NCBI GenBank assembly: GCA_902762795.1
Contig: CACWPM010000043.1
Span: forward strand, 1 to 61,534
DNA: 61,534 nt
Source: Fibrobacter succinogenes
Lineage (GTDB): Bacteria; Fibrobacterota; Fibrobacteria; Fibrobacterales; Fibrobacteraceae
Direction: 5' to 3'
In this document: positions 1 through 61,534 of the stretch, piece after piece
How the letters are laid out: every line of letters begins with the position of its first letter
Position numbering within the stretch: the first letter of the stretch is position 1
Made by a program: the position numbers and the translations under genes
Notes under the pieces: model-generated
What the model was told of the DNA's origin: nothing
The model's input: only the letters and a program-made list of their open reading frames with translations
Database searches by the model: none

Positions 1-240
1 ATGACAGTGGCTGCGACGTTCGCCTTGAAGGGAGTCTCCTAACGGAGGATGACCGTGGCTGCGACGTTCGCCTTGAAGGGAGTCTCCTAGCGGAGGATGA
101 CCGTGGCTGCGACGTTCGCCTTGAAGGGAGTCTCCTAGCGGAGGATGACCGTGGCCGCGATGTTCGCCTTGAAGGGAGTCTCCTAGCGGAGGATGACCGT
201 GGTCGCGACGTTCGCCTTGAAGGGAGTCTCCTAGCGGAGG
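1..240. repeat. Five tandem copies of a 48-bp unit
   Basis: Five consecutive 48-bp units start at 1, 49, 97, 145 and 193. They differ only by single substitutions (for example TAA/TAG at unit position 40-42, GCTGCG/GCCGCG/GTCGCG near position 10). The array probably continues left of the window. Each unit carries the inverted repeat CTCC-TAGC-GGAG, so a transcript could form a series of short hairpins. Related, more degenerate copies lie at 25087-25220. Read as codons, each unit also holds a 13-codon open frame that starts at the ATG directly after GGAGG and ends at TAG or TAA; I consider this probably incidental. Confidence 0.93.
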
Positions 241-245
241 ATGAC

Positions 246-277
246 AGAAAAACCCGATAGCGAACTACCGGGTTTTT
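246..277 (-). terminator. Intrinsic terminator of tRNA-Leu(CAG)
   Basis: A 9-bp arm (AAAAACCCG/CGGGTTTTT) with a further TAG/CTA pairing inside forms a stable hairpin that runs into a T tract on either strand. It lies 4 nt past the 3' end of the minus-strand tRNA. Confidence 0.8.
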
Positions 278-280
278 CAG

Positions 281-364
281 TGCGGATGAAAGGACTTGAA
301 CCTTCATGCCCTCGCGAGCACTAGAACCTGAATCTAGCGTGTCTACCAGTTCCACCACATCCGC
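281..364 (-). tRNA. tRNA-Leu (anticodon CAG)
   Basis: On the minus strand the 84-nt sequence folds as a class II tRNA. The acceptor pairs GCGGATG with CATCCGC and has discriminator A. The anticodon stem is CTAGA/TCTAG with loop TTCAGGT, giving CAG. There is a long variable arm, and the T loop is TTCAAGT. The 3' CCA is not encoded. Confidence 0.97.
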
Positions 365-375
365 GTGGTGCACCA

Positions 376-404
376 AATTTTGAAAAAAAAAGCCCTTTTG
401 TCAA
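376..404 (-). promoter_or_regulatory. Sigma70-type promoter of tRNA-Leu(CAG)
   Basis: On the minus strand a perfect -35 TTGACA (399-404) is followed by a 17-nt spacer and AAAATT (376-381), about 11 nt before the tRNA 5' end. Confidence 0.7.
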
Positions 405-478
405 GGGGAGGTTCATAAATAAGGCTATTTATAGAAAGCCATCTAAGAGAAATGCAAAATGAACATCATGCGGGAGGG

Positions 479-690
479 GCGAGAACTCGGAGTGGATGCT
501 TTCAGCATCAGCAATTACGGTTCAGCAATGTTTGTGCTAGCACAACCGCAGCATTCGCCTTTGATGCTTTTGACGCCTACTCCCCACAGAGGATAACTCA
601 AACTAAGCAACTAAGGTGGCAAGTTTCGTATAGGCGTCAGCGGCTTCACTCGGTTATGCCGGTCTGCAAGCAGCCTGCCGCAACACTCGC
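479..690 (-). ncRNA. Candidate structured RNA, family not recognised
   Basis: No convincing protein gene lies between 365 and 747, but the minus strand has a dense set of nested pairings. A closing stem GCGAG/CTCGC joins the two ends. Inside it are a GCGGC/GCCGC stem enclosing two small hairpins (one is CTGC-TT-GCAG), an 8-bp perfect stem GACGCCTA/TAGGCGTC, a CGGTT/AACCG pairing, and the hairpin GATGCT-GAA-AGCATC. A weak hairpin followed by T-rich sequence near 423-441 could end the transcript, just before the tRNA-Leu promoter. I checked by eye for hallmarks of tmRNA, RNase P RNA and SRP RNA and did not find them. The length suits a 6S-like RNA, but the fold looks branched rather than rod-like. 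Confidence 0.45.
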
Positions 691-747
691 TTTACACAAA
701 AAAACGATTACATTTTCACAATTTTAAAGTTGCTTTAATTTTGGCGC

Positions 748-1497
748 TTATTTTCGGATAGCTTCGTGAATCCAGTCCATGCGCTTGTTGTTCCAATACG
801 ACCAATCGTGTTCACCATCGGGGTCGAACCGGAGTTCGCAGTCCACCTGAACCGCCTTGCAAAATTCCGTTATCCACGGAACAGTCTTGTCCGACGGATA
901 AAGTCTATCCTTGCCGCCCTGCAAAAAACGCCACCGTCCCGTTTGCATTTTCTTCTGCGACGCAATCGCCTGCGGTTCTCCCAGAAAGCCCCCGAACGAA
1001 CTCATGAGCAAGCGGTCATCCACCGCCCGGCGGCCTTCCAGCGAATAGACGAGCACGCCCAGAGAGCCGTCCGAAATGCCTACCAACGAAACCTTTTCCA
1101 CAGGCGATTTCCGGAGGGCCGCCACGGAATCCAGCGCTGCATCCACAGCATCCATCATCCCCTTCGTGACCCAATGGTTCTCGCGACAAGCCGAAACGCT
1201 CACGACAATTTTATCAGGATAAAGACTTGAAAAATCAGAACCGGCGATAAGACCTTTTTCGCAATTGCTACTCCCCATGCCACCATGGAACCATACAACC
1301 ACGGACGACTTGGCCGAACGCATGTACTTCTGCAACTGCGATTTTTTCGAGTTCGCCATTTTCGGCCACCAAATTCCCGTCGGACTTTGGAAAGATGGCG
1401 TTCCCGACGCTCCAACCGGAACCGAAAGCGAATCCGGCGCAGCATACGCAAACACACACGTGAGCAGCAAGGCTACAACAAAACAAAGACGCATCAT
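748..1497 (-). CDS. Secreted alpha/beta-hydrolase-like protein
   Basis: This 249-residue protein has a signal peptide (about 1-19, ending AYA). The rest looks like an alpha/beta hydrolase: HGG at 71-73 (oxyanion-hole type), G140-I-S142-D-G144 as a nucleophile elbow, an acidic residue in GGKD (D187), and H230 in GEHDWSYW as the likely general base. The family covers esterases and peptidases, so the substrate cannot be named. The start codon overlaps the stop of the upstream gene by 4 nt (ATGA), which indicates translational coupling in a three-gene operon with the genes at 1494 and 2123. It is probably periplasmic or secreted. Confidence 0.75.
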   Translation of the reverse strand: MMRLCFVVALLLTCVFAYAAPDSLSVPVGASGTPSFQSPTGIWWPKMANSKKSQLQKYMRSAKSSVVVWFHGGMGSSNCEKGLIAGSDFSSLYPDKIVVSVSACRENHWVTKGMMDAVDAALDSVAALRKSPVEKVSLVGISDGSLGVLVYSLEGRRAVDDRLLMSSFGGFLGEPQAIASQKKMQTGRWRFLQGGKDRLYPSDKTVPWITEFCKAVQVDCELRFDPDGEHDWSYWNNKRMDWIHEAIRK

Positions 1498-2114
1498 TCC
1501 TCGTCGCCAGACAATACCTGTTCCGCAACTCGGCGCGGTTTATGCACAATACCGACAATAACGAGCACTAGACCCAGAACAAACATGAATGAGACCAGGC
1601 ATACGCCCATAAAGCACCAGTAGAAATGATAACCATCCATCAAATATTCCCAACTAAGGATTCCGTCTGTCGATTCCATTGCTTTAACAATGTACTTATC
1701 CCCCACTTTAACCGCACGGACTTCCATAGGAACTTCACTTGCGTTCATTGCCGAAAAATCATACCATTCCGCCATTTCATCGAGAATTTCATCGTTTGCA
1801 TAAAGGACAAAAGTGCATTTGGAATCTCCGTTCAGTTGAAAATATATTTTGTCAAAAAACGGAATGTTCGAACCACCGAACAAGCTTGGAACCGCGGCAT
1901 AGCTCACCTTGCCATAAAAAACATGTTCCTCAAGGAACCCTAGCTCTTCCGACATCCCATATTCAAACGAGCCATCCGTCATTTCATACGCAGAAAATTC
2001 TTTTGTAATGGTTCTTGCAAGCGGATAAATATACCAGGAAATCCAACTCGCAAGAAATATCAGCAGCAAACCAAAATTAATAAAAGCAATTTTACGAACA
2101 CGAAAAATAGACAT
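1494..2114 (-). CDS. Membrane protein of unknown function, two membrane segments
   Basis: I do not recognise this 206-residue protein. It has a membrane segment near residues 10-30 and a second near 163-190. The roughly 130 residues between them are likely extracytoplasmic, and the tail is short, charged and cytoplasmic. The topology (in-out-in, extracytoplasmic domain flanked by two helices) matches that of the upstream gene at 2123. It overlaps the downstream hydrolase by 4 nt and starts 8 nt after the upstream gene ends, so all three are surely co-transcribed. Confidence 0.7.
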   Translation of the reverse strand: MSIFRVRKIAFINFGLLLIFLASWISWYIYPLARTITKEFSAYEMTDGSFEYGMSEELGFLEEHVFYGKVSYAAVPSLFGGSNIPFFDKIYFQLNGDSKCTFVLYANDEILDEMAEWYDFSAMNASEVPMEVRAVKVGDKYIVKAMESTDGILSWEYLMDGYHFYWCFMGVCLVSFMFVLGLVLVIVGIVHKPRRVAEQVLSGDEE

Positions 2115-2122
2115 TGCAATCC

Positions 2123-2911
2123 TTATTGTTTAGACTTGAATATAAAGAAGAATGTGGCTAGCAAAAGCACAAGCGACAGGAAATAGAACGCCAGCGGAAC
2201 ATTTGCCGACAAAGAAATTTCCTTCACGTATTCCATTTGGAAAAAATGGAGCAGTTCGTCACTGGCGCTGAGCGTCTTGTCGTTATCAAATTGATTCCAC
2301 ACGTTATGCAAATCGAAATTTTTCTGGAAAATTCCGTCCATGCGCTTTGCCAACGACAGAGGCAAATCCTGCGGATCCACGGGACGCACCGCATAACCGG
2401 CTCTTGCAGAATCCAGCTTACGCAAAATAGGCAAATCAACATCCGAAGAAATCGTTTCCATCAAACGATAAACACGTTCCAGTTCTTCGAGCCATGCGGA
2501 ACGTTCCGAAAGATACCGCTGCAAACATGAAACTTTTGCAAGCACGTTCGACTTGAAACTTGAAACCGACTTTGCCGAAGGAGATGAAAACCCTGCTTGC
2601 TCCAACTTCTGGATACCCATTTCAAACGAAAGCGCCACTTCACGAAGCGTCATTATCTGCGAAAGCACAATAGCCGTATCCACGCCATAACCGCTACGGA
2701 CACGCTCCATCGAACGCATGAGGCTAGCTTCGGCGTATTGGTAATCGCTAATCGACTTGACATATTGGGAATAAACGGCGACCTGCGGTTTTTGCGAAAC
2801 ATAGAACAGCGCCGTGAGGCAAATCGTAAGAACGACAACGAGCCAAATCCACGGGGTCTGGATTTTCAGTTGCAAAGTTTCTGCAATTGTTTTTTTCGTC
2901 GGTCCATTCAC
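2123..2911 (-). CDS. Membrane protein of unknown function with helical extracytoplasmic domain
   Basis: This is the first gene of the operon that runs down to 748. The 262-residue product has a membrane helix at about 20-40 and another at about 240-258. The roughly 200 residues between them are rich in Leu, Ser, Glu and Arg and look mostly alpha-helical. That layout resembles four-helix-bundle sensor domains of chemoreceptors and kinases, but no signalling output domain follows. I cannot assign a family. The start lies only 34 bp from the divergent lipoprotein gene at 2946. Confidence 0.7.
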   Translation of the reverse strand: MNGPTKKTIAETLQLKIQTPWIWLVVVLTICLTALFYVSQKPQVAVYSQYVKSISDYQYAEASLMRSMERVRSGYGVDTAIVLSQIMTLREVALSFEMGIQKLEQAGFSSPSAKSVSSFKSNVLAKVSCLQRYLSERSAWLEELERVYRLMETISSDVDLPILRKLDSARAGYAVRPVDPQDLPLSLAKRMDGIFQKNFDLHNVWNQFDNDKTLSASDELLHFFQMEYVKEISLSANVPLAFYFLSLVLLLATFFFIFKSKQ

Positions 2912-2945
2912 ACCTAGAAATTACTTTTTTTCTACTTTACGAACA

Positions 2946-4355
2946 ATGAAGTTCTGCAATTTACTCGCTTTTTTTGCCCTTTTAATCAGTTTCGCCGGCT
3001 GTACCGTCGAACGTGCCGAAGAACATATCCTCGCAAGACATGCCAACGGTCTCAAAAAGACCTCCATCTGGGTTTATCCCGATGGGACCATCCTCAAGAG
3101 GAACGAATGGTACAACGACGGAATCAAGGAGCTTGAAATCCCTTACGAAGACAGCCTTCCACATGGTGAATTCAAGCGCTGGACAGGCTTTGGCGATGTC
3201 GCTATGATCGGTCGATACAACAAGGGAAAAAAAGACGGCAAGTGGACGGTCTACTACCAGAACAAGAAAGTCGAAGCAGTCCAATATTATAAAGACGACC
3301 ACCCTGTTGGTGACTGGGAAGGCTATCACCACAACGGGACAAAATCTTTCGAACAACATTATAACGACAACGGAAAACCAACGGGCGTGTGGAAAAAATG
3401 GCACGACAACGGAACCCTCGCCGAAGAAAACAGCAACTGCCACAACGAGAAAACAATCGTCTTTGACAGCCTACAACCAACACCAGGATTCCTCAAGCGT
3501 TACAGTCGAGACTGCAAGATCCTTGAAGACTATGAATGTTTCAAGGGACAAAAACAAGGCAAGTACAAACTCTACTACGAGTCGTTCGGTTCCCCGGATT
3601 CTTCAGCCGAGAGCTGCAGTAAGTCCAAGCTCCGCGAAGAAGGAATCTCGGACGATGCTGAATGCGGATCTGGTTTGAACCCTACAGCACTCTACAGAGC
3701 AGACGGGTCCACTATAAAGAAAGTAGAATACCTCACAGAAGACTGCGGTTACTCCCCATCCCGAATTTCATGGTTTGACGAACATGGAACCCTACTTCGA
3801 GAAACTGTGTTCAAGAACCATAACCATTTTGGATACGACGGAATCGTCTACGGATTATGTGAAGGATCCACCAAACATTTTTGCGCCGAGACTTCATTTG
3901 TCCAATATGCAAACCCCAATGGGAACCTTGATAGCAGTTCCTTGAGTCAAAAAGAGGCGTTCAGGCAAAACATTGGCAAATTCAAGGCCGCAGTCCGTTA
4001 CATAAAACCCGGACACAAATTACTTTATGAGGAGTACTGGGATTTCGCCAACAATCCAGAATGGAAATACAGCGGACCGATTCTCCTTGTATCACGCAGC
4101 TTCTATCCAGATAGCATGGGCGGCGGAATGGCTAGCGAAGGCTTCTGGGGGAACCCCTCCTTCGATGGCCTATCCAAGCGTCATGGCATCTGGCGCAATT
4201 GGTACCCGAGCGGCATATTGAAAGACAGCCTCAACTACATGAACGGAGAACGCGTCGGCGAACAGTTCAGTTACGACAGTACCGGCAAGCTCACGATACA
4301 TAAAACAGAAGCCGGCAAGAACCGGCCCGTAATAATGCATTTGCTAGGAAATTAG
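2946..4355 (+). CDS. MORN-repeat-like (YwqK-type) lipoprotein
   Basis: The protein has 469 residues when started at the ATG at 2946; an upstream in-frame extension would run into the divergent gene. A lipoprotein signal ends in FAGC (Cys19). Residues about 60-160 hold consecutive repeats of the 'G.w..y...G' type, as in YwqK/MORN-2 proteins (for example KKDGKWTVYY, PVGDWEGYHHNG, PTGVWKKWHDNG). Two further repeats near the C-terminus include RHGIWRNWYPSG. Such repeats often mediate interactions in surface-anchored proteins; a specific role cannot be read. It is monocistronic, with REP-like sequence downstream. Confidence 0.8.
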   Translation: MKFCNLLAFFALLISFAGCTVERAEEHILARHANGLKKTSIWVYPDGTILKRNEWYNDGIKELEIPYEDSLPHGEFKRWTGFGDVAMIGRYNKGKKDGKWTVYYQNKKVEAVQYYKDDHPVGDWEGYHHNGTKSFEQHYNDNGKPTGVWKKWHDNGTLAEENSNCHNEKTIVFDSLQPTPGFLKRYSRDCKILEDYECFKGQKQGKYKLYYESFGSPDSSAESCSKSKLREEGISDDAECGSGLNPTALYRADGSTIKKVEYLTEDCGYSPSRISWFDEHGTLLRETVFKNHNHFGYDGIVYGLCEGSTKHFCAETSFVQYANPNGNLDSSSLSQKEAFRQNIGKFKAAVRYIKPGHKLLYEEYWDFANNPEWKYSGPILLVSRSFYPDSMGGGMASEGFWGNPSFDGLSKRHGIWRNWYPSGILKDSLNYMNGERVGEQFSYDSTGKLTIHKTEAGKNRPVIMHLLGN

Positions 4356-4369
4356 GATCTTGTTGGTAG

Positions 4370-4440
4370 CTTCCGGCTAAGTTCCGGCTCTAGGCCGGAA
4401 TGACGTAGGAAAGACGTCATGGCGGACCTGATCCGCCATC
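4370..4440. repeat. REP-like intergenic inverted repeats
   Basis: Between two convergent genes there are short inverted pairs: TTCCGGC...GCCGGAA around 4382-4400, GACGT...ACGTC around 4401-4419, and GGCGGA...TCCGCC at about 4421-4438. They resemble extragenic palindromes and may end transcripts from both sides. Confidence 0.5.
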
Positions 4441-4452
4441 TAAGTTCTAAAA

Positions 4453-4914
4453 TCACCTGATGACGCTTGAGACTTCTATAGACTGCGTCGTTCCTTTGAA
4501 ATTCCACGAAACCTTAACTTTCACTTGCTTTGCGTAAACGTATTGGATTGTCTCGAATTGCGATTTTGTTTCAGTCGTATATTCCGCGGTAGCCGAAACA
4601 GTCACTTCCGGAGAGTATGTCACCGTTGAAGTTCCGCCCAAGCCACGATCCCACGAGCGGTCAATTGGATCCACATTAAAAGTCGTATCGGCATTCTGCT
4701 TCGACGGAATGGACGCAATTCCCACGGACTTGAGAGAATCCAGCACCTGTTGGGCAACCTGGATCGCACCGTCACGGCCTCGGATACGCAACAAAGCATC
4801 GTGGTTCCCGCCCTGCAAGTTCAACAACGCCATGTACATAAAACCGAGAACCGCCGCAGAAACCAAAATCTCTACGATACCGAAGCCTTTCTTATTTTTC
4901 AAAAGTTTCGCCAT
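4453..4914 (-). CDS. Prepilin-type N-terminal domain protein (pseudopilin, PilV/GspI-like)
   Basis: This 153-residue protein has a type III signal sequence: a Lys-rich leader ends in G10, followed by F11 with Glu at mature position +5 (GFGIVE), then a hydrophobic helix to about residue 30. The rest is a beta-rich globular domain. It would be cleaved by prepilin peptidase and assembled into a type IV pilus or type II secretion pseudopilus. It lies 7 nt downstream of a second pseudopilin gene. No other pilus or T2S gene is nearby, so the machine must be encoded elsewhere. Confidence 0.82.
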   Translation of the reverse strand: MAKLLKNKKGFGIVEILVSAAVLGFMYMALLNLQGGNHDALLRIRGRDGAIQVAQQVLDSLKSVGIASIPSKQNADTTFNVDPIDRSWDRGLGGTSTVTYSPEVTVSATAEYTTETKSQFETIQYVYAKQVKVKVSWNFKGTTQSIEVSSVIR

Positions 4915-4921
4915 AACTCAC

Positions 4922-5467
4922 CTACAACTCGTGAAAACGGATTATTCCATCCTCTTCATATCCTAGCATGGGATAAATCTTGTTTTTGTCTTTTTCCTTC
5001 ACCGCCATGCCGTAAGTATCAGAATTCCCGTATCGCATACAAACAAATCCCTCGGACGGCGCCGCAGAAAGCCCGATACGAGGTTCAAACAGAGCTCCGT
5101 TCGCCCATTCAGAACCTCCAAAGTCATCAATCTTGCCTCCACAGCCGCCAAATTTTGCCGGAGCGTCCAACAAATAGGAATCAACAATATCGGCGCCAGA
5201 AAGATCGCTGCATTTATCGGCGACATAAGCACTAAGTCTTTGGTCATTATCCTTAACAACGCAAATTTTCTTGGACAACCGGTTGGCCTCGTTCGCAATT
5301 CGTTCCAAAAAAGCCGTCACATTCAAGGCACTATCCTTCATTCGCGTATTGATCACAGCTCCACGCAGACTTACAACGCCCATTGTAGAAAGAACGCCCA
5401 TAATCGACACGACGACAAGGACTTCGATCAAGGTGTAGCCGCTCTTTTTAGAACTGTGTTTCAACAT
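4922..5467 (-). CDS. Prepilin-type N-terminal domain protein (GspH/FimT-like)
   Basis: The product has 181 residues with the start at 5467. I chose this ATG over one 6 codons upstream because GGGAG sits 8 nt before it and because it gives a normal short leader. Cleavage would follow G10 (SG-YTLIEVLVVV) with Glu at +5. The size and C-terminal beta-rich domain resemble minor pseudopilins GspH/FimT. It is transcribed with the pseudopilin gene at 4453. The partner assembly system is not in this window. Confidence 0.82.
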   Translation of the reverse strand: MLKHSSKKSGYTLIEVLVVVSIMGVLSTMGVVSLRGAVINTRMKDSALNVTAFLERIANEANRLSKKICVVKDNDQRLSAYVADKCSDLSGADIVDSYLLDAPAKFGGCGGKIDDFGGSEWANGALFEPRIGLSAAPSEGFVCMRYGNSDTYGMAVKEKDKNKIYPMLGYEEDGIIRFHEL

Positions 5468-5543
5468 ACAGAAATCTCCCAACAAGATTGAACCAAAATT
5501 AACAATAAAAAGGCAATCTCTTTTCCATTTTGGTCCAATTTAT

Positions 5544-5572
5544 AATATACATTAACAGACACCAAAAGTAAA
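5544..5572 (-). promoter_or_regulatory. Putative promoter of the pseudopilin operon
   Basis: Reading the minus strand, TTTACT (5567-5572), a 17-nt spacer and TATATT (5544-5549) precede the pseudopilin start by about 75 nt. The flanks are very AT-rich. Confidence 0.4.
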
Positions 5573-5684
5573 CATTTGTAAACAGAAAATATTTTTTTTA
5601 AGGAAAATGTGATTTTTTCCATGTTAAAAGGAATTTTCATGTAATTTATCCACTCAAATTTGCTATATTCTGCACGCACAACCT

Positions 5685-5767
<83 letters not shown>

Positions 5768-5799
5768 TTGTTTTTCAATATCGCAGAAGGTGGAAACTC

Positions 5800-6225
5800 A
5801 TGATTGAATTCTATCCAAACAGCATCTATTACCCACGCGAAGCGGTTGATGAAAAGCTGGCCAAGGGCGAGCTTGAAAAGACTAAAAAGTACTTGATCGG
5901 CTGGACGGAACGCCACCGCGACGAAATCTGGGAATGTGCCCATGAAGACGCGGAAACGCCTTCTGACGAAATCTTGCTCGACAATCTGCGTGCGCTGCTC
6001 CTCTGCAAAGGCTCGGTCCAACCGGCCGCCGAAATGGGCGCAATGATCCGAGAAATCACGAAAGAAGTCTGGTACCAGAACGAAAACGGTCCGAAGGATC
6101 CGAATGTGATTGCTGTCGACTGGCAGACGAAGTACTTGACCAAGTGGCGCGAAGCGCGCATGTTCGAAGCATTTGTGCTCATCGAAAAGAACGCGAACCA
6201 GCTCATTGAAATATTGAGAGCCTAA
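5800..6225 (+). CDS. Small soluble protein of unknown function
   Basis: I do not recognise this 141-residue, acidic, mostly helical protein. It has no signal or membrane segment, so it is probably cytoplasmic. A good ribosome site (AGAAGGTGG) lies 6 nt before the ATG. The gene follows tRNA-Leu(UAA) by 32 nt and may be co-transcribed with it. A strong terminator follows. Codon use matches the surrounding housekeeping genes, which supports a real, well-expressed gene. Confidence 0.75.
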   Translation: MIEFYPNSIYYPREAVDEKLAKGELEKTKKYLIGWTERHRDEIWECAHEDAETPSDEILLDNLRALLLCKGSVQPAAEMGAMIREITKEVWYQNENGPKDPNVIAVDWQTKYLTKWREARMFEAFVLIEKNANQLIEILRA

Positions 6226-6254
6226 CCGCTCGCACAAAAACGCAACCTTTTTTC

Positions 6255-6287
6255 AAGCCCCTCCCGGTGGGGCTTCTCTTTTTTTAC
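6255..6287 (+). terminator. Intrinsic terminator
   Basis: AAGCCCC-tcccggt-GGGGCTT followed by CTCTTTTTTT, 30 nt after the stop of the small protein gene. Confidence 0.85.
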
Positions 6288-6307
6288 CAACAACCATTGA
6301 CAAACAA

Positions 6308-6826
6308 CTAATTCGCGTGGAAACGGATAGGAATCCAGATTTCGAGTTTTCCATGCTCGCTTGGCGGGAGTCGCCAAAAATACTCGACATGCTTCAATAA
6401 TTTGACATTGAACACATCGTCATCGGAATCCGAGAACATGATTTGGGGATTCATGAAGCGTCCAAGACTATCAAGCGTAAGGTGCAACCCCAGGAACACG
6501 TCATCATCGGACTTTGCAAACCTATTCCCCTTGTGGTACGCCTTGATTTTTCTGAAGTATTCCGACGAGAGGTAATGCAGCCCTGCGGCACGCCCCTGCA
6601 AGAACAAAGCAAGCTTATTCAAGTCTCGTCCTGCGGAATTCTCGACCACATAAATTTCATCGATCGATGGCATATCCACACGCCCGACAAATACGTCCTC
6701 GACAGCTTCTTTTTCGTCTTCGGAAATTTCTACTACAGGCTCATACTGCGGGATACTGTAAACAAAGTACAGTACCGCCACAAAAACAAGCAAAAAAGCG
6801 AGCAGCGGGGCGTTACGTTTCAGCAT
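6308..6826 (-). CDS. Membrane-anchored protein with TonB-like C-terminal domain
   Basis: The protein has 172 residues with the ATG at 6826. The end of recJ supplies GAGTAGGG just before this ATG, so translation is probably coupled. An N-terminal membrane anchor (about residues 6-25) is followed by an acidic stretch. The C-terminal 70 residues follow the TonB/AgmX pattern (a beta hairpin, FMNPQI, then FWRLPPSE and a final beta strand). TonB-family C-termini contact outer-membrane partners. As the last gene of the ftsX-envC-holB-recJ run it is not next to an exbBD pair; another such protein sits at 32786. Confidence 0.6.
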   Translation of the reverse strand: MLKRNAPLLAFLLVFVAVLYFVYSIPQYEPVVEISEDEKEAVEDVFVGRVDMPSIDEIYVVENSAGRDLNKLALFLQGRAAGLHYLSSEYFRKIKAYHKGNRFAKSDDDVFLGLHLTLDSLGRFMNPQIMFSDSDDDVFNVKLLKHVEYFWRLPPSEHGKLEIWIPIRFHAN

Positions 6827-6830
6827 ATCC

Positions 6831-8543
6831 CTACTCGATTGACTTGATGCAAAGCTGCACAGTCTTGGAATTGTTATAATAGTTCCAAATAGGCTCGAAA
6901 ACAACGGTAATCGGGCGGGAACGTCCAATCAAGGCCTTGCTCTTGCGGAGTCCAAACGCAATGGCCGGAAAAACGGCACTCCCGGCCTGCGAAATTTCCA
7001 TTTGCAGGTGTCCGCCGCGGAGTTCACGTACGCGATGCACGGTAACGCCTTCCGCACGGAAAGTGGGATATGGGAAGTTTCCACCAAACGGTTCTAGCAA
7101 ATCGATGTACTCGAGAATCGAACGTTCACGAACCGGGAAACGAACGCCAGGAACACGCGTTTCGACAACAAGCTCGCGAAGCGCAATCTTGATATCGTAC
7201 GGGTAAGTTTCATCGGCACTAATAACCTCGCCCGTATAGCCCTGTTCCGCTGCGGACTGCAAAAGGCGCCCGCGAAGTTCTTCAATTTTTCCAGCCTCAA
7301 GAGAAAAGCCCGCAGCATTTGCATGGCCGCCCCAACGGTCAAACAGCTCACGGCTTTCAAAAAGTGCCTTGTGCCAATTGAATCCGGGAACCGCACGGGC
7401 ACTCGCATGAGCCATGCCATCGATAATCGAAAGTACCGCCGAGGGTCTGTGAAATTCCTGCGCAAGTTTTGCAGCAACAATGCCTATGACGCCCACGTGC
7501 CAATTTTCGCCAGCGACAACAATAACCGTCGGAATGGCATTGCCATAAAGCTTTTTCACCTGATCCATCGCCATTTCAGTAATTTCGGCTTCTTTCTTCT
7601 TACGGCGAGAATTCCAGTCTTTCAGCTCTTCCAAAAGCTTGCCGGCCTCGTCTTTACTTTCACACAAAAGAAGTTTGAGGGCCGGGTCCGGGCGCTCCAT
7701 GCGACCGGGTGCGTTGAGGAGCGGCGCAAGCTTATACATCACGTCAATCCCCCCCACACAACTATGGGGCTTCATGAGCGAGGCATACATTTCCTGCACG
7801 CCGGGCCAGCGACTTTTCTTTAAGCAATCAAGCCCCGACCGCGTAAAGTAGCGGTTCTCGGGCGTCATCTGAACCAAATCCGCAAGCGTCCCGAGAGCGA
7901 CCAAGTCCAAATACTCCACGGGGTTCGGCTTTCCGAGGCGGCTAAACAAGGCGCAAATAAACTTATACGAAACGCCGACCCCGCAAAGTTCCGGATTCGG
8001 ATAATTGTCTCCATCCTGGTGTGGATCCAGAAGCACATCGCTTACCGGGAGACCATCACCCGACGGCTGATGATGGTCCATGACCATGACCGCCATGCCG
8101 AGTTCCTTGGCGTGCGCAATTTCAACGTTCGCGGTAATGCCTGTATCGACAGTAATCAAGTTGCGCGCCCCCGCCTCGTACATTTCATCGACGGCAGAAA
8201 CCGAGAGACCGTATCCATCACCAAAGCGGTTCGGGAGTCGCCATTCCGATTCAATTCCTATCGTCTTTAGGCAGCGGGTCAAAAGCGTCACGGACGTCAT
8301 GCCGTCCAGGTCGTAGTCGCCAAAAATGAACACGCGCTCGCCACGTTCTCGAACAGCGAGTATCCATTCCACAGCCTTGTCCATCCCCATCATGAGGAAG
8401 GGATCATGCACGTCGCTCTCGTTAGAGCACAGCATGTGGTACGCGTCAGAGACCGTCTTGATGCCGCGCGAAACCAGAAATCTCGCGACCGCATGCGGAA
8501 TTCTCAGCGTGGAAGACAAGGTTGAAGCGACAAGATCTTCCAT
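6831..8543 (-). CDS. recJ: Single-stranded-DNA 5'-3' exonuclease RecJ
   Basis: This 570-residue protein has the normal length and motif order of RecJ. The DHH phosphoesterase domain shows GDYDLDGMTS at 75-84, TVDTGI at 131-136 and DHHQP at 156-160, which bind the catalytic metals. The DHHA1 part has HVGVIGIVAAKL and GGHANAAG, and a C-terminal OB-like region follows. RecJ degrades single-stranded DNA during recombination and mismatch repair. The start overlaps the holB stop as TAATG. DYDLDG in place of the common DYDADG is a conservative variation. Confidence 0.95.
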   Translation of the reverse strand: MEDLVASTLSSTLRIPHAVARFLVSRGIKTVSDAYHMLCSNESDVHDPFLMMGMDKAVEWILAVRERGERVFIFGDYDLDGMTSVTLLTRCLKTIGIESEWRLPNRFGDGYGLSVSAVDEMYEAGARNLITVDTGITANVEIAHAKELGMAVMVMDHHQPSGDGLPVSDVLLDPHQDGDNYPNPELCGVGVSYKFICALFSRLGKPNPVEYLDLVALGTLADLVQMTPENRYFTRSGLDCLKKSRWPGVQEMYASLMKPHSCVGGIDVMYKLAPLLNAPGRMERPDPALKLLLCESKDEAGKLLEELKDWNSRRKKKEAEITEMAMDQVKKLYGNAIPTVIVVAGENWHVGVIGIVAAKLAQEFHRPSAVLSIIDGMAHASARAVPGFNWHKALFESRELFDRWGGHANAAGFSLEAGKIEELRGRLLQSAAEQGYTGEVISADETYPYDIKIALRELVVETRVPGVRFPVRERSILEYIDLLEPFGGNFPYPTFRAEGVTVHRVRELRGGHLQMEISQAGSAVFPAIAFGLRKSKALIGRSRPITVVFEPIWNYYNNSKTVQLCIKSIE

Positions 8544-9682
8544 TACTTGTAGCCTTCAAAAAGTTTCATCGAGAGGTTCTGGAGGCAGGTCACAGCCGCC
8601 ATACGTCTGGAAGCGATTCTCGACATGGCCTCCTGGACACTCACGAGCGCAATTTCGAGAGCGGACGCCCCCACTTGCGGATAGCGTTCGAGATTCACGC
8701 GGCCAGTCGCATCCGGGATGCGGAGCGGAGCGCCCGACTGTTGGCGCAGCAAATCCGTAATCAAGAACGAAAGCACTTCCAAGAAGCGGTTCACGATGGC
8801 CGGGTCTTCAAGCGCAGAATCTTCAAGTTCAAAGAACAAGTCCGTGTAGTCCTGCGAAAGCGACTTCTCGATAAAATCGACCGCAAGAGGGCACCAGTTC
8901 TTGGCATGTTCCGCGTAGTAAAGCGCCATGCCAGGCGACCCCACCGCAAGCCCGATCACATCGTCGGTCAAAGTCGATTCGTCAAATTCTTCGCCACCCA
9001 CGCGAACAGCCTCAGCGCGAACTTCTTCGTCGGTGAGGGGTGGCAAATGGAGCGCTAGGCAGCGCGAACGAATCGTCTGCAAGAGCTTTTCGCGAGACGA
9101 TGTCGTCAAAATGAAATACGTGTTCGGCGGAACTTCTTCGAGAGTCTTGAGGAACGCATTGGCCGCAGAATCGTTCATGCGGTCCGCCTCGGCGATAATC
9201 ACCACGCGCACGCGGTCGCCCTTCATCGCAAAGGAAGCTGTCATCGTACGGATGAGTTCCACCGAAATCACGGCGCCCGCGCTGAAAATATCCACGCGGT
9301 ACGGGTTCTTCGTAATTTCTTCGATGTAGGCCTGCTTAAAATCCTGGATGGTCTTTGCAGAGCTCCCGGCAGAGACATCGGCCGCATTGCGGGCGCTCGC
9401 CTCTTTCGCTTCCATCGGCACGACCCAGTTGTCGGTCACGCCGGTATCGGTTGCCATTTTGCAGCCGAAACAATTTCCGCACGGGCGAACGCTTGGGTTC
9501 GTACACTGGAGCGCCTGGGCAATTTCCATCGCGAGCGCTTTTTTGCCAATGCCCACAGGACCGTCGATAAGAATCGACTGCGGGAAGCGGTTCTCACGCA
9601 ACGCCGCCATAAGACGAATACGGATTCGTTCCTGGGAGGCGGGGCCATTTAAGCGATATTCAATCATCTCTGTTTCAACCAT
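8543..9682 (-). CDS. holB: DNA polymerase III delta-prime subunit
   Basis: This 379-residue clamp-loader ATPase-fold protein has a Walker-A-like GPVGIGKKAL near residues 40-49, a Cys4 zinc module (C-x8-C-x2-C-x2-C in QALQC...CGNCFGC), a conserved LKTLEEPP-like motif (LKTLEEVPP), and the SRC motif (IRSRC) of sensor 1. Delta-prime usually does not hydrolyse ATP, but it supplies the SRC arginine to the gamma/tau subunits. The gene overlaps the end of the upstream envC-like gene by 19 nt and the recJ start by 1 nt, so the operon couples replication/repair with a cell-division module. Confidence 0.93.
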   Translation of the reverse strand: MVETEMIEYRLNGPASQERIRIRLMAALRENRFPQSILIDGPVGIGKKALAMEIAQALQCTNPSVRPCGNCFGCKMATDTGVTDNWVVPMEAKEASARNAADVSAGSSAKTIQDFKQAYIEEITKNPYRVDIFSAGAVISVELIRTMTASFAMKGDRVRVVIIAEADRMNDSAANAFLKTLEEVPPNTYFILTTSSREKLLQTIRSRCLALHLPPLTDEEVRAEAVRVGGEEFDESTLTDDVIGLAVGSPGMALYYAEHAKNWCPLAVDFIEKSLSQDYTDLFFELEDSALEDPAIVNRFLEVLSFLITDLLRQQSGAPLRIPDATGRVNLERYPQVGASALEIALVSVQEAMSRIASRRMAAVTCLQNLSMKLFEGYK

Positions 9683-10995
9683 TGCAACGGGTCCACGGTC
9701 TGTGTCCCTTCGCTTACTTGAAAATACAATTTAATACCATTTAACGAAGCGATATCGCCCACTTCTCCAATTTCTTCGCATTTCTTGACACTTTTGCCCT
9801 CCTGGACATGGATTGCCTTCATGTGACCGTACACCGTGTACGTTCCGTCCTCGTGTTCAATGATCACGGAGGGGCCACGGCCGTCAATTTCGGCAACCAT
9901 CGCTACGGTTCCGGCAGCGGCGGCACGGATGCGGCCACCGCGCTTTCCGCGGATTTCCACGCCGAGGTTACGCGTCATGATATGGAGCACCGGGTGTTCC
10001 TGCAAGCCGTATTCGCTGATAATCGGGCCGTCAAGCGGCATGCACTTCGGGCCTTTGAACGGTTGCACCTGAACCGTCTTTTTAGCCATTTCTGTCTGCT
10101 GGCGAGCCTTCTCCGCCTCACGCGCCTTTTCCGCTTCGCGCTTTTTTTCCGCTTCGCGTTTTTTCTCGGCGGCCTTTTCCTTTTTCTTGAGAGCAGCAAG
10201 GCGTGCCGCTTCAGCCTTCTTCGCTTCCTCGATTTCGCGTTTACGCCGCTCTTCGAGTTTTTTAATAAGCGCAAGCATTGTCCTCTGGTTGCGTTCAAAC
10301 TCCTTGAGCGCCATGCGCTGTACGGCCTTGTCGTGCTTGAGGGAATGCAACATGCGTTCCTGACCGTTCATCTGCGCGACAAGCCCACGTTCCTCGATGG
10401 CTTTGCGAGAGCGGAGTCTCGACAGCTCGGCTAAATGTTTCTCTTGAGCCTGCTGCTTTTGCGTACGTTCGGCTATGAGTTTGTGGAGCGATTCCACATT
10501 CTCGAGGTCGCGGTTCAACAAATGGTGCACCCAGTAAACTTCGCGTTCCGGGTTTCCGTTCTTAGTCAACAGTTCGAATAAGATTTCAGCATCGTTGCTG
10601 CGTCCATGCACATACAAACTACGGACTCGTTTTCGCATGGCCCGTTTGCGGTCTTTGATTTTCGCGTCCAGGGAATCAATATCCAATACAAGTTGTCTTA
10701 CCGCCCCCTGCAACATATCCTCGTTGCGGGAAAGTTCCGACAAGTACGATCTAGTGCGGTTCAAGTTCTGGTCCAAAAGAGAAATAGTGTTCAAGACGCC
10801 TTTTTCTTCGGTTTCGAGAACGGCCAGTTCCTCGCGCTTTTTCGCAAGATCCACCTCTAGCTTTTTAAGGGCATTCTTTTGTTCGTCAATCTGCACATCC
10901 GTCTTTTTCGGAGCCGCATAAACCGAAGCCGTCGAACAGGTCACAACGGCAAAGACCCAAAACAAAAGCGGGACGAAGCGGCATACTAGACGCAT
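9664..10995 (-). CDS. envC: EnvC-like murein hydrolase activator (degenerate LytM/M23)
   Basis: The 443-residue protein has a signal peptide (about 1-28), a long coiled coil (about 30-260) ending in a Lys/Glu/Ala-rich stretch, and a C-terminal LytM domain (about 323-440). Metal-binding residues of active M23 peptidases are lost: the usual H..D is N343...E347, and the second HxH strand reads KLYFQV at 422-427. EnvC of E. coli is also an inactive LytM protein that binds FtsX and activates periplasmic amidases. The start overlaps the ftsX stop as TAATG, which strongly supports the same partnership here. An amidase gene is not in the window. Confidence 0.85.
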   Translation of the reverse strand: MRLVCRFVPLLFWVFAVVTCSTASVYAAPKKTDVQIDEQKNALKKLEVDLAKKREELAVLETEEKGVLNTISLLDQNLNRTRSYLSELSRNEDMLQGAVRQLVLDIDSLDAKIKDRKRAMRKRVRSLYVHGRSNDAEILFELLTKNGNPEREVYWVHHLLNRDLENVESLHKLIAERTQKQQAQEKHLAELSRLRSRKAIEERGLVAQMNGQERMLHSLKHDKAVQRMALKEFERNQRTMLALIKKLEERRKREIEEAKKAEAARLAALKKKEKAAEKKREAEKKREAEKAREAEKARQQTEMAKKTVQVQPFKGPKCMPLDGPIISEYGLQEHPVLHIMTRNLGVEIRGKRGGRIRAAAAGTVAMVAEIDGRGPSVIIEHEDGTYTVYGHMKAIHVQEGKSVKKCEEIGEVGDIASLNGIKLYFQVSEGTQTVDPLQWLKQR

Positions 10996-11882
10996 TATTC
11001 CGGCTCACCCTTCTTTTCGAACAAGAAACTGCGTACCGTACGGAAACTAAAGTAGCCTGCAAGAATTGTTTCCAAAAGCACCGTAAATAACGCCACAATT
11101 CCAAAGTACGCAACACCACTTGCTACAATCGGGAACATCCGCGCGACCGATTGGATAACCAGCCCCACCAACAAAATCGCAGCGACACTCCCGACAAATC
11201 CCTGCGCAGCCCCTTCCAGCACAAACGGGAACTCGATGAACAAGTAACTGCCGCCAGCGTATTTCATGTTCTCGACCAGAAGTTTACGGGACATGAGCGA
11301 AAGCCTCACCGAGTTGCAAATGATGAGCGAAAGCGTTATGAGCAAAAGAATACTGATACAAATCGGCCAGAAAATCATCTTGAATTTCCAGGACGCAATC
11401 CGGGAAGCCCACTTTACCGGAGCCTGCACTTCTTCAAAATACGCCTCCTCGGCTATTGCGTTGCGCACTTCGGAAAGGTCCGCCGGATTCTGCGCCTCGC
11501 CACTCAACGAGACCCTGAAAAATGCAGGAATCGGGTTACCTTCGACAAGTTCCAACATGTCCGACGAAAAATGGTTTTTAAAATCGGCAAGCGCCGAATC
11601 CGCACTCACGAAAGACACGGACTCCACATACCGGAAATGCTCAAGCCTGGTCTGAATAACAGCAATGGAATCCTCGGGTGCATCATCCTTTAAAAACGCC
11701 TCGATGACATACAAGGATTTCTCGGCAGAGATGAGCTTGAACGAAACCCCGAGCGCCGTAAAAGAAGACGCCAAAAGGAGCGAGCACAGAAAAATCGTCA
11801 AAAGAGACGGGAGAATCACCGTGCGGTGTTGCTTCCATCCTCGAAAAGATTCCGATATTAAGTAACCTAATTGTCCGAACAC
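10995..11882 (-). CDS. ftsX: Cell division protein FtsX
   Basis: This 295-residue permease has an N-terminal membrane helix (about 22-42), a periplasmic domain of about 110 residues, and three helices in the C-terminal half (about 165-190, 218-240, 255-280), the FtsX layout. FtsEX transmits ATP-driven conformational change to EnvC-type activators during septation. The start is GTG (11882) with only a weak GAGGC before it; no in-frame ATG is available. ftsE is not adjacent, which is unusual. The gene heads the operon ftsX-envC-holB-recJ and diverges from the YbbR gene. Confidence 0.88.
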   Translation of the reverse strand: MFGQLGYLISESFRGWKQHRTVILPSLLTIFLCSLLLASSFTALGVSFKLISAEKSLYVIEAFLKDDAPEDSIAVIQTRLEHFRYVESVSFVSADSALADFKNHFSSDMLELVEGNPIPAFFRVSLSGEAQNPADLSEVRNAIAEEAYFEEVQAPVKWASRIASWKFKMIFWPICISILLLITLSLIICNSVRLSLMSRKLLVENMKYAGGSYLFIEFPFVLEGAAQGFVGSVAAILLVGLVIQSVARMFPIVASGVAYFGIVALFTVLLETILAGYFSFRTVRSFLFEKKGEPE

Positions 11883-11927
11883 GCCTCGAATATAATTAAA
11901 TTTATAGCGGTTCTTTATGGGGCTTTT

Positions 11928-12908
11928 ATGGGAAACATCATATTAAAGATAACCGCCTTGGTATGCGCGATGGCCCTCTGGTTCTATGTCATCTCGCTGA
12001 AGGACTTCCAACTGACAATGGAAGTTCCGCTTACGTTCGTGAAGTTGCCCGAAGCGCTAGCGATTGCATCTAAACCGCCCAGCACGGTTTCAGTGACCGT
12101 CGAAGGAAAACCTCTCGATCTCATCCGACTCCAGTCGCAAAAGCAAGCAGCAATGGTCGTCGACATGCACCTCGCCGAACTCGGTTCCAAGCGCATCCAT
12201 TTGGATTCAAAGAACTTCGTGGCCCCGAACTTTTCATCGGTCCACTATGTTGAACCCGACAACCAGTACCTCTTTATCGATGTCGCCGTCGATACTAGAA
12301 TCGAGCGCAGCATCCCGATCAAGAACAATATAGCGTTCAATGCAGCGCCAGGCTATGTCATTGTACAACCGCCCAAGCTCATGCAAGAAGACCTCATTGT
12401 TTCCGGTGCACGAAATGCCCTCACACGTATTATAGATATCCCGACAGACTCCATTTTCAAGGACAGCATCAAAGTCAGCCAGACATTTTCTGTCCCGCTC
12501 ATGATCAAGCAACTCCCGTCGTTTGTGACACCCAGCGATTCCGTCGCAAAGATTTTTGTCGATGTCCAGAAAATCAAGTCCAAGGAATTCAGGAACATTC
12601 CCATCCACCTTATCGGTTTCTACGATCGCGCCTTGAACACGCTATCGCCGCAACAAGCGACCGTCGAAATTACCGGCGGGGATAAAGTCGTCGAAACCAT
12701 TGATGCAAACGATATAGAACTTTTCATCGAATACAACCGCTTCGCCATCGAAGATGCCGACAGCCTCGCTCCCACCATCAAGTTGAACTTGCCGCCCGAC
12801 GTGGACCGCAATATGTCCGTAAAGGCGATTCTTGTCAAACCCGACAAAATCAAGCTCATAAAAACGCACACCGGGGACGAGGACAAAGACGAGGAATACG
12901 GAATATGA
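11928..12908 (+). CDS. YbbR-domain (CdaR-like) membrane protein
   Basis: The product has 326 residues from the ATG at 11928, preceded by GGGG at 5 nt; a longer frame would need a TTG inside the ftsX start. An N-terminal membrane helix (about 5-22) is followed by consecutive YbbR repeats in an extracytoplasmic region, of the type VPLTFVKLPEALAIASKPPSTVSVTVEG. YbbR/CdaR proteins regulate the c-di-AMP synthase CdaA in Firmicutes; no cdaA is adjacent, so that role is only a possibility. The stop overlaps tsaD by 4 nt (ATGA). Confidence 0.82.
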   Translation: MGNIILKITALVCAMALWFYVISLKDFQLTMEVPLTFVKLPEALAIASKPPSTVSVTVEGKPLDLIRLQSQKQAAMVVDMHLAELGSKRIHLDSKNFVAPNFSSVHYVEPDNQYLFIDVAVDTRIERSIPIKNNIAFNAAPGYVIVQPPKLMQEDLIVSGARNALTRIIDIPTDSIFKDSIKVSQTFSVPLMIKQLPSFVTPSDSVAKIFVDVQKIKSKEFRNIPIHLIGFYDRALNTLSPQQATVEITGGDKVVETIDANDIELFIEYNRFAIEDADSLAPTIKLNLPPDVDRNMSVKAILVKPDKIKLIKTHTGDEDKDEEYGI

Positions 12909-13912
12909 TTTGGCTTGGAATAGAATCCAGCTGTGACGAAACTGCCTGTGCCGTTTTACAGGACGATCCACTTAAAGTTCTTTCGAACCCGCTCTATAGC
13001 CAAATTGACGAACATGCCCTTTACGGAGGCGTTGTCCCTGAAATTGCAGCCCGTGCGCACTTGCAAAAAATTGCGCCCATCGCCGAAGCTGCAGTCAAGG
13101 AAGCCGGTATCGAGCTCAAGGACATCGACGCCATAGCCTACACCACGGGTCCGGGCCTCATGGGACCGCTCCTCGTCGGCGCAAGCTTTGCCAAAGGCCT
13201 CGCCCGAGACTTGAACATCCCGGCTTACGGAATGAACCATCTCGAAGGGCACCTCGCCGCCGCCTGGCTCTCTAACCCGGACATCGAGCCTCCTTTTTTG
13301 ACGCTCACCGTTTCGGGAGGGCACACGGAACTCGTGATGGAAGAACCGGGATTCAAGTACACAAGCATCGGGCGCACCCGTGACGATGCCGCAGGTGAAG
13401 CGTTCGACAAATGCGGAAAGCTCATTGGCCTCAAGTACCCCGCAGGCGCAACGATCAGCCGCCTAGGCAAAGACCACAACCGCAAATTCGTGGAATTTCC
13501 GCGAGCTCTCCATACACACGACAACTGCGAATTTTCATTCAGCGGATTAAAGACCGCCGTGCTCCGTTACACCGAAACGCATGACCCGGAATTTATCCAG
13601 CAGAACATCGGCGACATCTGCGCCTCGCTCGAAGATGCGATTGTCGATAGCCTAGTCACAAAGACCATCAACGCCCTCAAAAAAACTCGTATGAAAACAC
13701 TCGTGATGGGTGGCGGCGTGAGCGCCAATAGCTGGCTGCGCATGCGCTTGCAGGATTATTGCGACAAGAAGGGAATCCGCTTCTGCGTGCCGGACCGTAG
13801 CCTCAGTACGGACAACGGAGCAATGATCGCCGCAGCAGCCATCCGCCGCAAGTTGCAGGGCAAACTCGAATCCATCGATGTCGTGAAACCCTGGATGCCG
13901 CTAGCGATTTAG
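12905..13912 (+). CDS. tsaD: tRNA N6-adenosine threonylcarbamoyltransferase TsaD
   Basis: This 335-residue ASKHA-fold protein makes t6A37 in ANN-decoding tRNAs together with TsaB, TsaC and TsaE. Motifs seen are ESSCDETACAVL near the N-terminus, the metal-binding HLEGH, the phosphate loop SGGHTELV, and DDAAGEAFDK. Length is standard. It is translationally coupled to the YbbR gene by an ATGA overlap. Downstream sequence is repeat-rich with no clear terminator. Confidence 0.97.
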   Translation: MIWLGIESSCDETACAVLQDDPLKVLSNPLYSQIDEHALYGGVVPEIAARAHLQKIAPIAEAAVKEAGIELKDIDAIAYTTGPGLMGPLLVGASFAKGLARDLNIPAYGMNHLEGHLAAAWLSNPDIEPPFLTLTVSGGHTELVMEEPGFKYTSIGRTRDDAAGEAFDKCGKLIGLKYPAGATISRLGKDHNRKFVEFPRALHTHDNCEFSFSGLKTAVLRYTETHDPEFIQQNIGDICASLEDAIVDSLVTKTINALKKTRMKTLVMGGGVSANSWLRMRLQDYCDKKGIRFCVPDRSLSTDNGAMIAAAAIRRKLQGKLESIDVVKPWMPLAI

Positions 13913-14052
13913 GTCTTAGGTTTTAGGTTGTAGGCAGTAGGGACATAGACGAGAGACTCGTCATCCTGAGCATCGCGAAGGATCCAGTGATGTTTTTAGT
14001 TGGTAGAGCTTAGAACTTAGAGCTTAGCAGGCAGTAGTTTATAAACGAGCTA
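13913..14052. repeat. Degenerate TAGGTT-type intergenic array plus REP-like element
   Basis: After tsaD come words such as TTAGGTTTTAGGTTGTAGG and later AGAACTTAGAGCTTAG. Between them lies a REP-like stretch (CGTCATCCTGAGCATCGCG, about 13959-13977, continuing into GAAGGATCC). The same word families recur elsewhere in the window. Confidence 0.6.
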
Positions 14053-14169
14053 TATAATACTCTTCGTACGACAAAAGCGTATCATAACAGTAGCATGACT
14101 TTTTTCGCCGTATTTTCAGCTAAGCTTTTTAGCATTCCCTGTATTTTTCATGAATTTTCATTGTATATT

Positions 14170-14601
14170 ATGGATATGATTTTATCCTTCAAACATAAGG
14201 TAATGCTATTCCTCTGCGTCACTGCTCTATGCTGGGCGCAGGATTTGAGCAAGCCTGTAAACGATGTTGACGTTTTCCGCCCTGAAAAGCGCGAAACGAA
14301 AGTCGAACTCGTCGATTCATCACAAGAAAATTCCTTAAAGTTAAACGTCGATATTTTTGCAGACGGTTTTGTCGGCTCGTACTACATCCTTTGGGACAAC
14401 GTCGATCTCTCCGAAGACATGAAGAAACTCATGACCACCCGCGACTTTGCCAAAGACGAATTCTTTATGCAAAACATCGACCGCGAACAGTTTGAACAAG
14501 AACGAATGCTTCAACTTTTCGAAGACAAGAAACGCGAATTTTTCAACATTTTCCCCGAAGAAGCTCTCAAGGAACTTCAGGAAAAGCAAGCGGACGAATA
14601 G
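14170..14601 (+). CDS. Small secreted protein of unknown function
   Basis: The product has 143 residues from the ATG at 14170; a second ATG at 14176 is equally possible and neither has a strong ribosome site. A signal peptide ends near residue 20 (LCWAQ). The remaining 120 residues are charged and largely helical in the second half, with many Glu, Phe and Lys and no Cys. I recognise no family. It is flanked on both sides by repeat-type intergenic DNA and is probably monocistronic. Confidence 0.65.
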   Translation: MDMILSFKHKVMLFLCVTALCWAQDLSKPVNDVDVFRPEKRETKVELVDSSQENSLKLNVDIFADGFVGSYYILWDNVDLSEDMKKLMTTRDFAKDEFFMQNIDREQFEQERMLQLFEDKKREFFNIFPEEALKELQEKQADE

Positions 14602-14800
14602 GTGTTAGGTTGTAGGTTTTAGGGATTAGGAGTCCGGAATTAGGACTGCTACAAAAATCGAGAATCACCGCTTTTGTCATGTCCGCTAGAACCTGCTCTG
14701 CCAGCACTGAGTTTAATCGAAGTAAACGCAGCCGAAGTAAGCGGACATTTCAGCATTTGTCATGCCCGCCGCCAAGCGGACATCTCCTTTTACTAGATTT
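14602..14800. repeat. Repeat-rich intergenic DNA (TAGGTT words and REP-like palindromes)
   Basis: TAGGTGTTAGGTTGTAGG lies directly after the stop at 14601. Two REP-like copies follow (TGTCATG...AAGCGGACAT, about 14676-14785), each with a CCGC/GCGG inverted pair. I see no gene here. Confidence 0.55.
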
Positions 14801-14843
14801 TCTAGCAACTAAGGACCATTGACCTCAGACCATTAACTATCAA

Positions 14844-15746
14844 ATGTTTTCGCAAGAACGTAATTTCACGGACTGGCAACTCAAGGGCTTTAGCAGTGCG
14901 CCGGCCTTCCTTTTTGAAACCATAGGCAGCACGCACAAGCTCATGAAGTCCATGGCGGCCATAGGTGAAATTGCACCGGGAACGCTCTTTGTCGCCGATG
15001 CGCAAAGCGAAGGTCATGGTCGTCACGAACGCACTTGGGACTCCCCCGCCGGCAAAAATCTCTACTTCAACATCCTGATTCCTCTCGACGGCATTCCAAG
15101 CAACCTTTTCGCACAAATTACGCAAATCACAGCACTCACATTTGCAGAGACGTTCAACAACATCCAAGAAGCCGCAATTGAAAGCCACGCTTGTACCGCA
15201 AATCGGGATTGCGCGAGCGCGCCAAAAATTACGGTTAAATGGCCAAACGACATTCTCTACGGCAAAAGCAAATTCTGCGGCATCCTCGCAGAAATTGTCT
15301 TTATGCAGGCACAGCGTTCCGGGCAGCCTCAAGAAGCCGCGCGCCCAGCGCTCTCGATGGGAGTCGGCATAAACGTCAATAGCGAACCAAGCGATTACGC
15401 CCACTTAAATCGCGCCGTCACAACACTCAAGACGATTGTCGGTCGCCCCATCAACCGCGAAAAGCTTTTGCAAATGCTCATCGGCAACCTCGAACGCGCC
15501 ATCGGGCAGTTCCGTGCCTTCGGCATTCGCCCTTGGATCGAAGCCTGGAAACGCATGGACCAGTTCATCGGAACCCGCGGCACAATCATCGTGAACAACC
15601 GCTGCACCGATCAAAACCGGGACTCCGGCGAAGGCGCCATCAAAAAAACAGGCCGCATCATCGACATGAACAATGATGGCAGCCTGCTCTTCGAATGCGA
15701 CGACGGAACCGTTGAGACCGTTATTTCGGCGGACTTGGAGATTTAA
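14844..15746 (+). CDS. birA: Biotin-[acetyl-CoA-carboxylase] ligase (catalytic type, no HTH)
   Basis: This 300-residue protein matches the BirA catalytic and C-terminal domains. SEGHGRHERTW stands where the GRGRxGRxW biotinyl-AMP loop is expected, then SPAGKNLYFN, KWPNDILY and KFCGILAE, and a C-terminal SH3-like domain ending in GTVETVISADLEI. There is no N-terminal HTH, so it is a group I ligase without repressor function. The nucleotide loop is more divergent than usual (GHGRHER). It joins biotin to the carboxyl carrier protein. No obvious ribosome site precedes the ATG. Confidence 0.9.
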   Translation: MFSQERNFTDWQLKGFSSAPAFLFETIGSTHKLMKSMAAIGEIAPGTLFVADAQSEGHGRHERTWDSPAGKNLYFNILIPLDGIPSNLFAQITQITALTFAETFNNIQEAAIESHACTANRDCASAPKITVKWPNDILYGKSKFCGILAEIVFMQAQRSGQPQEAARPALSMGVGINVNSEPSDYAHLNRAVTTLKTIVGRPINREKLLQMLIGNLERAIGQFRAFGIRPWIEAWKRMDQFIGTRGTIIVNNRCTDQNRDSGEGAIKKTGRIIDMNNDGSLLFECDDGTVETVISADLEI

Positions 15747-15756
15747 GGGAGTGCTA

Positions 15757-16779
15757 TTATTCGTCTATCCAATTCGGTTTTTGAGGATTGATAGCATCGA
15801 AATTTAAATTCACATCATACGCAATCATCGGCCCCTGATCTTTAAAAGATATTGTTCTATTTTCAAACGTATAAAGATTCCTGTATTTTTGTTGTACAAG
15901 TTCATAAGCAGGCTGATTCAAATACGTATGATATGCAGGTGCTGCGGACAAACGGCAAGCATAAACAACAGGAATTCCAACAATTGTCGGTTCTTGACAA
16001 ACTGGTGTAAAATAAACTTCTCCAGAATCAATTCCTATTCCCAATCCAATATCGGCCTTAACCACAGAAAATTTATCATAATGATTCTTATACTCTTGTT
16101 CAAAGAGCTTATGTGCTGCAGCAGAGGCTTTTAGAGCATAGTAAATCGCATCATCCCCAGAATATTTTTTGGGGAAGAAGCACAACAAACCATCTCCAGT
16201 AAATTTATCCGAAATTCCATAATTTTCTTTTATGATTTCAAAAATTTTTGCAGTAACATCTCGAATAAATTCTGCAAACAATTCCGGTTTTTTCGCATTA
16301 AGCATGAGTTGTGTGGAATCGCGTATATCAATCGATACAACAACAGCCTCTTGGCTTGCATCCATCTTAAAAACATCTAAAAAATTATCATCCTTTACTT
16401 TTTCTTGCAAGCCCTTAGGCAATCGAGTAAGCAGATACTTTTTCAAGCACCCTTCCTTTAGTCCTTGAATATTTTTTTCATACTCGTTTCTATTTTGTTC
16501 TGATTTTACAACTTTTTCTGCCGATTCGAGAATATTGCGTTCGTTATCAAGCAATTTCTTATAAGAATCTGTATCCGTATAAAGAAAATCAAACCAATCT
16601 GATCGTAAACGATTAAAGGACCTACGCGTTTCACTTACACGCTTTACTTGTTCAATTACCGAATTTGAATCGTTAAATCTAATCTTATAATCATTTAAAT
16701 CTTGACAAGACAAGCTTTTTATTTTATTAAAAGTATCCAACTCCGTTTCTTTCTTTTTATTATGATTAATCTTGTCCAT
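15757..16779 (-). CDS. Class III nucleotidyl cyclase domain protein
   Basis: The product has 340 residues from the ATG at 16779 (a TTG two codons upstream is less likely). The N-terminal half is helical and unassigned. The C-terminal half is an adenylate/guanylate-cyclase domain: VVVSIDIRDST carries both metal-binding Asp, DKFTGDGLLCFFP carries the base-contacting Lys and the GD turn, and GIGIDSGEVYF follows. Where classical cyclases have GDxVNxAxR, this protein reads GIPVVYACRL: the Asp and Asn are lost and the Arg is kept. The nucleotide used is therefore uncertain. The gene is AT-rich and stands alone between AT-rich flanks, suggesting transfer. Confidence 0.85.
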   Translation of the reverse strand: MDKINHNKKKETELDTFNKIKSLSCQDLNDYKIRFNDSNSVIEQVKRVSETRRSFNRLRSDWFDFLYTDTDSYKKLLDNERNILESAEKVVKSEQNRNEYEKNIQGLKEGCLKKYLLTRLPKGLQEKVKDDNFLDVFKMDASQEAVVVSIDIRDSTQLMLNAKKPELFAEFIRDVTAKIFEIIKENYGISDKFTGDGLLCFFPKKYSGDDAIYYALKASAAAHKLFEQEYKNHYDKFSVVKADIGLGIGIDSGEVYFTPVCQEPTIVGIPVVYACRLSAAPAYHTYLNQPAYELVQQKYRNLYTFENRTISFKDQGPMIAYDVNLNFDAINPQKPNWIDE

Positions 16780-16912
16780 TCTCAAAATCTCTTAAAAAGT
16801 CATATACTTGGATATAAATGTATTTTATTTTTTTAACGCAACGCCAAACAAACTTAAATTAATTCATATTTATTTCTTACAATTCATTATGTTACTAGAA
16901 ATAAAATTTACA

Positions 16913-16942
16913 CAAAAAAATCCTCAGCAATATAACCGAGGA
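16913..16942 (-). terminator. Intrinsic terminator of the ubiA operon
   Basis: On the minus strand TCCTCGG-ttatattg-CTGAGGA is followed by seven T. It lies 35 nt past the stop of the small membrane protein gene. Confidence 0.8.
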
Positions 16943-16976
16943 AATCTTATACATATTGTCGAAAAGGTTTCTACGT

Positions 16977-17198
16977 CTATCTCTTGAAATACATCCCGCC
17001 CACAAGCGAAACGGCGAGCATCACGATCATCGCTGTGAGGCCCATATCCACGAATTCTCGACGTTCGCCTGCAAGCCCAGTTTCCAAAAGAATCACGAGC
17101 ACGAGTGCAATTACGGCGGCAACGCCTCCCATCATGTGGAACATTTTTACTTTGTCTTCGTTCGTGAACTTTCCGTTCGGCATTTTAGTAAAGGGCAT
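16977..17198 (-). CDS. Small membrane protein of unknown function
   Basis: This 73-residue protein has two membrane helices (about 24-43 and 51-70) and a short cytoplasmic N-terminus. I chose the ATG at 17198 because GGAGGTGAT sits at ideal distance from it; the start therefore lies inside the last 14 nt of ubiA in another frame. It is the last gene of the menG-ubiX-ubiA operon and is followed by a terminator. No family is recognised. Its tight link to a prenyltransferase gene suggests a role in the membrane step of quinone synthesis, which is only inference. Confidence 0.7.
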   Translation of the reverse strand: MPFTKMPNGKFTNEDKVKMFHMMGGVAAVIALVLVILLETGLAGERREFVDMGLTAMIVMLAVSLVGGMYFKR

Positions 17199-18075
17199 TG
17201 ACATCACCTCCCATACAAATCCAGACAATGAGCCCCACCATCACGAGTGCGCTTATCGCCACATTCGCGAGGAAAAAGTCGCGGTTCATTGCATCCAAAT
17301 CGTTAGACTTTCTGAACAAGTGAATATAGACAATCGCGGCAGTCATGAGCCCAGTAATCGCCCACCAAATCCAGCCCATGTTCCAGAAAAACCCGAACAC
17401 AACGCAAAGCAAAAGCATCGCCAAGTGGCTAGCAAGTGCGATGCGCAGCGACTTTTCAAGACCAAAGCGGGCCGGCACGGAATGCAAGCCCTGCTTGCGG
17501 TCGATTTCAATATCCTGCGTAGCATAAATGATGTCGAAGCCGCCCATCCAGAGCATCAGAATGAACAGGAGAAAAATCGGGAACACGGCAAATTCACCAC
17601 GGACGGCAATCCAGGCGCCAAGCGGACTCATGCCAATCGCAAAGCCAAGGAACCAGTGACATAGCCAGCTAAAACGTTTCCAGTACGAATACGAGAGCAG
17701 CAATAACCACACGGGCAACGCAAGCGCGCCTGCAAGCGGCTGGAGCATCCACGCGAACACCACGAACAAAATGCCGTTCAACGCCAAAAACACGATTACC
17801 GACTTGCGGCTGAGGCGCCCTGCCGGCAAATGGCGCTTTGCCGTACGGGGATTTTCGGCATCGAACTTGGCATCCGCAATGCGGTTAAAGCTCATGGCGC
17901 TGTTACGGGCGGTCACCATGCAAAGCACGATGAGCACGATAATGCGGGCCGTTTCATAAGCGCTCATGTCACGGAAACCGTTTGCCGCGACCCACATGGA
18001 GCCAATGGCAAAGGGCATCGCAAACAGCGAATGGCTCAAACGGACAAGATGTGTAAATTCGAGAAGTTTATTCAT
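17185..18075 (-). CDS. UbiA-family prenyltransferase (MqnP candidate)
   Basis: This 296-residue integral membrane protein has eight or nine helices and both Asp-rich motifs of the UbiA superfamily: NRIADAKFDAENPRT and DIIYATQDIEID. The family transfers a polyprenyl chain to an aromatic ring in the membrane. With futalosine-pathway genes mqnB and mqnD in the same window and no ubiquinone-specific genes, the likely reaction is prenylation of dihydroxynaphthoate for menaquinone (MqnP). It lies below ubiX with about 75 nt of repeat-type sequence between them, so it may be partly uncoupled. Confidence 0.88.
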   Translation of the reverse strand: MNKLLEFTHLVRLSHSLFAMPFAIGSMWVAANGFRDMSAYETARIIVLIVLCMVTARNSAMSFNRIADAKFDAENPRTAKRHLPAGRLSRKSVIVFLALNGILFVVFAWMLQPLAGALALPVWLLLLSYSYWKRFSWLCHWFLGFAIGMSPLGAWIAVRGEFAVFPIFLLFILMLWMGGFDIIYATQDIEIDRKQGLHSVPARFGLEKSLRIALASHLAMLLLCVVFGFFWNMGWIWWAITGLMTAAIVYIHLFRKSNDLDAMNRDFFLANVAISALVMVGLIVWICMGGDVNALY

Positions 18076-18078
18076 TTT

Positions 18079-18151
18079 TAGGTGATAGGTTGTAGGTAAT
18101 AGGTTCTAGGCAGTACGAAGTTAGAAGTAGGAAGTAGGCAGTGGTTAGTGG
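18079..18151. repeat. TAGGTT-type intergenic array
   Basis: An imperfect run of TAGGT, TAGAAG and TAGGCAG words fills the space between ubiX and ubiA (for example GGTGATAGGTTGTAGGTAAT at about 18080-18099). Confidence 0.6.
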
Positions 18152-18715
18152 TCATTTCCCACCCCATGCACGTGCGACGGTTGCCACCTGCGATTGATCC
18201 ACGCCCAAGTGTTTTAGTATTTTCGCGACCACGGTATCCACGAGTTCTTCAACGCTTTGCGGCTTGCTGTAGAACTGCGGCGAAGCAGGGATTACAACCG
18301 CCCCCGCAAGCGTTACACGCTTCATATTTTCAATGTGGATTAAGTTGTACGGCATCTCTCGCGGCACAATCACAAGCGTGCGTCGTTCCTTGAGGCAAAC
18401 ATCCGCCGCACGCACAAGCAAGTTGTCCGATGTTCCCGTTGCAATACGCCCAAGCGTTCCCATAGAGCACGGCACCACCGCCATGCCCGCATAATCTGCG
18501 CTACCGCTTGCACATTCCGCAAAAAAGTCATCCACGTTGCACACGTCTTTGCAATAGTCGAAAAGCGCTCTCTGCCCTTCGTAATCGAGAACCTGTTTGC
18601 CCGGGTGCGTCACGATAAGCGTCACTTCATGTCCAAAGCGATGCAAGTACATCGCCGTACGGGTCGCATAAATGCTGCCGCTTGCCCCCGTCACTCCAAG
18701 CACAAACCGACTCAT
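18152..18715 (-). CDS. ubiX: UbiX-family flavin prenyltransferase (MqnM candidate)
   Basis: This 187-residue flavoprotein-fold enzyme begins with VLGVTGASGSIYA, the UbiX FMN-binding signature, and has VVPCSMGTLGRIATG and IVPREMPYN in the expected places. UbiX makes prenylated FMN for UbiD-type decarboxylases; in the futalosine pathway it serves the decarboxylation before or after prenylation. A ubiD/mqnL partner is not in this window. The start overlaps the stop of the methyltransferase gene by 4 nt. Confidence 0.93.
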   Translation of the reverse strand: MSRFVLGVTGASGSIYATRTAMYLHRFGHEVTLIVTHPGKQVLDYEGQRALFDYCKDVCNVDDFFAECASGSADYAGMAVVPCSMGTLGRIATGTSDNLLVRAADVCLKERRTLVIVPREMPYNLIHIENMKRVTLAGAVVIPASPQFYSKPQSVEELVDTVVAKILKHLGVDQSQVATVARAWGGK

Positions 18716-19545
18716 GCCTTCCCCGGCTTGCGCAAGAACACGCCAAACGAAATCCCGCCATCGAACATCTTGACTTGTCTGACCTCAAAACCGCATTCTT
18801 CGGCCATTTTGCAGAACTGATCGACCGGCAAAAAGCGGATAATCGAATTCACCAGATATTCATAGGCATCGCGCTTGCCGCTAAAAAAGGCGCCCATCAC
18901 CGGAATGAACAGCGGCGCAAGCACTTTATAGAAGAACTTGTTGAACAAGTTCCTCGGTGAGAAAAATTCCAGAACGCAGAGGTAACCGCCTTCATCGAGC
19001 ACGCGGTACGATTCCATCAAGGCGCCACGGGCATCGGGCACATTGCGCATGCCAAAACCGTTCAAGATCACGTCAAATTGGCGTTCGGCAAAAGGCATTT
19101 TCATGGCATCGAGTTGCACCGCGTGCGCATCGATTTTCTTCGGTTTGACTTCGGCAAGCATCCCGTACGAAAAGTCGCCTATCACCGCAGGGTCCACGAC
19201 AAAGTCGCGCGACGTTTCAACTCGCGACGCCCCGTTTTGCGAAACACATTTGCACGCGCACTTGCGACCCGATTCAAAAATCTTGCGGAACGTGTTGGCA
19301 AAATCGCCCGTGCCTCCACACAAGTCGAGCAGACGCACTTTATTCAAACCGCGCGGCATTTCCGAAAGCGGCGTCTTGCCAAGCAATCCCGGCATTTCGT
19401 CTCGCAATTCTGCGCCCATCATCTTTTTTAAGCGCTTGCAGCAAAACCTACGCCACAGCACGTCCTGATAGCAGCTCAAGAAATGATTTAGAAAATCGTA
19501 ACGGCTCGCAATGCCATCGAACATCTTACGCACGGGACTTTTCAT
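18712..19545 (-). CDS. menG: Demethylmenaquinone methyltransferase
   Basis: The product has 277 residues from the ATG at 19545; an upstream frame exists but the UbiE/MenG family starts near KMFDGIASRYDFLN, as here. SAM-binding motif I reads LLDLCGGTGDF, followed by the family signatures FDVILNGFGMRNVPD and GGYLCVLEFFSPRN. There is an insertion of about 50 residues after motif I (rich in Cys, Lys and Arg), which makes it longer than the usual 230-250. It methylates the quinone ring at the last step and is the first gene of the operon with ubiX and ubiA. Confidence 0.9.
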   Translation of the reverse strand: MKSPVRKMFDGIASRYDFLNHFLSCYQDVLWRRFCCKRLKKMMGAELRDEMPGLLGKTPLSEMPRGLNKVRLLDLCGGTGDFANTFRKIFESGRKCACKCVSQNGASRVETSRDFVVDPAVIGDFSYGMLAEVKPKKIDAHAVQLDAMKMPFAERQFDVILNGFGMRNVPDARGALMESYRVLDEGGYLCVLEFFSPRNLFNKFFYKVLAPLFIPVMGAFFSGKRDAYEYLVNSIIRFLPVDQFCKMAEECGFEVRQVKMFDGGISFGVFLRKPGKA

Positions 19546-19586
19546 ACCAACCAATTTAGAAATATTCGTCCACTCCACAAAAAAAA

Positions 19587-19612
19587 GCAACCCGGATTTT
19601 AGTCCAGGTTGC
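19587..19612 (-). terminator. Intrinsic terminator of the CotH gene
   Basis: On the minus strand GCAACC-TGGA...TCCG-GGTTGC is followed by eight T. It lies about 50 nt past the stop at 19662. Confidence 0.85.
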
Positions 19613-19661
19613 AATTTTTTTCAGACAGTTCGCAGGCGCTGCCGCCCGCCCACATCAAGCC

Positions 19662-22178
19662 TTAATTGAACTTAGCCGTAAAGGTATCGCCGTCCTTCGG
19701 AGTCACCAAGCGCGGATTGTCCGTCACGCCATCGCTCCAACCCGTGAACACCGCACCAGCTGCCGGAACAGCGGTGAGTTCCATCTTGTTGCCACCGAAG
19801 AACTTGCCCTTGAAATCAGTGCTTTCGCTACTGCCACCCGGGAGTTTCATGCCTTCCATAAGCACAGTACCCTTCCCAGAAGACTTGATGCTCACAGAAA
19901 TTGTACCGCTCAAGCCGAATTCTTCCAGGTATTCCTGAATAACCTTCGGATCACGATCATTTGCCCATTTCTTTAAGCACCCACCGTCCTTACTGAATCC
20001 ATTATTATCAGGGCAAGAGTTGTGATAGTACTGTTGATCTTGCTTGAACTTGGCAAGGTCGCGATCCATTTCAGCATTGTCAATCTTTGAAACCATTTCG
20101 TTGACAATTTTTTCCACATTCTTGGCATTCGTGTAGCTATTGAATATCACCGCAGAACGGTTGATAAACAGACGCTTGAAATCAGGGTTCTTGATCAGCT
20201 GGATATAAAGGTTCGCAAAGCAGCCTTCTTCCTTGCAAGGCCTGTTTCCGCCACCCTTCTTGATCCAAGTGAACATATTGGTTTCCTGAACAAATTCCTG
20301 GTTATTCACACCCCAAGTCCAGTCAAAGCCGTGGTCAAGGTCATAGACCATGAACTTCCACGGATGTTCCGGAGCAGACCAGGCACGCACATTGTTGTTC
20401 GGCCAGTCACCATTGTGTATATAAATTTCGGCAGCCATGTAATCGGCAAGGTTACCGACATCGAGCATTTTCTTCACTTCAGCGTATTTAGCATTGTTTT
20501 CGCCAGAGAAATCGTTTGTTCCGACAAAACGGAGCATTTCATTATAGGCGTCAACCGTTCCATTGCTGGCTTCAACCTCATGTCCCAAATGCTTGATGAA
20601 GTTCACCGTGTTCGCATCAATCTTGTAGTTCGTTTCTACGTAATACTTGTTGAAGCGTTCACGCATATCGTGAATACCATAGTACTTACCATTGTAGAAC
20701 ACCACGACCTGGCGGCTTCTCTGGTAATCCACGCTAGAACCTTCAAGGAGTGCACCACCCATGGCGTCTTCGATATAGTCACTTACAAAGCGGTTTCCGT
20801 TATTACGCAGGTTGAAGGACTTGTACTTATCATTGACACCCTTGCGAGTTTCGAACAACGGATAATTGATACTACCGTCTTCATATTGTTCACGGAGGCG
20901 GATAGAAACAGATTTCTTGTCTTTCAGGCGGCTATAGCCACCCATCAAGGAAATACCGGCCTCCTTTTCCCACGTAGGACCATTCTTTGTAGAAGATCCC
21001 TTTTCAAAATATTCGATGTGGATCGGATATTCGACATCGGCATAAAGAGCAGCGCTATCACCGCATCCCTTCGGAGCATCGCAGCTAGTCTTGACGTAAT
21101 GCTTGCGGAAGAAGGCCGAATCCACGGTAATCGCGACAATAGGCATCCTCACCTGGTCTTCATCGATAAAGAACGTGCGAGTCGTAACCTGAGTCGACAG
21201 AGCACCCTTCTTGAACGATCCGCAACGCAATACCTGGTTATGGTCAATCGTCTTCGGGGAATTGAATTCAGGAGAGTTTTCCGTAGGTTCGGAACCGTCG
21301 GACGTGCAGCGGACCTTGACTCCCTCTTCAACAGACGGGGGATTCAACTTAAACGGTTCGTTATAAAAGCCCGACTTGACACTTATATCGACGGGCTCGA
21401 TAAATTCGTCATAGGCAGTCGCTGCGGTATTCGGCTTTTCCGGAGTCGGCTTATCAAAGTACGACCAATAGCCGCCATCCACAATGCCCCAGCTAACACC
21501 ACCCGTCAACGGCGGATATTCAACAGAATCGCGAATGCCGTTAAAAATGTCGACCAAGTAAATCGTTCCGCCATCTTTATCCAACTTCCAGTTGGTATGC
21601 GGACGCGTATGTCTGCCATCCTTATCAGCGCTTTCTACAGAGGCGATATTCTTCTTGTCACAGAAAATAACCTTGAAAGACTTCGCCTTGATGATATTGG
21701 TACCAAAAACGAACTTGCGCAAGTTCTTCAGATTTTCAACAAGAGTATAACCCTTCAGGTCGATATCCTTGTCGCTGGAGTTATAAAGTTCCACCCAGGA
21801 CGGATCGTTTCCATCTTCGTCAAGCCAGTCCAAGTTGAGCGGGGCGATTTCCGTGATACGCAAAGCGGAATTGCCAATCCAGCGAAGCGATGTGTCCACC
21901 GGAAGCATAACCTTAATCGTCTCAATAACAACTTCAGTACCAACAATTCTTACAACGGTATCAATACCACTTGAGAAGGCTATGCCACTACTGGAAGACG
22001 AGTTGCCCTGTTGAGTGCTCGAGCCGCATTTATCCGGTGTAACACACTGAATATCCGACCTAGAATCCGGAGGGTTAAACACATCATCATTATCATTGGC
22101 ACATCCAAATACAAAAGCTGCACCAAGAACCGCACCCAGAGAAAGAATATCTCTAATCCATTTTTTTGAGCGTATCAC
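19662..22178 (-). CDS. CotH-family lipoprotein with lamin-tail, CHB_HEX and InlB-like domains
   Basis: The product has 838 residues if it starts at the GTG at 22178, which is spaced correctly from AGGTGG; an in-frame GTG at 22187 overlaps that ribosome site. A lipobox FGC gives Cys26, then a Ser-rich linker. A lamin-tail domain (about 85-190) carries LVENLKNLRKFVFG. A chitobiase/hexosaminidase C-terminal-type segment (about 250-320) carries TSDGSEPTENSPEF. A CotH-like domain (about 340-690) includes MVYDLDHGFDWTWG. A C-terminal divergent InlB-type repeat has VFTGWSDG. CotH proteins are atypical kinases that phosphorylate secreted proteins; here it is probably cell-surface anchored. Confidence 0.85.
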   Translation of the reverse strand: MIRSKKWIRDILSLGAVLGAAFVFGCANDNDDVFNPPDSRSDIQCVTPDKCGSSTQQGNSSSSSGIAFSSGIDTVVRIVGTEVVIETIKVMLPVDTSLRWIGNSALRITEIAPLNLDWLDEDGNDPSWVELYNSSDKDIDLKGYTLVENLKNLRKFVFGTNIIKAKSFKVIFCDKKNIASVESADKDGRHTRPHTNWKLDKDGGTIYLVDIFNGIRDSVEYPPLTGGVSWGIVDGGYWSYFDKPTPEKPNTAATAYDEFIEPVDISVKSGFYNEPFKLNPPSVEEGVKVRCTSDGSEPTENSPEFNSPKTIDHNQVLRCGSFKKGALSTQVTTRTFFIDEDQVRMPIVAITVDSAFFRKHYVKTSCDAPKGCGDSAALYADVEYPIHIEYFEKGSSTKNGPTWEKEAGISLMGGYSRLKDKKSVSIRLREQYEDGSINYPLFETRKGVNDKYKSFNLRNNGNRFVSDYIEDAMGGALLEGSSVDYQRSRQVVVFYNGKYYGIHDMRERFNKYYVETNYKIDANTVNFIKHLGHEVEASNGTVDAYNEMLRFVGTNDFSGENNAKYAEVKKMLDVGNLADYMAAEIYIHNGDWPNNNVRAWSAPEHPWKFMVYDLDHGFDWTWGVNNQEFVQETNMFTWIKKGGGNRPCKEEGCFANLYIQLIKNPDFKRLFINRSAVIFNSYTNAKNVEKIVNEMVSKIDNAEMDRDLAKFKQDQQYYHNSCPDNNGFSKDGGCLKKWANDRDPKVIQEYLEEFGLSGTISVSIKSSGKGTVLMEGMKLPGGSSESTDFKGKFFGGNKMELTAVPAAGAVFTGWSDGVTDNPRLVTPKDGDTFTAKFN

Positions 22179-22209
22179 GACGACCACCTAAAATTAAGAA
22201 TACACTTCC

Positions 22210-22225
22210 CATGGTCGAAACCATG
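22210..22225 (-). promoter_or_regulatory. Hairpin with UUCG loop in the CotH leader
   Basis: On the minus strand CATGGT-TTCG-ACCATG is a perfect 6-bp stem with a UUCG loop, 31 nt upstream of the preferred GTG start. It could stabilise the 5' end of the mRNA. Confidence 0.45.
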
Positions 22226-22303
22226 AGACACCTTAGTTTTCCATCCAACATGATTAAATTTAGTAGTTTTTTTAAAAAAATAACAGTAATATTCTCTTTA
22301 CCC

Positions 22304-22332
22304 TTGACAAGCATCAAATTTTAAACTATTAT
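22304..22332 (+). promoter_or_regulatory. Sigma70-type promoter of tRNA-Phe
   Basis: TTGACA (22304-22309), a 17-nt spacer and TATTAT (22327-22332) lie about 14 nt before the tRNA. It is the best consensus promoter in the window. Confidence 0.85.
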
Positions 22333-22346
22333 TGGGTCACCAAAAT

Positions 22347-22419
22347 GGTTCTGTAGCTCAGTTGGTAGAGCAGTGGACTGAAAATCCGCGTGTCGTTGGT
22401 TCAATTCCAATCGGAACCA
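22347..22419 (+). tRNA. tRNA-Phe (anticodon GAA)
   Basis: A 73-nt class I tRNA with acceptor GGTTCTG/CGGAACC (one G-U) and discriminator A. The D arm contains AGCTCAGTTGGTAGAGC, the anticodon loop is CTGAAAA (GAA), and the T loop is TTCAATT. Confidence 0.98.
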
Positions 22420-22424
22420 CGAAG

Positions 22425-22457
22425 AAGCCTCGGTAAAAACCGGGGCTTTTTCTTTAT
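22425..22457 (+). terminator. Intrinsic terminator of tRNA-Phe
   Basis: AAGCCTCGGT-aaaa-ACCGGGGCTT with a 10-bp stem followed by TTTCTTTATTTT. Confidence 0.9.
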
Positions 22458-22536
22458 TTTTGGCAAATTTTCGCAAAAAAAGATGTGATATACCTCACAT
22501 CAGAATTGCGCAAAGCTATCCCTAGAAACTAGGATC

Positions 22537-23733
22537 TCATTCACTCACGGGCGGCAAGAGTCCATTCTTGACGAACGCCCCGTTAGGCTTGTAGCACGAA
22601 AAGAATTCATCCCAATGGTCCATCAGGATATCGACAAGCTCGGGCTGGAAATGCGTTCCCCTGGATTTTTTCATTTCTTCCTTAACGGAAGCCTCGGACC
22701 AGGCCGTTTTATAGCAGCGAGGGCATGCAAGGGCATCCAGCACATCCGCTACAGAGCAGATTCGTGCCGATAGCGGGATTTCCTCGCCCTTGAGCCTATC
22801 CGGGTAACCCGTACCATTCCAGCGTTCATGATGCGCACCCGCAATGTCCGCAGCCATGCACAGCAAATCCGTCTTGGAATCGCGGAGCAACGTGCGTCCA
22901 ATGACGGAATGGCTTTTCATCTGGCTGTACTCGCTTTCCGTAAGGCGCCCTTCCTTTTTAAGCACCATATCCGGAATGCCGACTTTTCCAAGATCATGCA
23001 AAAGCGATGCGTAATAAATCATCGACTGCTGTTCATCAGAAAGTCCGTAATAGCGGGCCAGCATTTTTGAAATTTCGGACACGCGATGGATGTGGTCCCC
23101 GACTTCCTGACTGCGGAATTCAGAGACTTCACCCAAGATGCGGATCAATTCCATGTGGGCGGACTCCAGTTCTTCCGCCTTGCGTTCCAGCTGCTTTGCA
23201 TATCGTTCCAACTTTTCCGCACGAATGGCCGATTCAATCGTCTTCGCAGAATACACAGAAATGAGCTTCAAGCGTTCGAGATCTTTCTTGGAAAAGAAAA
23301 CGTTATCCCCAATCTTATTGATGGCCTGGAAAACACCCATCACGCGATCATCGCTTTCAAGCGGCATCGTCATGACCGACGTCGTATGGTAGCCGTTCTT
23401 TATATCGCTGCGACGGTCAAACCTGGAATCGCGGTACGCATCCTCGACCAAAACCGGTTCGCCTGTCTTGAGGGAATACCCGACAAAACCTGCCGAAAGC
23501 GGAATACGCAGTTCGCTCACTCCATGGGCAACCTTTGTCCACAATTCGTTCCGTTCTTCGTCGATAAGCCAAAGCGAACAACGGTCGGCTTGGACTATTT
23601 TCCGCCCCAAATCAGCCATGAGAACCAAAAGGCTATCCATTTTGTGTTCGGCAGCAATTTTGGGCATGTACTCGAACAAGAGTGCAGCGACTTCACCGTC
23701 TCCAAGATCGGCAGCGTATCCTTGATAGCTCAT
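22537..23733 (-). CDS. GAF and HD-GYP domain protein (putative cyclic-di-GMP phosphodiesterase)
   Basis: This 398-residue cytoplasmic protein has a GAF sensor domain (about 30-180), a coiled coil (about 180-215) and an HD-GYP domain (about 215-385). The catalytic signatures are present: HDLGK at 246-250 and HHERWNGTGYP at 301-311. HD-GYP proteins hydrolyse c-di-GMP to GMP or pGpG, and the GAF domain probably controls this. The segment after GYP reads DALACPRCYKTAW where DxLTSxRPYK is usual. The gene is monocistronic between two tRNA genes. The GAF ligand is unknown. Confidence 0.92.
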   Translation of the reverse strand: MSYQGYAADLGDGEVAALLFEYMPKIAAEHKMDSLLVLMADLGRKIVQADRCSLWLIDEERNELWTKVAHGVSELRIPLSAGFVGYSLKTGEPVLVEDAYRDSRFDRRSDIKNGYHTTSVMTMPLESDDRVMGVFQAINKIGDNVFFSKKDLERLKLISVYSAKTIESAIRAEKLERYAKQLERKAEELESAHMELIRILGEVSEFRSQEVGDHIHRVSEISKMLARYYGLSDEQQSMIYYASLLHDLGKVGIPDMVLKKEGRLTESEYSQMKSHSVIGRTLLRDSKTDLLCMAADIAGAHHERWNGTGYPDRLKGEEIPLSARICSVADVLDALACPRCYKTAWSEASVKEEMKKSRGTHFQPELVDILMDHWDEFFSCYKPNGAFVKNGLLPPVSE

Positions 23734-23778
23734 AATATGTAAAAAAATAGTTATTTCTACATAAAATGCAAAGTATCG

Positions 23779-23808
23779 TTGACGATATCGAGGTATTTTT
23801 TCTATTCT
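23779..23808 (+). promoter_or_regulatory. Promoter of tRNA-Ser
   Basis: TTGACG (23779-23784), an 18-nt spacer and TATTCT (23803-23808) lie 13 nt before the tRNA. Confidence 0.65.
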
Positions 23809-23821
23809 TTGCGCACCAATT

Positions 23822-23902
23822 GGAGGAATAGGCTAATTGGTAAGTCAGCGGTCTTGAAAACCGCCGCCGTAAGGCTTGGGGGTTCGAGTCCCTCTTCCTC
23901 CG
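23822..23902 (+). tRNA. tRNA-Ser (anticodon UGA)
   Basis: A class II tRNA with acceptor GGAGGAA/TTCCTCC and discriminator G. The anticodon stem GCGGT/ACCGC encloses CTTGAAA, giving TGA. The variable arm is short (GCC-gtaa-GGC), and the T arm is GGGGG-TTCGAGT-CCCTC. Confidence 0.96.
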
Positions 23903-23903
23903 T

Positions 23904-23934
23904 AAAAAGCTCCCTCTGGGGAGTTTTTTTTATT
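23904..23934 (+). terminator. Intrinsic terminator of tRNA-Ser
   Basis: CTCCC-tctg-GGGAG followed by eight T, directly after the tRNA 3' end. Confidence 0.85.
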
Positions 23935-24109
23935 TCATAGTCATTTCTTTGGCGGCTCCGCCACAATCTCTAGTCTATCGTCTGTAGGCTCGCAGAGCCG
24001 TTCTCTCGTCTAATTTCACTAGATCCCGTCGCAATCGTAAAACAAGAAATAAAGGTTCCCCTACGCTTCGAGGATGACAGTTTCCTAACCACTAACCACT
24101 GCCTACAGT

Positions 24110-24838
24110 CTACCGCCTACTGCGAAGCCCGTCCCAATCCGCACGGCAGTCCGCAGCATAGTCGGCAGCCGCCGTCGAAGGTTCATCATAAATGAGAGTA
24201 CAGATTTTCAGCGGTAGCGGGAAATCGACGCCAAACGCAGCAAGGCACGCCGAAGTTGTCGCCCCCGTCGTAAAGACGTCATCTACGACAATCACACTCC
24301 CCCGCATAGGCGTTCCGCGTGGAAAATCCGCCACAAACGCCCCGGCCACATTCATCTCGCGTTCCTCCTTCGAAAGTTTTGTCTGCGAAACAACGAACGT
24401 CTTGCGCTTGAGCCATCGGCAAACCTTACCGCCGGTCGCAGTCGCAAGCGCCGCCGCCAAGAGTTCCGCCTGGTTATACCCGCGCTCGCGGTACCTCGCC
24501 CGGTGCAGTGGCACCGGCACAAAATGAAGCGGTTGCGCAAGCATTAAAAGTTCCTGCGCCACCATTCCATGCTTCACCGCAGACGAATGACGCACCAGGT
24601 ACGATGCAAGTCCCGGAATATTACGGTACTTGAGAGCATGCACGAGCCGTCTTGTCAAAGTCCGCATCGGGAAAAGGCAAAACACATCATCGTTCGGGAA
24701 CTTGGGTGCGCACGCTTCCCGTGCAAGTTCTGCGGCACACGCAGGACAAAGCCACGGGTCAAGCAATTCTGAAGAAGTCCCGCATCCAATGCACTCCATC
24801 CCGAAAACAAAATTCGCAACCGTCCTTAAAACGCCCAT
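24110..24838 (-). CDS. comF: ComF-family phosphoribosyltransferase-like protein
   Basis: The product has 242 residues from the ATG at 24838, which has AGGAGA 6 nt upstream; an ATG nine codons earlier lacks this. The N-terminus carries a Cys4 zinc element (CIGC...CPAC). The C-terminal part is a PRTase fold with FVPVPLHRARYRERGYNQAELLA and the PRPP loop VIVVDDVFTTGATT. ComF proteins support DNA uptake during transformation in several bacteria. The last codons (SRR-stop) are encoded in a CTACCGCCTACTG-type intergenic repeat, so the C-terminus has probably been altered by that repeat. Confidence 0.9.
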   Translation of the reverse strand: MGVLRTVANFVFGMECIGCGTSSELLDPWLCPACAAELAREACAPKFPNDDVFCLFPMRTLTRRLVHALKYRNIPGLASYLVRHSSAVKHGMVAQELLMLAQPLHFVPVPLHRARYRERGYNQAELLAAALATATGGKVCRWLKRKTFVVSQTKLSKEEREMNVAGAFVADFPRGTPMRGSVIVVDDVFTTGATTSACLAAFGVDFPLPLKICTLIYDEPSTAAADYAADCRADWDGLRSRR

Positions 24839-25283
24839 AAAGTCTCCTGTTATAAAGCTACGCAAAATCGAGCCCTATCTTTATAACACGCTTTTTTCGG
24901 GCAATTGGTACGGTAAAATTTTATTTAAGCCGTCGACTTCAAAATTCACTAGATGGGGGCAAAGCCCCTCCCTTCAGGTTCGATCCAAAAAATATACAAG
25001 CGTATTCAGAATTGTATGGATGGGGCAAAGCCCCTCCCTTTAGATTCGGTCATGTTCATACAAGAGCGATTAGAACTGTATGGATCCTCCTAACGGAGGA
25101 TGACCGTGGCTGCGACCGCCTTAAAGGGAGTCTCCTAGCGGAGGATGACATGACCGCGACGCTCGCCTTAAAGGGAGTCTCCTAGCGGAGGATGACATGA
25201 CCGCGACGCTCACCTTTTGAGGTTGTCCGCCAGCAGCCATCTCCAAGACGACACCTTACTTCCTACCGCCTACTTCCTACTAA
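24839..25283. repeat. Gene-free region with three repeat types
   Basis: No gene is seen. Two copies of GGGGCAAAGCCCCTCCCTT lie at about 24956-24974 and 25022-25040, each with the hairpin GGGGC-aaa-GCCCC. From 25087 to 25220 there are about three degenerate units of the 48-bp repeat that fills 1-240 (units of 45 and 47 bp plus a partial one). From 25258 to 25280 there is a reverse-orientation TAGG-type array (CTTCCTACCGCCTACTTCCT). Confidence 0.75.
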
Positions 25284-26531
25284 TCACTTATTCCCCTGAT
25301 ACCTAAGGCACATCAGTAGCCCCACAAGGAACATGCACACAAGCGCAAAGGACCCCCCATAGGAAAGGAACGGCAAGGGAAGCCCCGTTACCGGCATAAG
25401 GCCAATCGTCATTGCGATATTCACCGTAATATGGAACAAGAAAATCGTACAAGCGCCCATCGTCACAATCGTTACAAAAGCATCGTCATTCGTCTTGCAA
25501 ATCGAAGAGGCCCGCCATAGGAACAGCGCAAACAGGCCAAGAACGGCAGCACACCCGACAAAGCCAAACTGTTCCCCGAGCACGCTAAAGATAAAGTCCG
25601 TATGTTCCTCGGGCAAAAATGAAAGATTCGTCTGCGATCCGTTCCCAAAGCCCTTGCCACCGATGCCTCCGCTACCGATTGCCGTCAGCGATTGCAACAC
25701 CTGATACCCATCACCCAACGGGTCGCTCATAGGATCCAAGAAAGTATTCACGCGTTTTTGCTGGTGCGGTTCGAGCATGTTCCACACCATCGAACTGGCG
25801 TAACCCGCCAAAATGTTCGTCGCGATAATCACGCCCGAAAATTTTTTTGACAAACGTCTACGAATAACAGAAAGCACCACTAGACAAATCAATGCGCCCC
25901 ACAACACTTGCAACACCATCGACTGCGAATGAGAAAATAGCACCGACAATACAGGGCTCACCAACAAGAACATGTCCGTAAAAGTAAGTCCCGCAAAAAA
26001 GAACCCGACAAGCGTCACCGCCGTGAATACAAGCGCCGTGCTCAGGTCCGGCTGTTTCAACACAAGCCCAAACGGCACGATAAAAAGCCCCAACGGGACT
26101 GCAAACGACTTGAGATCGTGCAAGCTCACCGGATGTTTCGAAAGCCAGTAAGAAATCGTAATCAAGTAAGCGATTTTTGCAAACTCCGAAGGTTGAAGCT
26201 TTATGACCTTCAAGTCAATCCAACGCCCGGCCCCCTTCACGTCACCTGCAAAAACAAGCACAAATAAAAGCAACAGCAAAGCAATCACGTAAGACGGAAC
26301 AGCCGCCCGCTTGAGCCAATCAATCTTCACAAACACAAGACCGACCGCAATTGCAACACCCGTCAGGAAGTAAATAATTTGTCTGAACCAATGGGTATCG
26401 TAAAACACCATTTCCTCGTTAAACGTCGCGGAATAAACGAGAAACACTCCAATCGTCATGAGCGTGAGCGTAACACCTATAAAGAACCAATCAAATTTTA
26501 ACGGCTTGTCTAAAAAACGGCTAGGCCTCAT
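25284..26531 (-). CDS. rodA: Rod-shape SEDS peptidoglycan polymerase RodA
   Basis: This 415-residue protein has about ten membrane helices and the SEDS family order. The conserved C-terminal stretches include DFIFSVLGEQFG, followed later by GLMPVTGLPLPFLSYGGSF. RodA polymerises lipid II into glycan strands along the cylinder, paired with PBP2. It is the last gene of the mreBCD-mrdA-rodA operon, and the start overlaps mrdA by 4 nt. The preserved operon order supports RodA rather than FtsW. Confidence 0.95.
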   Translation of the reverse strand: MRPSRFLDKPLKFDWFFIGVTLTLMTIGVFLVYSATFNEEMVFYDTHWFRQIIYFLTGVAIAVGLVFVKIDWLKRAAVPSYVIALLLLLFVLVFAGDVKGAGRWIDLKVIKLQPSEFAKIAYLITISYWLSKHPVSLHDLKSFAVPLGLFIVPFGLVLKQPDLSTALVFTAVTLVGFFFAGLTFTDMFLLVSPVLSVLFSHSQSMVLQVLWGALICLVVLSVIRRRLSKKFSGVIIATNILAGYASSMVWNMLEPHQQKRVNTFLDPMSDPLGDGYQVLQSLTAIGSGGIGGKGFGNGSQTNLSFLPEEHTDFIFSVLGEQFGFVGCAAVLGLFALFLWRASSICKTNDDAFVTIVTMGACTIFLFHITVNIAMTIGLMPVTGLPLPFLSYGGSFALVCMFLVGLLMCLRYQGNK

Positions 26532-28375
26532 TCCTCTTCCTCCTTCCCGAAAAAGGCCATCAGCACCTTACGCGCAATGGGGGCAGCAACAGAACCTCCG
26601 CCACCGCCAGCTTCAATAATCACGGCAACCGCAATTTGCGGATCTTCAAGCGGGGCGACCGCGGCAAACCAGGCATGTGTCTTCTGGCCTTTTTTCCATT
26701 CGCCAGATCCAGTCTTTCCACCCACGCGGATTCCAGGAATGGCAGCTCTTTTCCCGGTTCCCCCAGGATGGTTCACCACGGAATCCATTGCATTCAAAAG
26801 GACGCGGTGCGTTTCAGGTTTCATCGTTCCCGAACGGATGATTTCCGGTTCATAACGGCGCACCACGCTACCCTGAGCATTTCGCAATTCCTTCATAAAA
26901 TGCGGACGGTAAACCCCTTTGTTCATCGCCAAGGAACCGATAAACACAGCCTGCTGCAAAGGCGTCACCATCTGCCCCTGACCAATCGAAAGATTCAAGA
27001 TAAGCCCACGCGCCCAACGCCAACCAAGGCGTTTGTTCCGCTGATTAAAAGACGCCGAATCGGGAAGCCAGCCTGCGCGCTCGCCCGGGATATCCACGCC
27101 AAGCAATTTTTCGCCATACCCATAGCGGCGCCCGAATTCATTGATGCGCGCCATGTCAATTTCAAGACCTGCCTGGTAAAAATACACATCGCACGAAAGA
27201 CGCAGCGCGTGTACCACGTTCAAGTTTCCATGCACGCCCCAACACTTCTGGTAACGAGTGCCGTACTGGTAGCCCCCCGTACAGGATTTAGGATAATACT
27301 TTGTCTCTGAAATAATCCCGCTTTCAAGACCGGCCCCGGCCGTTACAAGCTTGAAAATGGACGCAGGCGGATAAATGCCCGAAATCGCACGGTTCGTGAG
27401 CGGGCGCATCGAATCGAGAGCCACATGAGCCCAGCCCTTGTTACGTTCACGGCGTTTCAATGAAAAAATGTTCGGATCCAGACGGGGCGAAGAGACCATT
27501 GCCAAGATTTCCCCGTTGCGCGGGTCCACTGCCACAAGCGCAGCCTTCGCCGTATCGGGTATTGCCGCCTCCGCCGCCTTTTGCAGCTTAAGGTCAATCG
27601 TCGAAATCATGTGCAGTCCGGGAACCGGTTCAATCAAACCACCAACATCCGAGAGCGTACGCACCTCGCGCCCCGAAGCGTTGACTTCAACCAGCTTGAG
27701 ACCGTTTTTTCCGCGGAATTCCTTATCGTATTCCTGCTCTAGCCCTTTTTGCCCAATGCGGTCCCCCTGCGAATAAGAAGCGTACTCCGGGAGTCTCAGC
27801 TGGTCTTCCGAAATCTCGCTCGTATAACCCAGCACGTGCGAAGCTAACGTCCCGTACGGGTATTCGCGACGCGATTCGATAATCACGGAAACGCCCGGCA
27901 ACTCCGTCGAATGTTCCTCGATCACCGCCACCTGTTCCATCGAAGCATCTTCGAGAATGCGGACCGGGCGCGTACGCACCCAACGAATCCTCTGGAAGGC
28001 TGTATCGAGCGAGAGCGAATCGAAAAGACGCACGCCCGAAGCGTCACGGATATTCAAAAGCTTTTTGAAAACGGAATCCCTGTCCGACTTTTTTCGCGGC
28101 ATTTCAAGCGCCTGCAAAGCAATCTGGTACGAAGGGCGGTTACGCACCAGCACGCTCCCGTTTCGGTCGTAAATGTAGCCGCGATCCGCAATCAGCTCAA
28201 TGCGCCGCAAGCGGTTGTTTTCAGAACGTTGGAAATTTTCTTCGTAATGGATATACTGCAACGAAAAAAGCTTGAACAGGATGACGCCAAAAAGAATGAC
28301 AGTCCCGGCAAGAAAAACCAAAACATTCCAGTTCCGGCGGACCCTAGCCTCGTTTTCCGAAGAATCGTTATACAT
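26528..28375 (-). CDS. mrdA: Penicillin-binding protein 2
   Basis: This 615-residue class B PBP has an N-terminal membrane helix (about 16-38), a PBP dimerisation/pedestal region (about 55-240) and a transpeptidase domain. The active-site motifs are SxxK with Ser339-I-F-Lys342, SCD at 394-396 and KTG in GGKTGSGEW. It cross-links the glycan made by RodA during side-wall growth. Overlaps of 8 nt with mreD and 4 nt with rodA show tight coupling. Confidence 0.96.
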   Translation of the reverse strand: MYNDSSENEARVRRNWNVLVFLAGTVILFGVILFKLFSLQYIHYEENFQRSENNRLRRIELIADRGYIYDRNGSVLVRNRPSYQIALQALEMPRKKSDRDSVFKKLLNIRDASGVRLFDSLSLDTAFQRIRWVRTRPVRILEDASMEQVAVIEEHSTELPGVSVIIESRREYPYGTLASHVLGYTSEISEDQLRLPEYASYSQGDRIGQKGLEQEYDKEFRGKNGLKLVEVNASGREVRTLSDVGGLIEPVPGLHMISTIDLKLQKAAEAAIPDTAKAALVAVDPRNGEILAMVSSPRLDPNIFSLKRRERNKGWAHVALDSMRPLTNRAISGIYPPASIFKLVTAGAGLESGIISETKYYPKSCTGGYQYGTRYQKCWGVHGNLNVVHALRLSCDVYFYQAGLEIDMARINEFGRRYGYGEKLLGVDIPGERAGWLPDSASFNQRNKRLGWRWARGLILNLSIGQGQMVTPLQQAVFIGSLAMNKGVYRPHFMKELRNAQGSVVRRYEPEIIRSGTMKPETHRVLLNAMDSVVNHPGGTGKRAAIPGIRVGGKTGSGEWKKGQKTHAWFAAVAPLEDPQIAVAVIIEAGGGGGSVAAPIARKVLMAFFGKEEEE

Positions 28376-28853
28376 CCGATTTCTTTCCCGAAGAAAGGTA
28401 GAACAAAATACCGCCGATAACCAATGTGTAAATGCATTCCGGCACTGTCCTTGTCAAAAACAACGTCGTCACGACATCCTTTTCAAGACCCGTAATAAGG
28501 AAATAGAACATGTCGTTCACAAAGAACGCAAGCCCAAGGACCCCCACCTTCGCAGGTACATACAGCGTAAGAAAATGTTCTTCGAGCTGCCCCACGGCAA
28601 AACCCACGATTGTCATAGCAATCGAATTTGCGCCAAGCCATTCCACAGGAGCGTATACATCCTGCGTAAATCCCGCCAAAAAACCCCACAAGCAGCCCGC
28701 TGCGGCTCCATAGCGCAAAGCCACGGACACAACGAAGATGACCACAAAATCGGGCCCAATGCCCACTATCTGCAACCATTCGCCCACCGTAGATTGTATG
28801 GCGAATACCAAAACAAAAAGCAAAAGAGTCCTAAGCCATCCGTGATTACTCAT
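28368..28853 (-). CDS. mreD: Rod-shape-determining protein MreD
   Basis: This 161-residue protein has five or six membrane helices and little soluble sequence, as expected for MreD. Sequence conservation in this family is low, so the call rests on size, topology and its place between mreC and mrdA, overlapping each by 8 nt. It links the MreC periplasmic scaffold to the elongasome in the inner membrane. Confidence 0.9.
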   Translation of the reverse strand: MSNHGWLRTLLLFVLVFAIQSTVGEWLQIVGIGPDFVVIFVVSVALRYGAAAGCLWGFLAGFTQDVYAPVEWLGANSIAMTIVGFAVGQLEEHFLTLYVPAKVGVLGLAFFVNDMFYFLITGLEKDVVTTLFLTRTVPECIYTLVIGGILFYLSSGKKSDV

Positions 28854-29673
28854 CGAGCAACTCCTGGATAATCCAATCCGGTTCCTTTTGCATCACAAAC
28901 ACTTCTTCCAGCGTAGAAAACTCCTGGAACGGCTCCACGTCCATGAGGCTCATAACGTCCAAGTCCGCTTTGCGAACCGAATGCACCGTGCCTACAGGGA
29001 TGCCCTTCGGGAAAATGCCGCCAAGCCCCGATGTAATGAGCGTATCGCCCTCGGCAACCCCCGCATGGGATGGAATCATCGCCGAAAGCAGATGACCGTC
29101 CACGGATTCCAGGAACCCCACCACGCGCGTTCTACGTTCCAAAACAGAAAGCTTCAGGTTCGGATCCACAAGGAGCTGCACCCTCGAATGCGTGAGCATC
29201 GCCTTCGAAATCTTCCCGACAAGCCCGTTCATCGACATCACCGGCATGTTCTCTTTCACGCCATGATGCGTCCCGCGGTTAATCACAAGCGTCGTCAGAA
29301 AGCGCCCGGGATTATGCCCCACCACGCGGGACGTCACAATCGGGAAATCCCACTTGTCATCAAAACGCACCAGCGTGTGGAGCCTAGCGAGTTCCTGCAA
29401 GCCCTCGCTCGCATGGTAAGTTTCCTGCCGGAGCCTTGCGTTTTCCGACTTCAGATGTTCGTTCTCGGCCTGCAAGGACTTAAAATCGTTTACGGACGAG
29501 ACCAACAACTGCACCGGATAGAATACCGTCGAAAGCGCCTTATCGACAATGCTCTCTCGCACCGCCGTTGACGCCTCGTGCATAAGAATCCCTAAAACGA
29601 GAAAAAAGGCAAAAGCGACAACGCCATGCCTTTGGATAAACAAATCGACAATAAAGCGAAAAGCTCTAAGCAT
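28846..29673 (-). CDS. mreC: Rod-shape-determining protein MreC
   Basis: The 275-residue protein has a membrane helix (about 16-35), a coiled coil (about 60-95, NEHLKSENARLRQETYH) and two beta-barrel subdomains with the MreC signatures INRGTHHGVKENMPVM and DTLITSGLGGIFPKGIPVG. MreC binds PBP2 and switches on the RodA-PBP2 pair. It lies 20 nt downstream of mreB. Confidence 0.95.
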   Translation of the reverse strand: MLRAFRFIVDLFIQRHGVVAFAFFLVLGILMHEASTAVRESIVDKALSTVFYPVQLLVSSVNDFKSLQAENEHLKSENARLRQETYHASEGLQELARLHTLVRFDDKWDFPIVTSRVVGHNPGRFLTTLVINRGTHHGVKENMPVMSMNGLVGKISKAMLTHSRVQLLVDPNLKLSVLERRTRVVGFLESVDGHLLSAMIPSHAGVAEGDTLITSGLGGIFPKGIPVGTVHSVRKADLDVMSLMDVEPFQEFSTLEEVFVMQKEPDWIIQELLDE

Positions 29674-29693
29674 CGAAGTGCAATTTCAAAAAA

Positions 29694-30716
29694 TTATGTA
29701 GATGACGCGACCAAGACCGGACGGTACTTGTCCAAGTCTTCAAGAATGCGAGCGGCGCCCTTGCATACGCAAGTCATCGGATCGTCAATCACGTTCACCG
29801 AAAGGCCCGTCTCCTTGCGGATACGTTCGTCGAGACCGCGCAACTGGGAACCACCACCCGTGAGGATGATGCCCTTGTCGTAAATATCGGCAGAAAGTTC
29901 CGGAAGGGTGATGCTCAAGGCCTGCTTCACCGCTTCGATAATGGCAGTCACCGGCTCGTTGATGGCTTCACGGATTTCGGCACTTCCGATAGGAATAGTG
30001 CGTGGCATACCCGCGATAAAGTCAAGACCTTTGACTTCCATCGTCAATTCTTCTTCCAAGGGGCTTGCGGAGCCTATCTGGATCTTGATCTGTTCAGCAG
30101 TGCTTTCTCCCACGCAAAGGTTGTACATCGTACGCAGATAGCGAACAATCGCCTCGTCCATTTCGTCGCCGCCCACACGCACGGAGCCGTTGCAGTCGGA
30201 CTTGTTCAAGGCAATCACAGCAATGTCGGACGTTCCGCCGCCAATATCCACAATCATATTGCCGACCGGTTCTTCGACCGGGATTCCCATACCGATAGCG
30301 GCAGCCATAGGTTCATGGACCAAATGCACTTCCTTGGCGCCCGTCAATTTGATGGCATCGATCACGGCACGCGTTTCCACTTCGGTGATTCCGTTCGGAA
30401 CGCCAACCACCACACGCGGTTTTACCGCCCACAACGGATAACGCAAAACGCGCTTGATAAAAGTGAACAAAAGCTTTTCCACAAGCTCAAAATCAGCAAT
30501 CACGCCATCGCGCATAGGGCGAATTGCACGGCTTTCGCCAGACGTACGGCCAAGCATTTTCTTAGCCTCGCTGCCGATTGCAGTCACTCGATTGCTCTTG
30601 CGGTCTACAGCAATCACAGTCGGTTCATTGATGACAATTCCCTGTCCAGCCACATGGACAAGTGTATTCGCGGTACCCAGATCTATACCGATATCACAAG
30701 AAAAAAGTCCGAACAA
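29694..30716 (-). CDS. mreB: Rod-shape-determining actin homologue MreB
   Basis: This 340-residue protein has the MreB start (FGLFSCDIGIDLGTANTLV) and actin-fold phosphate motifs (IVDIGGGTSDIAV, ILTGGGSQLRG). It forms membrane filaments that guide side-wall synthesis. The start codon must be TTG at 30716: an in-frame TAA lies two codons upstream, no ATG is nearby, and GAGGG is 7 nt before the TTG. It is the first gene of the rod operon. Confidence 0.97.
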   Translation of the reverse strand: MFGLFSCDIGIDLGTANTLVHVAGQGIVINEPTVIAVDRKSNRVTAIGSEAKKMLGRTSGESRAIRPMRDGVIADFELVEKLLFTFIKRVLRYPLWAVKPRVVVGVPNGITEVETRAVIDAIKLTGAKEVHLVHEPMAAAIGMGIPVEEPVGNMIVDIGGGTSDIAVIALNKSDCNGSVRVGGDEMDEAIVRYLRTMYNLCVGESTAEQIKIQIGSASPLEEELTMEVKGLDFIAGMPRTIPIGSAEIREAINEPVTAIIEAVKQALSITLPELSADIYDKGIILTGGGSQLRGLDERIRKETGLSVNVIDDPMTCVCKGAARILEDLDKYRPVLVASST

Positions 30717-30778
30717 AATTTAACCCTCTATAAAGAAAACCCGTCAAGAAATATAATTAAAATAGGACCTATTATTAC

Positions 30779-31141
30779 CTAAGGATTTTTATCCTTGCCA
30801 AATTTTAGAACCTTGGAATAACGATCCCAGTGTCTGCCATGAACCTCGTAACGGTACTTGCGTTTTTCATAGATGGCAAGGTCGCGGTATATGTAAAAAT
30901 CTACCTCGGCATAGGCTGCATAGATTTCCGCTTCGGCGCCTTCGAACAACCTAAAATCACGGATCTTGTAATACGGCTCTTCGAGCAAGTCTTTCTTGGT
31001 CGCCTTCGCATTCAATGTTTCCGCGACCATGAACTTTAGGTCTTCCTGCAAATAGGGAAGAAGTTTCTTTTCGATGCGCTCCGTCGGTTCGGAACAAGAC
31101 GAAAGCAATACAAGGAATATGAGGGATAAAATTTTCTTCAT
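30779..31141 (-). CDS. Small lipoprotein of unknown function
   Basis: The product has 120 residues from the ATG at 31141; an ATG two codons upstream (31147) is also possible. A short lipoprotein signal ends in LSSC (Cys16). The mature part of about 100 residues is charged and rich in Tyr and Glu, and it ends in a Lys-rich tail. It resembles no family I can name. It lies 62 nt upstream of mreB on the same strand, so it could be co-transcribed with the rod operon, but mreB appears to have its own ribosome site and promoter-like sequence (TTGACG at about 30745). Confidence 0.7.
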   Translation of the reverse strand: MKKILSLIFLVLLSSCSEPTERIEKKLLPYLQEDLKFMVAETLNAKATKKDLLEEPYYKIRDFRLFEGAEAEIYAAYAEVDFYIYRDLAIYEKRKYRYEVHGRHWDRYSKVLKFGKDKNP

Positions 31142-31194
31142 GCTCATAAAATAAAAAAAGAAACGCACCCAGATGGAATGCGCTTCGAAAATAG

Positions 31195-31318
31195 TTATAA
31201 GGTAATAGGTTTTAGAGATTAAGTGTTAGGTTATAATCACGGCAAAGCTGTCTTATATGGACGTGCGAAGCACGTGATTCTTTTCCTACAACCTACAGCC
31301 TATAACCTAAAACCTTCA
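31195..31318. repeat. Pair of TAGGTT-type arrays in inverted orientation
   Basis: AGGTAATAGGTTTTAGAG and TTAGGTTATAATC lie at about 31200-31240. They face CTACAACCTACAGCCTATAA and CCTAAAACC at about 31289-31316. The two blocks can pair into a long imperfect stem. Confidence 0.6.
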
Positions 31319-32623
31319 CTAGAACGAATACGTTGCAGAGATTCTGGAGAAGAGACGGCCTTCGCCCTGGAACGGGTTACGGAACAGGAGATCTTCAGCA
31401 ACGGTAACATCGATCTTCAGCTTTTCTTCGATATTGATGCCAAAACCGAAACCGACATGGTCCTTGGAAGATCCGTCAGCAAGCGGGTTCGTGCTGAAGA
31501 AGTTGCCGTCATCCTTGCAGATGCCATACCTTTCTTTGCCGTACTTGTCTTCGTTCTTGTCGTTGACATTGCACTTTGTATAAAGGATAGACTTCTGACC
31601 ACCGACACGGATGACAAACCAATCCCACCAAATATTGCGTTCGATACCGAAGCTGATCATGCCGCCAATATCGGTACGTTTATCCCAATGTCTATTGTCC
31701 TCATTACGTGAATCGTACGTCCACATTCCGGAAGCCACATCATAAATCCAATCATGAGCCTTTCTCATGTTCCAAATAAAGTCCAGGCCCATCCAGAAGA
31801 AGCCGCGGTCGAGGGCAACGTTGATGCCGACACCAACCTGAGCATGCTTTTCATCCAAACCCGGAGCGTCAATGAACTTGAGGTTCATGGCAGGCACGAG
31901 TTCGCCGTTGATAGCGTCCAACGTAAAGAACGCACGGGACTTGATGAGCCAGGAGAAATTACCGTCATCAAAGAAACTGTGGTGTTCCGGACCGTACTGG
32001 ATACGGGCCAAGGCAAGAGAGAATTCCAAGTCGAAGTAGTTCGTGAACTGGAAGTTCATACCACCGTCCGCCTGCACGATAGAAGCAAAGGCGTCCTTCT
32101 TCACCTGGTAGTTGCCATCTTCAGCGATATCACCACCATCCTGCTGAGCAATGTACACATGCAAGCCCCAAGCATTGCCGTTCGAAAGCGTACCGCCCAA
32201 GAAACCGTCGAAATTCGTCACCGTTTCAGGAACCTTAGTCTTAGTACCATCGTCACCGATCACGACATCCGGCAAGTACTGGATAAGGTCGGCATTGATA
32301 CGACCGAAGAGACCACCGATAGAAATACGCGGATCCGGATTGTTGTCGCCGCCAATCGCAATGGAGAAAATACCACCGAAGTTCGGATGCTGAGGATCAA
32401 CATTCTTTCCGGCATCGACATCCTGTGTATATGGACCGAATTCACCAATCAAGTAATTGGAGTAGAGGTTGATGTTTGCCGGGTTGTCGAAGATGCTTAC
32501 ATCGTCCATGATGTAAGTCGTATTCTTACCCATAGATTCTATACGGGCAAACGTTGCAAAAGCAGATCCTACGCCAAGAATCCCAAATGCAGTGCCAACA
32601 GCGGCTACGGTTTTTAAGTTCAT
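31319..32623 (-). CDS. Outer-membrane beta-barrel protein of unknown function
   Basis: This 434-residue protein has a signal peptide (about 1-23, ending AFA). The rest consists of alternating aromatic and polar strands, ending in a C-terminal aromatic residue (Phe in ATYSF), the usual outer-membrane insertion signal. AGGAG lies 7 nt before the ATG. The N-terminal part (DDVSIFDNPANINLY) resembles the start of FadL/PorV-like barrels. Function cannot be named. A strong terminator lies upstream, so it is a separate transcription unit from the ExbB-TonB cluster. Confidence 0.75.
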   Translation of the reverse strand: MNLKTVAAVGTAFGILGVGSAFATFARIESMGKNTTYIMDDVSIFDNPANINLYSNYLIGEFGPYTQDVDAGKNVDPQHPNFGGIFSIAIGGDNNPDPRISIGGLFGRINADLIQYLPDVVIGDDGTKTKVPETVTNFDGFLGGTLSNGNAWGLHVYIAQQDGGDIAEDGNYQVKKDAFASIVQADGGMNFQFTNYFDLEFSLALARIQYGPEHHSFFDDGNFSWLIKSRAFFTLDAINGELVPAMNLKFIDAPGLDEKHAQVGVGINVALDRGFFWMGLDFIWNMRKAHDWIYDVASGMWTYDSRNEDNRHWDKRTDIGGMISFGIERNIWWDWFVIRVGGQKSILYTKCNVNDKNEDKYGKERYGICKDDGNFFSTNPLADGSSKDHVGFGFGINIEEKLKIDVTVAEDLLFRNPFQGEGRLFSRISATYSF

Positions 32624-32736
32624 GGAATAACTCCTATTGAAAATTCTTTTATAAAGTTAGTTTTATAAAAGAAAAAACGCAACAAAAATCTAATGAAAAA
32701 CGATTTTTTTTGACATTCTTTGTAAAACCAGCATAT

Positions 32737-32768
32737 AAAAAAGGCCAGACTTGCGTCTGGTCTTTTTT
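32737..32768 (-). terminator. Bidirectional-looking terminator after the TonB-like gene
   Basis: AAAAAAGGCCAGAC-ttgc-GTCTGGTCTTTTTT is a near-perfect hairpin flanked by A and T tracts, 18 nt past the stop at 32786. Confidence 0.9.
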
Positions 32769-32785
32769 CAAGCTTTCCAAGTGAA

Positions 32786-33712
32786 TTATTCGGAGAACGT
32801 GAACGGAATAGTAACCGTCGTGTTACCGGACTTCACCTTGCTGAAGGTCCAGCGGCTTACTGCGTTCTTGATTTCGCTATCGAATTCTGCGTAACCAGTC
32901 GTAGAAGACACAGTAGAGATGCTGATGATTTCGCCACCCGGAGCGATCGTGAACTTCAAGGTAACCTTACCCTGGAATCCCGGTTTCTTCTTCAGGCACT
33001 TGTTATAGATGTGGCGAAGACCCGGAGTACGCTGGCGGACAACCTTCATGATGTCTGCAGCGGAACGAGAACCACCACCGGCACCCATGTCGATATCGCG
33101 CATGGACGGAGTCTTGATGGAACCCTTAGCCTTAGTAGCGATACCACCGCCACCACCGCCAAGAAGGCCTGCGAGACCGTCACCGATACCACCGGAACCA
33201 CCTTCTGCGTAACCTTCATTGAAGCCACCATTAGCCTTACCGCGACGGCCACCGAGAACGGTCTTACCCGTAGTCTGGAGACCAGCAACGTCCTTGAGCA
33301 CCTTATCGATGTCCTTGGTGAACTTCTGGTTCTTCATCAAATCATAAGCGGCAGCAGAGGCGTTCTTGGTCTGAGCAGTGAGGAGCTTGAGCACGCCGCG
33401 AGTCTGCGGAGCGTTCGGCTGTCCCTTACCACGCGGCTTACCACCACCACCAGCTTTCTTACGAGGCTTTTTCGGTTCGGGCTTCTTCTTTTCTTCCTTC
33501 TTTTCTTCCTTCTGCTCAATCTGCATGGAAGTAGTAAGGTCCACGGAATCGGCGTTGTCGAATACGACTTCAGCAACGACCTGTTCGTACATGGAAGCCC
33601 AAATACACATAGCCAAAGCGATCACAAGAGAGACACCGGCGATTGCGCCCATCTTCTTGTCGGATTCCGGCATAAGCGACGCAATAAACGGATCTATGTT
33701 CTTCTTTGCCAT
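32786..33712 (-). CDS. TonB/AgmX-like energy-transducing protein
   Basis: This 308-residue protein has a cytoplasmic N-terminus, one membrane helix (about 22-42), a Lys/Glu/Pro stretch (about 68-90), a long Gly-rich linker with several poly-Gly runs, and a C-terminal domain (about 225-308) of the AgmX/PglI-TonB type (LRHIYNKCLKKKPGFQGKVTLKF ends in VTIPFTFSE in the same order). It probably spans the periplasm and contacts a partner at the outer membrane, driven by the ExbB/ExbD genes directly upstream (4-nt gap). It is the last gene of the envelope cluster. Confidence 0.85.
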   Translation of the reverse strand: MAKKNIDPFIASLMPESDKKMGAIAGVSLVIALAMCIWASMYEQVVAEVVFDNADSVDLTTSMQIEQKEEKKEEKKKPEPKKPRKKAGGGGKPRGKGQPNAPQTRGVLKLLTAQTKNASAAAYDLMKNQKFTKDIDKVLKDVAGLQTTGKTVLGGRRGKANGGFNEGYAEGGSGGIGDGLAGLLGGGGGGIATKAKGSIKTPSMRDIDMGAGGGSRSAADIMKVVRQRTPGLRHIYNKCLKKKPGFQGKVTLKFTIAPGGEIISISTVSSTTGYAEFDSEIKNAVSRWTFSKVKSGNTTVTIPFTFSE

Positions 33713-33715
33713 TGA

Positions 33716-34210
33716 TTATTCCTCCCCGCCGTTCTTCTGCATCACGGCGAACGCGATGTTCGTGTATCCGGAGAAGCCACAAGTGGCCATCACCTTATAC
33801 ATCGCATCATACGGGATGTTCTTGTCAATCTGGACAATGATGTGGCCGGCTTCGTCAGGCGGAAGACCCATCTTGAGGGCATGTTCCTGTTCGATAGCGC
33901 GACGATCCTTCAAGATTTCGTCCACCTTCGTAACGAGGAGTTCTTCCTGAGCGAGGACATCGGCGGTCGGCACGACCTTTTCATTGTCAACGATAACGTA
34001 GTTAGCATCGACCACGACAGTCAGAGAAACTTCCTTCGGCTGGACCTTGGAGGTCGAGATTGGAAGAATCAAGTTTTCTGCCTGGGTCAAAAGCTGACCT
34101 TCAGCGTCCATGTTCTTGATCATGAACACCAAGATGATGGTCATCATGTCCATCATGGACGTCAAGGAGAAGGGTACGTCTTCGCTATATTTACGAGATC
34201 TTCTAGCCAT
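33716..34210 (-). CDS. ExbD/TolR-family protein (with conserved membrane Asp)
   Basis: This 164-residue protein has one membrane helix near the N-terminus (about 15-35) in which SLTSMMDMMTIILVF keeps the Asp needed for proton flow in ExbD and TolR. A periplasmic domain ends in DKNIPYDAMYKVMATCGFSGY, the ExbD signature. It lies 2 nt after the other ExbD-like gene and 3 nt before the TonB-like gene. It would form the stator and rotor unit with the ExbB-like protein. Confidence 0.9.
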   Translation of the reverse strand: MARRSRKYSEDVPFSLTSMMDMMTIILVFMIKNMDAEGQLLTQAENLILPISTSKVQPKEVSLTVVVDANYVIVDNEKVVPTADVLAQEELLVTKVDEILKDRRAIEQEHALKMGLPPDEAGHIIVQIDKNIPYDAMYKVMATCGFSGYTNIAFAVMQKNGGEE

Positions 34211-34212
34211 GA

Positions 34213-35103
34213 TTAACCTCCCAACTTAGCAAGGTTGATCTTGCTGAAACCAGCTTCCTTGGCACGGTCCATAAGCTGGATGATCTTGTCGAACTGAGTA
34301 TCGTCGTTTGCAACGATGATGATGTTATCAACGTCGTCCAAGTCGATGAACTGAGTATGGATTGCGATCAAGTCCTTAGCAATGAGATCGTACGCGGAAA
34401 GCGGATAAATCATGCTCTTGTCGCCCGGCTTGAGCGTACGGGCAGAGTTCGGCTGAAGCGTTGCAACTGCCATGCCCGGAGTCGGAGCCTTGAGAGTGGC
34501 CGGCTTCTGCATACCCATTGCACCTTCACCCGTAATCGACAAGAAGTTGTTTGCGCCATCGACATAAGCACTGTCGGCATGCGGTTCTTCGGAGCTACCA
34601 TCATTCTTGTAGGCAGCCCAGATGACCCTACCCGGGTCTTCTTCAGATTCCTTCTGAATAGCCCAGAGTTCGATGGTTTCGATTTCATAGAGATACTTCT
34701 CTTTGTCCATTTCGGAACCATCTTTGCACTTCGGTCCGTGTCCGCTTTCAACAATCGTCTTCACGTCTTCCATCGGATAAGTCACAAGCTGTGCATCGGA
34801 CTTGCAACGGAACGTCCACATTTCCTTGAAATAGACGTTCGGCTGGAAACCACCACGTGCACCGATAACAAGGTAGTTGTTAGCGATGGCGAGTGACAAG
34901 TTCAAAGCCTGTTCATCAGGTGGAGGAGGCACATCTTCGTTAATGAGCATCTGGCTGCGTTCAGGCAGATTCACTTCGACGATGGCGAGTTTGGAGAAAG
35001 CAGTCATGGTCAGAAGCATAGGAATCAAGATGGTGAACAAGCCCATCGCCGGAAGCAAATCCGGTTCGTCGACCTTTCCTGGTTTCTTGATTTGTTTTGC
35101 CAT
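34213..35103 (-). CDS. ExbD/TolR-like protein lacking the conserved Asp
   Basis: This 296-residue protein is much longer than usual ExbD (about 140). One membrane helix follows DLLPAMGLFTILIPMLLTM, where family members read PLIDxxxxLLIFF; the acidic residue is missing. The periplasmic part has an insertion of about 100 residues, then an ExbD-type end (IIVANDDTQFDKIIQLMDRA). It probably assembles with the shorter ExbD gene product as a non-conducting or structural subunit. It lies 39 nt after exbB. Confidence 0.82.
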   Translation of the reverse strand: MAKQIKKPGKVDEPDLLPAMGLFTILIPMLLTMTAFSKLAIVEVNLPERSQMLINEDVPPPPDEQALNLSLAIANNYLVIGARGGFQPNVYFKEMWTFRCKSDAQLVTYPMEDVKTIVESGHGPKCKDGSEMDKEKYLYEIETIELWAIQKESEEDPGRVIWAAYKNDGSSEEPHADSAYVDGANNFLSITGEGAMGMQKPATLKAPTPGMAVATLQPNSARTLKPGDKSMIYPLSAYDLIAKDLIAIHTQFIDLDDVDNIIIVANDDTQFDKIIQLMDRAKEAGFSKINLAKLGG

Positions 35104-35142
35104 GTTTTTTAAACTCCAGTTAAAATTAAACTCTCTGAATGA

Positions 35143-35781
35143 TTAAGCAAGGGAGTTGATAATCTTGAGACCCTTTTCTTCCATTTCCTGGATAAGACGT
35201 TCGGAGTTCATGTTGAGAAGACCGACGATGACGAGGAGAGGAACTGCGGAAAGAAGTCCGAGGAGCGTAGTACCCATAGCGATAGCAATACCATCAGCAA
35301 GAGCCTTAGCACGTTCAGAAGCCGGCTTGTTAGCAACAGCGTCGAATGTGTAGATCAGACCGTAAATCGTACCCATAAGTCCGAGCAACGTGGAGATAGA
35401 AGCCATAACGGAGATGATGGAGATGTAACGAGTGAGACGCGGAGCTTCGGTAAGGAACACAGCGTCAGAAGCAGCAGTCATCATATCACGAGCCTTGTCA
35501 GCATCCTTGCAGTTGAGCTTTGCACCGACAATAGCGTCCATAACCTTAGCAATCGGGAGCTTGGAGCTCTTAGCAAACTGGAGAGCCTGTTCGAGCTGGT
35601 TCTGCATGACGAGCTTACCGAAATCAGCCATAAACTTAGCACGACCCTTAGAGCTCTTCACCATGATGTAAGTAAAGCGTTCGAGAGAGAAACCAAGACC
35701 GATAATGAACACGATCAAGATGATCCACATGAACTGGTAACCATCAGATTCAGGGCTGAAGGATTGAAGCATTTTAGACAT
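35143..35781 (-). CDS. MotA/TolQ/ExbB-family proton channel protein
   Basis: The 212-residue protein has three membrane helices (about 15-35, 113-138 and 155-182). The last two contain ISVMASISTLLGLMGTIYGL and IAIAMGTTLLGLLSAVPLLV, the MotA_ExbB signature with Thr and Gly spacing for the proton path. AAAGGAG lies 6 nt before the ATG. It pairs with the two ExbD proteins encoded directly downstream. Confidence 0.93.
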   Translation of the reverse strand: MSKMLQSFSPESDGYQFMWIILIVFIIGLGFSLERFTYIMVKSSKGRAKFMADFGKLVMQNQLEQALQFAKSSKLPIAKVMDAIVGAKLNCKDADKARDMMTAASDAVFLTEAPRLTRYISIISVMASISTLLGLMGTIYGLIYTFDAVANKPASERAKALADGIAIAMGTTLLGLLSAVPLLVIVGLLNMNSERLIQEMEEKGLKIINSLA

Positions 35782-35921
35782 TAGAGACTCCTTTAATTGA
35801 GTTATTGTTTTTTTTGTTGTTTTTGATAATCTTCGTTCATATTTATTTTTTTTTGGAGCGTTGTGGGAGATTTTACTAGTAAAACTTTCTTTACCGCATA
35901 GAAATCGCCCTCAAGCCCAAT

Positions 35922-35950
35922 AAAATAAGGGAACCCCATGAACTAGGATT
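35922..35950 (-). terminator. Putative terminator after the long TPR gene
   Basis: On the minus strand GGGGAATCC...GGGGTTCCC is followed by TTATTTTATT, about 25 nt past the stop at 35973. Read-through into exbB is still possible. Confidence 0.5.
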
Positions 35951-35972
35951 CCCCGTAAAATAGTTTTTACCG

Positions 35973-38900
35973 CTATTTTTTCTTGCCTTTTTTGCCTTTT
36001 TTCTTGGCTTTCTTGGCTTCGGACTTGGCTTTTTTGCCCTTCTTGCCCTTCTTGGAGGTATCTTCGATAGCAGAAGCACCGTCATCGGAAGATTCAGATG
36101 CAGCTTCGACACCTCTTTCGGAGGCCGGAATCAGGCTCGGGTTGGCAGTCCATTCCTTGAGCTTGGCGAGTTCTTCTTCAAGCTTGGTACGATCGTCCTT
36201 GGTTTCCTTGACGATGTTGCGGAAGGTTGCCACCTTTTCTTCCAAGGTCATAGCATCAGACTGTTCGATCTGTTCGATACGAGCCTTCAACTTGAAGTAC
36301 GTCGGGTCAGCGAACAGCGTGGACGGGTCAAACTTTTCGATTTTCACGTTGAGATCTTCGTTGGCTTCGTCGAGCTTTCTCAAGGTTTCGTAGAGCTTAG
36401 CAGTCCATTCGTTATCGATACCGTAGTGAGCAGAAGCCTTGATACCGGTAGCGCACTGCGGGATAGCAAGCTGCTTGGCGGCATCGGAACGGCTGTTCAA
36501 TTCTTCACGGTAAGCTTCCAAGTCTTCATGAGCAGCCATGATAGCGTCATCCTTCACCATGCCCTGGCCGATGTATTCACGCACGATCAAGGCACTATCC
36601 GGAAGCGGAGAGTTTGCGAAAGCGTCAGCAACTTCGACGAACACTGCGCAGCCCTGGTAGTACATTTCGATGTAGCCCATTTCTGCAGCAATCACGTCCT
36701 TGTTGTAGAAGCCCTGGTCACGAGCAAGGTCGATGTTCTTCTGGAAGATCGGACGAGCCTGTTCGTAGTAAGTCGGGAGCTGTTGCACTATACCGATACG
36801 TTCTGCAAACTTTTCTTCTTCCTTCTTACCGTTGAGCTGCTGTTCACGAATCTTTGCAGCCATCGTCACGAAGAGCATACCCATCTTGTTGGTGGCACGG
36901 AAGGTCCACTTTTCAGATGCGTAGGCAGCAGACTTGGAGTAGTGACCCATAGCCTTCTGGAGGGTTTCAACCAAGCCCTTGATAATCTTGGCCTTTTCCT
37001 TTTCCTTGCCCTTCAAGACAACCGGAGTCATCTTGTTGTATTCCTGTTCACCCATGTAGAATGCAGCTTCAGCCGGGATAGCAGCGTCTGCGTTCTTGAT
37101 CTGCAAACCGTACTTGTCGTAAGCTTCGAGAGTCTTCTTATAGGCATCAACAGAGTTATCCATGTCCTTCACATTGCGGTAAGCGCGAGCGATACCGATG
37201 TAAGCGGCAATGAGCTTTTCCTTGTCTTCCTGGTACATCTTGATGAAGTTGCGATATTCCTGGATAGCGAGGTCCCACTTCTTAGCGTTAGCGTATGCCA
37301 TCGGGATAGAGAAGGCAGCGTCAACAGCGTAAGAGCTCTTCGGATAGTCACGGACGAGGTCCTTGGAGCAGCGGATAGCTTCGTTCGTCATCTTAGCTTC
37401 GTCATAGCTCAAGCATGCGCTATAGAGGAAGGACGGAGTTTCCTCGTTCTGCGGATAGCGCTTATAAGCGAGTTCGAAGGTAATAGCAGCATTCTTCTTA
37501 TCCGGGATGGAGTCATAGGTCTGTGCGGCAAATCCAATTGCCGAGAAGGCCATGGAATCCTGCGGGAAGTTGTCAGTAATGAACAAGAACGTCTTGGCGG
37601 CCTGAACCGGCTGCTTGTCCTTCTTGTAGTTGCTAGCTGCACGCAAAATACCCTTAACAGTAAGCGGAGACTTGGCGTAGTTCTTCGGGAGGAGCATGAA
37701 AGTTTCTGCAGCCTTCTTGTACTGGTTTACGCTTTCGTAAGCGGCAGCAGCTTCGAAGATCGCCTTATCAGCAATGTCGATGTTCGGGTAACGCTTCACG
37801 AGGTCCATGTAAGCCTTGGCGCCAGCTTCGGTCTTTCCGGTCTTGACAGAAGATTCAGCCTTCTGGAAGAGAACGTAAGCGATAGCCTTTTCGATTTCGG
37901 CAGCCATGGAGTCGTTGCGAGTTTCCTTAGCCTTGTACTGCTTGAGGAGCCATTCGAATTCCGTGAGGGATTCATCAAGCTGATTGGATTCCAGGAGGGA
38001 CTGGGCAAGCATACGGCTGATGAGCAAAATGTACTGGTGTTTCGGGAAGTCCTTCTTGAGCTTGCGGAGGACGTTCACAGCAACACTGAACTGCTTGGCA
38101 TCATAATGAACGATAGCGGCGTTGTATGCAAGTTCTGCGGCTTCCTTGTTCTTGCCGAACTTGGCCATGTACTTGTCGACCTGGTCGAAGTAAGCCTTGG
38201 TTTCCGGCAAGTTGTATGCCTGGACGGCATCATCGTTAGCCTTGGTCTTTCTTGCATTTTCACGAGCCTGATCCATCATGAGAACGGCGTTGTAACCAGC
38301 TTCATCCTTGGAGAGGAGCGTGCCGGAGCCCATTTCGCGACGGCCATAGCGAGTCGTATCGGTATCAACGATCCAGTTGAACATCTTGGCAGCGTTAGCA
38401 TGCTGACCCATTTCCTGATAGACGAGAGCGAGGTTGATATGAACCTTGTATTCGTCCCAGGTCGGTTCCTTTGCATAACGCTTGAGGAATGCTTCATAGG
38501 CTTCGATAGCCTTGGCATACTGTCTCTTGCCGCCTTCGATATCACCTTCCTTGGTAATCTTAGCAGCCTGAGCGTGGTGGTACTGCGGAATGTCGAGCAT
38601 AGCGCCACGGATGGCTGCTTCAGCATTTTTCACAGATTCCGGATACTTTTGGTTTTTCTTATACCAAGAAGAATTACGGTCATAGCGCTTCACGACTTCA
38701 TAACGGTGAGCCTGAGCATCTTCGAATTTCTGCTGAACGATCAAGATTTCGATCATTGCAATATCGGCGAGCGGAGCGTCGATGTAGTCCGGGTTGATGC
38801 TCATCAAGCGCTTGAAGGACTGGACAGCTTCTTCGTTACGGTCATGGTCCTTGTTCTTCATACCGATACGGTAGTAGACAGAATCCTTGAACGCGACCTT

Positions 38901-39854
38901 CTTGTCCTTCAAGAAAGCTTCAGCTTCCTGAACGCCACCACCTTCCAAGTCAGAGAAAGAGGCAGCCATGAAGTCCATAGCTTCTGCGCGCAAGTCGTTA
39001 GGATATTTCCCCTTGTCCGCACCAACGATGTAATCGAAATACTGCTTGGCAGCGATTTCGTATTCGGCAGTGTTGTAGTAAGATTCTGCCAAGTGGTACA
39101 TGGCAAGAGCAGCTTCCTTACCCGTGAGGTTTTCGAAGCCGGTCACCTTCTTATAGGCACCGATAGCATCCTTGAACTTACGGTTCATGAAGTGGTATTC
39201 CGCAATACGGAGCCAAGCCTTCGGCACAAGACCATGATCCGGGAAATCCTTGACAAGCTGCATACGGAGCTTGTAAGCCTTATCGTCTTCACCACTAGCT
39301 TCCTGCACTGCAGCAGCCTGGTAAATCACAACAGGAGCCTTCGGACCCTTCGGATACTTGTCAATATATTCGAGGAAGTACCCCAAAGACTTCTGATGGT
39401 CGGGCTTCGGGAACTGGCCAATGTTGGCGCACTTGGCCGGCTTGTTGTCGCGGTCGGCGCACCAAGCGACATCTTCTTCATACTGAGCGTTCTTGTCAAG
39501 GAACTGCTTTTCTTCGAGCTGGTACTGATAGTGACCGAGCTGCTGCAAGGAGCTAGCGCAGCGGTCGCTTGTCTTGCCCTTACAACGTTCTACCTGACGT
39601 TCCCACTGGGCGATAGCATCGCGCATGCCCTTTTCATCAAGGCCACCAGAACGGCAAGCCTGTTCGGCCTGGTTCTTTAAAACCTTATAGGAACTGGCGC
39701 ACTGTTCATAACCAGAATTGCCCTTTCCAATGGACTTGCACTTTGCAAACAGTTTCTTAGCTTCGTCCGTTTTATCTTTACACGGATCCGATGCAGCAAA
39801 TGAAGTTCCCACCATGGAACAAACAATTGCCGAGACGAGCAATAGATTTTTCAT
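35973..39854 (-). CDS. Very long periplasmic TPR protein
   Basis: This 1293-residue protein has a signal peptide (about 1-20), a Cys-containing N-terminal segment with several CxxxC-like pairs (about 24-150), then many tetratricopeptide repeats from about 165 to 1000 (typical phrases: KAWLRIAEYHFMNRKFKDAIGAYKKV is one full repeat). A helical region follows, and then an extremely basic tail of alternating Lys and Gly (about 1270-1293). TPR arrays scaffold protein complexes. With the ExbB/ExbD/TonB genes downstream it resembles the long TPR proteins of the Myxococcus gliding machinery in setting only. Confidence 0.88.
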   Translation of the reverse strand: MKNLLLVSAIVCSMVGTSFAASDPCKDKTDEAKKLFAKCKSIGKGNSGYEQCASSYKVLKNQAEQACRSGGLDEKGMRDAIAQWERQVERCKGKTSDRCASSLQQLGHYQYQLEEKQFLDKNAQYEEDVAWCADRDNKPAKCANIGQFPKPDHQKSLGYFLEYIDKYPKGPKAPVVIYQAAAVQEASGEDDKAYKLRMQLVKDFPDHGLVPKAWLRIAEYHFMNRKFKDAIGAYKKVTGFENLTGKEAALAMYHLAESYYNTAEYEIAAKQYFDYIVGADKGKYPNDLRAEAMDFMAASFSDLEGGGVQEAEAFLKDKKVAFKDSVYYRIGMKNKDHDRNEEAVQSFKRLMSINPDYIDAPLADIAMIEILIVQQKFEDAQAHRYEVVKRYDRNSSWYKKNQKYPESVKNAEAAIRGAMLDIPQYHHAQAAKITKEGDIEGGKRQYAKAIEAYEAFLKRYAKEPTWDEYKVHINLALVYQEMGQHANAAKMFNWIVDTDTTRYGRREMGSGTLLSKDEAGYNAVLMMDQARENARKTKANDDAVQAYNLPETKAYFDQVDKYMAKFGKNKEAAELAYNAAIVHYDAKQFSVAVNVLRKLKKDFPKHQYILLISRMLAQSLLESNQLDESLTEFEWLLKQYKAKETRNDSMAAEIEKAIAYVLFQKAESSVKTGKTEAGAKAYMDLVKRYPNIDIADKAIFEAAAAYESVNQYKKAAETFMLLPKNYAKSPLTVKGILRAASNYKKDKQPVQAAKTFLFITDNFPQDSMAFSAIGFAAQTYDSIPDKKNAAITFELAYKRYPQNEETPSFLYSACLSYDEAKMTNEAIRCSKDLVRDYPKSSYAVDAAFSIPMAYANAKKWDLAIQEYRNFIKMYQEDKEKLIAAYIGIARAYRNVKDMDNSVDAYKKTLEAYDKYGLQIKNADAAIPAEAAFYMGEQEYNKMTPVVLKGKEKEKAKIIKGLVETLQKAMGHYSKSAAYASEKWTFRATNKMGMLFVTMAAKIREQQLNGKKEEEKFAERIGIVQQLPTYYEQARPIFQKNIDLARDQGFYNKDVIAAEMGYIEMYYQGCAVFVEVADAFANSPLPDSALIVREYIGQGMVKDDAIMAAHEDLEAYREELNSRSDAAKQLAIPQCATGIKASAHYGIDNEWTAKLYETLRKLDEANEDLNVKIEKFDPSTLFADPTYFKLKARIEQIEQSDAMTLEEKVATFRNIVKETKDDRTKLEEELAKLKEWTANPSLIPASERGVEAASESSDDGASAIEDTSKKGKKGKKAKSEAKKAKKKGKKGKKK

Positions 39855-39903
39855 CGTTCTCTATCCACCTATGATTTCAAATAATAAAAGGGAAAAACCC
39901 GGA

Positions 39904-42141
39904 TTATTCCAGGTCTCCCAATTCAGCGTCAGGGTTTGGCAAATCAGGTTTCTTCGTGGTAGTACCAAGACCTTTTGACGATAATATAGTCGCCTTAGTA
40001 TAGCCAGCATCATCCAAGATACGCTTGCGGTTTGCTTCGAAGCGATCACTCTGGATAGACCTCTGCATGAACGATGCGTAATCTTCAATAGCCTGGTTAG
40101 CCTTGTTGAATGTCGGGCGCAGAGCTTCACGCTTGCTTTCCACACGCGGGGTCGGCAACTGGCGGGCAAGATCCAAGGCAAGAACCTGAACGGAGTCGAA
40201 CTGGCTCTGCATGGAGTCGTAAGCCTGACGAGCGCTATCGCGAGCAGCACTAGAAACAATCGGCTGTTCAGTGCGCTTTTCAGCCTCAGTCAAAGCTTCA
40301 AGAGCCTTATCAAGATCTTTCTTCATGTAGTAGCAGTAACCCATCACGAGGTAAGCTTCAGACACGAGGAAGGATTCCGGAAGGTTATCAATAATCCACT
40401 TTGCCGGCTTGATTGCGTCATCCGGTTTGTGGACCTTGAGGAAGGACCATGCAATACCGAGCATAGCTTCGTCGAACACCGGAGATTCCTTCTGGACCTG
40501 ACCATACATCTGAGCGGCAGCTGCGATGTCCGGCTTTTCACCAGAGAAGAAGAGGTGGCCGAGTTTCACTCTTGCAGCATCCTGAAGGTCACGTTCAGAC
40601 TGGTTGGAAACCGGCTGTTCCGTAATGTCACGGAAGCAGTTTTCAGCTTCGTCAAACTTGCCCAAGCGGCTGTTTGCGATACCCATGGTATAACGTGCGT
40701 AGAAGTAGTTCGCGTTACCCGGAAGGATAGAGGCGAGCAAGTCGATGGATTCCTGATAGAGACCCTGTTCGAACTTGATCTGGCCAGCAACGTAGTCTGC
40801 GTCAGCCTTCACGTCACTTTCACCGAACTTCTGAGCAATGTTCTGGTACTTGTTCATAGCTTCCGTGTACTTGCCTTCCTTATAGTCGATATTCATCAAC
40901 TGGAAGTGGTACTTGGCGCGCTGGTCACTCTGCGGATAACGCTTGATAGCGTCTTCGTAGACGTTCTTAGCAGCCTTGTGCATACGGAGGTTTTCGAAAG
41001 ACTTTGCCTTGTAGAATGCAGCCTGGTCCACCAAGTGGAATGCCGGGTACTTGGTCTGAACCTTACCGAAAGCATAAGCTGCTTCGAGGAACTGACGGTT
41101 CAAGTACAGACGCATAGCAGCGCGGTAGTCGTTTTCAGGTTCGATCTTCAAACGGCGATAGCGTTCTTCACCGATTTTCTCTTCACGAGTGTCACCGAAG
41201 CGGGTCGTGAGCTTGACGGCCCACACAAAGCCACGGTTCTTCTTGGCGTAGAGATCGTCGTGAGACATTTCGAGGTCGAGAGCGAGGTAACGGAAGATGC
41301 TGACATCCTTGACGTTAACCGTAGCACCGATGACCGGATAGCCTTCCTTGGTGAAACGAGCGCGAACACCGAGGTGAGAAGAAAGATAATAAGTCAAGGT
41401 GAAGCTCATTTCGAGATTGCCGCCCTTACCACCTTCCTTAGAATCGTGGATGAGGTCAATCACGGAGAGTTCGGCCTTGAATTCGAGGAGACGGTTAAAT
41501 CCACGATAGAACAACGACAAGTTGAGGTTCGTCGGAATCTTGTAAGCATCGTCTGCACCCATGAACACAAACTTGAAGTCACCATTGCCTTCGGCTTCAC
41601 TGACAGCCGGAGCAAGGAGGTTCTGGACAGCAACACCGATGAGCAAGTAACCGTACTTCGAAGAAGCGAGCGGGTTCCAGCTGAGGCCCACGTCAGCACC
41701 GACCGTAAGCTGCTTGATTTCATCAAACTGGTTGATGTACAAGACAGAAAGATCGACACCGAGAGAGAGCAAGTGGAAGAGTCTGTAAGCGTAACCAAAC
41801 TGCAAAGCAATTTCGCTATAGGACTGTCCACCTTCGATGGAAGCACCGTTTTCAAAAAGGGAGAAACCTAAAGTATGCTTGTAGTCAATCGGATATGTCA
41901 AGCTGACATATTCCTGGCTAGCTTCGCCACTAATGGTGCTAAAGAATGCAGCGCTGAATTCGAGCTGATCAGTTTCAGAAATACCAGCCGGGTTCACATA
42001 CATGGAAGTGTTACCACCAAATTCTGCAAACCAGTCATTCTGCTGATACTTATTCGGCGTGTAAGTGGGCTCTGCGAACAAAGATGAGCTAGCAACGGCA
42101 AGTCCAAAAACGGACGTCTTGATGAAACTAGTACGCAACAT
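39904..42141 (-). CDS. Outer-membrane barrel protein fused to TPR repeats
   Basis: The product has 745 residues from the ATG at 42141, which has GGAG 6 nt before it (an in-frame GTG just upstream is less likely). A signal peptide (about 1-23) is followed by a PorV/PorQ-like barrel (about 30-330), with the N-terminal phrase FGGNTSMYVNPAGI typical of that group. About eight TPR repeats (about 335-650) and a short helical tail follow. The TPR part would sit in the periplasm and could bind the TPR protein encoded next. It lies 11 nt after the OmpA gene stop. Confidence 0.85.
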   Translation of the reverse strand: MLRTSFIKTSVFGLAVASSSLFAEPTYTPNKYQQNDWFAEFGGNTSMYVNPAGISETDQLEFSAAFFSTISGEASQEYVSLTYPIDYKHTLGFSLFENGASIEGGQSYSEIALQFGYAYRLFHLLSLGVDLSVLYINQFDEIKQLTVGADVGLSWNPLASSKYGYLLIGVAVQNLLAPAVSEAEGNGDFKFVFMGADDAYKIPTNLNLSLFYRGFNRLLEFKAELSVIDLIHDSKEGGKGGNLEMSFTLTYYLSSHLGVRARFTKEGYPVIGATVNVKDVSIFRYLALDLEMSHDDLYAKKNRGFVWAVKLTTRFGDTREEKIGEERYRRLKIEPENDYRAAMRLYLNRQFLEAAYAFGKVQTKYPAFHLVDQAAFYKAKSFENLRMHKAAKNVYEDAIKRYPQSDQRAKYHFQLMNIDYKEGKYTEAMNKYQNIAQKFGESDVKADADYVAGQIKFEQGLYQESIDLLASILPGNANYFYARYTMGIANSRLGKFDEAENCFRDITEQPVSNQSERDLQDAARVKLGHLFFSGEKPDIAAAAQMYGQVQKESPVFDEAMLGIAWSFLKVHKPDDAIKPAKWIIDNLPESFLVSEAYLVMGYCYYMKKDLDKALEALTEAEKRTEQPIVSSAARDSARQAYDSMQSQFDSVQVLALDLARQLPTPRVESKREALRPTFNKANQAIEDYASFMQRSIQSDRFEANRKRILDDAGYTKATILSSKGLGTTTKKPDLPNPDAELGDLE

Positions 42142-42152
42142 CACCTACTCCT

Positions 42153-43670
42153 TTACTGAATATCCGTGCGGATGAACTCAATACGACGGTTCTGCGCACG
42201 CCCTTCGGGTGTTTTGTTAGAAGCAACAGGCTTCGTATCGCCCATGCCCTTAGTTGTCATACGGCTTTCGGCAATGCCCTTTTCGACAAGGAAGTTCTTC
42301 ACAGAGTTTGCACGATCTGCGGAGAGGGTCATGTTCTTATCCTTGTTACCGATGTTATCAGTATGACCAATGATTTCAAATGTGGCTTCAGGGAAGGTTT
42401 CCATAATGTCGACAACCTTCATCAAGGAGATGTAGGAGTCTTGAGTAATGGTGGACTTTCCAGATTCGAAGTTCACGCCTTCAAGAACGAAGACCTTTTT
42501 CGGCGGCTGCGGAACTTCATCCGGGCATCCATCGTCGTCCTTGTAGTTGTTCAAAGATTCAGCCTGTTCCGGGCAGAGGTCTACACCCTTACAGATGTGG
42601 GCGTATTGAGCAAGCAAGCCCTTAGCTTCGACCCACGGATCGCAAAGGCCGTCACGGTCGTTATCCGGATCCGGGCAACCGTCGTCGTCCTGGAAGCCGT
42701 CAAAGTCTTCAGCTTCTTCTGGGCAGTTATCGAAACCGGTGCATGTGCCGGCGTACTTTTCTGCAAGACCTTCTTCAGAAACCCACGGATCGCAAAGGCC
42801 ATCGCCATCGGTATCCGGATTACGAGTTTCTTCGACAACCTCTTCTTCCTTGACAACGTCAGTTGCTGTAAGACCGATATCCAGCTTGCCCTTACCGCGC
42901 TTGAGCATCGGAGAGGTAGACTGGCAGAAGAAGTTCGGGTTGCCAAGCGACGGGCTGATGAACTTCGGGTCCAAGGACACGTTCGTACGGTTCACCTTGA
43001 TGAACTGGTTGAACGGATAGTAGTTCTTGTAAATGTTGTTGTATTCCACCTTCGTCTGGCCCGCAGCCGGGTCAGCAAAAACACCGTAATAGTGGTTTTC
43101 CATGAAGATGTTGTTGCGGGCGACCAAGTTGGTCGGGCCCTTCAGCGTGAGACCGGAATAGCCATTGCGGAGCACAACGTTCTGTTCGATGTAGGCATCG
43201 AGAGACTTGGCTCCCCAAGCAAGAATGCCGGACCAGCGGTTGCCATAGACCACGTTATTGCGGAGCCAAGGCAGAGAAATAAAAGCACCGATACCCGTTG
43301 CATGGTTATCGATCACATAGCAATGATGAATGTAGGGGGCAGCGTTTTCGCAAAGGATACCTTCGAGACCATTCCTCACTGTGAAGTGCGACATTTCGGC
43401 ACCCGAAGTACCCATGACGGTCGGACCTCGACGGCCTCCATCAATAATGGTAGATAATGGGTCCTCGCCCTTGAGAACAACACCCATGATCAAGGTGATG
43501 TTTTCATTATAAACACCGCGTTTGACAAGGATTGTATCCCCGGCATCCGCATTTCCGAGAGCATCTGCAATCTTTGCGAAATCGCCAGGAACGTTGATAT
43601 TCTTCGCCATGGCGGTTCCAGAAAGAAGCATCGCCCCGGCCGTAATTAAGACCAGTTTCTTTAGGGTCAT
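42153..43670 (-). CDS. OmpA-family protein with beta-helix and TSP3 repeats
   Basis: The product has 505 residues from the ATG at 43670 (a TTG six codons upstream is the alternative). After a signal peptide (about 1-22) comes a right-handed parallel beta-helix of the NosD/pectate-lyase type (about 25-250), with stacked phrases such as NVVLRNGYSGLTLKGP and RNNIFMENHYYGVFAD. Two thrombospondin type 3 repeats (DTDGDGLCDPW, DNDRDGLCDPW) follow. The C-terminal OmpA domain (about 390-500) keeps the peptidoglycan-binding Asp and Arg (SADRANSV, AQNRRIEF). It anchors an extracellular or periplasmic helix to the wall and is the first gene of the seven-gene cluster. Confidence 0.9.
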   Translation of the reverse strand: MTLKKLVLITAGAMLLSGTAMAKNINVPGDFAKIADALGNADAGDTILVKRGVYNENITLIMGVVLKGEDPLSTIIDGGRRGPTVMGTSGAEMSHFTVRNGLEGILCENAAPYIHHCYVIDNHATGIGAFISLPWLRNNVVYGNRWSGILAWGAKSLDAYIEQNVVLRNGYSGLTLKGPTNLVARNNIFMENHYYGVFADPAAGQTKVEYNNIYKNYYPFNQFIKVNRTNVSLDPKFISPSLGNPNFFCQSTSPMLKRGKGKLDIGLTATDVVKEEEVVEETRNPDTDGDGLCDPWVSEEGLAEKYAGTCTGFDNCPEEAEDFDGFQDDDGCPDPDNDRDGLCDPWVEAKGLLAQYAHICKGVDLCPEQAESLNNYKDDDGCPDEVPQPPKKVFVLEGVNFESGKSTITQDSYISLMKVVDIMETFPEATFEIIGHTDNIGNKDKNMTLSADRANSVKNFLVEKGIAESRMTTKGMGDTKPVASNKTPEGRAQNRRIEFIRTDIQ

Positions 43671-43720
43671 ACTGCTACGTTTCTCCAATCATAGAACACT
43701 TAAATTCGTTAAACATACGC

Positions 43721-43735
43721 TTGCCAGTTTGGCAA
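43721..43735. promoter_or_regulatory. Inverted repeat upstream of the envelope cluster
   Basis: TTGCCA-gtt-TGGCAA is a perfect 6-bp inverted repeat about 50 nt upstream of the OmpA start, in the position of a promoter -35 region. It is a candidate operator. Confidence 0.4.
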
Positions 43736-43787
43736 ACACAAAACCCATGTGGGAATATACCTTCAAAAATTAGGGATAACTTATCTG

Positions 43788-43988
43788 TCAATCCTCACTC
43801 GGAAGATCGTCCTTCTCCTCCTCCTTCTTTGCACCTTGAATTGAAACACGGATCTCTTGGCAGGTCTTTTTGATATTTTGCAAGACCTTGCGCGCGCGCG
43901 TGCCAGCAGATTTATTGCCGCGTTCGAACTTCTCGTATTCGCGTTTGAAATTTTCAATTTCTAGTTCAAGATCGTTTACTAAACTCAT
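43788..43988 (-). CDS. Histone-H1-like DNA-associated peptide
   Basis: The product has 66 residues from the ATG at 43988, which has TTGGAG 8 nt before it. The sequence matches the short 'histone H1' (Hc1-like) peptides known from Bacteroidota and Chlamydiae relatives: an acidic helix, then GNKSAGTRARKVLQNIKKTC and a mixed charged tail. Such proteins are proposed to bind DNA or act in chromosome organisation. The C-terminal Lys-rich part is shorter and more acidic than in chlamydial Hc1. It is probably monocistronic. Confidence 0.75.
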   Translation of the reverse strand: MSLVNDLELEIENFKREYEKFERGNKSAGTRARKVLQNIKKTCQEIRVSIQGAKKEEEKDDLPSED

Positions 43989-44109
43989 AAGCAAACTCCA
44001 AAAAAAGATGCTTTTTGGAAAATAAATAAAGGCTAAAAATTCGCCGTTTTGCAAAATTATGTTTACGTTTACAAACTATTACACAGAATATGGACTATTC
44101 AACAGTTTA

Positions 44110-44901
44110 TTAACAATGTGATAACCGCCACAGATTTTCAAGAGCCCTCCACCCCGCCTCCCCGACATTTTCGGAAAAATCATTCACGAACATCGCTATA
44201 TGCGACTTGATGATTTCCTCGTCATCGATTTGAGCTTTTTCGACAATAAACGGAGTCACAGGACAGCTCCTCTGGCGTGCATTTTGCAGACTTCGGCGGA
44301 TTTCCCGCTCGACCAATTCGATTTCGGCAAAGCCGAGTTCCTTTTTGGCAACCGCAATCCCGAGAGGAATCGGAGAACCTGTTTCTTGCTCCCAAAAGGC
44401 GCCCAAATCCTGCAAAAGATGGAGACCGTCACGTTTCCACGTAAAGCGGTGTTCATGGATGGTAACGCCCTGGGGGGCGTCCTTGTCCAGGAGTCTCTGA
44501 TAGACCTCGTTAAACAGCGCGTAATCGAGTTTTGAGGCGTTTTTGTACCGATGGGCATACCAGAACTTGAAAAGGAGCGCAGCAGTCGTATTCGCGCCCG
44601 GAAGGGTCGTCGAAAGCTCCGGATTGAACGAACCCGACTCCGAGGAAAGCAAAAGCGGACCACAGCCGTACCCGATGGCACCCCCGCAGCCGAGACAACG
44701 GTACGTTTCGGCAATTTGAGGATAGACCTGGGCGCTAATCTTTGCGACATCAAGTTCACCCCGCAGGACCATTTCGTTGAGCGTCTGCACGTCGGCAAAA
44801 GTCACGACCCAATCAAAGGGAGAATCCTCGAAACCGCGAATCAAGGCTTCGTAGATGAACGTGTCGTTAGGACAAGTGGAGATACCGAGAGAGAGTTGCA
44901 T
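44110..44901 (-). CDS. mqnD: 1,4-dihydroxy-6-naphthoate synthase
   Basis: This 263-residue protein has the MqnD signature at the N-terminus (LGISTCPNDTFIYEAL) and the periplasmic-binding-protein-like fold of the MqnA/MqnD family (ELDVAKISAQVYP, LPGANTTAALLFKFW, VTIHEHRFTW). MqnD converts cyclic dehypoxanthinyl futalosine to 1,4-dihydroxy-6-naphthoate, committing carbon to menaquinone. mqnB lies 230 nt upstream on the same strand, separated by a terminator, a repeat array and a palindromic repeat, so the two are probably separate transcripts. Confidence 0.95.
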   Translation of the reverse strand: MQLSLGISTCPNDTFIYEALIRGFEDSPFDWVVTFADVQTLNEMVLRGELDVAKISAQVYPQIAETYRCLGCGGAIGYGCGPLLLSSESGSFNPELSTTLPGANTTAALLFKFWYAHRYKNASKLDYALFNEVYQRLLDKDAPQGVTIHEHRFTWKRDGLHLLQDLGAFWEQETGSPIPLGIAVAKKELGFAEIELVEREIRRSLQNARQRSCPVTPFIVEKAQIDDEEIIKSHIAMFVNDFSENVGEAGWRALENLWRLSHC

Positions 44902-44903
44902 AG

Positions 44904-45015
44904 AGGTATGAGGTCGCGCCTACGGCGCTTTGAGGTATGGGGTGTGAGCGAAATGCAATAAGAAATGCTTGTGGTTAGTGGTTAGGAATTAGAAATTAAG
45001 AATTAAGAATGAAGA
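44904..45015. repeat. Palindromic GAGGTATGAGGTCGC element and TAG-type array
   Basis: GAGGTATGAGGTCGC...GCGCTTTGAGGTAT (44905-44938) recurs at about 50070-50094 in a shorter form. It is followed by GTGGTTAGTGGTTAGGAATT and AGAATTAAGAATTAAGAATG words to 45015. Confidence 0.55.
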
Positions 45016-45068
45016 ATGAAATTGTCATTTTTAATTTTTCATTTTGCAATCCTGTAAGAAATTAGAAA

Positions 45069-45106
45069 AAAAAGCCCAAAGCGATGCGCGCTCAAAGGGG
45101 CTTTTA
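45069..45106 (-). terminator. Intrinsic terminator of mqnB
   Basis: On the minus strand AAAAGCCCC...GGGCTTTT is followed by a T tract (TTTTTCTAAT), 25 nt past the mqnB stop. Confidence 0.75.
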
Positions 45107-45130
45107 GCTCCGGCTTCATAGCCCATAGCC

Positions 45131-45853
45131 TCAGAGCGAGTTTACGAGCGATCGCAATGCAGCGAGTGCATCGAGGATGCGCCAGGTGGATTTGTCGCGG
45201 GTCGTGGCCAAGTTGCTTACGGCACGGATTTCGTGGCAAGGCATACCGAAAGCACGACAAATCGAGAAGCAGGCGGCCCCTTCCATCGATTCAACATCGA
45301 CATCGAAGTTTTGGACTCGTTCTGCCGCCATAGCAGCCGTTCCCGTGCAACAGTTGACGCTAAGCCCGGCAACGGACTTTAAGCCAGCGAGCCAGGCGGG
45401 AGCACCACGCAGCGGAGAAGATTCGTAGACGAGAGTAGATGCAGCCGAGTTTTGCGCATTTTCGGAACCATTCGCTGAGGTCGCGCAAACCTTATGCCAC
45501 GGCGTAAACGAGCCATCGCTTTCGACAACGCCAAGATCCCCAACCCTTTCGGAATCGACTCGCACCACATCACCGATTTCTAGACCGCGCCCCGGATAGG
45601 CACCACAAACGCCCGCAAGCACCACATGCGTGAAAGGACCTTCGGCAGCAAACCGAGAGAGTAAAATCGAAAGATTCTTAGCAAATTCAACAAGTCCAAT
45701 GCCAAGAACCACGGCGAATCCACGACTTTCCGGCAGTTCGACAATTTCGCCAAAACGAATGTCATTTCGAACAAAAGATTTACATTCTGGAAAGACACCG
45801 AAGAATTCCATGTTTGAGGCAAAGGCAAACAAAGGAACAAAGTTGTCTTCCAT
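45131..45853 (-). CDS. mqnB: Futalosine hydrolase
   Basis: This 240-residue nucleosidase-fold protein resembles MTA/SAH nucleosidases but has MqnB features: VVLAGVCGAYPGRGLEIGDVV, then VDVESMEGAACFSICRAFGMP and EIRAVSNLATTRD, where Glu and Asp act in catalysis. It cleaves futalosine to dehypoxanthine futalosine and hypoxanthine. It lies 10 nt after the PfkB gene and may be co-transcribed with tyrS and the kinase. Confidence 0.93.
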   Translation of the reverse strand: MEDNFVPLFAFASNMEFFGVFPECKSFVRNDIRFGEIVELPESRGFAVVLGIGLVEFAKNLSILLSRFAAEGPFTHVVLAGVCGAYPGRGLEIGDVVRVDSERVGDLGVVESDGSFTPWHKVCATSANGSENAQNSAASTLVYESSPLRGAPAWLAGLKSVAGLSVNCCTGTAAMAAERVQNFDVDVESMEGAACFSICRAFGMPCHEIRAVSNLATTRDKSTWRILDALAALRSLVNSL

Positions 45854-45863
45854 AGGAAAGTCC

Positions 45864-46820
45864 CTAATCTAGGCGTTCGACCTTTGTCGAGAGATCGTTT
45901 TCAAGTTCCGCGACCCGGTCTAGACTCAAGTTCCACGGACGCTCGACCTCGCAGCGAGCACAGGCAACAGCAGTCGCCTTGACCAAACAGTTTTCAAAAC
46001 TCAAATTCTGTTCAAAAGCATAAAGCCAGCCGGCAAAAAAGGAATCTCCAGCACCGATATCGTTTTTCACGGTAATCGTAGGCGGCTGCAATTGGATTCC
46101 GAGAAATTTTTTCTCGACAAGGCGGAATGCTCGAACAGGAGAATCCTCTTCCGTAACAACCAAGTTCTTGATCGGGAGTCGTTCGAGAACCGCAGTCGCC
46201 GTCATCTTCCAGAACTGCGGGCTCGACTTGACCTGCGGGATACCCATACGTTCCAAAAGTTTGCAATACTCCTGCATATTGATTTTCAGGAGGTCCACGC
46301 CTTTCGCGAGGAGTTCGTCAATACTGTCAATCGCATCGACAAAAATGTGCTTGTCGCCAAAATCTAGCGCATTGAACATCTTCGCGTCAAACCCTAACGG
46401 GAACGTTCCGCACAAAGCGATGTACTGCGTCGAATCCCAATAATCGTTCAGCGTTTGTACAAAATCGTCGTTTTCGGAGGTTGCTAGTGTCGGAGACGGT
46501 TCTACAAGCTCCGTGGTATCGCCATTACAGGCAATCGTCGTACAAATGCGGGTGTTCTCGCGAATCCAGATCGGCACCTGCTGGATGCCACAAGCCGAAA
46601 GTTCGTCAAAAATCTTGGAACCATGCTCGGCCCCGAGGAAATGCATCAAGCGAGGCGTACCGCCCAAAAGCTGCAACACACGGCAGCAGTTGATGCCCTT
46701 GCCCGACGCATATTCCTTGACCTTGGAGATGCGGTGCACTTCGCCTGGAGTAAACTTGTCCAGAAAGAACACCCTCTGCCAAGCAGGATTTAAACCGAGA
46801 ACCAAGATTTCCCTAGACAT
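45864..46820 (-). CDS. PfkB-family sugar kinase (1-phosphofructokinase-like)
   Basis: This 318-residue ribokinase-fold protein has LGLNPAWQRVFFLDKFTPGEVHR at its N-terminus (this length fits FruK/LacC), the substrate motif ASGKGINCCRVLQLLGG, and the catalytic IGAGDSFFAGW with the base Asp. The closest functional groups are 1-phosphofructokinase and tagatose-6-phosphate kinase; no PTS or sugar operon is adjacent, so the substrate is open. It starts 8 nt after tyrS stops. Confidence 0.85.
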   Translation of the reverse strand: MSREILVLGLNPAWQRVFFLDKFTPGEVHRISKVKEYASGKGINCCRVLQLLGGTPRLMHFLGAEHGSKIFDELSACGIQQVPIWIRENTRICTTIACNGDTTELVEPSPTLATSENDDFVQTLNDYWDSTQYIALCGTFPLGFDAKMFNALDFGDKHIFVDAIDSIDELLAKGVDLLKINMQEYCKLLERMGIPQVKSSPQFWKMTATAVLERLPIKNLVVTEEDSPVRAFRLVEKKFLGIQLQPPTITVKNDIGAGDSFFAGWLYAFEQNLSFENCLVKATAVACARCEVERPWNLSLDRVAELENDLSTKVERLD

Positions 46821-46828
46821 GGCTTACC

Positions 46829-48046
46829 TTAGAAGTTCACCTTGTAGAACTTGCGCTTGCCCACTTGGATAACGAGATTGTCGCCACCCTTGATTTCAAT
46901 CTGGGATTGCGGGTCAGCGAGCTTTTCTCCGCCGATCTTCACGCCACCGTTCTGCACCATGCGGCGAGCTTCGCCCTTGGAGGCAAAAGCCTTGATGTTC
47001 ACAAGCAAGTCTAGCGCGCCATAATTGCCGGCATCGACGGAACATTCGATAGCGTCACTCGGGATAGCGTTACCGCTGTGGATCTCGCGTTCCTTGGCGG
47101 CCGCAGCTTCGGCAGCTTCGGCACCGTAGTACTGCGTCACGATATCGATAGCGAGGCGGTGCTTGGCATCGTTGGGGTTCATCTTGCCAGCGGCAATGTC
47201 GGCCATCATCTGCTTGATTTCTGCAAGCGGGATGTTGGTGAGGAGTTCGAACCAGTTCTCGACGATGCTGTCGGCGAGGCTGTAAATCTTGTGGTACATC
47301 ACATCGGCGGGTTCGTTCAGGCCCACGTAGTTGCCGATGGACTTAGACATCTTGACCTTGCCGTCAGTACCGAGGAGGATCGGCATGAAGAGGCCGATCT
47401 GCGGTTCCATGCCTTCAAAAAGCTGGAGGTCGCGGCCACGGAGCACGTTGAACTTCTGGTCGGTGCCGCCCAGTTCCACGTCGCTCTGGATAGCGACGGA
47501 ATCGTAGCCCTGCATCATCGGGTACATGAATTCGTGCAGGCTGATCGGCGTGTTCGCGGTATAGCGGTTGTGGAAATCTTCACGTTCGAGCATCTGGGCG
47601 ACAGTGAACTGGCCCATGAGTTCGGTCACCTTGCTGAACGGGAGCTTACTGAACCATTCGCCGTTGTAGTGGATCTCCACCTGGTCGCGGCGGACAACCT
47701 TGAAGAACTGTTCCTGGTATTCCTTAGCATTTTCGAGCACCTGTTCGTGCGTGAGGCGCGGGCGGGCCTTGTTGCGGCCGCTCGGGTCGCCAATCTGGGC
47801 AGTGTAGTCACCCACGATCAGCACGACGGTATGGCCCAAATCCTGGAACTGGCGAAGCTTGCGCATCACGACCGTATGGCCAAAATGCACGTCCGGGGCG
47901 GTCGGATCCACACCCATCTTGATACGGAGGGGTTTACCCGTCTCGTATGACTTCTGGAGTTTCTTTTCAAGTTCATCTTGCGGCACAATGTCGGTCACGC
48001 CGCGCATCAAAATTTCAAGCTGTTCTTTAACAGGACGGAATTGCAT
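46829..48046 (-). CDS. tyrS: Tyrosyl-tRNA synthetase
   Basis: This 405-residue class I synthetase has the HIGH motif as H54-F-G-H57 (DPTAPDVHFGHT), KMSKS in GKVKMSKSIGN near residue 232, and a C-terminal S4 RNA-binding domain (ASKGEARRMVQNGGVKIGGEK). It is the first gene of the tyrS-pfkB-mqnB run. No T-box-like leader was seen upstream; that space holds a TAGGTT-type array. Confidence 0.97.
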   Translation of the reverse strand: MQFRPVKEQLEILMRGVTDIVPQDELEKKLQKSYETGKPLRIKMGVDPTAPDVHFGHTVVMRKLRQFQDLGHTVVLIVGDYTAQIGDPSGRNKARPRLTHEQVLENAKEYQEQFFKVVRRDQVEIHYNGEWFSKLPFSKVTELMGQFTVAQMLEREDFHNRYTANTPISLHEFMYPMMQGYDSVAIQSDVELGGTDQKFNVLRGRDLQLFEGMEPQIGLFMPILLGTDGKVKMSKSIGNYVGLNEPADVMYHKIYSLADSIVENWFELLTNIPLAEIKQMMADIAAGKMNPNDAKHRLAIDIVTQYYGAEAAEAAAAKEREIHSGNAIPSDAIECSVDAGNYGALDLLVNIKAFASKGEARRMVQNGGVKIGGEKLADPQSQIEIKGGDNLVIQVGKRKFYKVNF

Positions 48047-48392
48047 AATTAGGTAATAGGTTATAGGTATTAGGGGTTAGGGATTAAAGTTATTGCAAGA
48101 ATAAACAGCTAATCACTGGAAGCCCATGTAAAAGGAATGGATAATCATAACGGGGATAAAGATAGTAATTGAGTTCTTAACACAGCTGACAAAACTTAGC
48201 GGGCTAAGCTTAGAAAGGGGTATTTTTACTGTCGCTTTTTTAGCCACCTACGTAAGTATACACAATTATTTCTGTATCATCATAATACACGTCAATTCAT
48301 TTTTACATTCATTCAACATTTTGACGCTTTAAAAAAAAATGTGATTTATTAGCTTTTGCGCAAATCCCCAAAAATTATTAGGATACCATTAT
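48047..48392. other. Intergenic region with repeat array and promoter
   Basis: At 48050-48090 a TAGGTAATAGGTTATAGGTATTAGGGG-type array lies directly upstream of tyrS. The rest is AT-rich. A promoter for the barrel gene is likely at 48321-48349: TTGACG, 17-nt spacer, ATTTAT. I see no gene or structured RNA here. Confidence 0.6.
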
Positions 48393-49016
48393 ATGAAAAA
48401 AATTCTTTTGTCTATTGCACTCGCAGCCATCTGCGCATTTGCAACATCCGCACCGAAAACCCATGACGGTTTCTTCTTGAACGCCACGATGGGCTTGGGC
48501 TACTCCAGCTTTAAAGAAGACGTTGCCAAGGGAATGGCTACTTTGGAATGCAAGGGCCTTGCATACGAAGGCACCTTCAAGCTTGGCGGCGCCGTCACCC
48601 AGAACTTCATCCTGCACGCAACATTATCCCTGAACGTTCTTTTCCCGGATCTTGAAGGCAAGGAAAGAGGCTACGCCGAAACCCAGAAGATTCCTCACGA
48701 CGGCTTCAATATGTTTATGCTCGGCGCAGGCTTCACCTACTTCTTCCCTGTCGAAGAAAACATCTACATGAGCGCTTCTGTAGGCATGACAGACGTCAGC
48801 ATTACCTTCAATGGCAATGATTACGACCTTACCGATCTTGATACAGGTATCGGTTTCAACATCACCGTAGGCAAGGAATGGTGGATGAACAGCGAACTCG
48901 GTTTCGGCATTGCTCTTTCTTACACACACAATTCCGCCGATGGCAACGTTAAAAGATATAAGGTTGAAGCAAGTTCCAACACGATCGCTTTCGTAGCTTC
49001 CCTCACCTTCAACTAA
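48393..49016 (+). CDS. Small outer-membrane beta-barrel protein
   Basis: This 207-residue protein has a signal peptide (about 1-19, ending TSA). The remaining part reads as an eight-strand barrel (repeated Gly-aromatic strands such as MFMLGAGFTYFFP and MSASVGMTDVSITF), ending VASLTFN. It resembles OmpW/OmpX-type small porins in size; function is unknown. It is a single gene with its own promoter and terminator. Confidence 0.75.
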   Translation: MKKILLSIALAAICAFATSAPKTHDGFFLNATMGLGYSSFKEDVAKGMATLECKGLAYEGTFKLGGAVTQNFILHATLSLNVLFPDLEGKERGYAETQKIPHDGFNMFMLGAGFTYFFPVEENIYMSASVGMTDVSITFNGNDYDLTDLDTGIGFNITVGKEWWMNSELGFGIALSYTHNSADGNVKRYKVEASSNTIAFVASLTFN

Positions 49017-49038
49017 TCGTTGAATAAAACTTTTACAA

Positions 49039-49070
49039 AAGTGCCTTCACGTTATGCGTGGAGGCTTTTT
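49039..49070 (+). terminator. Intrinsic terminator
   Basis: GCCTTCACG-ttatg-CGTGGAGGC followed by TTTTT, 26 nt past the barrel gene stop. Confidence 0.85.
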
Positions 49071-49135
49071 CATTTACAATTCTTTGGCTCTGCAGGTTCG
49101 CCTACGCTAGCATGGCAAGATGAAATGAAGCCTCA

Positions 49136-50026
49136 CTACTTGCGCTTGTTCTGCTGGCGCTGCAAAATATATTTTGTCAAAAAATTATAGAACTGTTCGG
49201 TCTTGGAATTATCCTGCTTGTTGCGGCGCAGAGAAATCACGATATCGCGTTTGAAATCCGTATCGGTTATTTCAAGAAGTTTCACGCGCTTGTGGTCCAT
49301 TTTGCCCCACGAGAGTTCCGGCCAGAACCCAACTCCAATGCCAGCCGCAACCGCATCCTTGACAACCGAGGCGTTATCACTTTCAAAAGTAATGTTTGTA
49401 TGAAACCCGATGCTATCGCAAAGTTCATTGCAAATTTGTCTATACTGCTTGGATCCATACAAACGTATAAATTTTTCATCTTTCAAATCAAATAGCGATA
49501 TGGAATTCATCTTTTTGTACTGCGCAATATTCGGAACGGCCAGATAAATTTTTTCAGAATGAACAAACGTCTCGTCGCTATTCGTATTGTCCAGTTCAGG
49601 CCTGTAATTTGCATAGGTACGCACACAGATATCGAAAACGCTCGTTTCCTCGTTCTGTACAATATCCACATCAATATCGGAATTGCACTGTTTATATTCG
49701 ATCACGGCGCTCGTAATGAGCGTCGATGCGGCAAGGACATTCAACTTGACATTATTGTTCTGCTTATCGGACGTTTCTTTTAAAATTGCCGGAAGCGCCA
49801 TCATATTTTCGTAGAGCGGTTGGAGTTTTTCATAAAAGAACTTTCCGCTATCGGTGAGCTTTATGTTACGCCCTGAATTTTTGAACAGCAAAACACCCAA
49901 TTCGTCTTCAAGCTTGTGGATTGCCTGTGTGAGCGCAGGCTGGACAATACAGAGATTCTTCGCACTTTGTGTCACATGCTCTGTGCGCGCCACCTCCAAG
50001 AAATATTTTAGTTGCGTGAGTTCCAT
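49136..50026 (-). CDS. LysR-family transcriptional regulator
   Basis: This 296-residue protein has the standard LysR layout: a winged HTH (about 1-60, ELTQLKYFLEVARTEHVTQSA is the typical start) and a periplasmic-binding-like effector domain (about 90-285). LysR regulators usually control a divergent gene, but the divergent neighbour here is 110 nt away and separated by a terminator, so the target is not obvious. Effector unknown. Confidence 0.92.
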   Translation of the reverse strand: MELTQLKYFLEVARTEHVTQSAKNLCIVQPALTQAIHKLEDELGVLLFKNSGRNIKLTDSGKFFYEKLQPLYENMMALPAILKETSDKQNNNVKLNVLAASTLITSAVIEYKQCNSDIDVDIVQNEETSVFDICVRTYANYRPELDNTNSDETFVHSEKIYLAVPNIAQYKKMNSISLFDLKDEKFIRLYGSKQYRQICNELCDSIGFHTNITFESDNASVVKDAVAAGIGVGFWPELSWGKMDHKRVKLLEITDTDFKRDIVISLRRNKQDNSKTEQFYNFLTKYILQRQQNKRK

Positions 50027-50199
50027 GCTTGCAATTATAGCAAATGAGCAAGCACGCCCGTAAACTCGCTATGAGGTCGCTACGCTTTGAGGTATAAGAA
50101 TTATCTACTGAAGGCGATTCCGGCTTACTTCGACTCCGTTCAGCACAGGCTCCGGCCAAAATGACAACATCGAGAAAGAACAGAATAGAAGCAAAGCTG

Positions 50200-51732
50200 C
50201 TACTTGCTAAAGGCGGCAAGGTCGATGCCGAGTTGCTTGATTTTGTAAGTGAGGATGCGCGGGGTGGTCGAGAGGCTGCGGGCGGCAGCGGCCATTTTTC
50301 CCTTGGAACTCTTGAGGGCATCGCAGATGATGTCGCGTTCATACGCTTCAACCATCAACTTGAGGTTTCCGCTCACAGGTGTTCCGCTCGTTTCGTCCGT
50401 CTGGATGGTCGGCGGAAAGTGATGCGGATAAATGACGTCTTCTTCGGTCAAGAGTACCGCGCGCTCAATGGCGTTTTCGAGTTCGCGCACATTGCCCGGC
50501 CACGGATAACTCATGAGCATTTCAATCGTCCCGCGAGCAAGACGACGAACGTTTTTACCCACCAAGCGGCAGTAATGTTCAACAAAGTAATCCGCCAAAA
50601 GCACAATGTCGGTGCGGCGCTTGCGAAGAGGCGGAACATAAATAGGGACTATGTGGAGCTGGTAATACAAGTCTTCGCGGAAAGTTCCATCAGAAACCAT
50701 CTGCTGCAAGTTCTTGGTCGTCGCGCAAATCACGCGCACATTCACCTTTTTCGGGAAACGGGCACCTACACGTTCCATTTCGCCCTGCTGCAAAAGGCGA
50801 AGCAACTTTATCTGCAAGTTCGGTGTGAGTTCCGCGACTTCATCGAGGAATAGCGTTCCGCCTTCAGCTTGTTCCACGCGGCCAGGCGCCTCGTTCACGA
50901 CACCGACCAAGGCGCCCTTTTCGCTACCGAAAAGTTCCCGGTCCAGAACGGACTCCGGGAGGGCCGCGCAATGCACTCGCACGAACGGCCCCAAATTTCG
51001 ATCAGAACGGAAATGAATGGCTTCGGCAACAAGACCTTTGCCAGTTCCCACTTCACCCACGATGAGCGCCGGAAGCGGGCTTTTGGCAACTTGGTCAATC
51101 TGCGTATAAACCTGCTGCATCTCAGGCGTTTTACCGATAATGTTATCCGGTTGGAAACGCGCCTTGAGTTCCATTGCCATGCGTTCGTTTTCGGCCTTGA
51201 GAATTTCATTTTCTTCACGGGCCTGACGGCGAAGCTTCACGGCTGTAGCAAGCATCTGCGCAATGATTTCGAGCAAATGAATTTGATCGTTGAGGTTTGC
51301 TTCGTCGGGATTGTGTTCATCGGCACTCAAGGCGCCCACGACTTCCTGTTCCATGATAATCGGGACGCAAAGGAACGCCTTGTCCTCGGTCTTGCCGCGA
51401 CCCGTGCGGTCCAAAAAATCCGGATCTTTTGCGACAGACGGAATGATGATGGGCTTGCCCGTTTCGACAACGCGACCCGTGATGCCTTCGCCCACCTTAT
51501 AGCGGCCCTTGCTTGCCTGACGGCTGCTCAAGCCTTCCGCGATTTCGATGGAAATTTCGCCCGTGTGGCGGTTGTACAAAGTAAGCGTTGCATGTTCGAC
51601 ACCCATCACCGATTCGACCGTCTGCAACACCGGATGCGCAACCGTCTCGAAATCAAGACTCTGGTTCAGAATGGAACTGATCTTGTAGAGCAGTTCCAGC
51701 TCCCGAATTTTGGATTGTTCATGGGCGGGCAT
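50200..51732 (-). CDS. GAF-AAA+-Fis regulator with altered GAFTGA motif
   Basis: This 510-residue protein has the NifA-type order: GAF domain (about 20-165), AAA+ domain (about 195-430) and Fis-type HTH (about 465-505). Walker A is GEVGTGKG at 226-233 and Walker B is GGTLFLDE at 291-298. The loop that contacts sigma-54 should read GAFTGA; here residues 273-278 read GALVGV. The key Thr is lost, so it is unlikely to activate sigma-54 polymerase in the usual way. It may act on sigma-70, as a repressor, or as part of an oligomer. Confidence 0.9.
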   Translation of the reverse strand: MPAHEQSKIRELELLYKISSILNQSLDFETVAHPVLQTVESVMGVEHATLTLYNRHTGEISIEIAEGLSSRQASKGRYKVGEGITGRVVETGKPIIIPSVAKDPDFLDRTGRGKTEDKAFLCVPIIMEQEVVGALSADEHNPDEANLNDQIHLLEIIAQMLATAVKLRRQAREENEILKAENERMAMELKARFQPDNIIGKTPEMQQVYTQIDQVAKSPLPALIVGEVGTGKGLVAEAIHFRSDRNLGPFVRVHCAALPESVLDRELFGSEKGALVGVVNEAPGRVEQAEGGTLFLDEVAELTPNLQIKLLRLLQQGEMERVGARFPKKVNVRVICATTKNLQQMVSDGTFREDLYYQLHIVPIYVPPLRKRRTDIVLLADYFVEHYCRLVGKNVRRLARGTIEMLMSYPWPGNVRELENAIERAVLLTEEDVIYPHHFPPTIQTDETSGTPVSGNLKLMVEAYERDIICDALKSSKGKMAAAARSLSTTPRILTYKIKQLGIDLAAFSK

Positions 51733-51741
51733 GAAGATTAC

Positions 51742-52356
51742 CTAAAACAAGCGGAATACGGCATTCAACGAGAATGTCATGCGCGCATCACCACCCCTGA
51801 CAACGGCAAAATCAATAGGATAAAATTCTAGTCCAAAAAAATCGCTCTGGGTACGCCACGAAACGCCCAAGTTCGAGCGGAACATGAACGATTCGAATTC
51901 ATAGTCATGATTGTCTTTTTCTCGCGTGTAAGCCGTGATGCTATTCCCTTCCGCATCGTACGCTTCAATGGGCTCTGGATGGATAAAATAAAGTCCATCA
52001 ACAGTTCCGTCCTGGAAATTCAGCAAGAACATGAAATTTGCAACTAAACTAAATCGACTGCTTATAGGCGCATTCAAATTAAGCAAGAGACCGCCAGAAA
52101 ATTCGTTGAAATCATAATCAGCGCAATCCACACATGCCGAAGCATCGGTCGCAAATTCAGCCATGACACCGGCGCCAACATAAGGCGTTATCGGTTTTAC
52201 AAGAGAAATCGAGCCGCCAATCATCGTTGTCGAAACATCGTTCCAGCCACCAAATGCCGGCCCAACCTTGATGTCAAAAGTTTTCCAGGAAATATCGGAT
52301 GCCGCCGCATACGACACGAGAAACAAAGCGATGATAGAACTAAATCTTTTTTTCAT
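51742..52356 (-). CDS. Outer-membrane beta-barrel protein of unknown function
   Basis: The product has 204 residues from the ATG at 52356; the longer upstream frame has no signal sequence and a weak start. The signal peptide ends near residue 19 (YAAAS). Repeated short beta strands end in a C-terminal Phe (NAVFRLF), which marks outer-membrane insertion. It lies 9 nt upstream of the GAF-AAA+ regulator gene on the same strand, so the two may be co-expressed. Confidence 0.7.
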   Translation of the reverse strand: MKKRFSSIIALFLVSYAAASDISWKTFDIKVGPAFGGWNDVSTTMIGGSISLVKPITPYVGAGVMAEFATDASACVDCADYDFNEFSGGLLLNLNAPISSRFSLVANFMFLLNFQDGTVDGLYFIHPEPIEAYDAEGNSITAYTREKDNHDYEFESFMFRSNLGVSWRTQSDFFGLEFYPIDFAVVRGGDARMTFSLNAVFRLF

Positions 52357-52502
52357 ACAAACAATATAACATTTATGTTCAACAAAAAAGTAAATCCCCG
52401 GCCATGGTGCAACCGAACTCACCACAAGCGTCGGGGATAACAAAACAGAGCGTCGCGAAGGCCTAACGCCTTCCGCTCCTACCGTCTACTTCCGACGGTC
52501 TA

Positions 52503-52973
52503 CTACTTAAGAGCTTCTTGAACGAGAGCGGAAGCGCGCTTGGCGTCGAAACGGCCCTTGACCTTCGGGGAAAGTTCCTTCATGATCTTGCCCATGTCCT
52601 TCGGGCTTGCTGCGCCTGTCGCAGCCTTGATTTCGGCAATGAGCGCCTTTACTTCGTCTTCGGTCATTTCGGCCGGCATGTACTTGCGGTAAATAGCGAT
52701 GACAGCTTCTTCAGCCGGAATCTTGTCCAAGAAGCCACCCTTCTTGAGAATTTCGATGGATTCCTGTTTCTGCTTCACGCTCTTGGCGAGAACGTCAATG
52801 CACATGGCATCCGTAATGGTGTCCATGATCTGAGCCGGAGCGGCACCAGCCTTCATGGCTTCGTTCTTGATGTCAGAATGAAGCGTACGGAGAGTTCCGA
52901 GAGTTTCGGCATCGTGGGCCTTCATGGCGGTCTTGATGTCATCGAGAATCTGTGTAAGCAAAGCACAACTCAT
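52503..52973 (-). CDS. yqeY: GatB/YqeY-domain protein
   Basis: This 156-residue helical protein matches the YqeY family along its full length (for example LRTLHSDIKNEAMKAG, SPKDMGKIMKELSPKVKG). The domain is related to the C-terminal tail of GatB, which binds tRNA; the cellular role of free YqeY is not established. It follows rpsU, the common arrangement in many bacteria, with 125 nt between. Confidence 0.93.
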   Translation of the reverse strand: MSCALLTQILDDIKTAMKAHDAETLGTLRTLHSDIKNEAMKAGAAPAQIMDTITDAMCIDVLAKSVKQKQESIEILKKGGFLDKIPAEEAVIAIYRKYMPAEMTEDEVKALIAEIKAATGAASPKDMGKIMKELSPKVKGRFDAKRASALVQEALK

Positions 52974-53081
52974 ATTGCCCCCGAGCGATTGTAACGCCTC
53001 GCTCCAAGCGATTAAGTTTTACAAAACACCTAACGAGTCATCAGCACCTGCCGACAACTCATTAAATTTTAGCAAAAATAT

Positions 53082-53098
53082 TTCGATCAAAAATCGAA
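53082..53098 (-). terminator. Terminator of rpsU
   Basis: On the minus strand TTCGAT-ttttg-ATCGAA is followed by ATATTTTT, directly after the in-frame stop of the restored S21 reading frame. Confidence 0.7.
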
Positions 53099-53304
53099 TT
53101 AGTAGAGACGCTTGCGGTTCTGGTCAGCAATCTCTTTGAGACGCTTGCGACGAGCAGCCGTTTCAATACGCTTCTTTTCTTCGGAGGGCTGAAACGCTGA
53201 CGCTTCTTGACGTCGGAAATGATACCGTTCTTTTCGCAAGACTTGGTAAAACGCTTGAGAGCGCGTTCGAAAGGTTCGTTGGACTTAACAATAACGCCGA
53301 TCAC
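53099..53304 (-). pseudogene. rpsU: 30S ribosomal protein S21, frameshifted
   Basis: From the GTG at 53304 (AGGA 6 nt upstream) the frame reads a normal S21 start: VKSNEPFERALKRFTKSCEK, then DVKKRQRF. After about 53194 the same frame turns into unrelated sequence and ends at 53062. One frame over, the sequence continues as PSEEKKRIETAARRKRLKEI and ends RKRLY with TAA at 53099-53101. The conserved FEKPSE junction is missing Glu-Lys coding bases. A loss of 4 nt (GAAA), or of 1 nt, explains it. S21 is a core ribosomal protein, so a sequencing or assembly error is a serious alternative. Confidence 0.85.
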
Positions 53305-53466
53305 GATAATCCTTTGGTTAAAAATTCATTTTTTTGATAGCCAAATATACCTAAATATTCAGGTTCTGTCAAGGGTAACATTTTGTTAGCGATTGACCAT
53401 ACAATCGAAGCGCCCGCAAAACCTCGGCAAGACAGACATACCGGCATCCGGAATCATCCGCGGCAA

Positions 53467-55401
53467 CTATTTCGCGGCAGGACCTTTATAATCGAGGGCA
53501 AGCATCGTAATATCGTCAAACTGCGAGGATTTACCTACGAACTCATCGATTTTCTCTTTGACATAACGGCACGTTTCCTTGGTCCCGTTACCGCCACCTT
53601 CAGAAAGGGCATCAAGCAACCTGTCGTTACCGAACAGTTCATCATGGGCATCCGTCGCTTCCGTCACGCCGTCCGTATAAAGGAACAGCGTATCGCCAGG
53701 AACAAGGTCGAGCGTCTGCAGCTTGTAGTGCGTATTGTCCATCGCCGCCATGGCAACGCCCGCCCTGCTTTTTGCAAATTCCACCGAGCCATCCTTATGG
53801 CGGATCGCAGGCGGATTATGTCCCGCCGACGCAAATTCGACATGACCGGTCTTGAGGTCGATGAAGCCCATCCACACCGTCACGAACATATTCGCCTTGT
53901 TGCGCTTTTCCAGTTCGAAATTCGTGTTTTCAAAAGTCTCGACAACGGACTTCAAGTTTTTCGCCATGGTACGCAACACTATTCGCGACACCATCATGAA
54001 CAACGCGGCAGGCACGCCCTTTCCGGAAACATCGCCCACGACTACACATAGGCGCCCGTCATCCAATTTGAAGAAATCGTAAAAATCACCGCCGACTTCC
54101 TTAGCCGGCATAAGGAAAGGCGTCAACTCGTGATACAAGTCTTCCGACCCCTCTTCATGCTCGTCCGTGGAAAGGAACCCAATTTGAATATCTTTCGCAA
54201 AATTGAGTTCGCTTTCAATGCGGTCCAAGTCCTTCTGCTTTTCCATGTGCTCCTTGAGAGACGTCCGCATGTTCAAGAACGCCCACGCGAACTGGGCAAT
54301 CTCGTCACTTCCCGAAAGGTGCGGGATAGGCACATCGAAATCGCCCTTGCCAAGTTTGTTCGCAGACACGGCAAGTTCCTTGAGTGGACGGGACACCCGG
54401 GATGCGATCACAAATATCAAAAGCAGCATCACGACATAACCGGCAACGCTCATCCACGCAAACATTTGTTCCAAAGACCGCTGGCTTTCCATATACTCGT
54501 GAGCCGGCCACACGATCATGAACGTCCAGCCATTCACTTCCATCGCTTTGAAATAAATGACAGTTTCTTTGCCATCGGGCGTGGTACCCATGAAGAGCCC
54601 CTTTTTCAAGCTTTTCACGGTCTTTTCGAATTCCGTGACAGTTTGTACGTCCATTTCCCCGGAGAGGTCAGACAAATTCTCCTTGAAAATAATTTCGTTT
54701 TGGGGATGCGCGATAACGGTATTGTTCGCAGACAAGACAACAACGTAGCCCGAGTTCGACACCGGGATCGAAGCCACAGTTTCCTTGAGGAACGCAATAG
54801 ACATATCGACACAGAGAACGCCGGCAAAAACAGTATTTCCGTAGGCGTCCTTTTGATAAATAGGAGTCGTATAAATCGCGATTGGCTCCCTGATGAAGTC
54901 CCCAACAAACGGTTCCTGCCAAATTCCTTTCTGCAAGTTTTTCGTGCTCTTGTACCAGACCTTGTCAAGATAATCCCCACCTTTCATAAGCTTGATTTCG
55001 TTTCCCGAATACAGGGCAAGGCGCATCAGTTCCTGGTGCCATTTCGCCTTGGGAGCCATCCCCGGTTCATAAGCAACGACAACGGCCAGCACCTGAGGCA
55101 CAGTCTGCCTTGCATCAAAGACCGCCTGGGTCAAAAAATCATCCAAGTCCTTACCAGCAAGCATTTCCTTACCAAGCACCTCGGCATACTCGTCACCAAG
55201 TTTTTTACCTTTTTCAAAAAGCTTCTCGATAAGTACAACGTTCGCAAGGCTAATTTCTTCGCCCTTTTGCGTAAGCAATGTCGAAAGCTTGCTCTGCACC
55301 TGGAAACTGAGAACCCCGAACAGCGAGGCAAACACGATGCTGAAACCGACAAGGGTCATCATGGACTGTTTGAATGCCAGCCCGTGCACGTTAAAACCCA
55401 T
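53467..55401 (-). CDS. Cache-HAMP-PP2C (RsbU/SpoIIE-type) phosphatase
   Basis: This 644-residue membrane protein has an N-terminal helix (about 13-33), a periplasmic double-cache sensor (about 40-300, VYYKSTKNLQKGIWQEPF-like cache phrases), a second helix (about 312-335), a HAMP linker (about 335-390) and a PP2C phosphatase domain (about 430-640) with VGGDFYDFF, GDVSGKGVPAAL and LYTDGVTEA. Such proteins dephosphorylate anti-sigma-factor antagonists in partner-switching. No antagonist gene is adjacent. A tandem 19-bp repeat lies just upstream of its start. Confidence 0.93.
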   Translation of the reverse strand: MGFNVHGLAFKQSMMTLVGFSIVFASLFGVLSFQVQSKLSTLLTQKGEEISLANVVLIEKLFEKGKKLGDEYAEVLGKEMLAGKDLDDFLTQAVFDARQTVPQVLAVVVAYEPGMAPKAKWHQELMRLALYSGNEIKLMKGGDYLDKVWYKSTKNLQKGIWQEPFVGDFIREPIAIYTTPIYQKDAYGNTVFAGVLCVDMSIAFLKETVASIPVSNSGYVVVLSANNTVIAHPQNEIIFKENLSDLSGEMDVQTVTEFEKTVKSLKKGLFMGTTPDGKETVIYFKAMEVNGWTFMIVWPAHEYMESQRSLEQMFAWMSVAGYVVMLLLIFVIASRVSRPLKELAVSANKLGKGDFDVPIPHLSGSDEIAQFAWAFLNMRTSLKEHMEKQKDLDRIESELNFAKDIQIGFLSTDEHEEGSEDLYHELTPFLMPAKEVGGDFYDFFKLDDGRLCVVVGDVSGKGVPAALFMMVSRIVLRTMAKNLKSVVETFENTNFELEKRNKANMFVTVWMGFIDLKTGHVEFASAGHNPPAIRHKDGSVEFAKSRAGVAMAAMDNTHYKLQTLDLVPGDTLFLYTDGVTEATDAHDELFGNDRLLDALSEGGGNGTKETCRYVKEKIDEFVGKSSQFDDITMLALDYKGPAAK

Positions 55402-55410
55402 AAAAACCTT

Positions 55411-55450
55411 TTCTTTTTATCACAAATAGGATTCTTTTTATCACAAATAG
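55411..55450. repeat. Tandem 19-bp direct repeat upstream of the PP2C gene
   Basis: TTCTTTTTATCACAAATAG occurs twice with no mismatch, at 55411-55429 and 55432-55450. The 21-bp offset is two helical turns. It lies 10-49 nt upstream of the ATG at 55401, within the expected promoter or leader. Confidence 0.85.
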
Positions 55451-55779
55451 AAATATATCACCCCCCTGTCAAAGAGGAATATCCAAATTTATCGTTTTTC
55501 AGGGCTTGTTTTCATGCCGATCCGGTATAGCTTCCCTCGAAAAGAGTCAATGAAGCCCATAAACAGGCTACCCCCAAATTCCCTCTAAACAAGTTTACGA
55601 GAGCCCAACATGAACGCGAACAGCGTGCCGTAAAGTAATTTTTACAAAATATTATTTTATTACATGTTACTCATTTATCTAAAATTATTCTTACAACAAA
55701 TTATATTCTTTTTTGTTATTCTGTTGTTCAGAATGGCATATGAAAGAAACACTCACATTATTACCAAAGGGGTAAATCA
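55451..55779. other. AT-rich intergenic region between divergent genes
   Basis: No gene is seen. The right part (55630-55740) is very AT-rich and probably holds the promoter of the subtilisin-like gene (TTACAA near 55691, TTATTC near 55717). A ribosome site AAAGGGG lies 10 nt before the ATG at 55780. Confidence 0.4.
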
Positions 55780-57645
55780 ATGAACACCAAAATAATATTG
55801 GCGTTTTCGCTTGCTGCTGTCGCTTCAGTTCAGGCGCAAACCGAAGACAGCTATCTGGACCGACTGTCACCCAAGGCAAGAGAATTTGTCGAAAATTACA
55901 AGGCGGAAAAGTCGGCCAAGAAAGTGAGCGGTAACATACAAAAGAAAAAAGTCGTTCTCAAGAACGACGTTCTTGGTCGTAAACTAAAGAATGGTCAAAT
56001 TCAGGATTCCACAGTCTACATCATCAAGGATGAAGCCGAACCCAAAATGGAAGTCATCGTGAACGACTTGACTGTGGAAGATGTAGATATAGAACCACTG
56101 GGCCCCGTCCACTATTCCTACAACAGCGAAACCAAGAAAGAAGTCTTTTGGTTGAACGGTAAGAAAATCGACAAGAATACGTTCCTTAAAAAAACAGAAG
56201 ACTGGGAAAAGCGTCGCGCCAAGAAGTTAAAACCGCTCAAGAAGCCGTACAAGGCACTTTTGACGCCATCCGAAATGGAAGCAAAGTTACGGTCATCGGA
56301 AGACCTCTATATAGAAGACGAAAAGCCAGTAGCAGCACCCAACTACTATTCGGGAACGCAGACTACCCGCGGGTACGGCACCTACACAGCTTATTACGCG
56401 ACACGCGACGAAGCGCTCCAAACATCACAGCTTAAAAGAGCTCATGCTGACGGATACAAAGGAAACGACATCGGCATTTACTTTATGGAAAACGACTGTG
56501 CCAACTCATCCAAAATTCCGTACCGTTCAAGATACACATCCAAGGCGTGCGGCAACCAGACCGGCCTTCACGCCACCGCAGTAACCGACATCCTACAGCT
56601 CTTTGCGCCATCCGCCACAGTCTACGGCTACGATGACGCGCACATTTCCGAAACAGGAGGTCCTGACAATCCGATGTCATCCTCATTCAATCCAAAGATC
56701 TACATCGGAACAGTATCCCTCGGTTTTTATTACGACAACAAATACACCAATAAATACGAAAGCATCGACGCCGCGTTCGACAACTACATATACAATACCG
56801 GCGTTACGGCGTTTCTCAATGCCGGAAATCTTCAGGACGATGCTTCCATACAACCGAAGGCGACAATCCACACTCCCGGTAAAGCAGCCAATGCAATTAC
56901 CGTCGGTGCCGCGGACCCAATGCTTCAATACAGTCCGACAGGATCGCTCGGTTACAATTACATGCAATACAGCTGCCACATCAATCCTGAAACCGGAACT
57001 CCCAAGCCGGAAATAATGAACTTGGCCGGTTTCTACGATGCAATACTCCCATCCGAGTACTATAACACGTTCGACGGGACTAGCTCGTCCACGCCGTTTT
57101 CTGCAGCCATGGCCGCAGTCTTGATGAGCAAGAGAACATTCATCAAGGGACATCCCGAAGTGGTCAAGCCCATATTCCTGACATCGACAGCGGGCCACGT
57201 CTTCAACAATAGGGATACCGACGGCGGTGCAGTTCCTGGCATTCCGTCATTCGACCTCATGGGATACAACAAGGTTTATTCCGGCTACTGGCCCAAGGGC
57301 AATGACCAGGCCTTGTTCAAGGACAACAACGGGAACAACAAGGAACTGGAAGTCACTCTTGAAAATCTTGTGGCCGGAGAAAAATACAAATTGGCAGTCG
57401 CCTACTTAGCAAAGGGCAGCACGATCAAAAGATTAAAAAAACTGCCGCTAAACTGGAGCGTCACCGTATACCAGAACAACAAGTCCATCAGCAGCTACAC
57501 CGCCAACAACAACAATCAAGAATATATCATGCAAACATTCACTGTCCCGAAATCGGGAAGCGTCTCGATCCGCATCAAGCGTAATTCCAACGCCGCCCCG
57601 GATGACAAGATCGCTATCGGTTACAACATGGCGAAGGTTCCCTAA
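55780..57645 (+). CDS. Divergent subtilisin-like (S8) secreted protein
   Basis: This 621-residue protein has a signal peptide (about 1-20, VQAQ), a Lys-rich N-terminal region of about 190 residues, an S8-like domain (about 195-490) and a C-terminal beta domain (about 500-620). The family His is H264 (GLHATAV), the oxyanion Asn N350 (AGN) and the Ser S435 (GTSSSTP). The catalytic Asp site, normally VAVLDTG, reads IGIYFMENDC at 231-240, with only E237 or D239 near the position. It may be a weak or inactive peptidase. The gene is moderately AT-rich and monocistronic with its own terminator. Confidence 0.8.
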   Translation: MNTKIILAFSLAAVASVQAQTEDSYLDRLSPKAREFVENYKAEKSAKKVSGNIQKKKVVLKNDVLGRKLKNGQIQDSTVYIIKDEAEPKMEVIVNDLTVEDVDIEPLGPVHYSYNSETKKEVFWLNGKKIDKNTFLKKTEDWEKRRAKKLKPLKKPYKALLTPSEMEAKLRSSEDLYIEDEKPVAAPNYYSGTQTTRGYGTYTAYYATRDEALQTSQLKRAHADGYKGNDIGIYFMENDCANSSKIPYRSRYTSKACGNQTGLHATAVTDILQLFAPSATVYGYDDAHISETGGPDNPMSSSFNPKIYIGTVSLGFYYDNKYTNKYESIDAAFDNYIYNTGVTAFLNAGNLQDDASIQPKATIHTPGKAANAITVGAADPMLQYSPTGSLGYNYMQYSCHINPETGTPKPEIMNLAGFYDAILPSEYYNTFDGTSSSTPFSAAMAAVLMSKRTFIKGHPEVVKPIFLTSTAGHVFNNRDTDGGAVPGIPSFDLMGYNKVYSGYWPKGNDQALFKDNNGNNKELEVTLENLVAGEKYKLAVAYLAKGSTIKRLKKLPLNWSVTVYQNNKSISSYTANNNNQEYIMQTFTVPKSGSVSIRIKRNSNAAPDDKIAIGYNMAKVP

Positions 57646-57686
57646 CAAATCAAAATTTTCAGTTTCATTTTTCACCTTAATTCACG

Positions 57687-57715
57687 AAGTCCCGGTAAAA
57701 AATCCGGGGCTTTCT
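57687..57715 (+). terminator. Intrinsic terminator
   Basis: AAGTCCCGG-taaaaaat-CCGGGGCTT followed by TCTT, 41 nt past the stop of the subtilisin-like gene. Confidence 0.8.
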
Positions 57716-57997
57716 TGCATAAAGCAAATCCAACAACGAAGTCGAAACATCCAGGACTCGACACGCAAGCTATATTTCAGCCTTTTCGGCTCTGTCGGGT
57801 CAATCCGTACGCCCGACCTCGGCTAGCAAACTTTCCCTATTTCGTAAGCCCCTTCCAGGCTGTTTATTCACTGCGTAACCGTAGTTCCAAATGGCGGTTG
57901 TCAAGGGGTTTATACATTTTTTAAGGAGAATGCTTTTGTCTAGGGCTAGCCCCTCCCCTCTTTCATCGGTACGCAAGGTTGTGTACCAGGCATGAGC
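57716..57997. other. Intergenic region at the edge of the accessory segment
   Basis: A hairpin GTCGGG...CCCGAC lies at 57794-57817. No convincing gene is present. From here G+C rises sharply into the PAP2 remnant. Confidence 0.5.
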
Positions 57998-58547
57998 TTA
58001 TATTCTCACGCTGAGCACGGCGCCTTTGGTGTCGTCGTAGAATAGCGGGACGATGGTGACCTTGGGCGGGGTCTGCTTTTCGCCGGCTTTTTCCTTGTAG
58101 AACACGCTGCCGATGTACCAGCCGATGGAGGCTCCCATCAGGGTGCCCGCGACAGCGTCGGAAAACCAGTGGGCCATCCCCTTTGCGCCGAGCACCATGC
58201 TTGTCGCGATGTAGCCTGCATACAGGGCGCAGCCCGCCACGACGAGGGGCTTGTCGCGGTTGTAGCTTGCGATGCTCATGGCCATGGCCGCGTTGGTCAT
58301 GGAATGTCCCGAGGGCGTAAAAGACTCCGCGCCTAAAAAATCCCCATTTGAAATCGCGGGAACGCTCGCCGCTGTTGAGTTCCGCGTCGGGGTGCTCGCG
58401 AGCCGAAATCGCCTTGAGGATGTTGTTGTAGAGGAACGCCACGGCGGTAGCCTGCACGGCGACGGCACCGGTGTTGTTCAGCGTACGGTTGTCACTAAAA
58501 AAGTACATGCAGCCGGGGACGAGTATCGGGAAGAACGTCCCCGTCAA
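57998..58547 (-). pseudogene. PAP2-family phosphatase, frameshifted and missing its N-terminus
   Basis: In one frame from 58547 the sequence reads as the N-terminal half of a PAP2 enzyme (LYNNILKAISAREHPDAELN, then SRDFKWGF). In the next frame it continues with TPSGHSMTNAAMAMS and GMAHWFSDAVAGTLMGASIG, the active-site motifs SGH and HxxxD. The frames join at a run of six A (58335-58340, T on the minus strand); five would restore one frame. Upstream of 58547 the frame has no ATG and no signal sequence, so the N-terminus also appears lost. Intact members dephosphorylate lipid phosphates. Confidence 0.75.
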
Positions 58548-58609
58548 GGAATGGGTAAATGAATTTGAATTAAAAGTGAACTCGCGGAGTTGATCAGATA
58601 AGAGTCGGG

Positions 58610-59770
58610 TCAGACGGCTAGCGCTATTTCTTTCCAGCTGATGAATTTCTGATTTTCGCCGTGGTATGAGTCTTCGCCACCATAGACGACGCTTGTGTTA
58701 GAAAGCGGAATGCCCGAGACCTCGGCAAATTTTTTCAGTCCGTCGTAGAATTTCTGATTTTTTGTTTCGCCGGACTTGATTTCTATTGCGTGCAGTTCTC
58801 CGTCGGTTTCGCAAAGTAAGTCAACTTCATTCTGATTTGAATCTCGCCAAAAATAGAGTTGCGGTTCTTCGCCTTTGAACAAGGCGTTTTTCATGTATTC
58901 GGCAACTACGAAATTTTCAAAAATTGCCCCGCGTAAACCGCTTTTTTGCAGCTGCTTTTGATTAAAAATGTTCAACAGATTACACAGGAGCCCGGTGTCG
59001 CAAAAATAAATTTTAGACGATTTAACGACTCTTTTCGAAAAATTCTTATAATATGGAGGGAGGCGGAGAAGTATAAAGCTTGCTTCAAGAATCGAAATCC
59101 AGGAGTTTGCGGTTGTGACGGATATCCCTGCATCTTTGGCGAGCGAAGCGACGTTCATTACGGAGCCCACATTTGCGGCGCATAACTTGAGGAAGCGCTT
59201 GAATGCGGCCATGGCCGTTATGTTTCGCAATAGGCGTACGTCCCGTTCGACATACGTCTGCAGGTATGACGTAAAGTATTCCTTTGTCGTAACTTTCTTG
59301 TCATAGAGTCTTGGGTAACAACCTTTGAGCAGAAACTCGTCTAGACCGCTAGGAAGCTTGTCGGCCTCCCGTAATTCATCGGCGGAAAACGGGAAAAGTT
59401 TGAGGACGCTTGTGCGGCCGGCAAGGCTTTGCGAGATGCGTTCCATCAACAGAAAGTTGTGCGAACCGGACAAAATAAATTGCCCGCATTGGTCGTGAGA
59501 ATCCACGATTGTCTGTAGATAAGAGAACAAGTCCGGAACGCGTTGCGCTTCGTCTATAATGCATTTTGTTCCGCATTCTCTTAGAAAACCGCGAGGGTCG
59601 TTTTCGGCAAGTTGGCGGACATCAGGATCTTCTAGCGAAATATATTTATAGTCTGCAAAACATGACTTCAGCAATGTAGATTTGCCACTTTGCCTTGGTC
59701 CCGTCAACGTTACCACGGGAAATCTCGTCGCCACATCTAGAATTGTATCTGAAATTGCCCTTCTTATCAT
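58610..59770 (-). CDS. AAA-family ATPase with DUF4143 domain
   Basis: This 386-residue protein has an N-terminal AAA_14 ATPase with Walker A G24-PRQSGKS-31 and Walker B CIIDEAQ near 70-76. A helical middle carries a winged-helix-like segment, and the DUF4143 C-terminal part reads NEVDLLCETDGELHAIEIKSG, a PD-(D/E)xK-like motif. These proteins are widespread, often mobile, and of unclear function. It lies between a broken PAP2 gene and a chimeric transporter. Two 23-bp direct repeats lie 49-94 nt upstream of its start and may be an operator. Confidence 0.9.
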   Translation of the reverse strand: MIRRAISDTILDVATRFPVVTLTGPRQSGKSTLLKSCFADYKYISLEDPDVRQLAENDPRGFLRECGTKCIIDEAQRVPDLFSYLQTIVDSHDQCGQFILSGSHNFLLMERISQSLAGRTSVLKLFPFSADELREADKLPSGLDEFLLKGCYPRLYDKKVTTKEYFTSYLQTYVERDVRLLRNITAMAAFKRFLKLCAANVGSVMNVASLAKDAGISVTTANSWISILEASFILLRLPPYYKNFSKRVVKSSKIYFCDTGLLCNLLNIFNQKQLQKSGLRGAIFENFVVAEYMKNALFKGEEPQLYFWRDSNQNEVDLLCETDGELHAIEIKSGETKNQKFYDGLKKFAEVSGIPLSNTSVVYGGEDSYHGENQKFISWKEIALAV

Positions 59771-59818
59771 TAAAACACCCTTTTTGTTTAAATATAGCGT
59801 ATTTTTTATGAAAAAGCA

Positions 59819-59864
59819 ATAGTCTAGTTTATGAAAATCATATAGTCTGATTTATGAAAATCAT
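59819..59864. repeat. Tandem 23-bp direct repeat upstream of the DUF4143 ATPase
   Basis: ATAGTCTAGTTTATGAAAA (continuing TCAT) at 59819-59841 is followed by ATAGTCTGATTTATGAAAA (continuing TCAT) at 59842-59864. Each unit contains the inverted repeat ATGA-aaa-TCAT. A partial third unit follows. Confidence 0.8.
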
Positions 59865-59868
59865 ATAA

Positions 59869-61534
59869 TCATACTGCTGTTTTTTCGGATTTCTGCAAAA
59901 GCGTATCGTAAACCACAAAAATGGTACCGGCGATCATGACCAGGAACGCCACGATGTATTGCAGCGTGATTTTTTCGTTCAGGAGCACGACAGAAAATAG
60001 GACGCCGATAAAGGGCGCAAAGGCGTAAAAGGCGCTGGTCTTTGCGGCTCCCAGGTAATGTTGCGCGCGGATGTAGGTGAAAATGCTCAGGCCGTAAGCC
60101 ACAAAGCCGAGCAGCAGGGCGAGCGGGATGTATTTTGCGGCGAAGTTCATTTCGCCTGTGGTAAGCGAAACGACGATGGAGCCGATTCCGGAACAGAGGC
60201 CTTTTATGGTCACAATCTGGTATGTGCTTTTGTTTGAAATTTTGCGGGTGCAGTTGTTTTCTAGCCCCCAGCAGATGGTCGCGCCGAGAACGAAAATGGA
60301 ACCGACGGAAAAATTGAAGCTGTCGGTATTTTCAAACGAGAGAATGAAACTGGATATCGTTATAAATAAAATGGCAATCCACAAACGCGTAGACACCTTT
60401 TCTCTAAAAATGAATAGCGCAATCAGCGTTGTCGCGACGATTTCGAAGTTCCCGAGCAGCGATGCGTTGCTGGATGTTCCGTACTTGACGCCGAACATGA
60501 GCAGTATGGGGGCGACAATGTCGAGCAGGACCATGCCCAGCGTGTAGGGGAAATCTTTTTTGCAGAGCCGTTCTGATTGGGGCTCGCGTCTGACATGGAA
60601 CAGGTAGAGGATGCCAATGCCGATCCCCGCACCAATATAGAGCAGTCCCGCCATGAATACGGGCGAAATGTGGGCCAGCAGCATTTTGGAGCAGGGAACA
60701 TTCAGTGCATAAAATGCGGCCGCCGCTATAGCATAACCAATCGCAATGACATTCTTGTCCTTGTTCGCCTTTCCGTTGTCGCCCTCGCCGAGGAATTTTG
60801 CAACGAGCGCGCTGCCGCCGGCCCCCATCATCACGCCGGGAGCGGCAATAAGCATAAGGACAGGCATGACGAGGTTTACGGCGGCAAAAGAAGTCTTTCC
60901 GACAAAGTTCGAGACAAATGCGGCATCGACAATGCTGTAGATGGTGGTAAAAAACATTGTCAAGATAGACGGAAAGACGAAGCAGCTGACGGCTTCGCGG
61001 CGGGAATCAATGAATCGGGCGTAGATTCCGCCGTTCTTCACGAGTTCTTCGTGCTTGCCCTGTTCCACAATGCGGCCTTTATCCAAGACGATAATCTGGT
61101 CGGCGTGGCGCACAGTTTTTAAGCGGTGCGCGATCATGATGACGGTTTTTTCGCGGATCAGTTCCTGGATGGCAAGCATCAAGTCGCGTTCGTTTTCGGG
61201 GTCCACGTTCGCGGTCGCTTCGTCCAGAATGATGACCGGGGAATCCTTCATGATGGCGCGTGCAATCGAGATGCGCTGGCGTTCACCGCCGCTGAGGCTT
61301 GCGCCGCCTTCGCCAATGACCGTGTTGTAGCCGTCGGGGAGTTTTTCGATGAAGTCGTGGCAGCAGGCTTTCTTGGCGGCTTCTACGACTTGCTCGTGCG
61401 TGGCGCTCGGATTCCCGAACTTGATGTTGTTTTCAATCGTATCGCGGAACAGATACACGTTCTGGAACACGAAACTGAAATTCTTCATGAGGCTATCCAT
61501 GCTGTAATCTTGCACGCGGCGGCCGCCCAATGTC
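59869..61534 (-). CDS. In-frame chimera: ABC ATPase, MATE fragment and DMT (EamA) permease (partial at window end)
   Basis: One open frame of at least 554 codons runs off the right edge of the window. Numbering from the TTG at 61530, residues about 1-182 are the C-terminal part of an ABC-exporter ATPase: SLSGGERQRISIARAI, ILDEATANVD and IMIAHRLKTVRHADQ are intact, ending near FIDSRREAVS. Residues about 183-256 match the N-terminal part of a MATE transporter (IYSIVDAAFVSNFVG, GAGGSALVAKFLGEGD). Residues about 257-553 are a ten-helix DMT/EamA permease, nearly complete. The joins are approximately at 60985 and 60763. No stop separates the parts. Confidence 0.8.
   Translation of the reverse strand, partial: TLGGRRVQDYSMDSLMKNFSFVFQNVYLFRDTIENNIKFGNPSATHEQVVEAAKKACCHDFIEKLPDGYNTVIGEGGASLSGGERQRISIARAIMKDSPVIILDEATANVDPENERDLMLAIQELIREKTVIMIAHRLKTVRHADQIIVLDKGRIVEQGKHEELVKNGGIYARFIDSRREAVSCFVFPSILTMFFTTIYSIVDAAFVSNFVGKTSFAAVNLVMPVLMLIAAPGVMMGAGGSALVAKFLGEGDNGKANKDKNVIAIGYAIAAAAFYALNVPCSKMLLAHISPVFMAGLLYIGAGIGIGILYLFHVRREPQSERLCKKDFPYTLGMVLLDIVAPILLMFGVKYGTSSNASLLGNFEIVATTLIALFIFREKVSTRLWIAILFITISSFILSFENTDSFNFSVGSIFVLGATICWGLENNCTRKISNKSTYQIVTIKGLCSGIGSIVVSLTTGEMNFAAKYIPLALLLGFVAYGLSIFTYIRAQHYLGAAKTSAFYAFAPFIGVLFSVVLLNEKITLQYIVAFLVMIAGTIFVVYDTLLQKSEKTAV

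What the first reader, a model, noticed from the sequence alone, without database searches (positions are those of the whole stretch)
479..690. Branched structured RNA of unknown family next to tRNA-Leu
The minus strand has several long, nested, compensating stems in a 212-nt stretch with matched ends, no believable gene on either strand and a possible terminator. I could not match it to tmRNA, RNase P or SRP RNA. It could be an unusual 6S RNA, a regulatory RNA or a new family.
Basis: seen in the sequence. Interest (0 to 1): 0.6.

Follow-up and report, generated by a model that had tools for sequence, protein, structure and literature searches.

The report
Nested hairpin repeat in Fibrobacter genomes
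The structured stretch beside the tRNA gene is not a one-off RNA gene: it is one copy of an apparently undescribed family of small DNA repeats, scattered dozens of times through Fibrobacter genomes, that fold into hairpins and carry further copies inserted at their hairpin tips.

Summary
The stems are real, but the 212-nt unit and its 'matched ends' are not. The stretch folds no better than shuffles (z -1.05), matches no Rfam family, and its closing helix GCGAG/CTCGC is complete only in this copy. It belongs to a dispersed, modular palindromic repeat: about 75 hits in this genome, present in all 80 Fibrobacter genomes searched and five other genera of the family, in none outside it. Copies are built from a frame, a ~77-bp two-hairpin core unit, and further units (B, C, D) at or beside hairpin tips; D is an inverted core unit, C another core-type unit. 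Neighbouring species have the same site empty, with the frame alone, or with other units. Stems covary strongly, but G·U is hardly commoner than A·C (48 against 41), unlike tRNAs, so the palindromes look conserved as DNA rather than RNA. No IS200/RAYT transposase lies near copies and no integron integrase was found. Best reading: a new REP/ERIC/BOX-like interspersed repeat of Fibrobacteraceae, mobile or formerly mobile, growing by insertion at hairpin tips and by exchange between copies. How it moves is unknown; whether it is transcribed was not testable.

The parts
409..730 (-). whole segment present here and (in another form) in G014 and G019, absent from the same site in G001, G004, G006 and all more distant genomes examined; limits approximate to a few bases
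   Evidence: orthologous esterase/tRNA-Leu loci
466..493 (-). 3' arm of the frame (ACTCCGAGTTCTCGCCCCTCCCGCATGA); the 5' arm (AAGCGTCGGCC...CTTCGC) is missing in this copy
   Evidence: frame seen without core unit in L259
495..569 (-). unit C: core-type two-hairpin unit (AGCATCAAAGGCGAATGCTGCGG-hairpin-CATTGCTGAACCGTAATTGCT then GATGCTGAAAGCATC)
   Evidence: present or absent in orthologous copies; empty forms L094, L096
572..697 (-). core unit (about 77 bp without its insert): main hairpin, then hairpin GACGCC...GGCGTC, the latter split by unit B
   Evidence: R1 matches 568-703 and 457-589; alignment A1
578..632 (-). unit B (TATACGAAACTTGCCAC...GGGGAGTA), inserted in the tip of the GACGCC/GGCGTC hairpin
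653..684 (-). main hairpin of the core unit (GTTGCGGCAGGCTGCTTGCAGACCGGCATAAC); stem covaries family-wide, with a conserved GCG/CAT mismatch pair
280..364 (-). neighbour: tRNA-Leu(cag); its promoter TTGACA-16-CAAAAT at 404-377 is conserved downstream of the insert
748..1497 (-). neighbour: esterase-like ORF (249 aa) conserved in 34 of 41 genomes, used to find the orthologous site

Best explanation
The stretch is a composite copy of a Fibrobacteraceae-specific family of small interspersed palindromic DNA repeats. Shown: it is dispersed, modular and structured; its units recur alone, in tandem and nested; orthologous sites differ in presence and in unit content. Inferred: the units are non-autonomous mobile (or once mobile) DNA recognised as folded hairpins, which preferentially enter the tips of existing hairpins with a very short (2-3 bp, A-rich) duplication; copies are then remodelled by recombination between copies and lost by deletion. 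The window copy most likely began as the frame-plus-unit form still seen in G014 and G019; its interior was replaced by core+B+C from another copy, with the left junction in the shared GCGAG motif, which removed the left frame arm. It probably has no dedicated function of its own; if read through from the esterase gene it would form hairpins in that transcript.
For: Dispersal and modularity: 19 BLASTN matches in the own genome with pieces recurring separately; 75 matches to model R1 in the own genome including a tandem array; 80 of 80 Fibrobacter genomes, five other genera of the family, none outside it. Nesting: frame without core unit in L259, core without C in L235, core+C in L233, core+B+C plus an extra left unit in L256; C and D absent in L069, the orthologue of L066; D is the core unit on the opposite strand. 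Hairpin tips: flanks of B and of isolated core units are complementary beyond permutation (13 of 5000 and 8 of 5000 shuffles). Presence/absence: tRNA-Leu, tmk and cidA-like sites each lack it in some relatives. DNA rather than RNA: G·U 48 and A·C 41 over all stems in 62 non-redundant copies, leaving out one invariant G·U, against 60 G·U and no A·C marked in 774 tRNA pairs. Mostly intergenic: 56 of 70 copies, no fixed orientation to neighbours.
Against: No enzyme was found. No clear target-site duplication at the tRNA-Leu site. The esterase gene tree interleaves filled and empty genomes, so this site needs one gain and at least two losses, or exchange between lineages. Complementary flanks could also come from stem growth rather than insertion. 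A·C in tRNAs was counted from ARAGORN brackets, which may not mark mismatches. Most genomes are MAGs, in which repeats can cause misassembly.
Confidence: 0.75

Rival explanations
1. A real non-coding RNA family (trans-acting or regulatory) that has multiplied; the covarying three-way-junction core is its functional fold.
For: Strong covariation; single-stranded stretches are also conserved; CTTG and G-N-A tips resemble stable RNA loops; some copies share upstream motifs GCGAG...TCGTNGAGAAT.
Against: G·U about equals A·C; up to tens of copies per genome with free exchange of units; absent from the same site in some close relatives; no fixed orientation to genes; no Rfam match.
Confidence: 0.13
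2. A classical REP family moved by a RAYT (IS200-type tyrosine transposase).
For: Intergenic location, tandem arrays and hairpins resemble REPs and BIMEs; the second hairpin ends in CGTC, and CGTC-tagged REPs without a dedicated transposase are described (PMC3733652).
Against: Y1 transposases in only 27 of 80 genomes, none in several near-complete genomes with more than 30 copies; no repeat found in the 31 loci (about 1.5 kb on each side) around such genes; units are 77 bp and larger, with two hairpins and internal mismatches; CGTC is paired, not an unpaired tag.
Confidence: 0.08
3. Integron attC-like recombination sites.
For: Imperfect palindromes of similar size, recognised in integrons as folded DNA (general knowledge).
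Against: No integron integrase over the cut-off in 80 genomes; units do not bound gene cassettes.
Confidence: 0.01

Closest known systems
BOX elements of Streptococcus pneumoniae (boxA-boxB-boxC; PMC3049150)
   Same: Composite intergenic repeat with outer modules and optional inner modules, highly structured, many copies, no transposase of its own
   Different: No sequence relation noted (not tested directly); here inner units sit at hairpin tips, can be inverted, and are of the same kind as the core
REP/BIME and CGTC-tagged REPs (PMC3733652, PMC2817692)
   Same: Dispersed extragenic palindromes in single, tandem and mosaic arrangements; CGTC-ended hairpin; no dedicated transposase known for CGTC types
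   Different: Two-hairpin ~77-bp unit rather than 20-40 bp; no unpaired GTAG or CGTC tag; no RAYT association found
ERIC sequences of enterobacteria (from memory)
   Same: About 130-bp intergenic imperfect palindrome with internal insertion variants
   Different: Different lineage; here several unit types nest in one another
Double-hairpin and repetitive hairpin-forming elements of mitochondrial DNA (PMC2800124)
   Same: Small intergenic hairpin elements; apparent double hairpins there arise by tandem insertion
   Different: Organelle, not bacterial; there stems are conserved and loops vary, here stems vary with compensation
IS elements that target REPs (IS1397, IS621; PMC1525189)
   Same: Insertion into existing palindromes
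   Different: Those are autonomous IS elements; here the inserts are themselves non-coding hairpin units

Membership tests
Known structured RNA families (6S, SRP, RNase P, tmRNA, all of Rfam 15) | Covariance-model score above gathering threshold | tested here: not met
   No match in 365-780 at gathering threshold, none meaningful at E<=10
Functional RNA in general | Covariation with G·U tolerated more than A·C on the transcribed strand | tested here: not met
   Covariation yes, but G·U 48 against A·C 41; tRNA control 60 G·U of 774 pairs
Functional RNA in general | Discrete transcript | not testable with these tools
   No expression data
REP/BIME | Many dispersed extragenic palindromic copies | tested here: met
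   75 hits in own genome, mostly intergenic
REP/BIME | 20-40 bp hairpin with unpaired GTAG or CGTC end | tested here: not met
   77-bp two-hairpin unit; CGTC lies inside the stem
REP/BIME | Associated RAYT transposase (GTAG type) | tested here: not met
BOX (modular composite repeat) | Outer modules with variable inner modules | tested here: met
BOX (modular composite repeat) | Sequence homology to boxA/B/C | not tested
   No direct comparison; exact core found only in Fibrobacter among 84,980 species, model R1 only in Fibrobacteraceae within the phylum
MITE | Terminal inverted repeats and target-site duplication | tested here: inconclusive
   Some copies have GGCCAAGG...CCTTTGGC ends, many do not; an A-rich 2-3 bp duplication is suggested at nested insertions and in thrS of L055
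MITE | Autonomous partner with the same ends | not tested
   Only Y1 transposases and integron integrases were searched
Integron attC | Integron integrase in the genome | tested here: not met
   0 of 80 over cut-off

The most novel reading that the evidence does not exclude
Fibrobacteraceae carry an unknown recombination system that recognises folded single-stranded hairpins and inserts small non-coding hairpin units into the tips of other hairpins, whatever their sequence, so that elements grow by successive nesting. The extra hairpin families seen at the same sites could be further clients of that system.
Probability: 0.25. Interest if true: 0.72.

Novelty: new variant of a known kind. Interest (0 to 1): 0.5.

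Why it matters
It replaces a supposed unknown RNA gene with a family of nested hairpin repeats spanning a bacterial family of major rumen fibre degraders. It is a worked case in which covariation alone does not prove a functional RNA: the G·U against A·C comparison pointed the other way. If tip-directed insertion is real, the orthologous sites listed here make it directly testable, and the repeats offer strain markers and a likely cause of breaks in Fibrobacter assemblies.

Tried and rejected
Known RNA families: none. tRNA-adjacent attenuator or terminator: the sole terminator-like hit overlaps the tRNA promoter. Small protein (ORF 452-727 +): units come and go, so no frame is conserved (sequence reading). 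A cis-regulatory leader: downstream genes lie in both orientations. RAYT mobility: not supported. Integron attC: not supported. Carriage by phages or plasmids: no match in IMG/VR (exact 21-mer), phage or plasmid records. A gene tree to date the tRNA-Leu insertion was ambiguous. No description of these repeats was found in the papers held; the S85 genome paper's main text does not mention them and its supplement on insertion sequences could not be read here.

Full report
What was checked. The window is contig C43 of a 3.93-Mb genome in 89 contigs. All 41 matches to the repeat core in a collection of 84,980 species are Fibrobacter genomes, mostly named F. succinogenes or uncultured Fibrobacter. 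On the minus strand the order is esterase-like gene (748-1497), the structured stretch, a tRNA promoter (404-377) and tRNA-Leu(cag) (280-364). Rfam gives nothing in the stretch. The 212-nt fold is no more stable than dinucleotide shuffles on either strand.

It is a dispersed modular repeat. BLASTN of 400-740 found 19 matches in the same genome and matches in 20 of 25 genomes of the genus, none in the more distant ones searched. Different parts of the query recur separately. Two other copies in this genome carry the full arrangement at 90-92% identity; others lack the middle. Reading 61 copies side by side and aligning 28 simple ones gave the anatomy: a frame (AAGCGTCGGCC...CTTCGC / ACTCCGAG...GCCCGC); inside it a core unit of about 77 bp made of a long interrupted hairpin followed by a short hairpin GACGCC-GTA-GGCGTC; and optional further units. 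Unit B sits in the tip of the short hairpin. Unit C follows the core and has the same architecture with other stems. Unit D, in the tip of the long hairpin, is a core unit in the opposite orientation. Core units also occur alone and in a tandem array. The window holds core + B + C and the 3' frame arm; the 5' frame arm is missing.

Distribution. A covariance model (R1) matches 80 of 80 Fibrobacter genomes and 75 places in the own genome (threshold E<=0.01, so some weak hits are included, and composite copies can give more than one hit). In a phylum-wide search of 168 genomes it matches five further genera of the same family (g11, g12, g13, g16, g17) and nothing outside the family. It was not found in viral contigs (exact 21-mer), phage or plasmid records.

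Structure. In the 28-copy alignment the long hairpin has 8 of 11 pairs with changes on both sides, 99.3% of all cells are paired, and no shuffle reaches this. In 62 non-redundant, more diverged copies the core stems occur as GC, CG, AU and UA. So the palindromes are truly maintained. The kind of change is informative: leaving out one invariant G·U, there are 48 G·U and 41 A·C (19 and 20 in the core stems by my tally of the same table). In 35 distinct tRNAs, mostly from this genome, ARAGORN marks 60 G·U among 774 pairs and no A·C (ARAGORN may not mark mismatches, so the firm comparison is the 7.8% G·U share). An alignment fitted to an RNA model leans, if anything, towards G·U. I infer that Watson-Crick pairing is kept at the DNA level, by structure-dependent mobility, by palindrome correction, or both. 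This is inference, not proof.

Presence and absence at the same site. At the tRNA-Leu site the own genome, G014 and G019 carry an insert; G001, G004, G006 and all more distant genomes examined have the esterase stop codon near the tRNA promoter with no copy of the element between. G014 and G019 have the frame with one core-type unit and no core, B or C. At the cidA-like site G014 is empty, G004 has the frame without any core unit, the own genome has an extra left unit plus core, B and C, and G001 has an unrelated palindromic repeat. At tmk the own genome has core + C, G001 core only, and G014, G004 and G006 none. L066 and L069 are orthologous by their shared flanks and differ by C and D. The gene tree for the tRNA-Leu neighbour interleaves filled and empty genomes, so that site implies a gain plus at least two losses, or exchange between lineages.

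Where units insert. The flanks of B (13 distinct contexts) and of isolated core units (35) are more complementary to each other than permuted flanks (13 and 8 of 5000 permutations); for instance B lies between CCCCGC/GCGGGG, AAGTGCTT/AAGCACTT-type and GGTACT/AGTACC arms. Nested junctions and an insertion in thrS (L055) suggest a 2-3 bp A-rich duplication, but A-rich flanks make this weak. Some of the 35 contexts are related (the D copies), so that second value is optimistic.

Mechanism. Shown: dispersal, modularity, palindrome maintenance, presence/absence, complementary flanks. Inferred: mobility as folded DNA into hairpin tips, exchange between copies, and loss by deletion. The window copy is best explained as an older frame whose interior was replaced from another copy, with the left junction in GCGAG, which is shared by the upstream flank in G014/G019 and by the core unit. 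The enzyme is unknown: Y1 transposases are absent from most genomes and no copy was found near them, and integron integrases are absent. DDE and serine-type transposases were not tested.

Known kinds. By behaviour it resembles BOX elements (composite with optional inner modules; PMC3049150), REP/BIME including CGTC types that lack a known transposase (PMC3733652) and, from memory, ERIC. It fails the size, tag and RAYT tests of REPs. Insertion into palindromes is known for IS1397 and IS621 (PMC1525189). Hairpin elements of mitochondria are a looser parallel (PMC2800124). I found no description of these repeats in the papers held. I therefore file it as a new variant of small bacterial interspersed palindromic repeats, with tip-directed nesting as the distinctive and least proven feature.

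Noticed in passing
window 1-245: Tandem array of a 48-bp unit, 5.1 copies, 96% matching, at the contig end; it contains the palindrome-like stretch GGAGTCTCCTAGCGGAGG and probably ended the assembly.
   Followed up: no
L055 (G009:C27) 581-657, minus strand: A core unit appears to interrupt thrS out of frame with a stop codon; either a pseudogene, a second thrS copy, or an assembly fault.
   Followed up: partly
L059 564-643 and L081 3584-3663: In two related genes that look like PD-(D/E)XK (Rpn-type) nucleases (named from memory of the sequence), a core unit interrupts the reading frame at the same place.
   Followed up: partly
L258 (G001) and L234 (G014), upstream of the cidA-like gene and tmk: Unrelated palindromic repeats (GTTACTAGTTACTAG type; TGTCATGCCCG...CGGGCATCTCC type) occupy sites where other genomes carry this element, so several repeat families share the same intergenic sites.
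   Followed up: no
L014, L015: Unit B sits inside a TCATCCCCGC...GCGGGGAT palindrome at two loci with different flanks in two genomes, which links two repeat families.
   Followed up: partly
L005, L007, L037, L051, L062, L086, L097 upstream of the frame: Many frames share a distant upstream motif GCGAG, then roughly 45 nt of poorly conserved AT-rich DNA, then TCGTNGAGAAT directly before AAAGCGTCGGCC; could be a promoter or the true left end of the element.
   Followed up: partly
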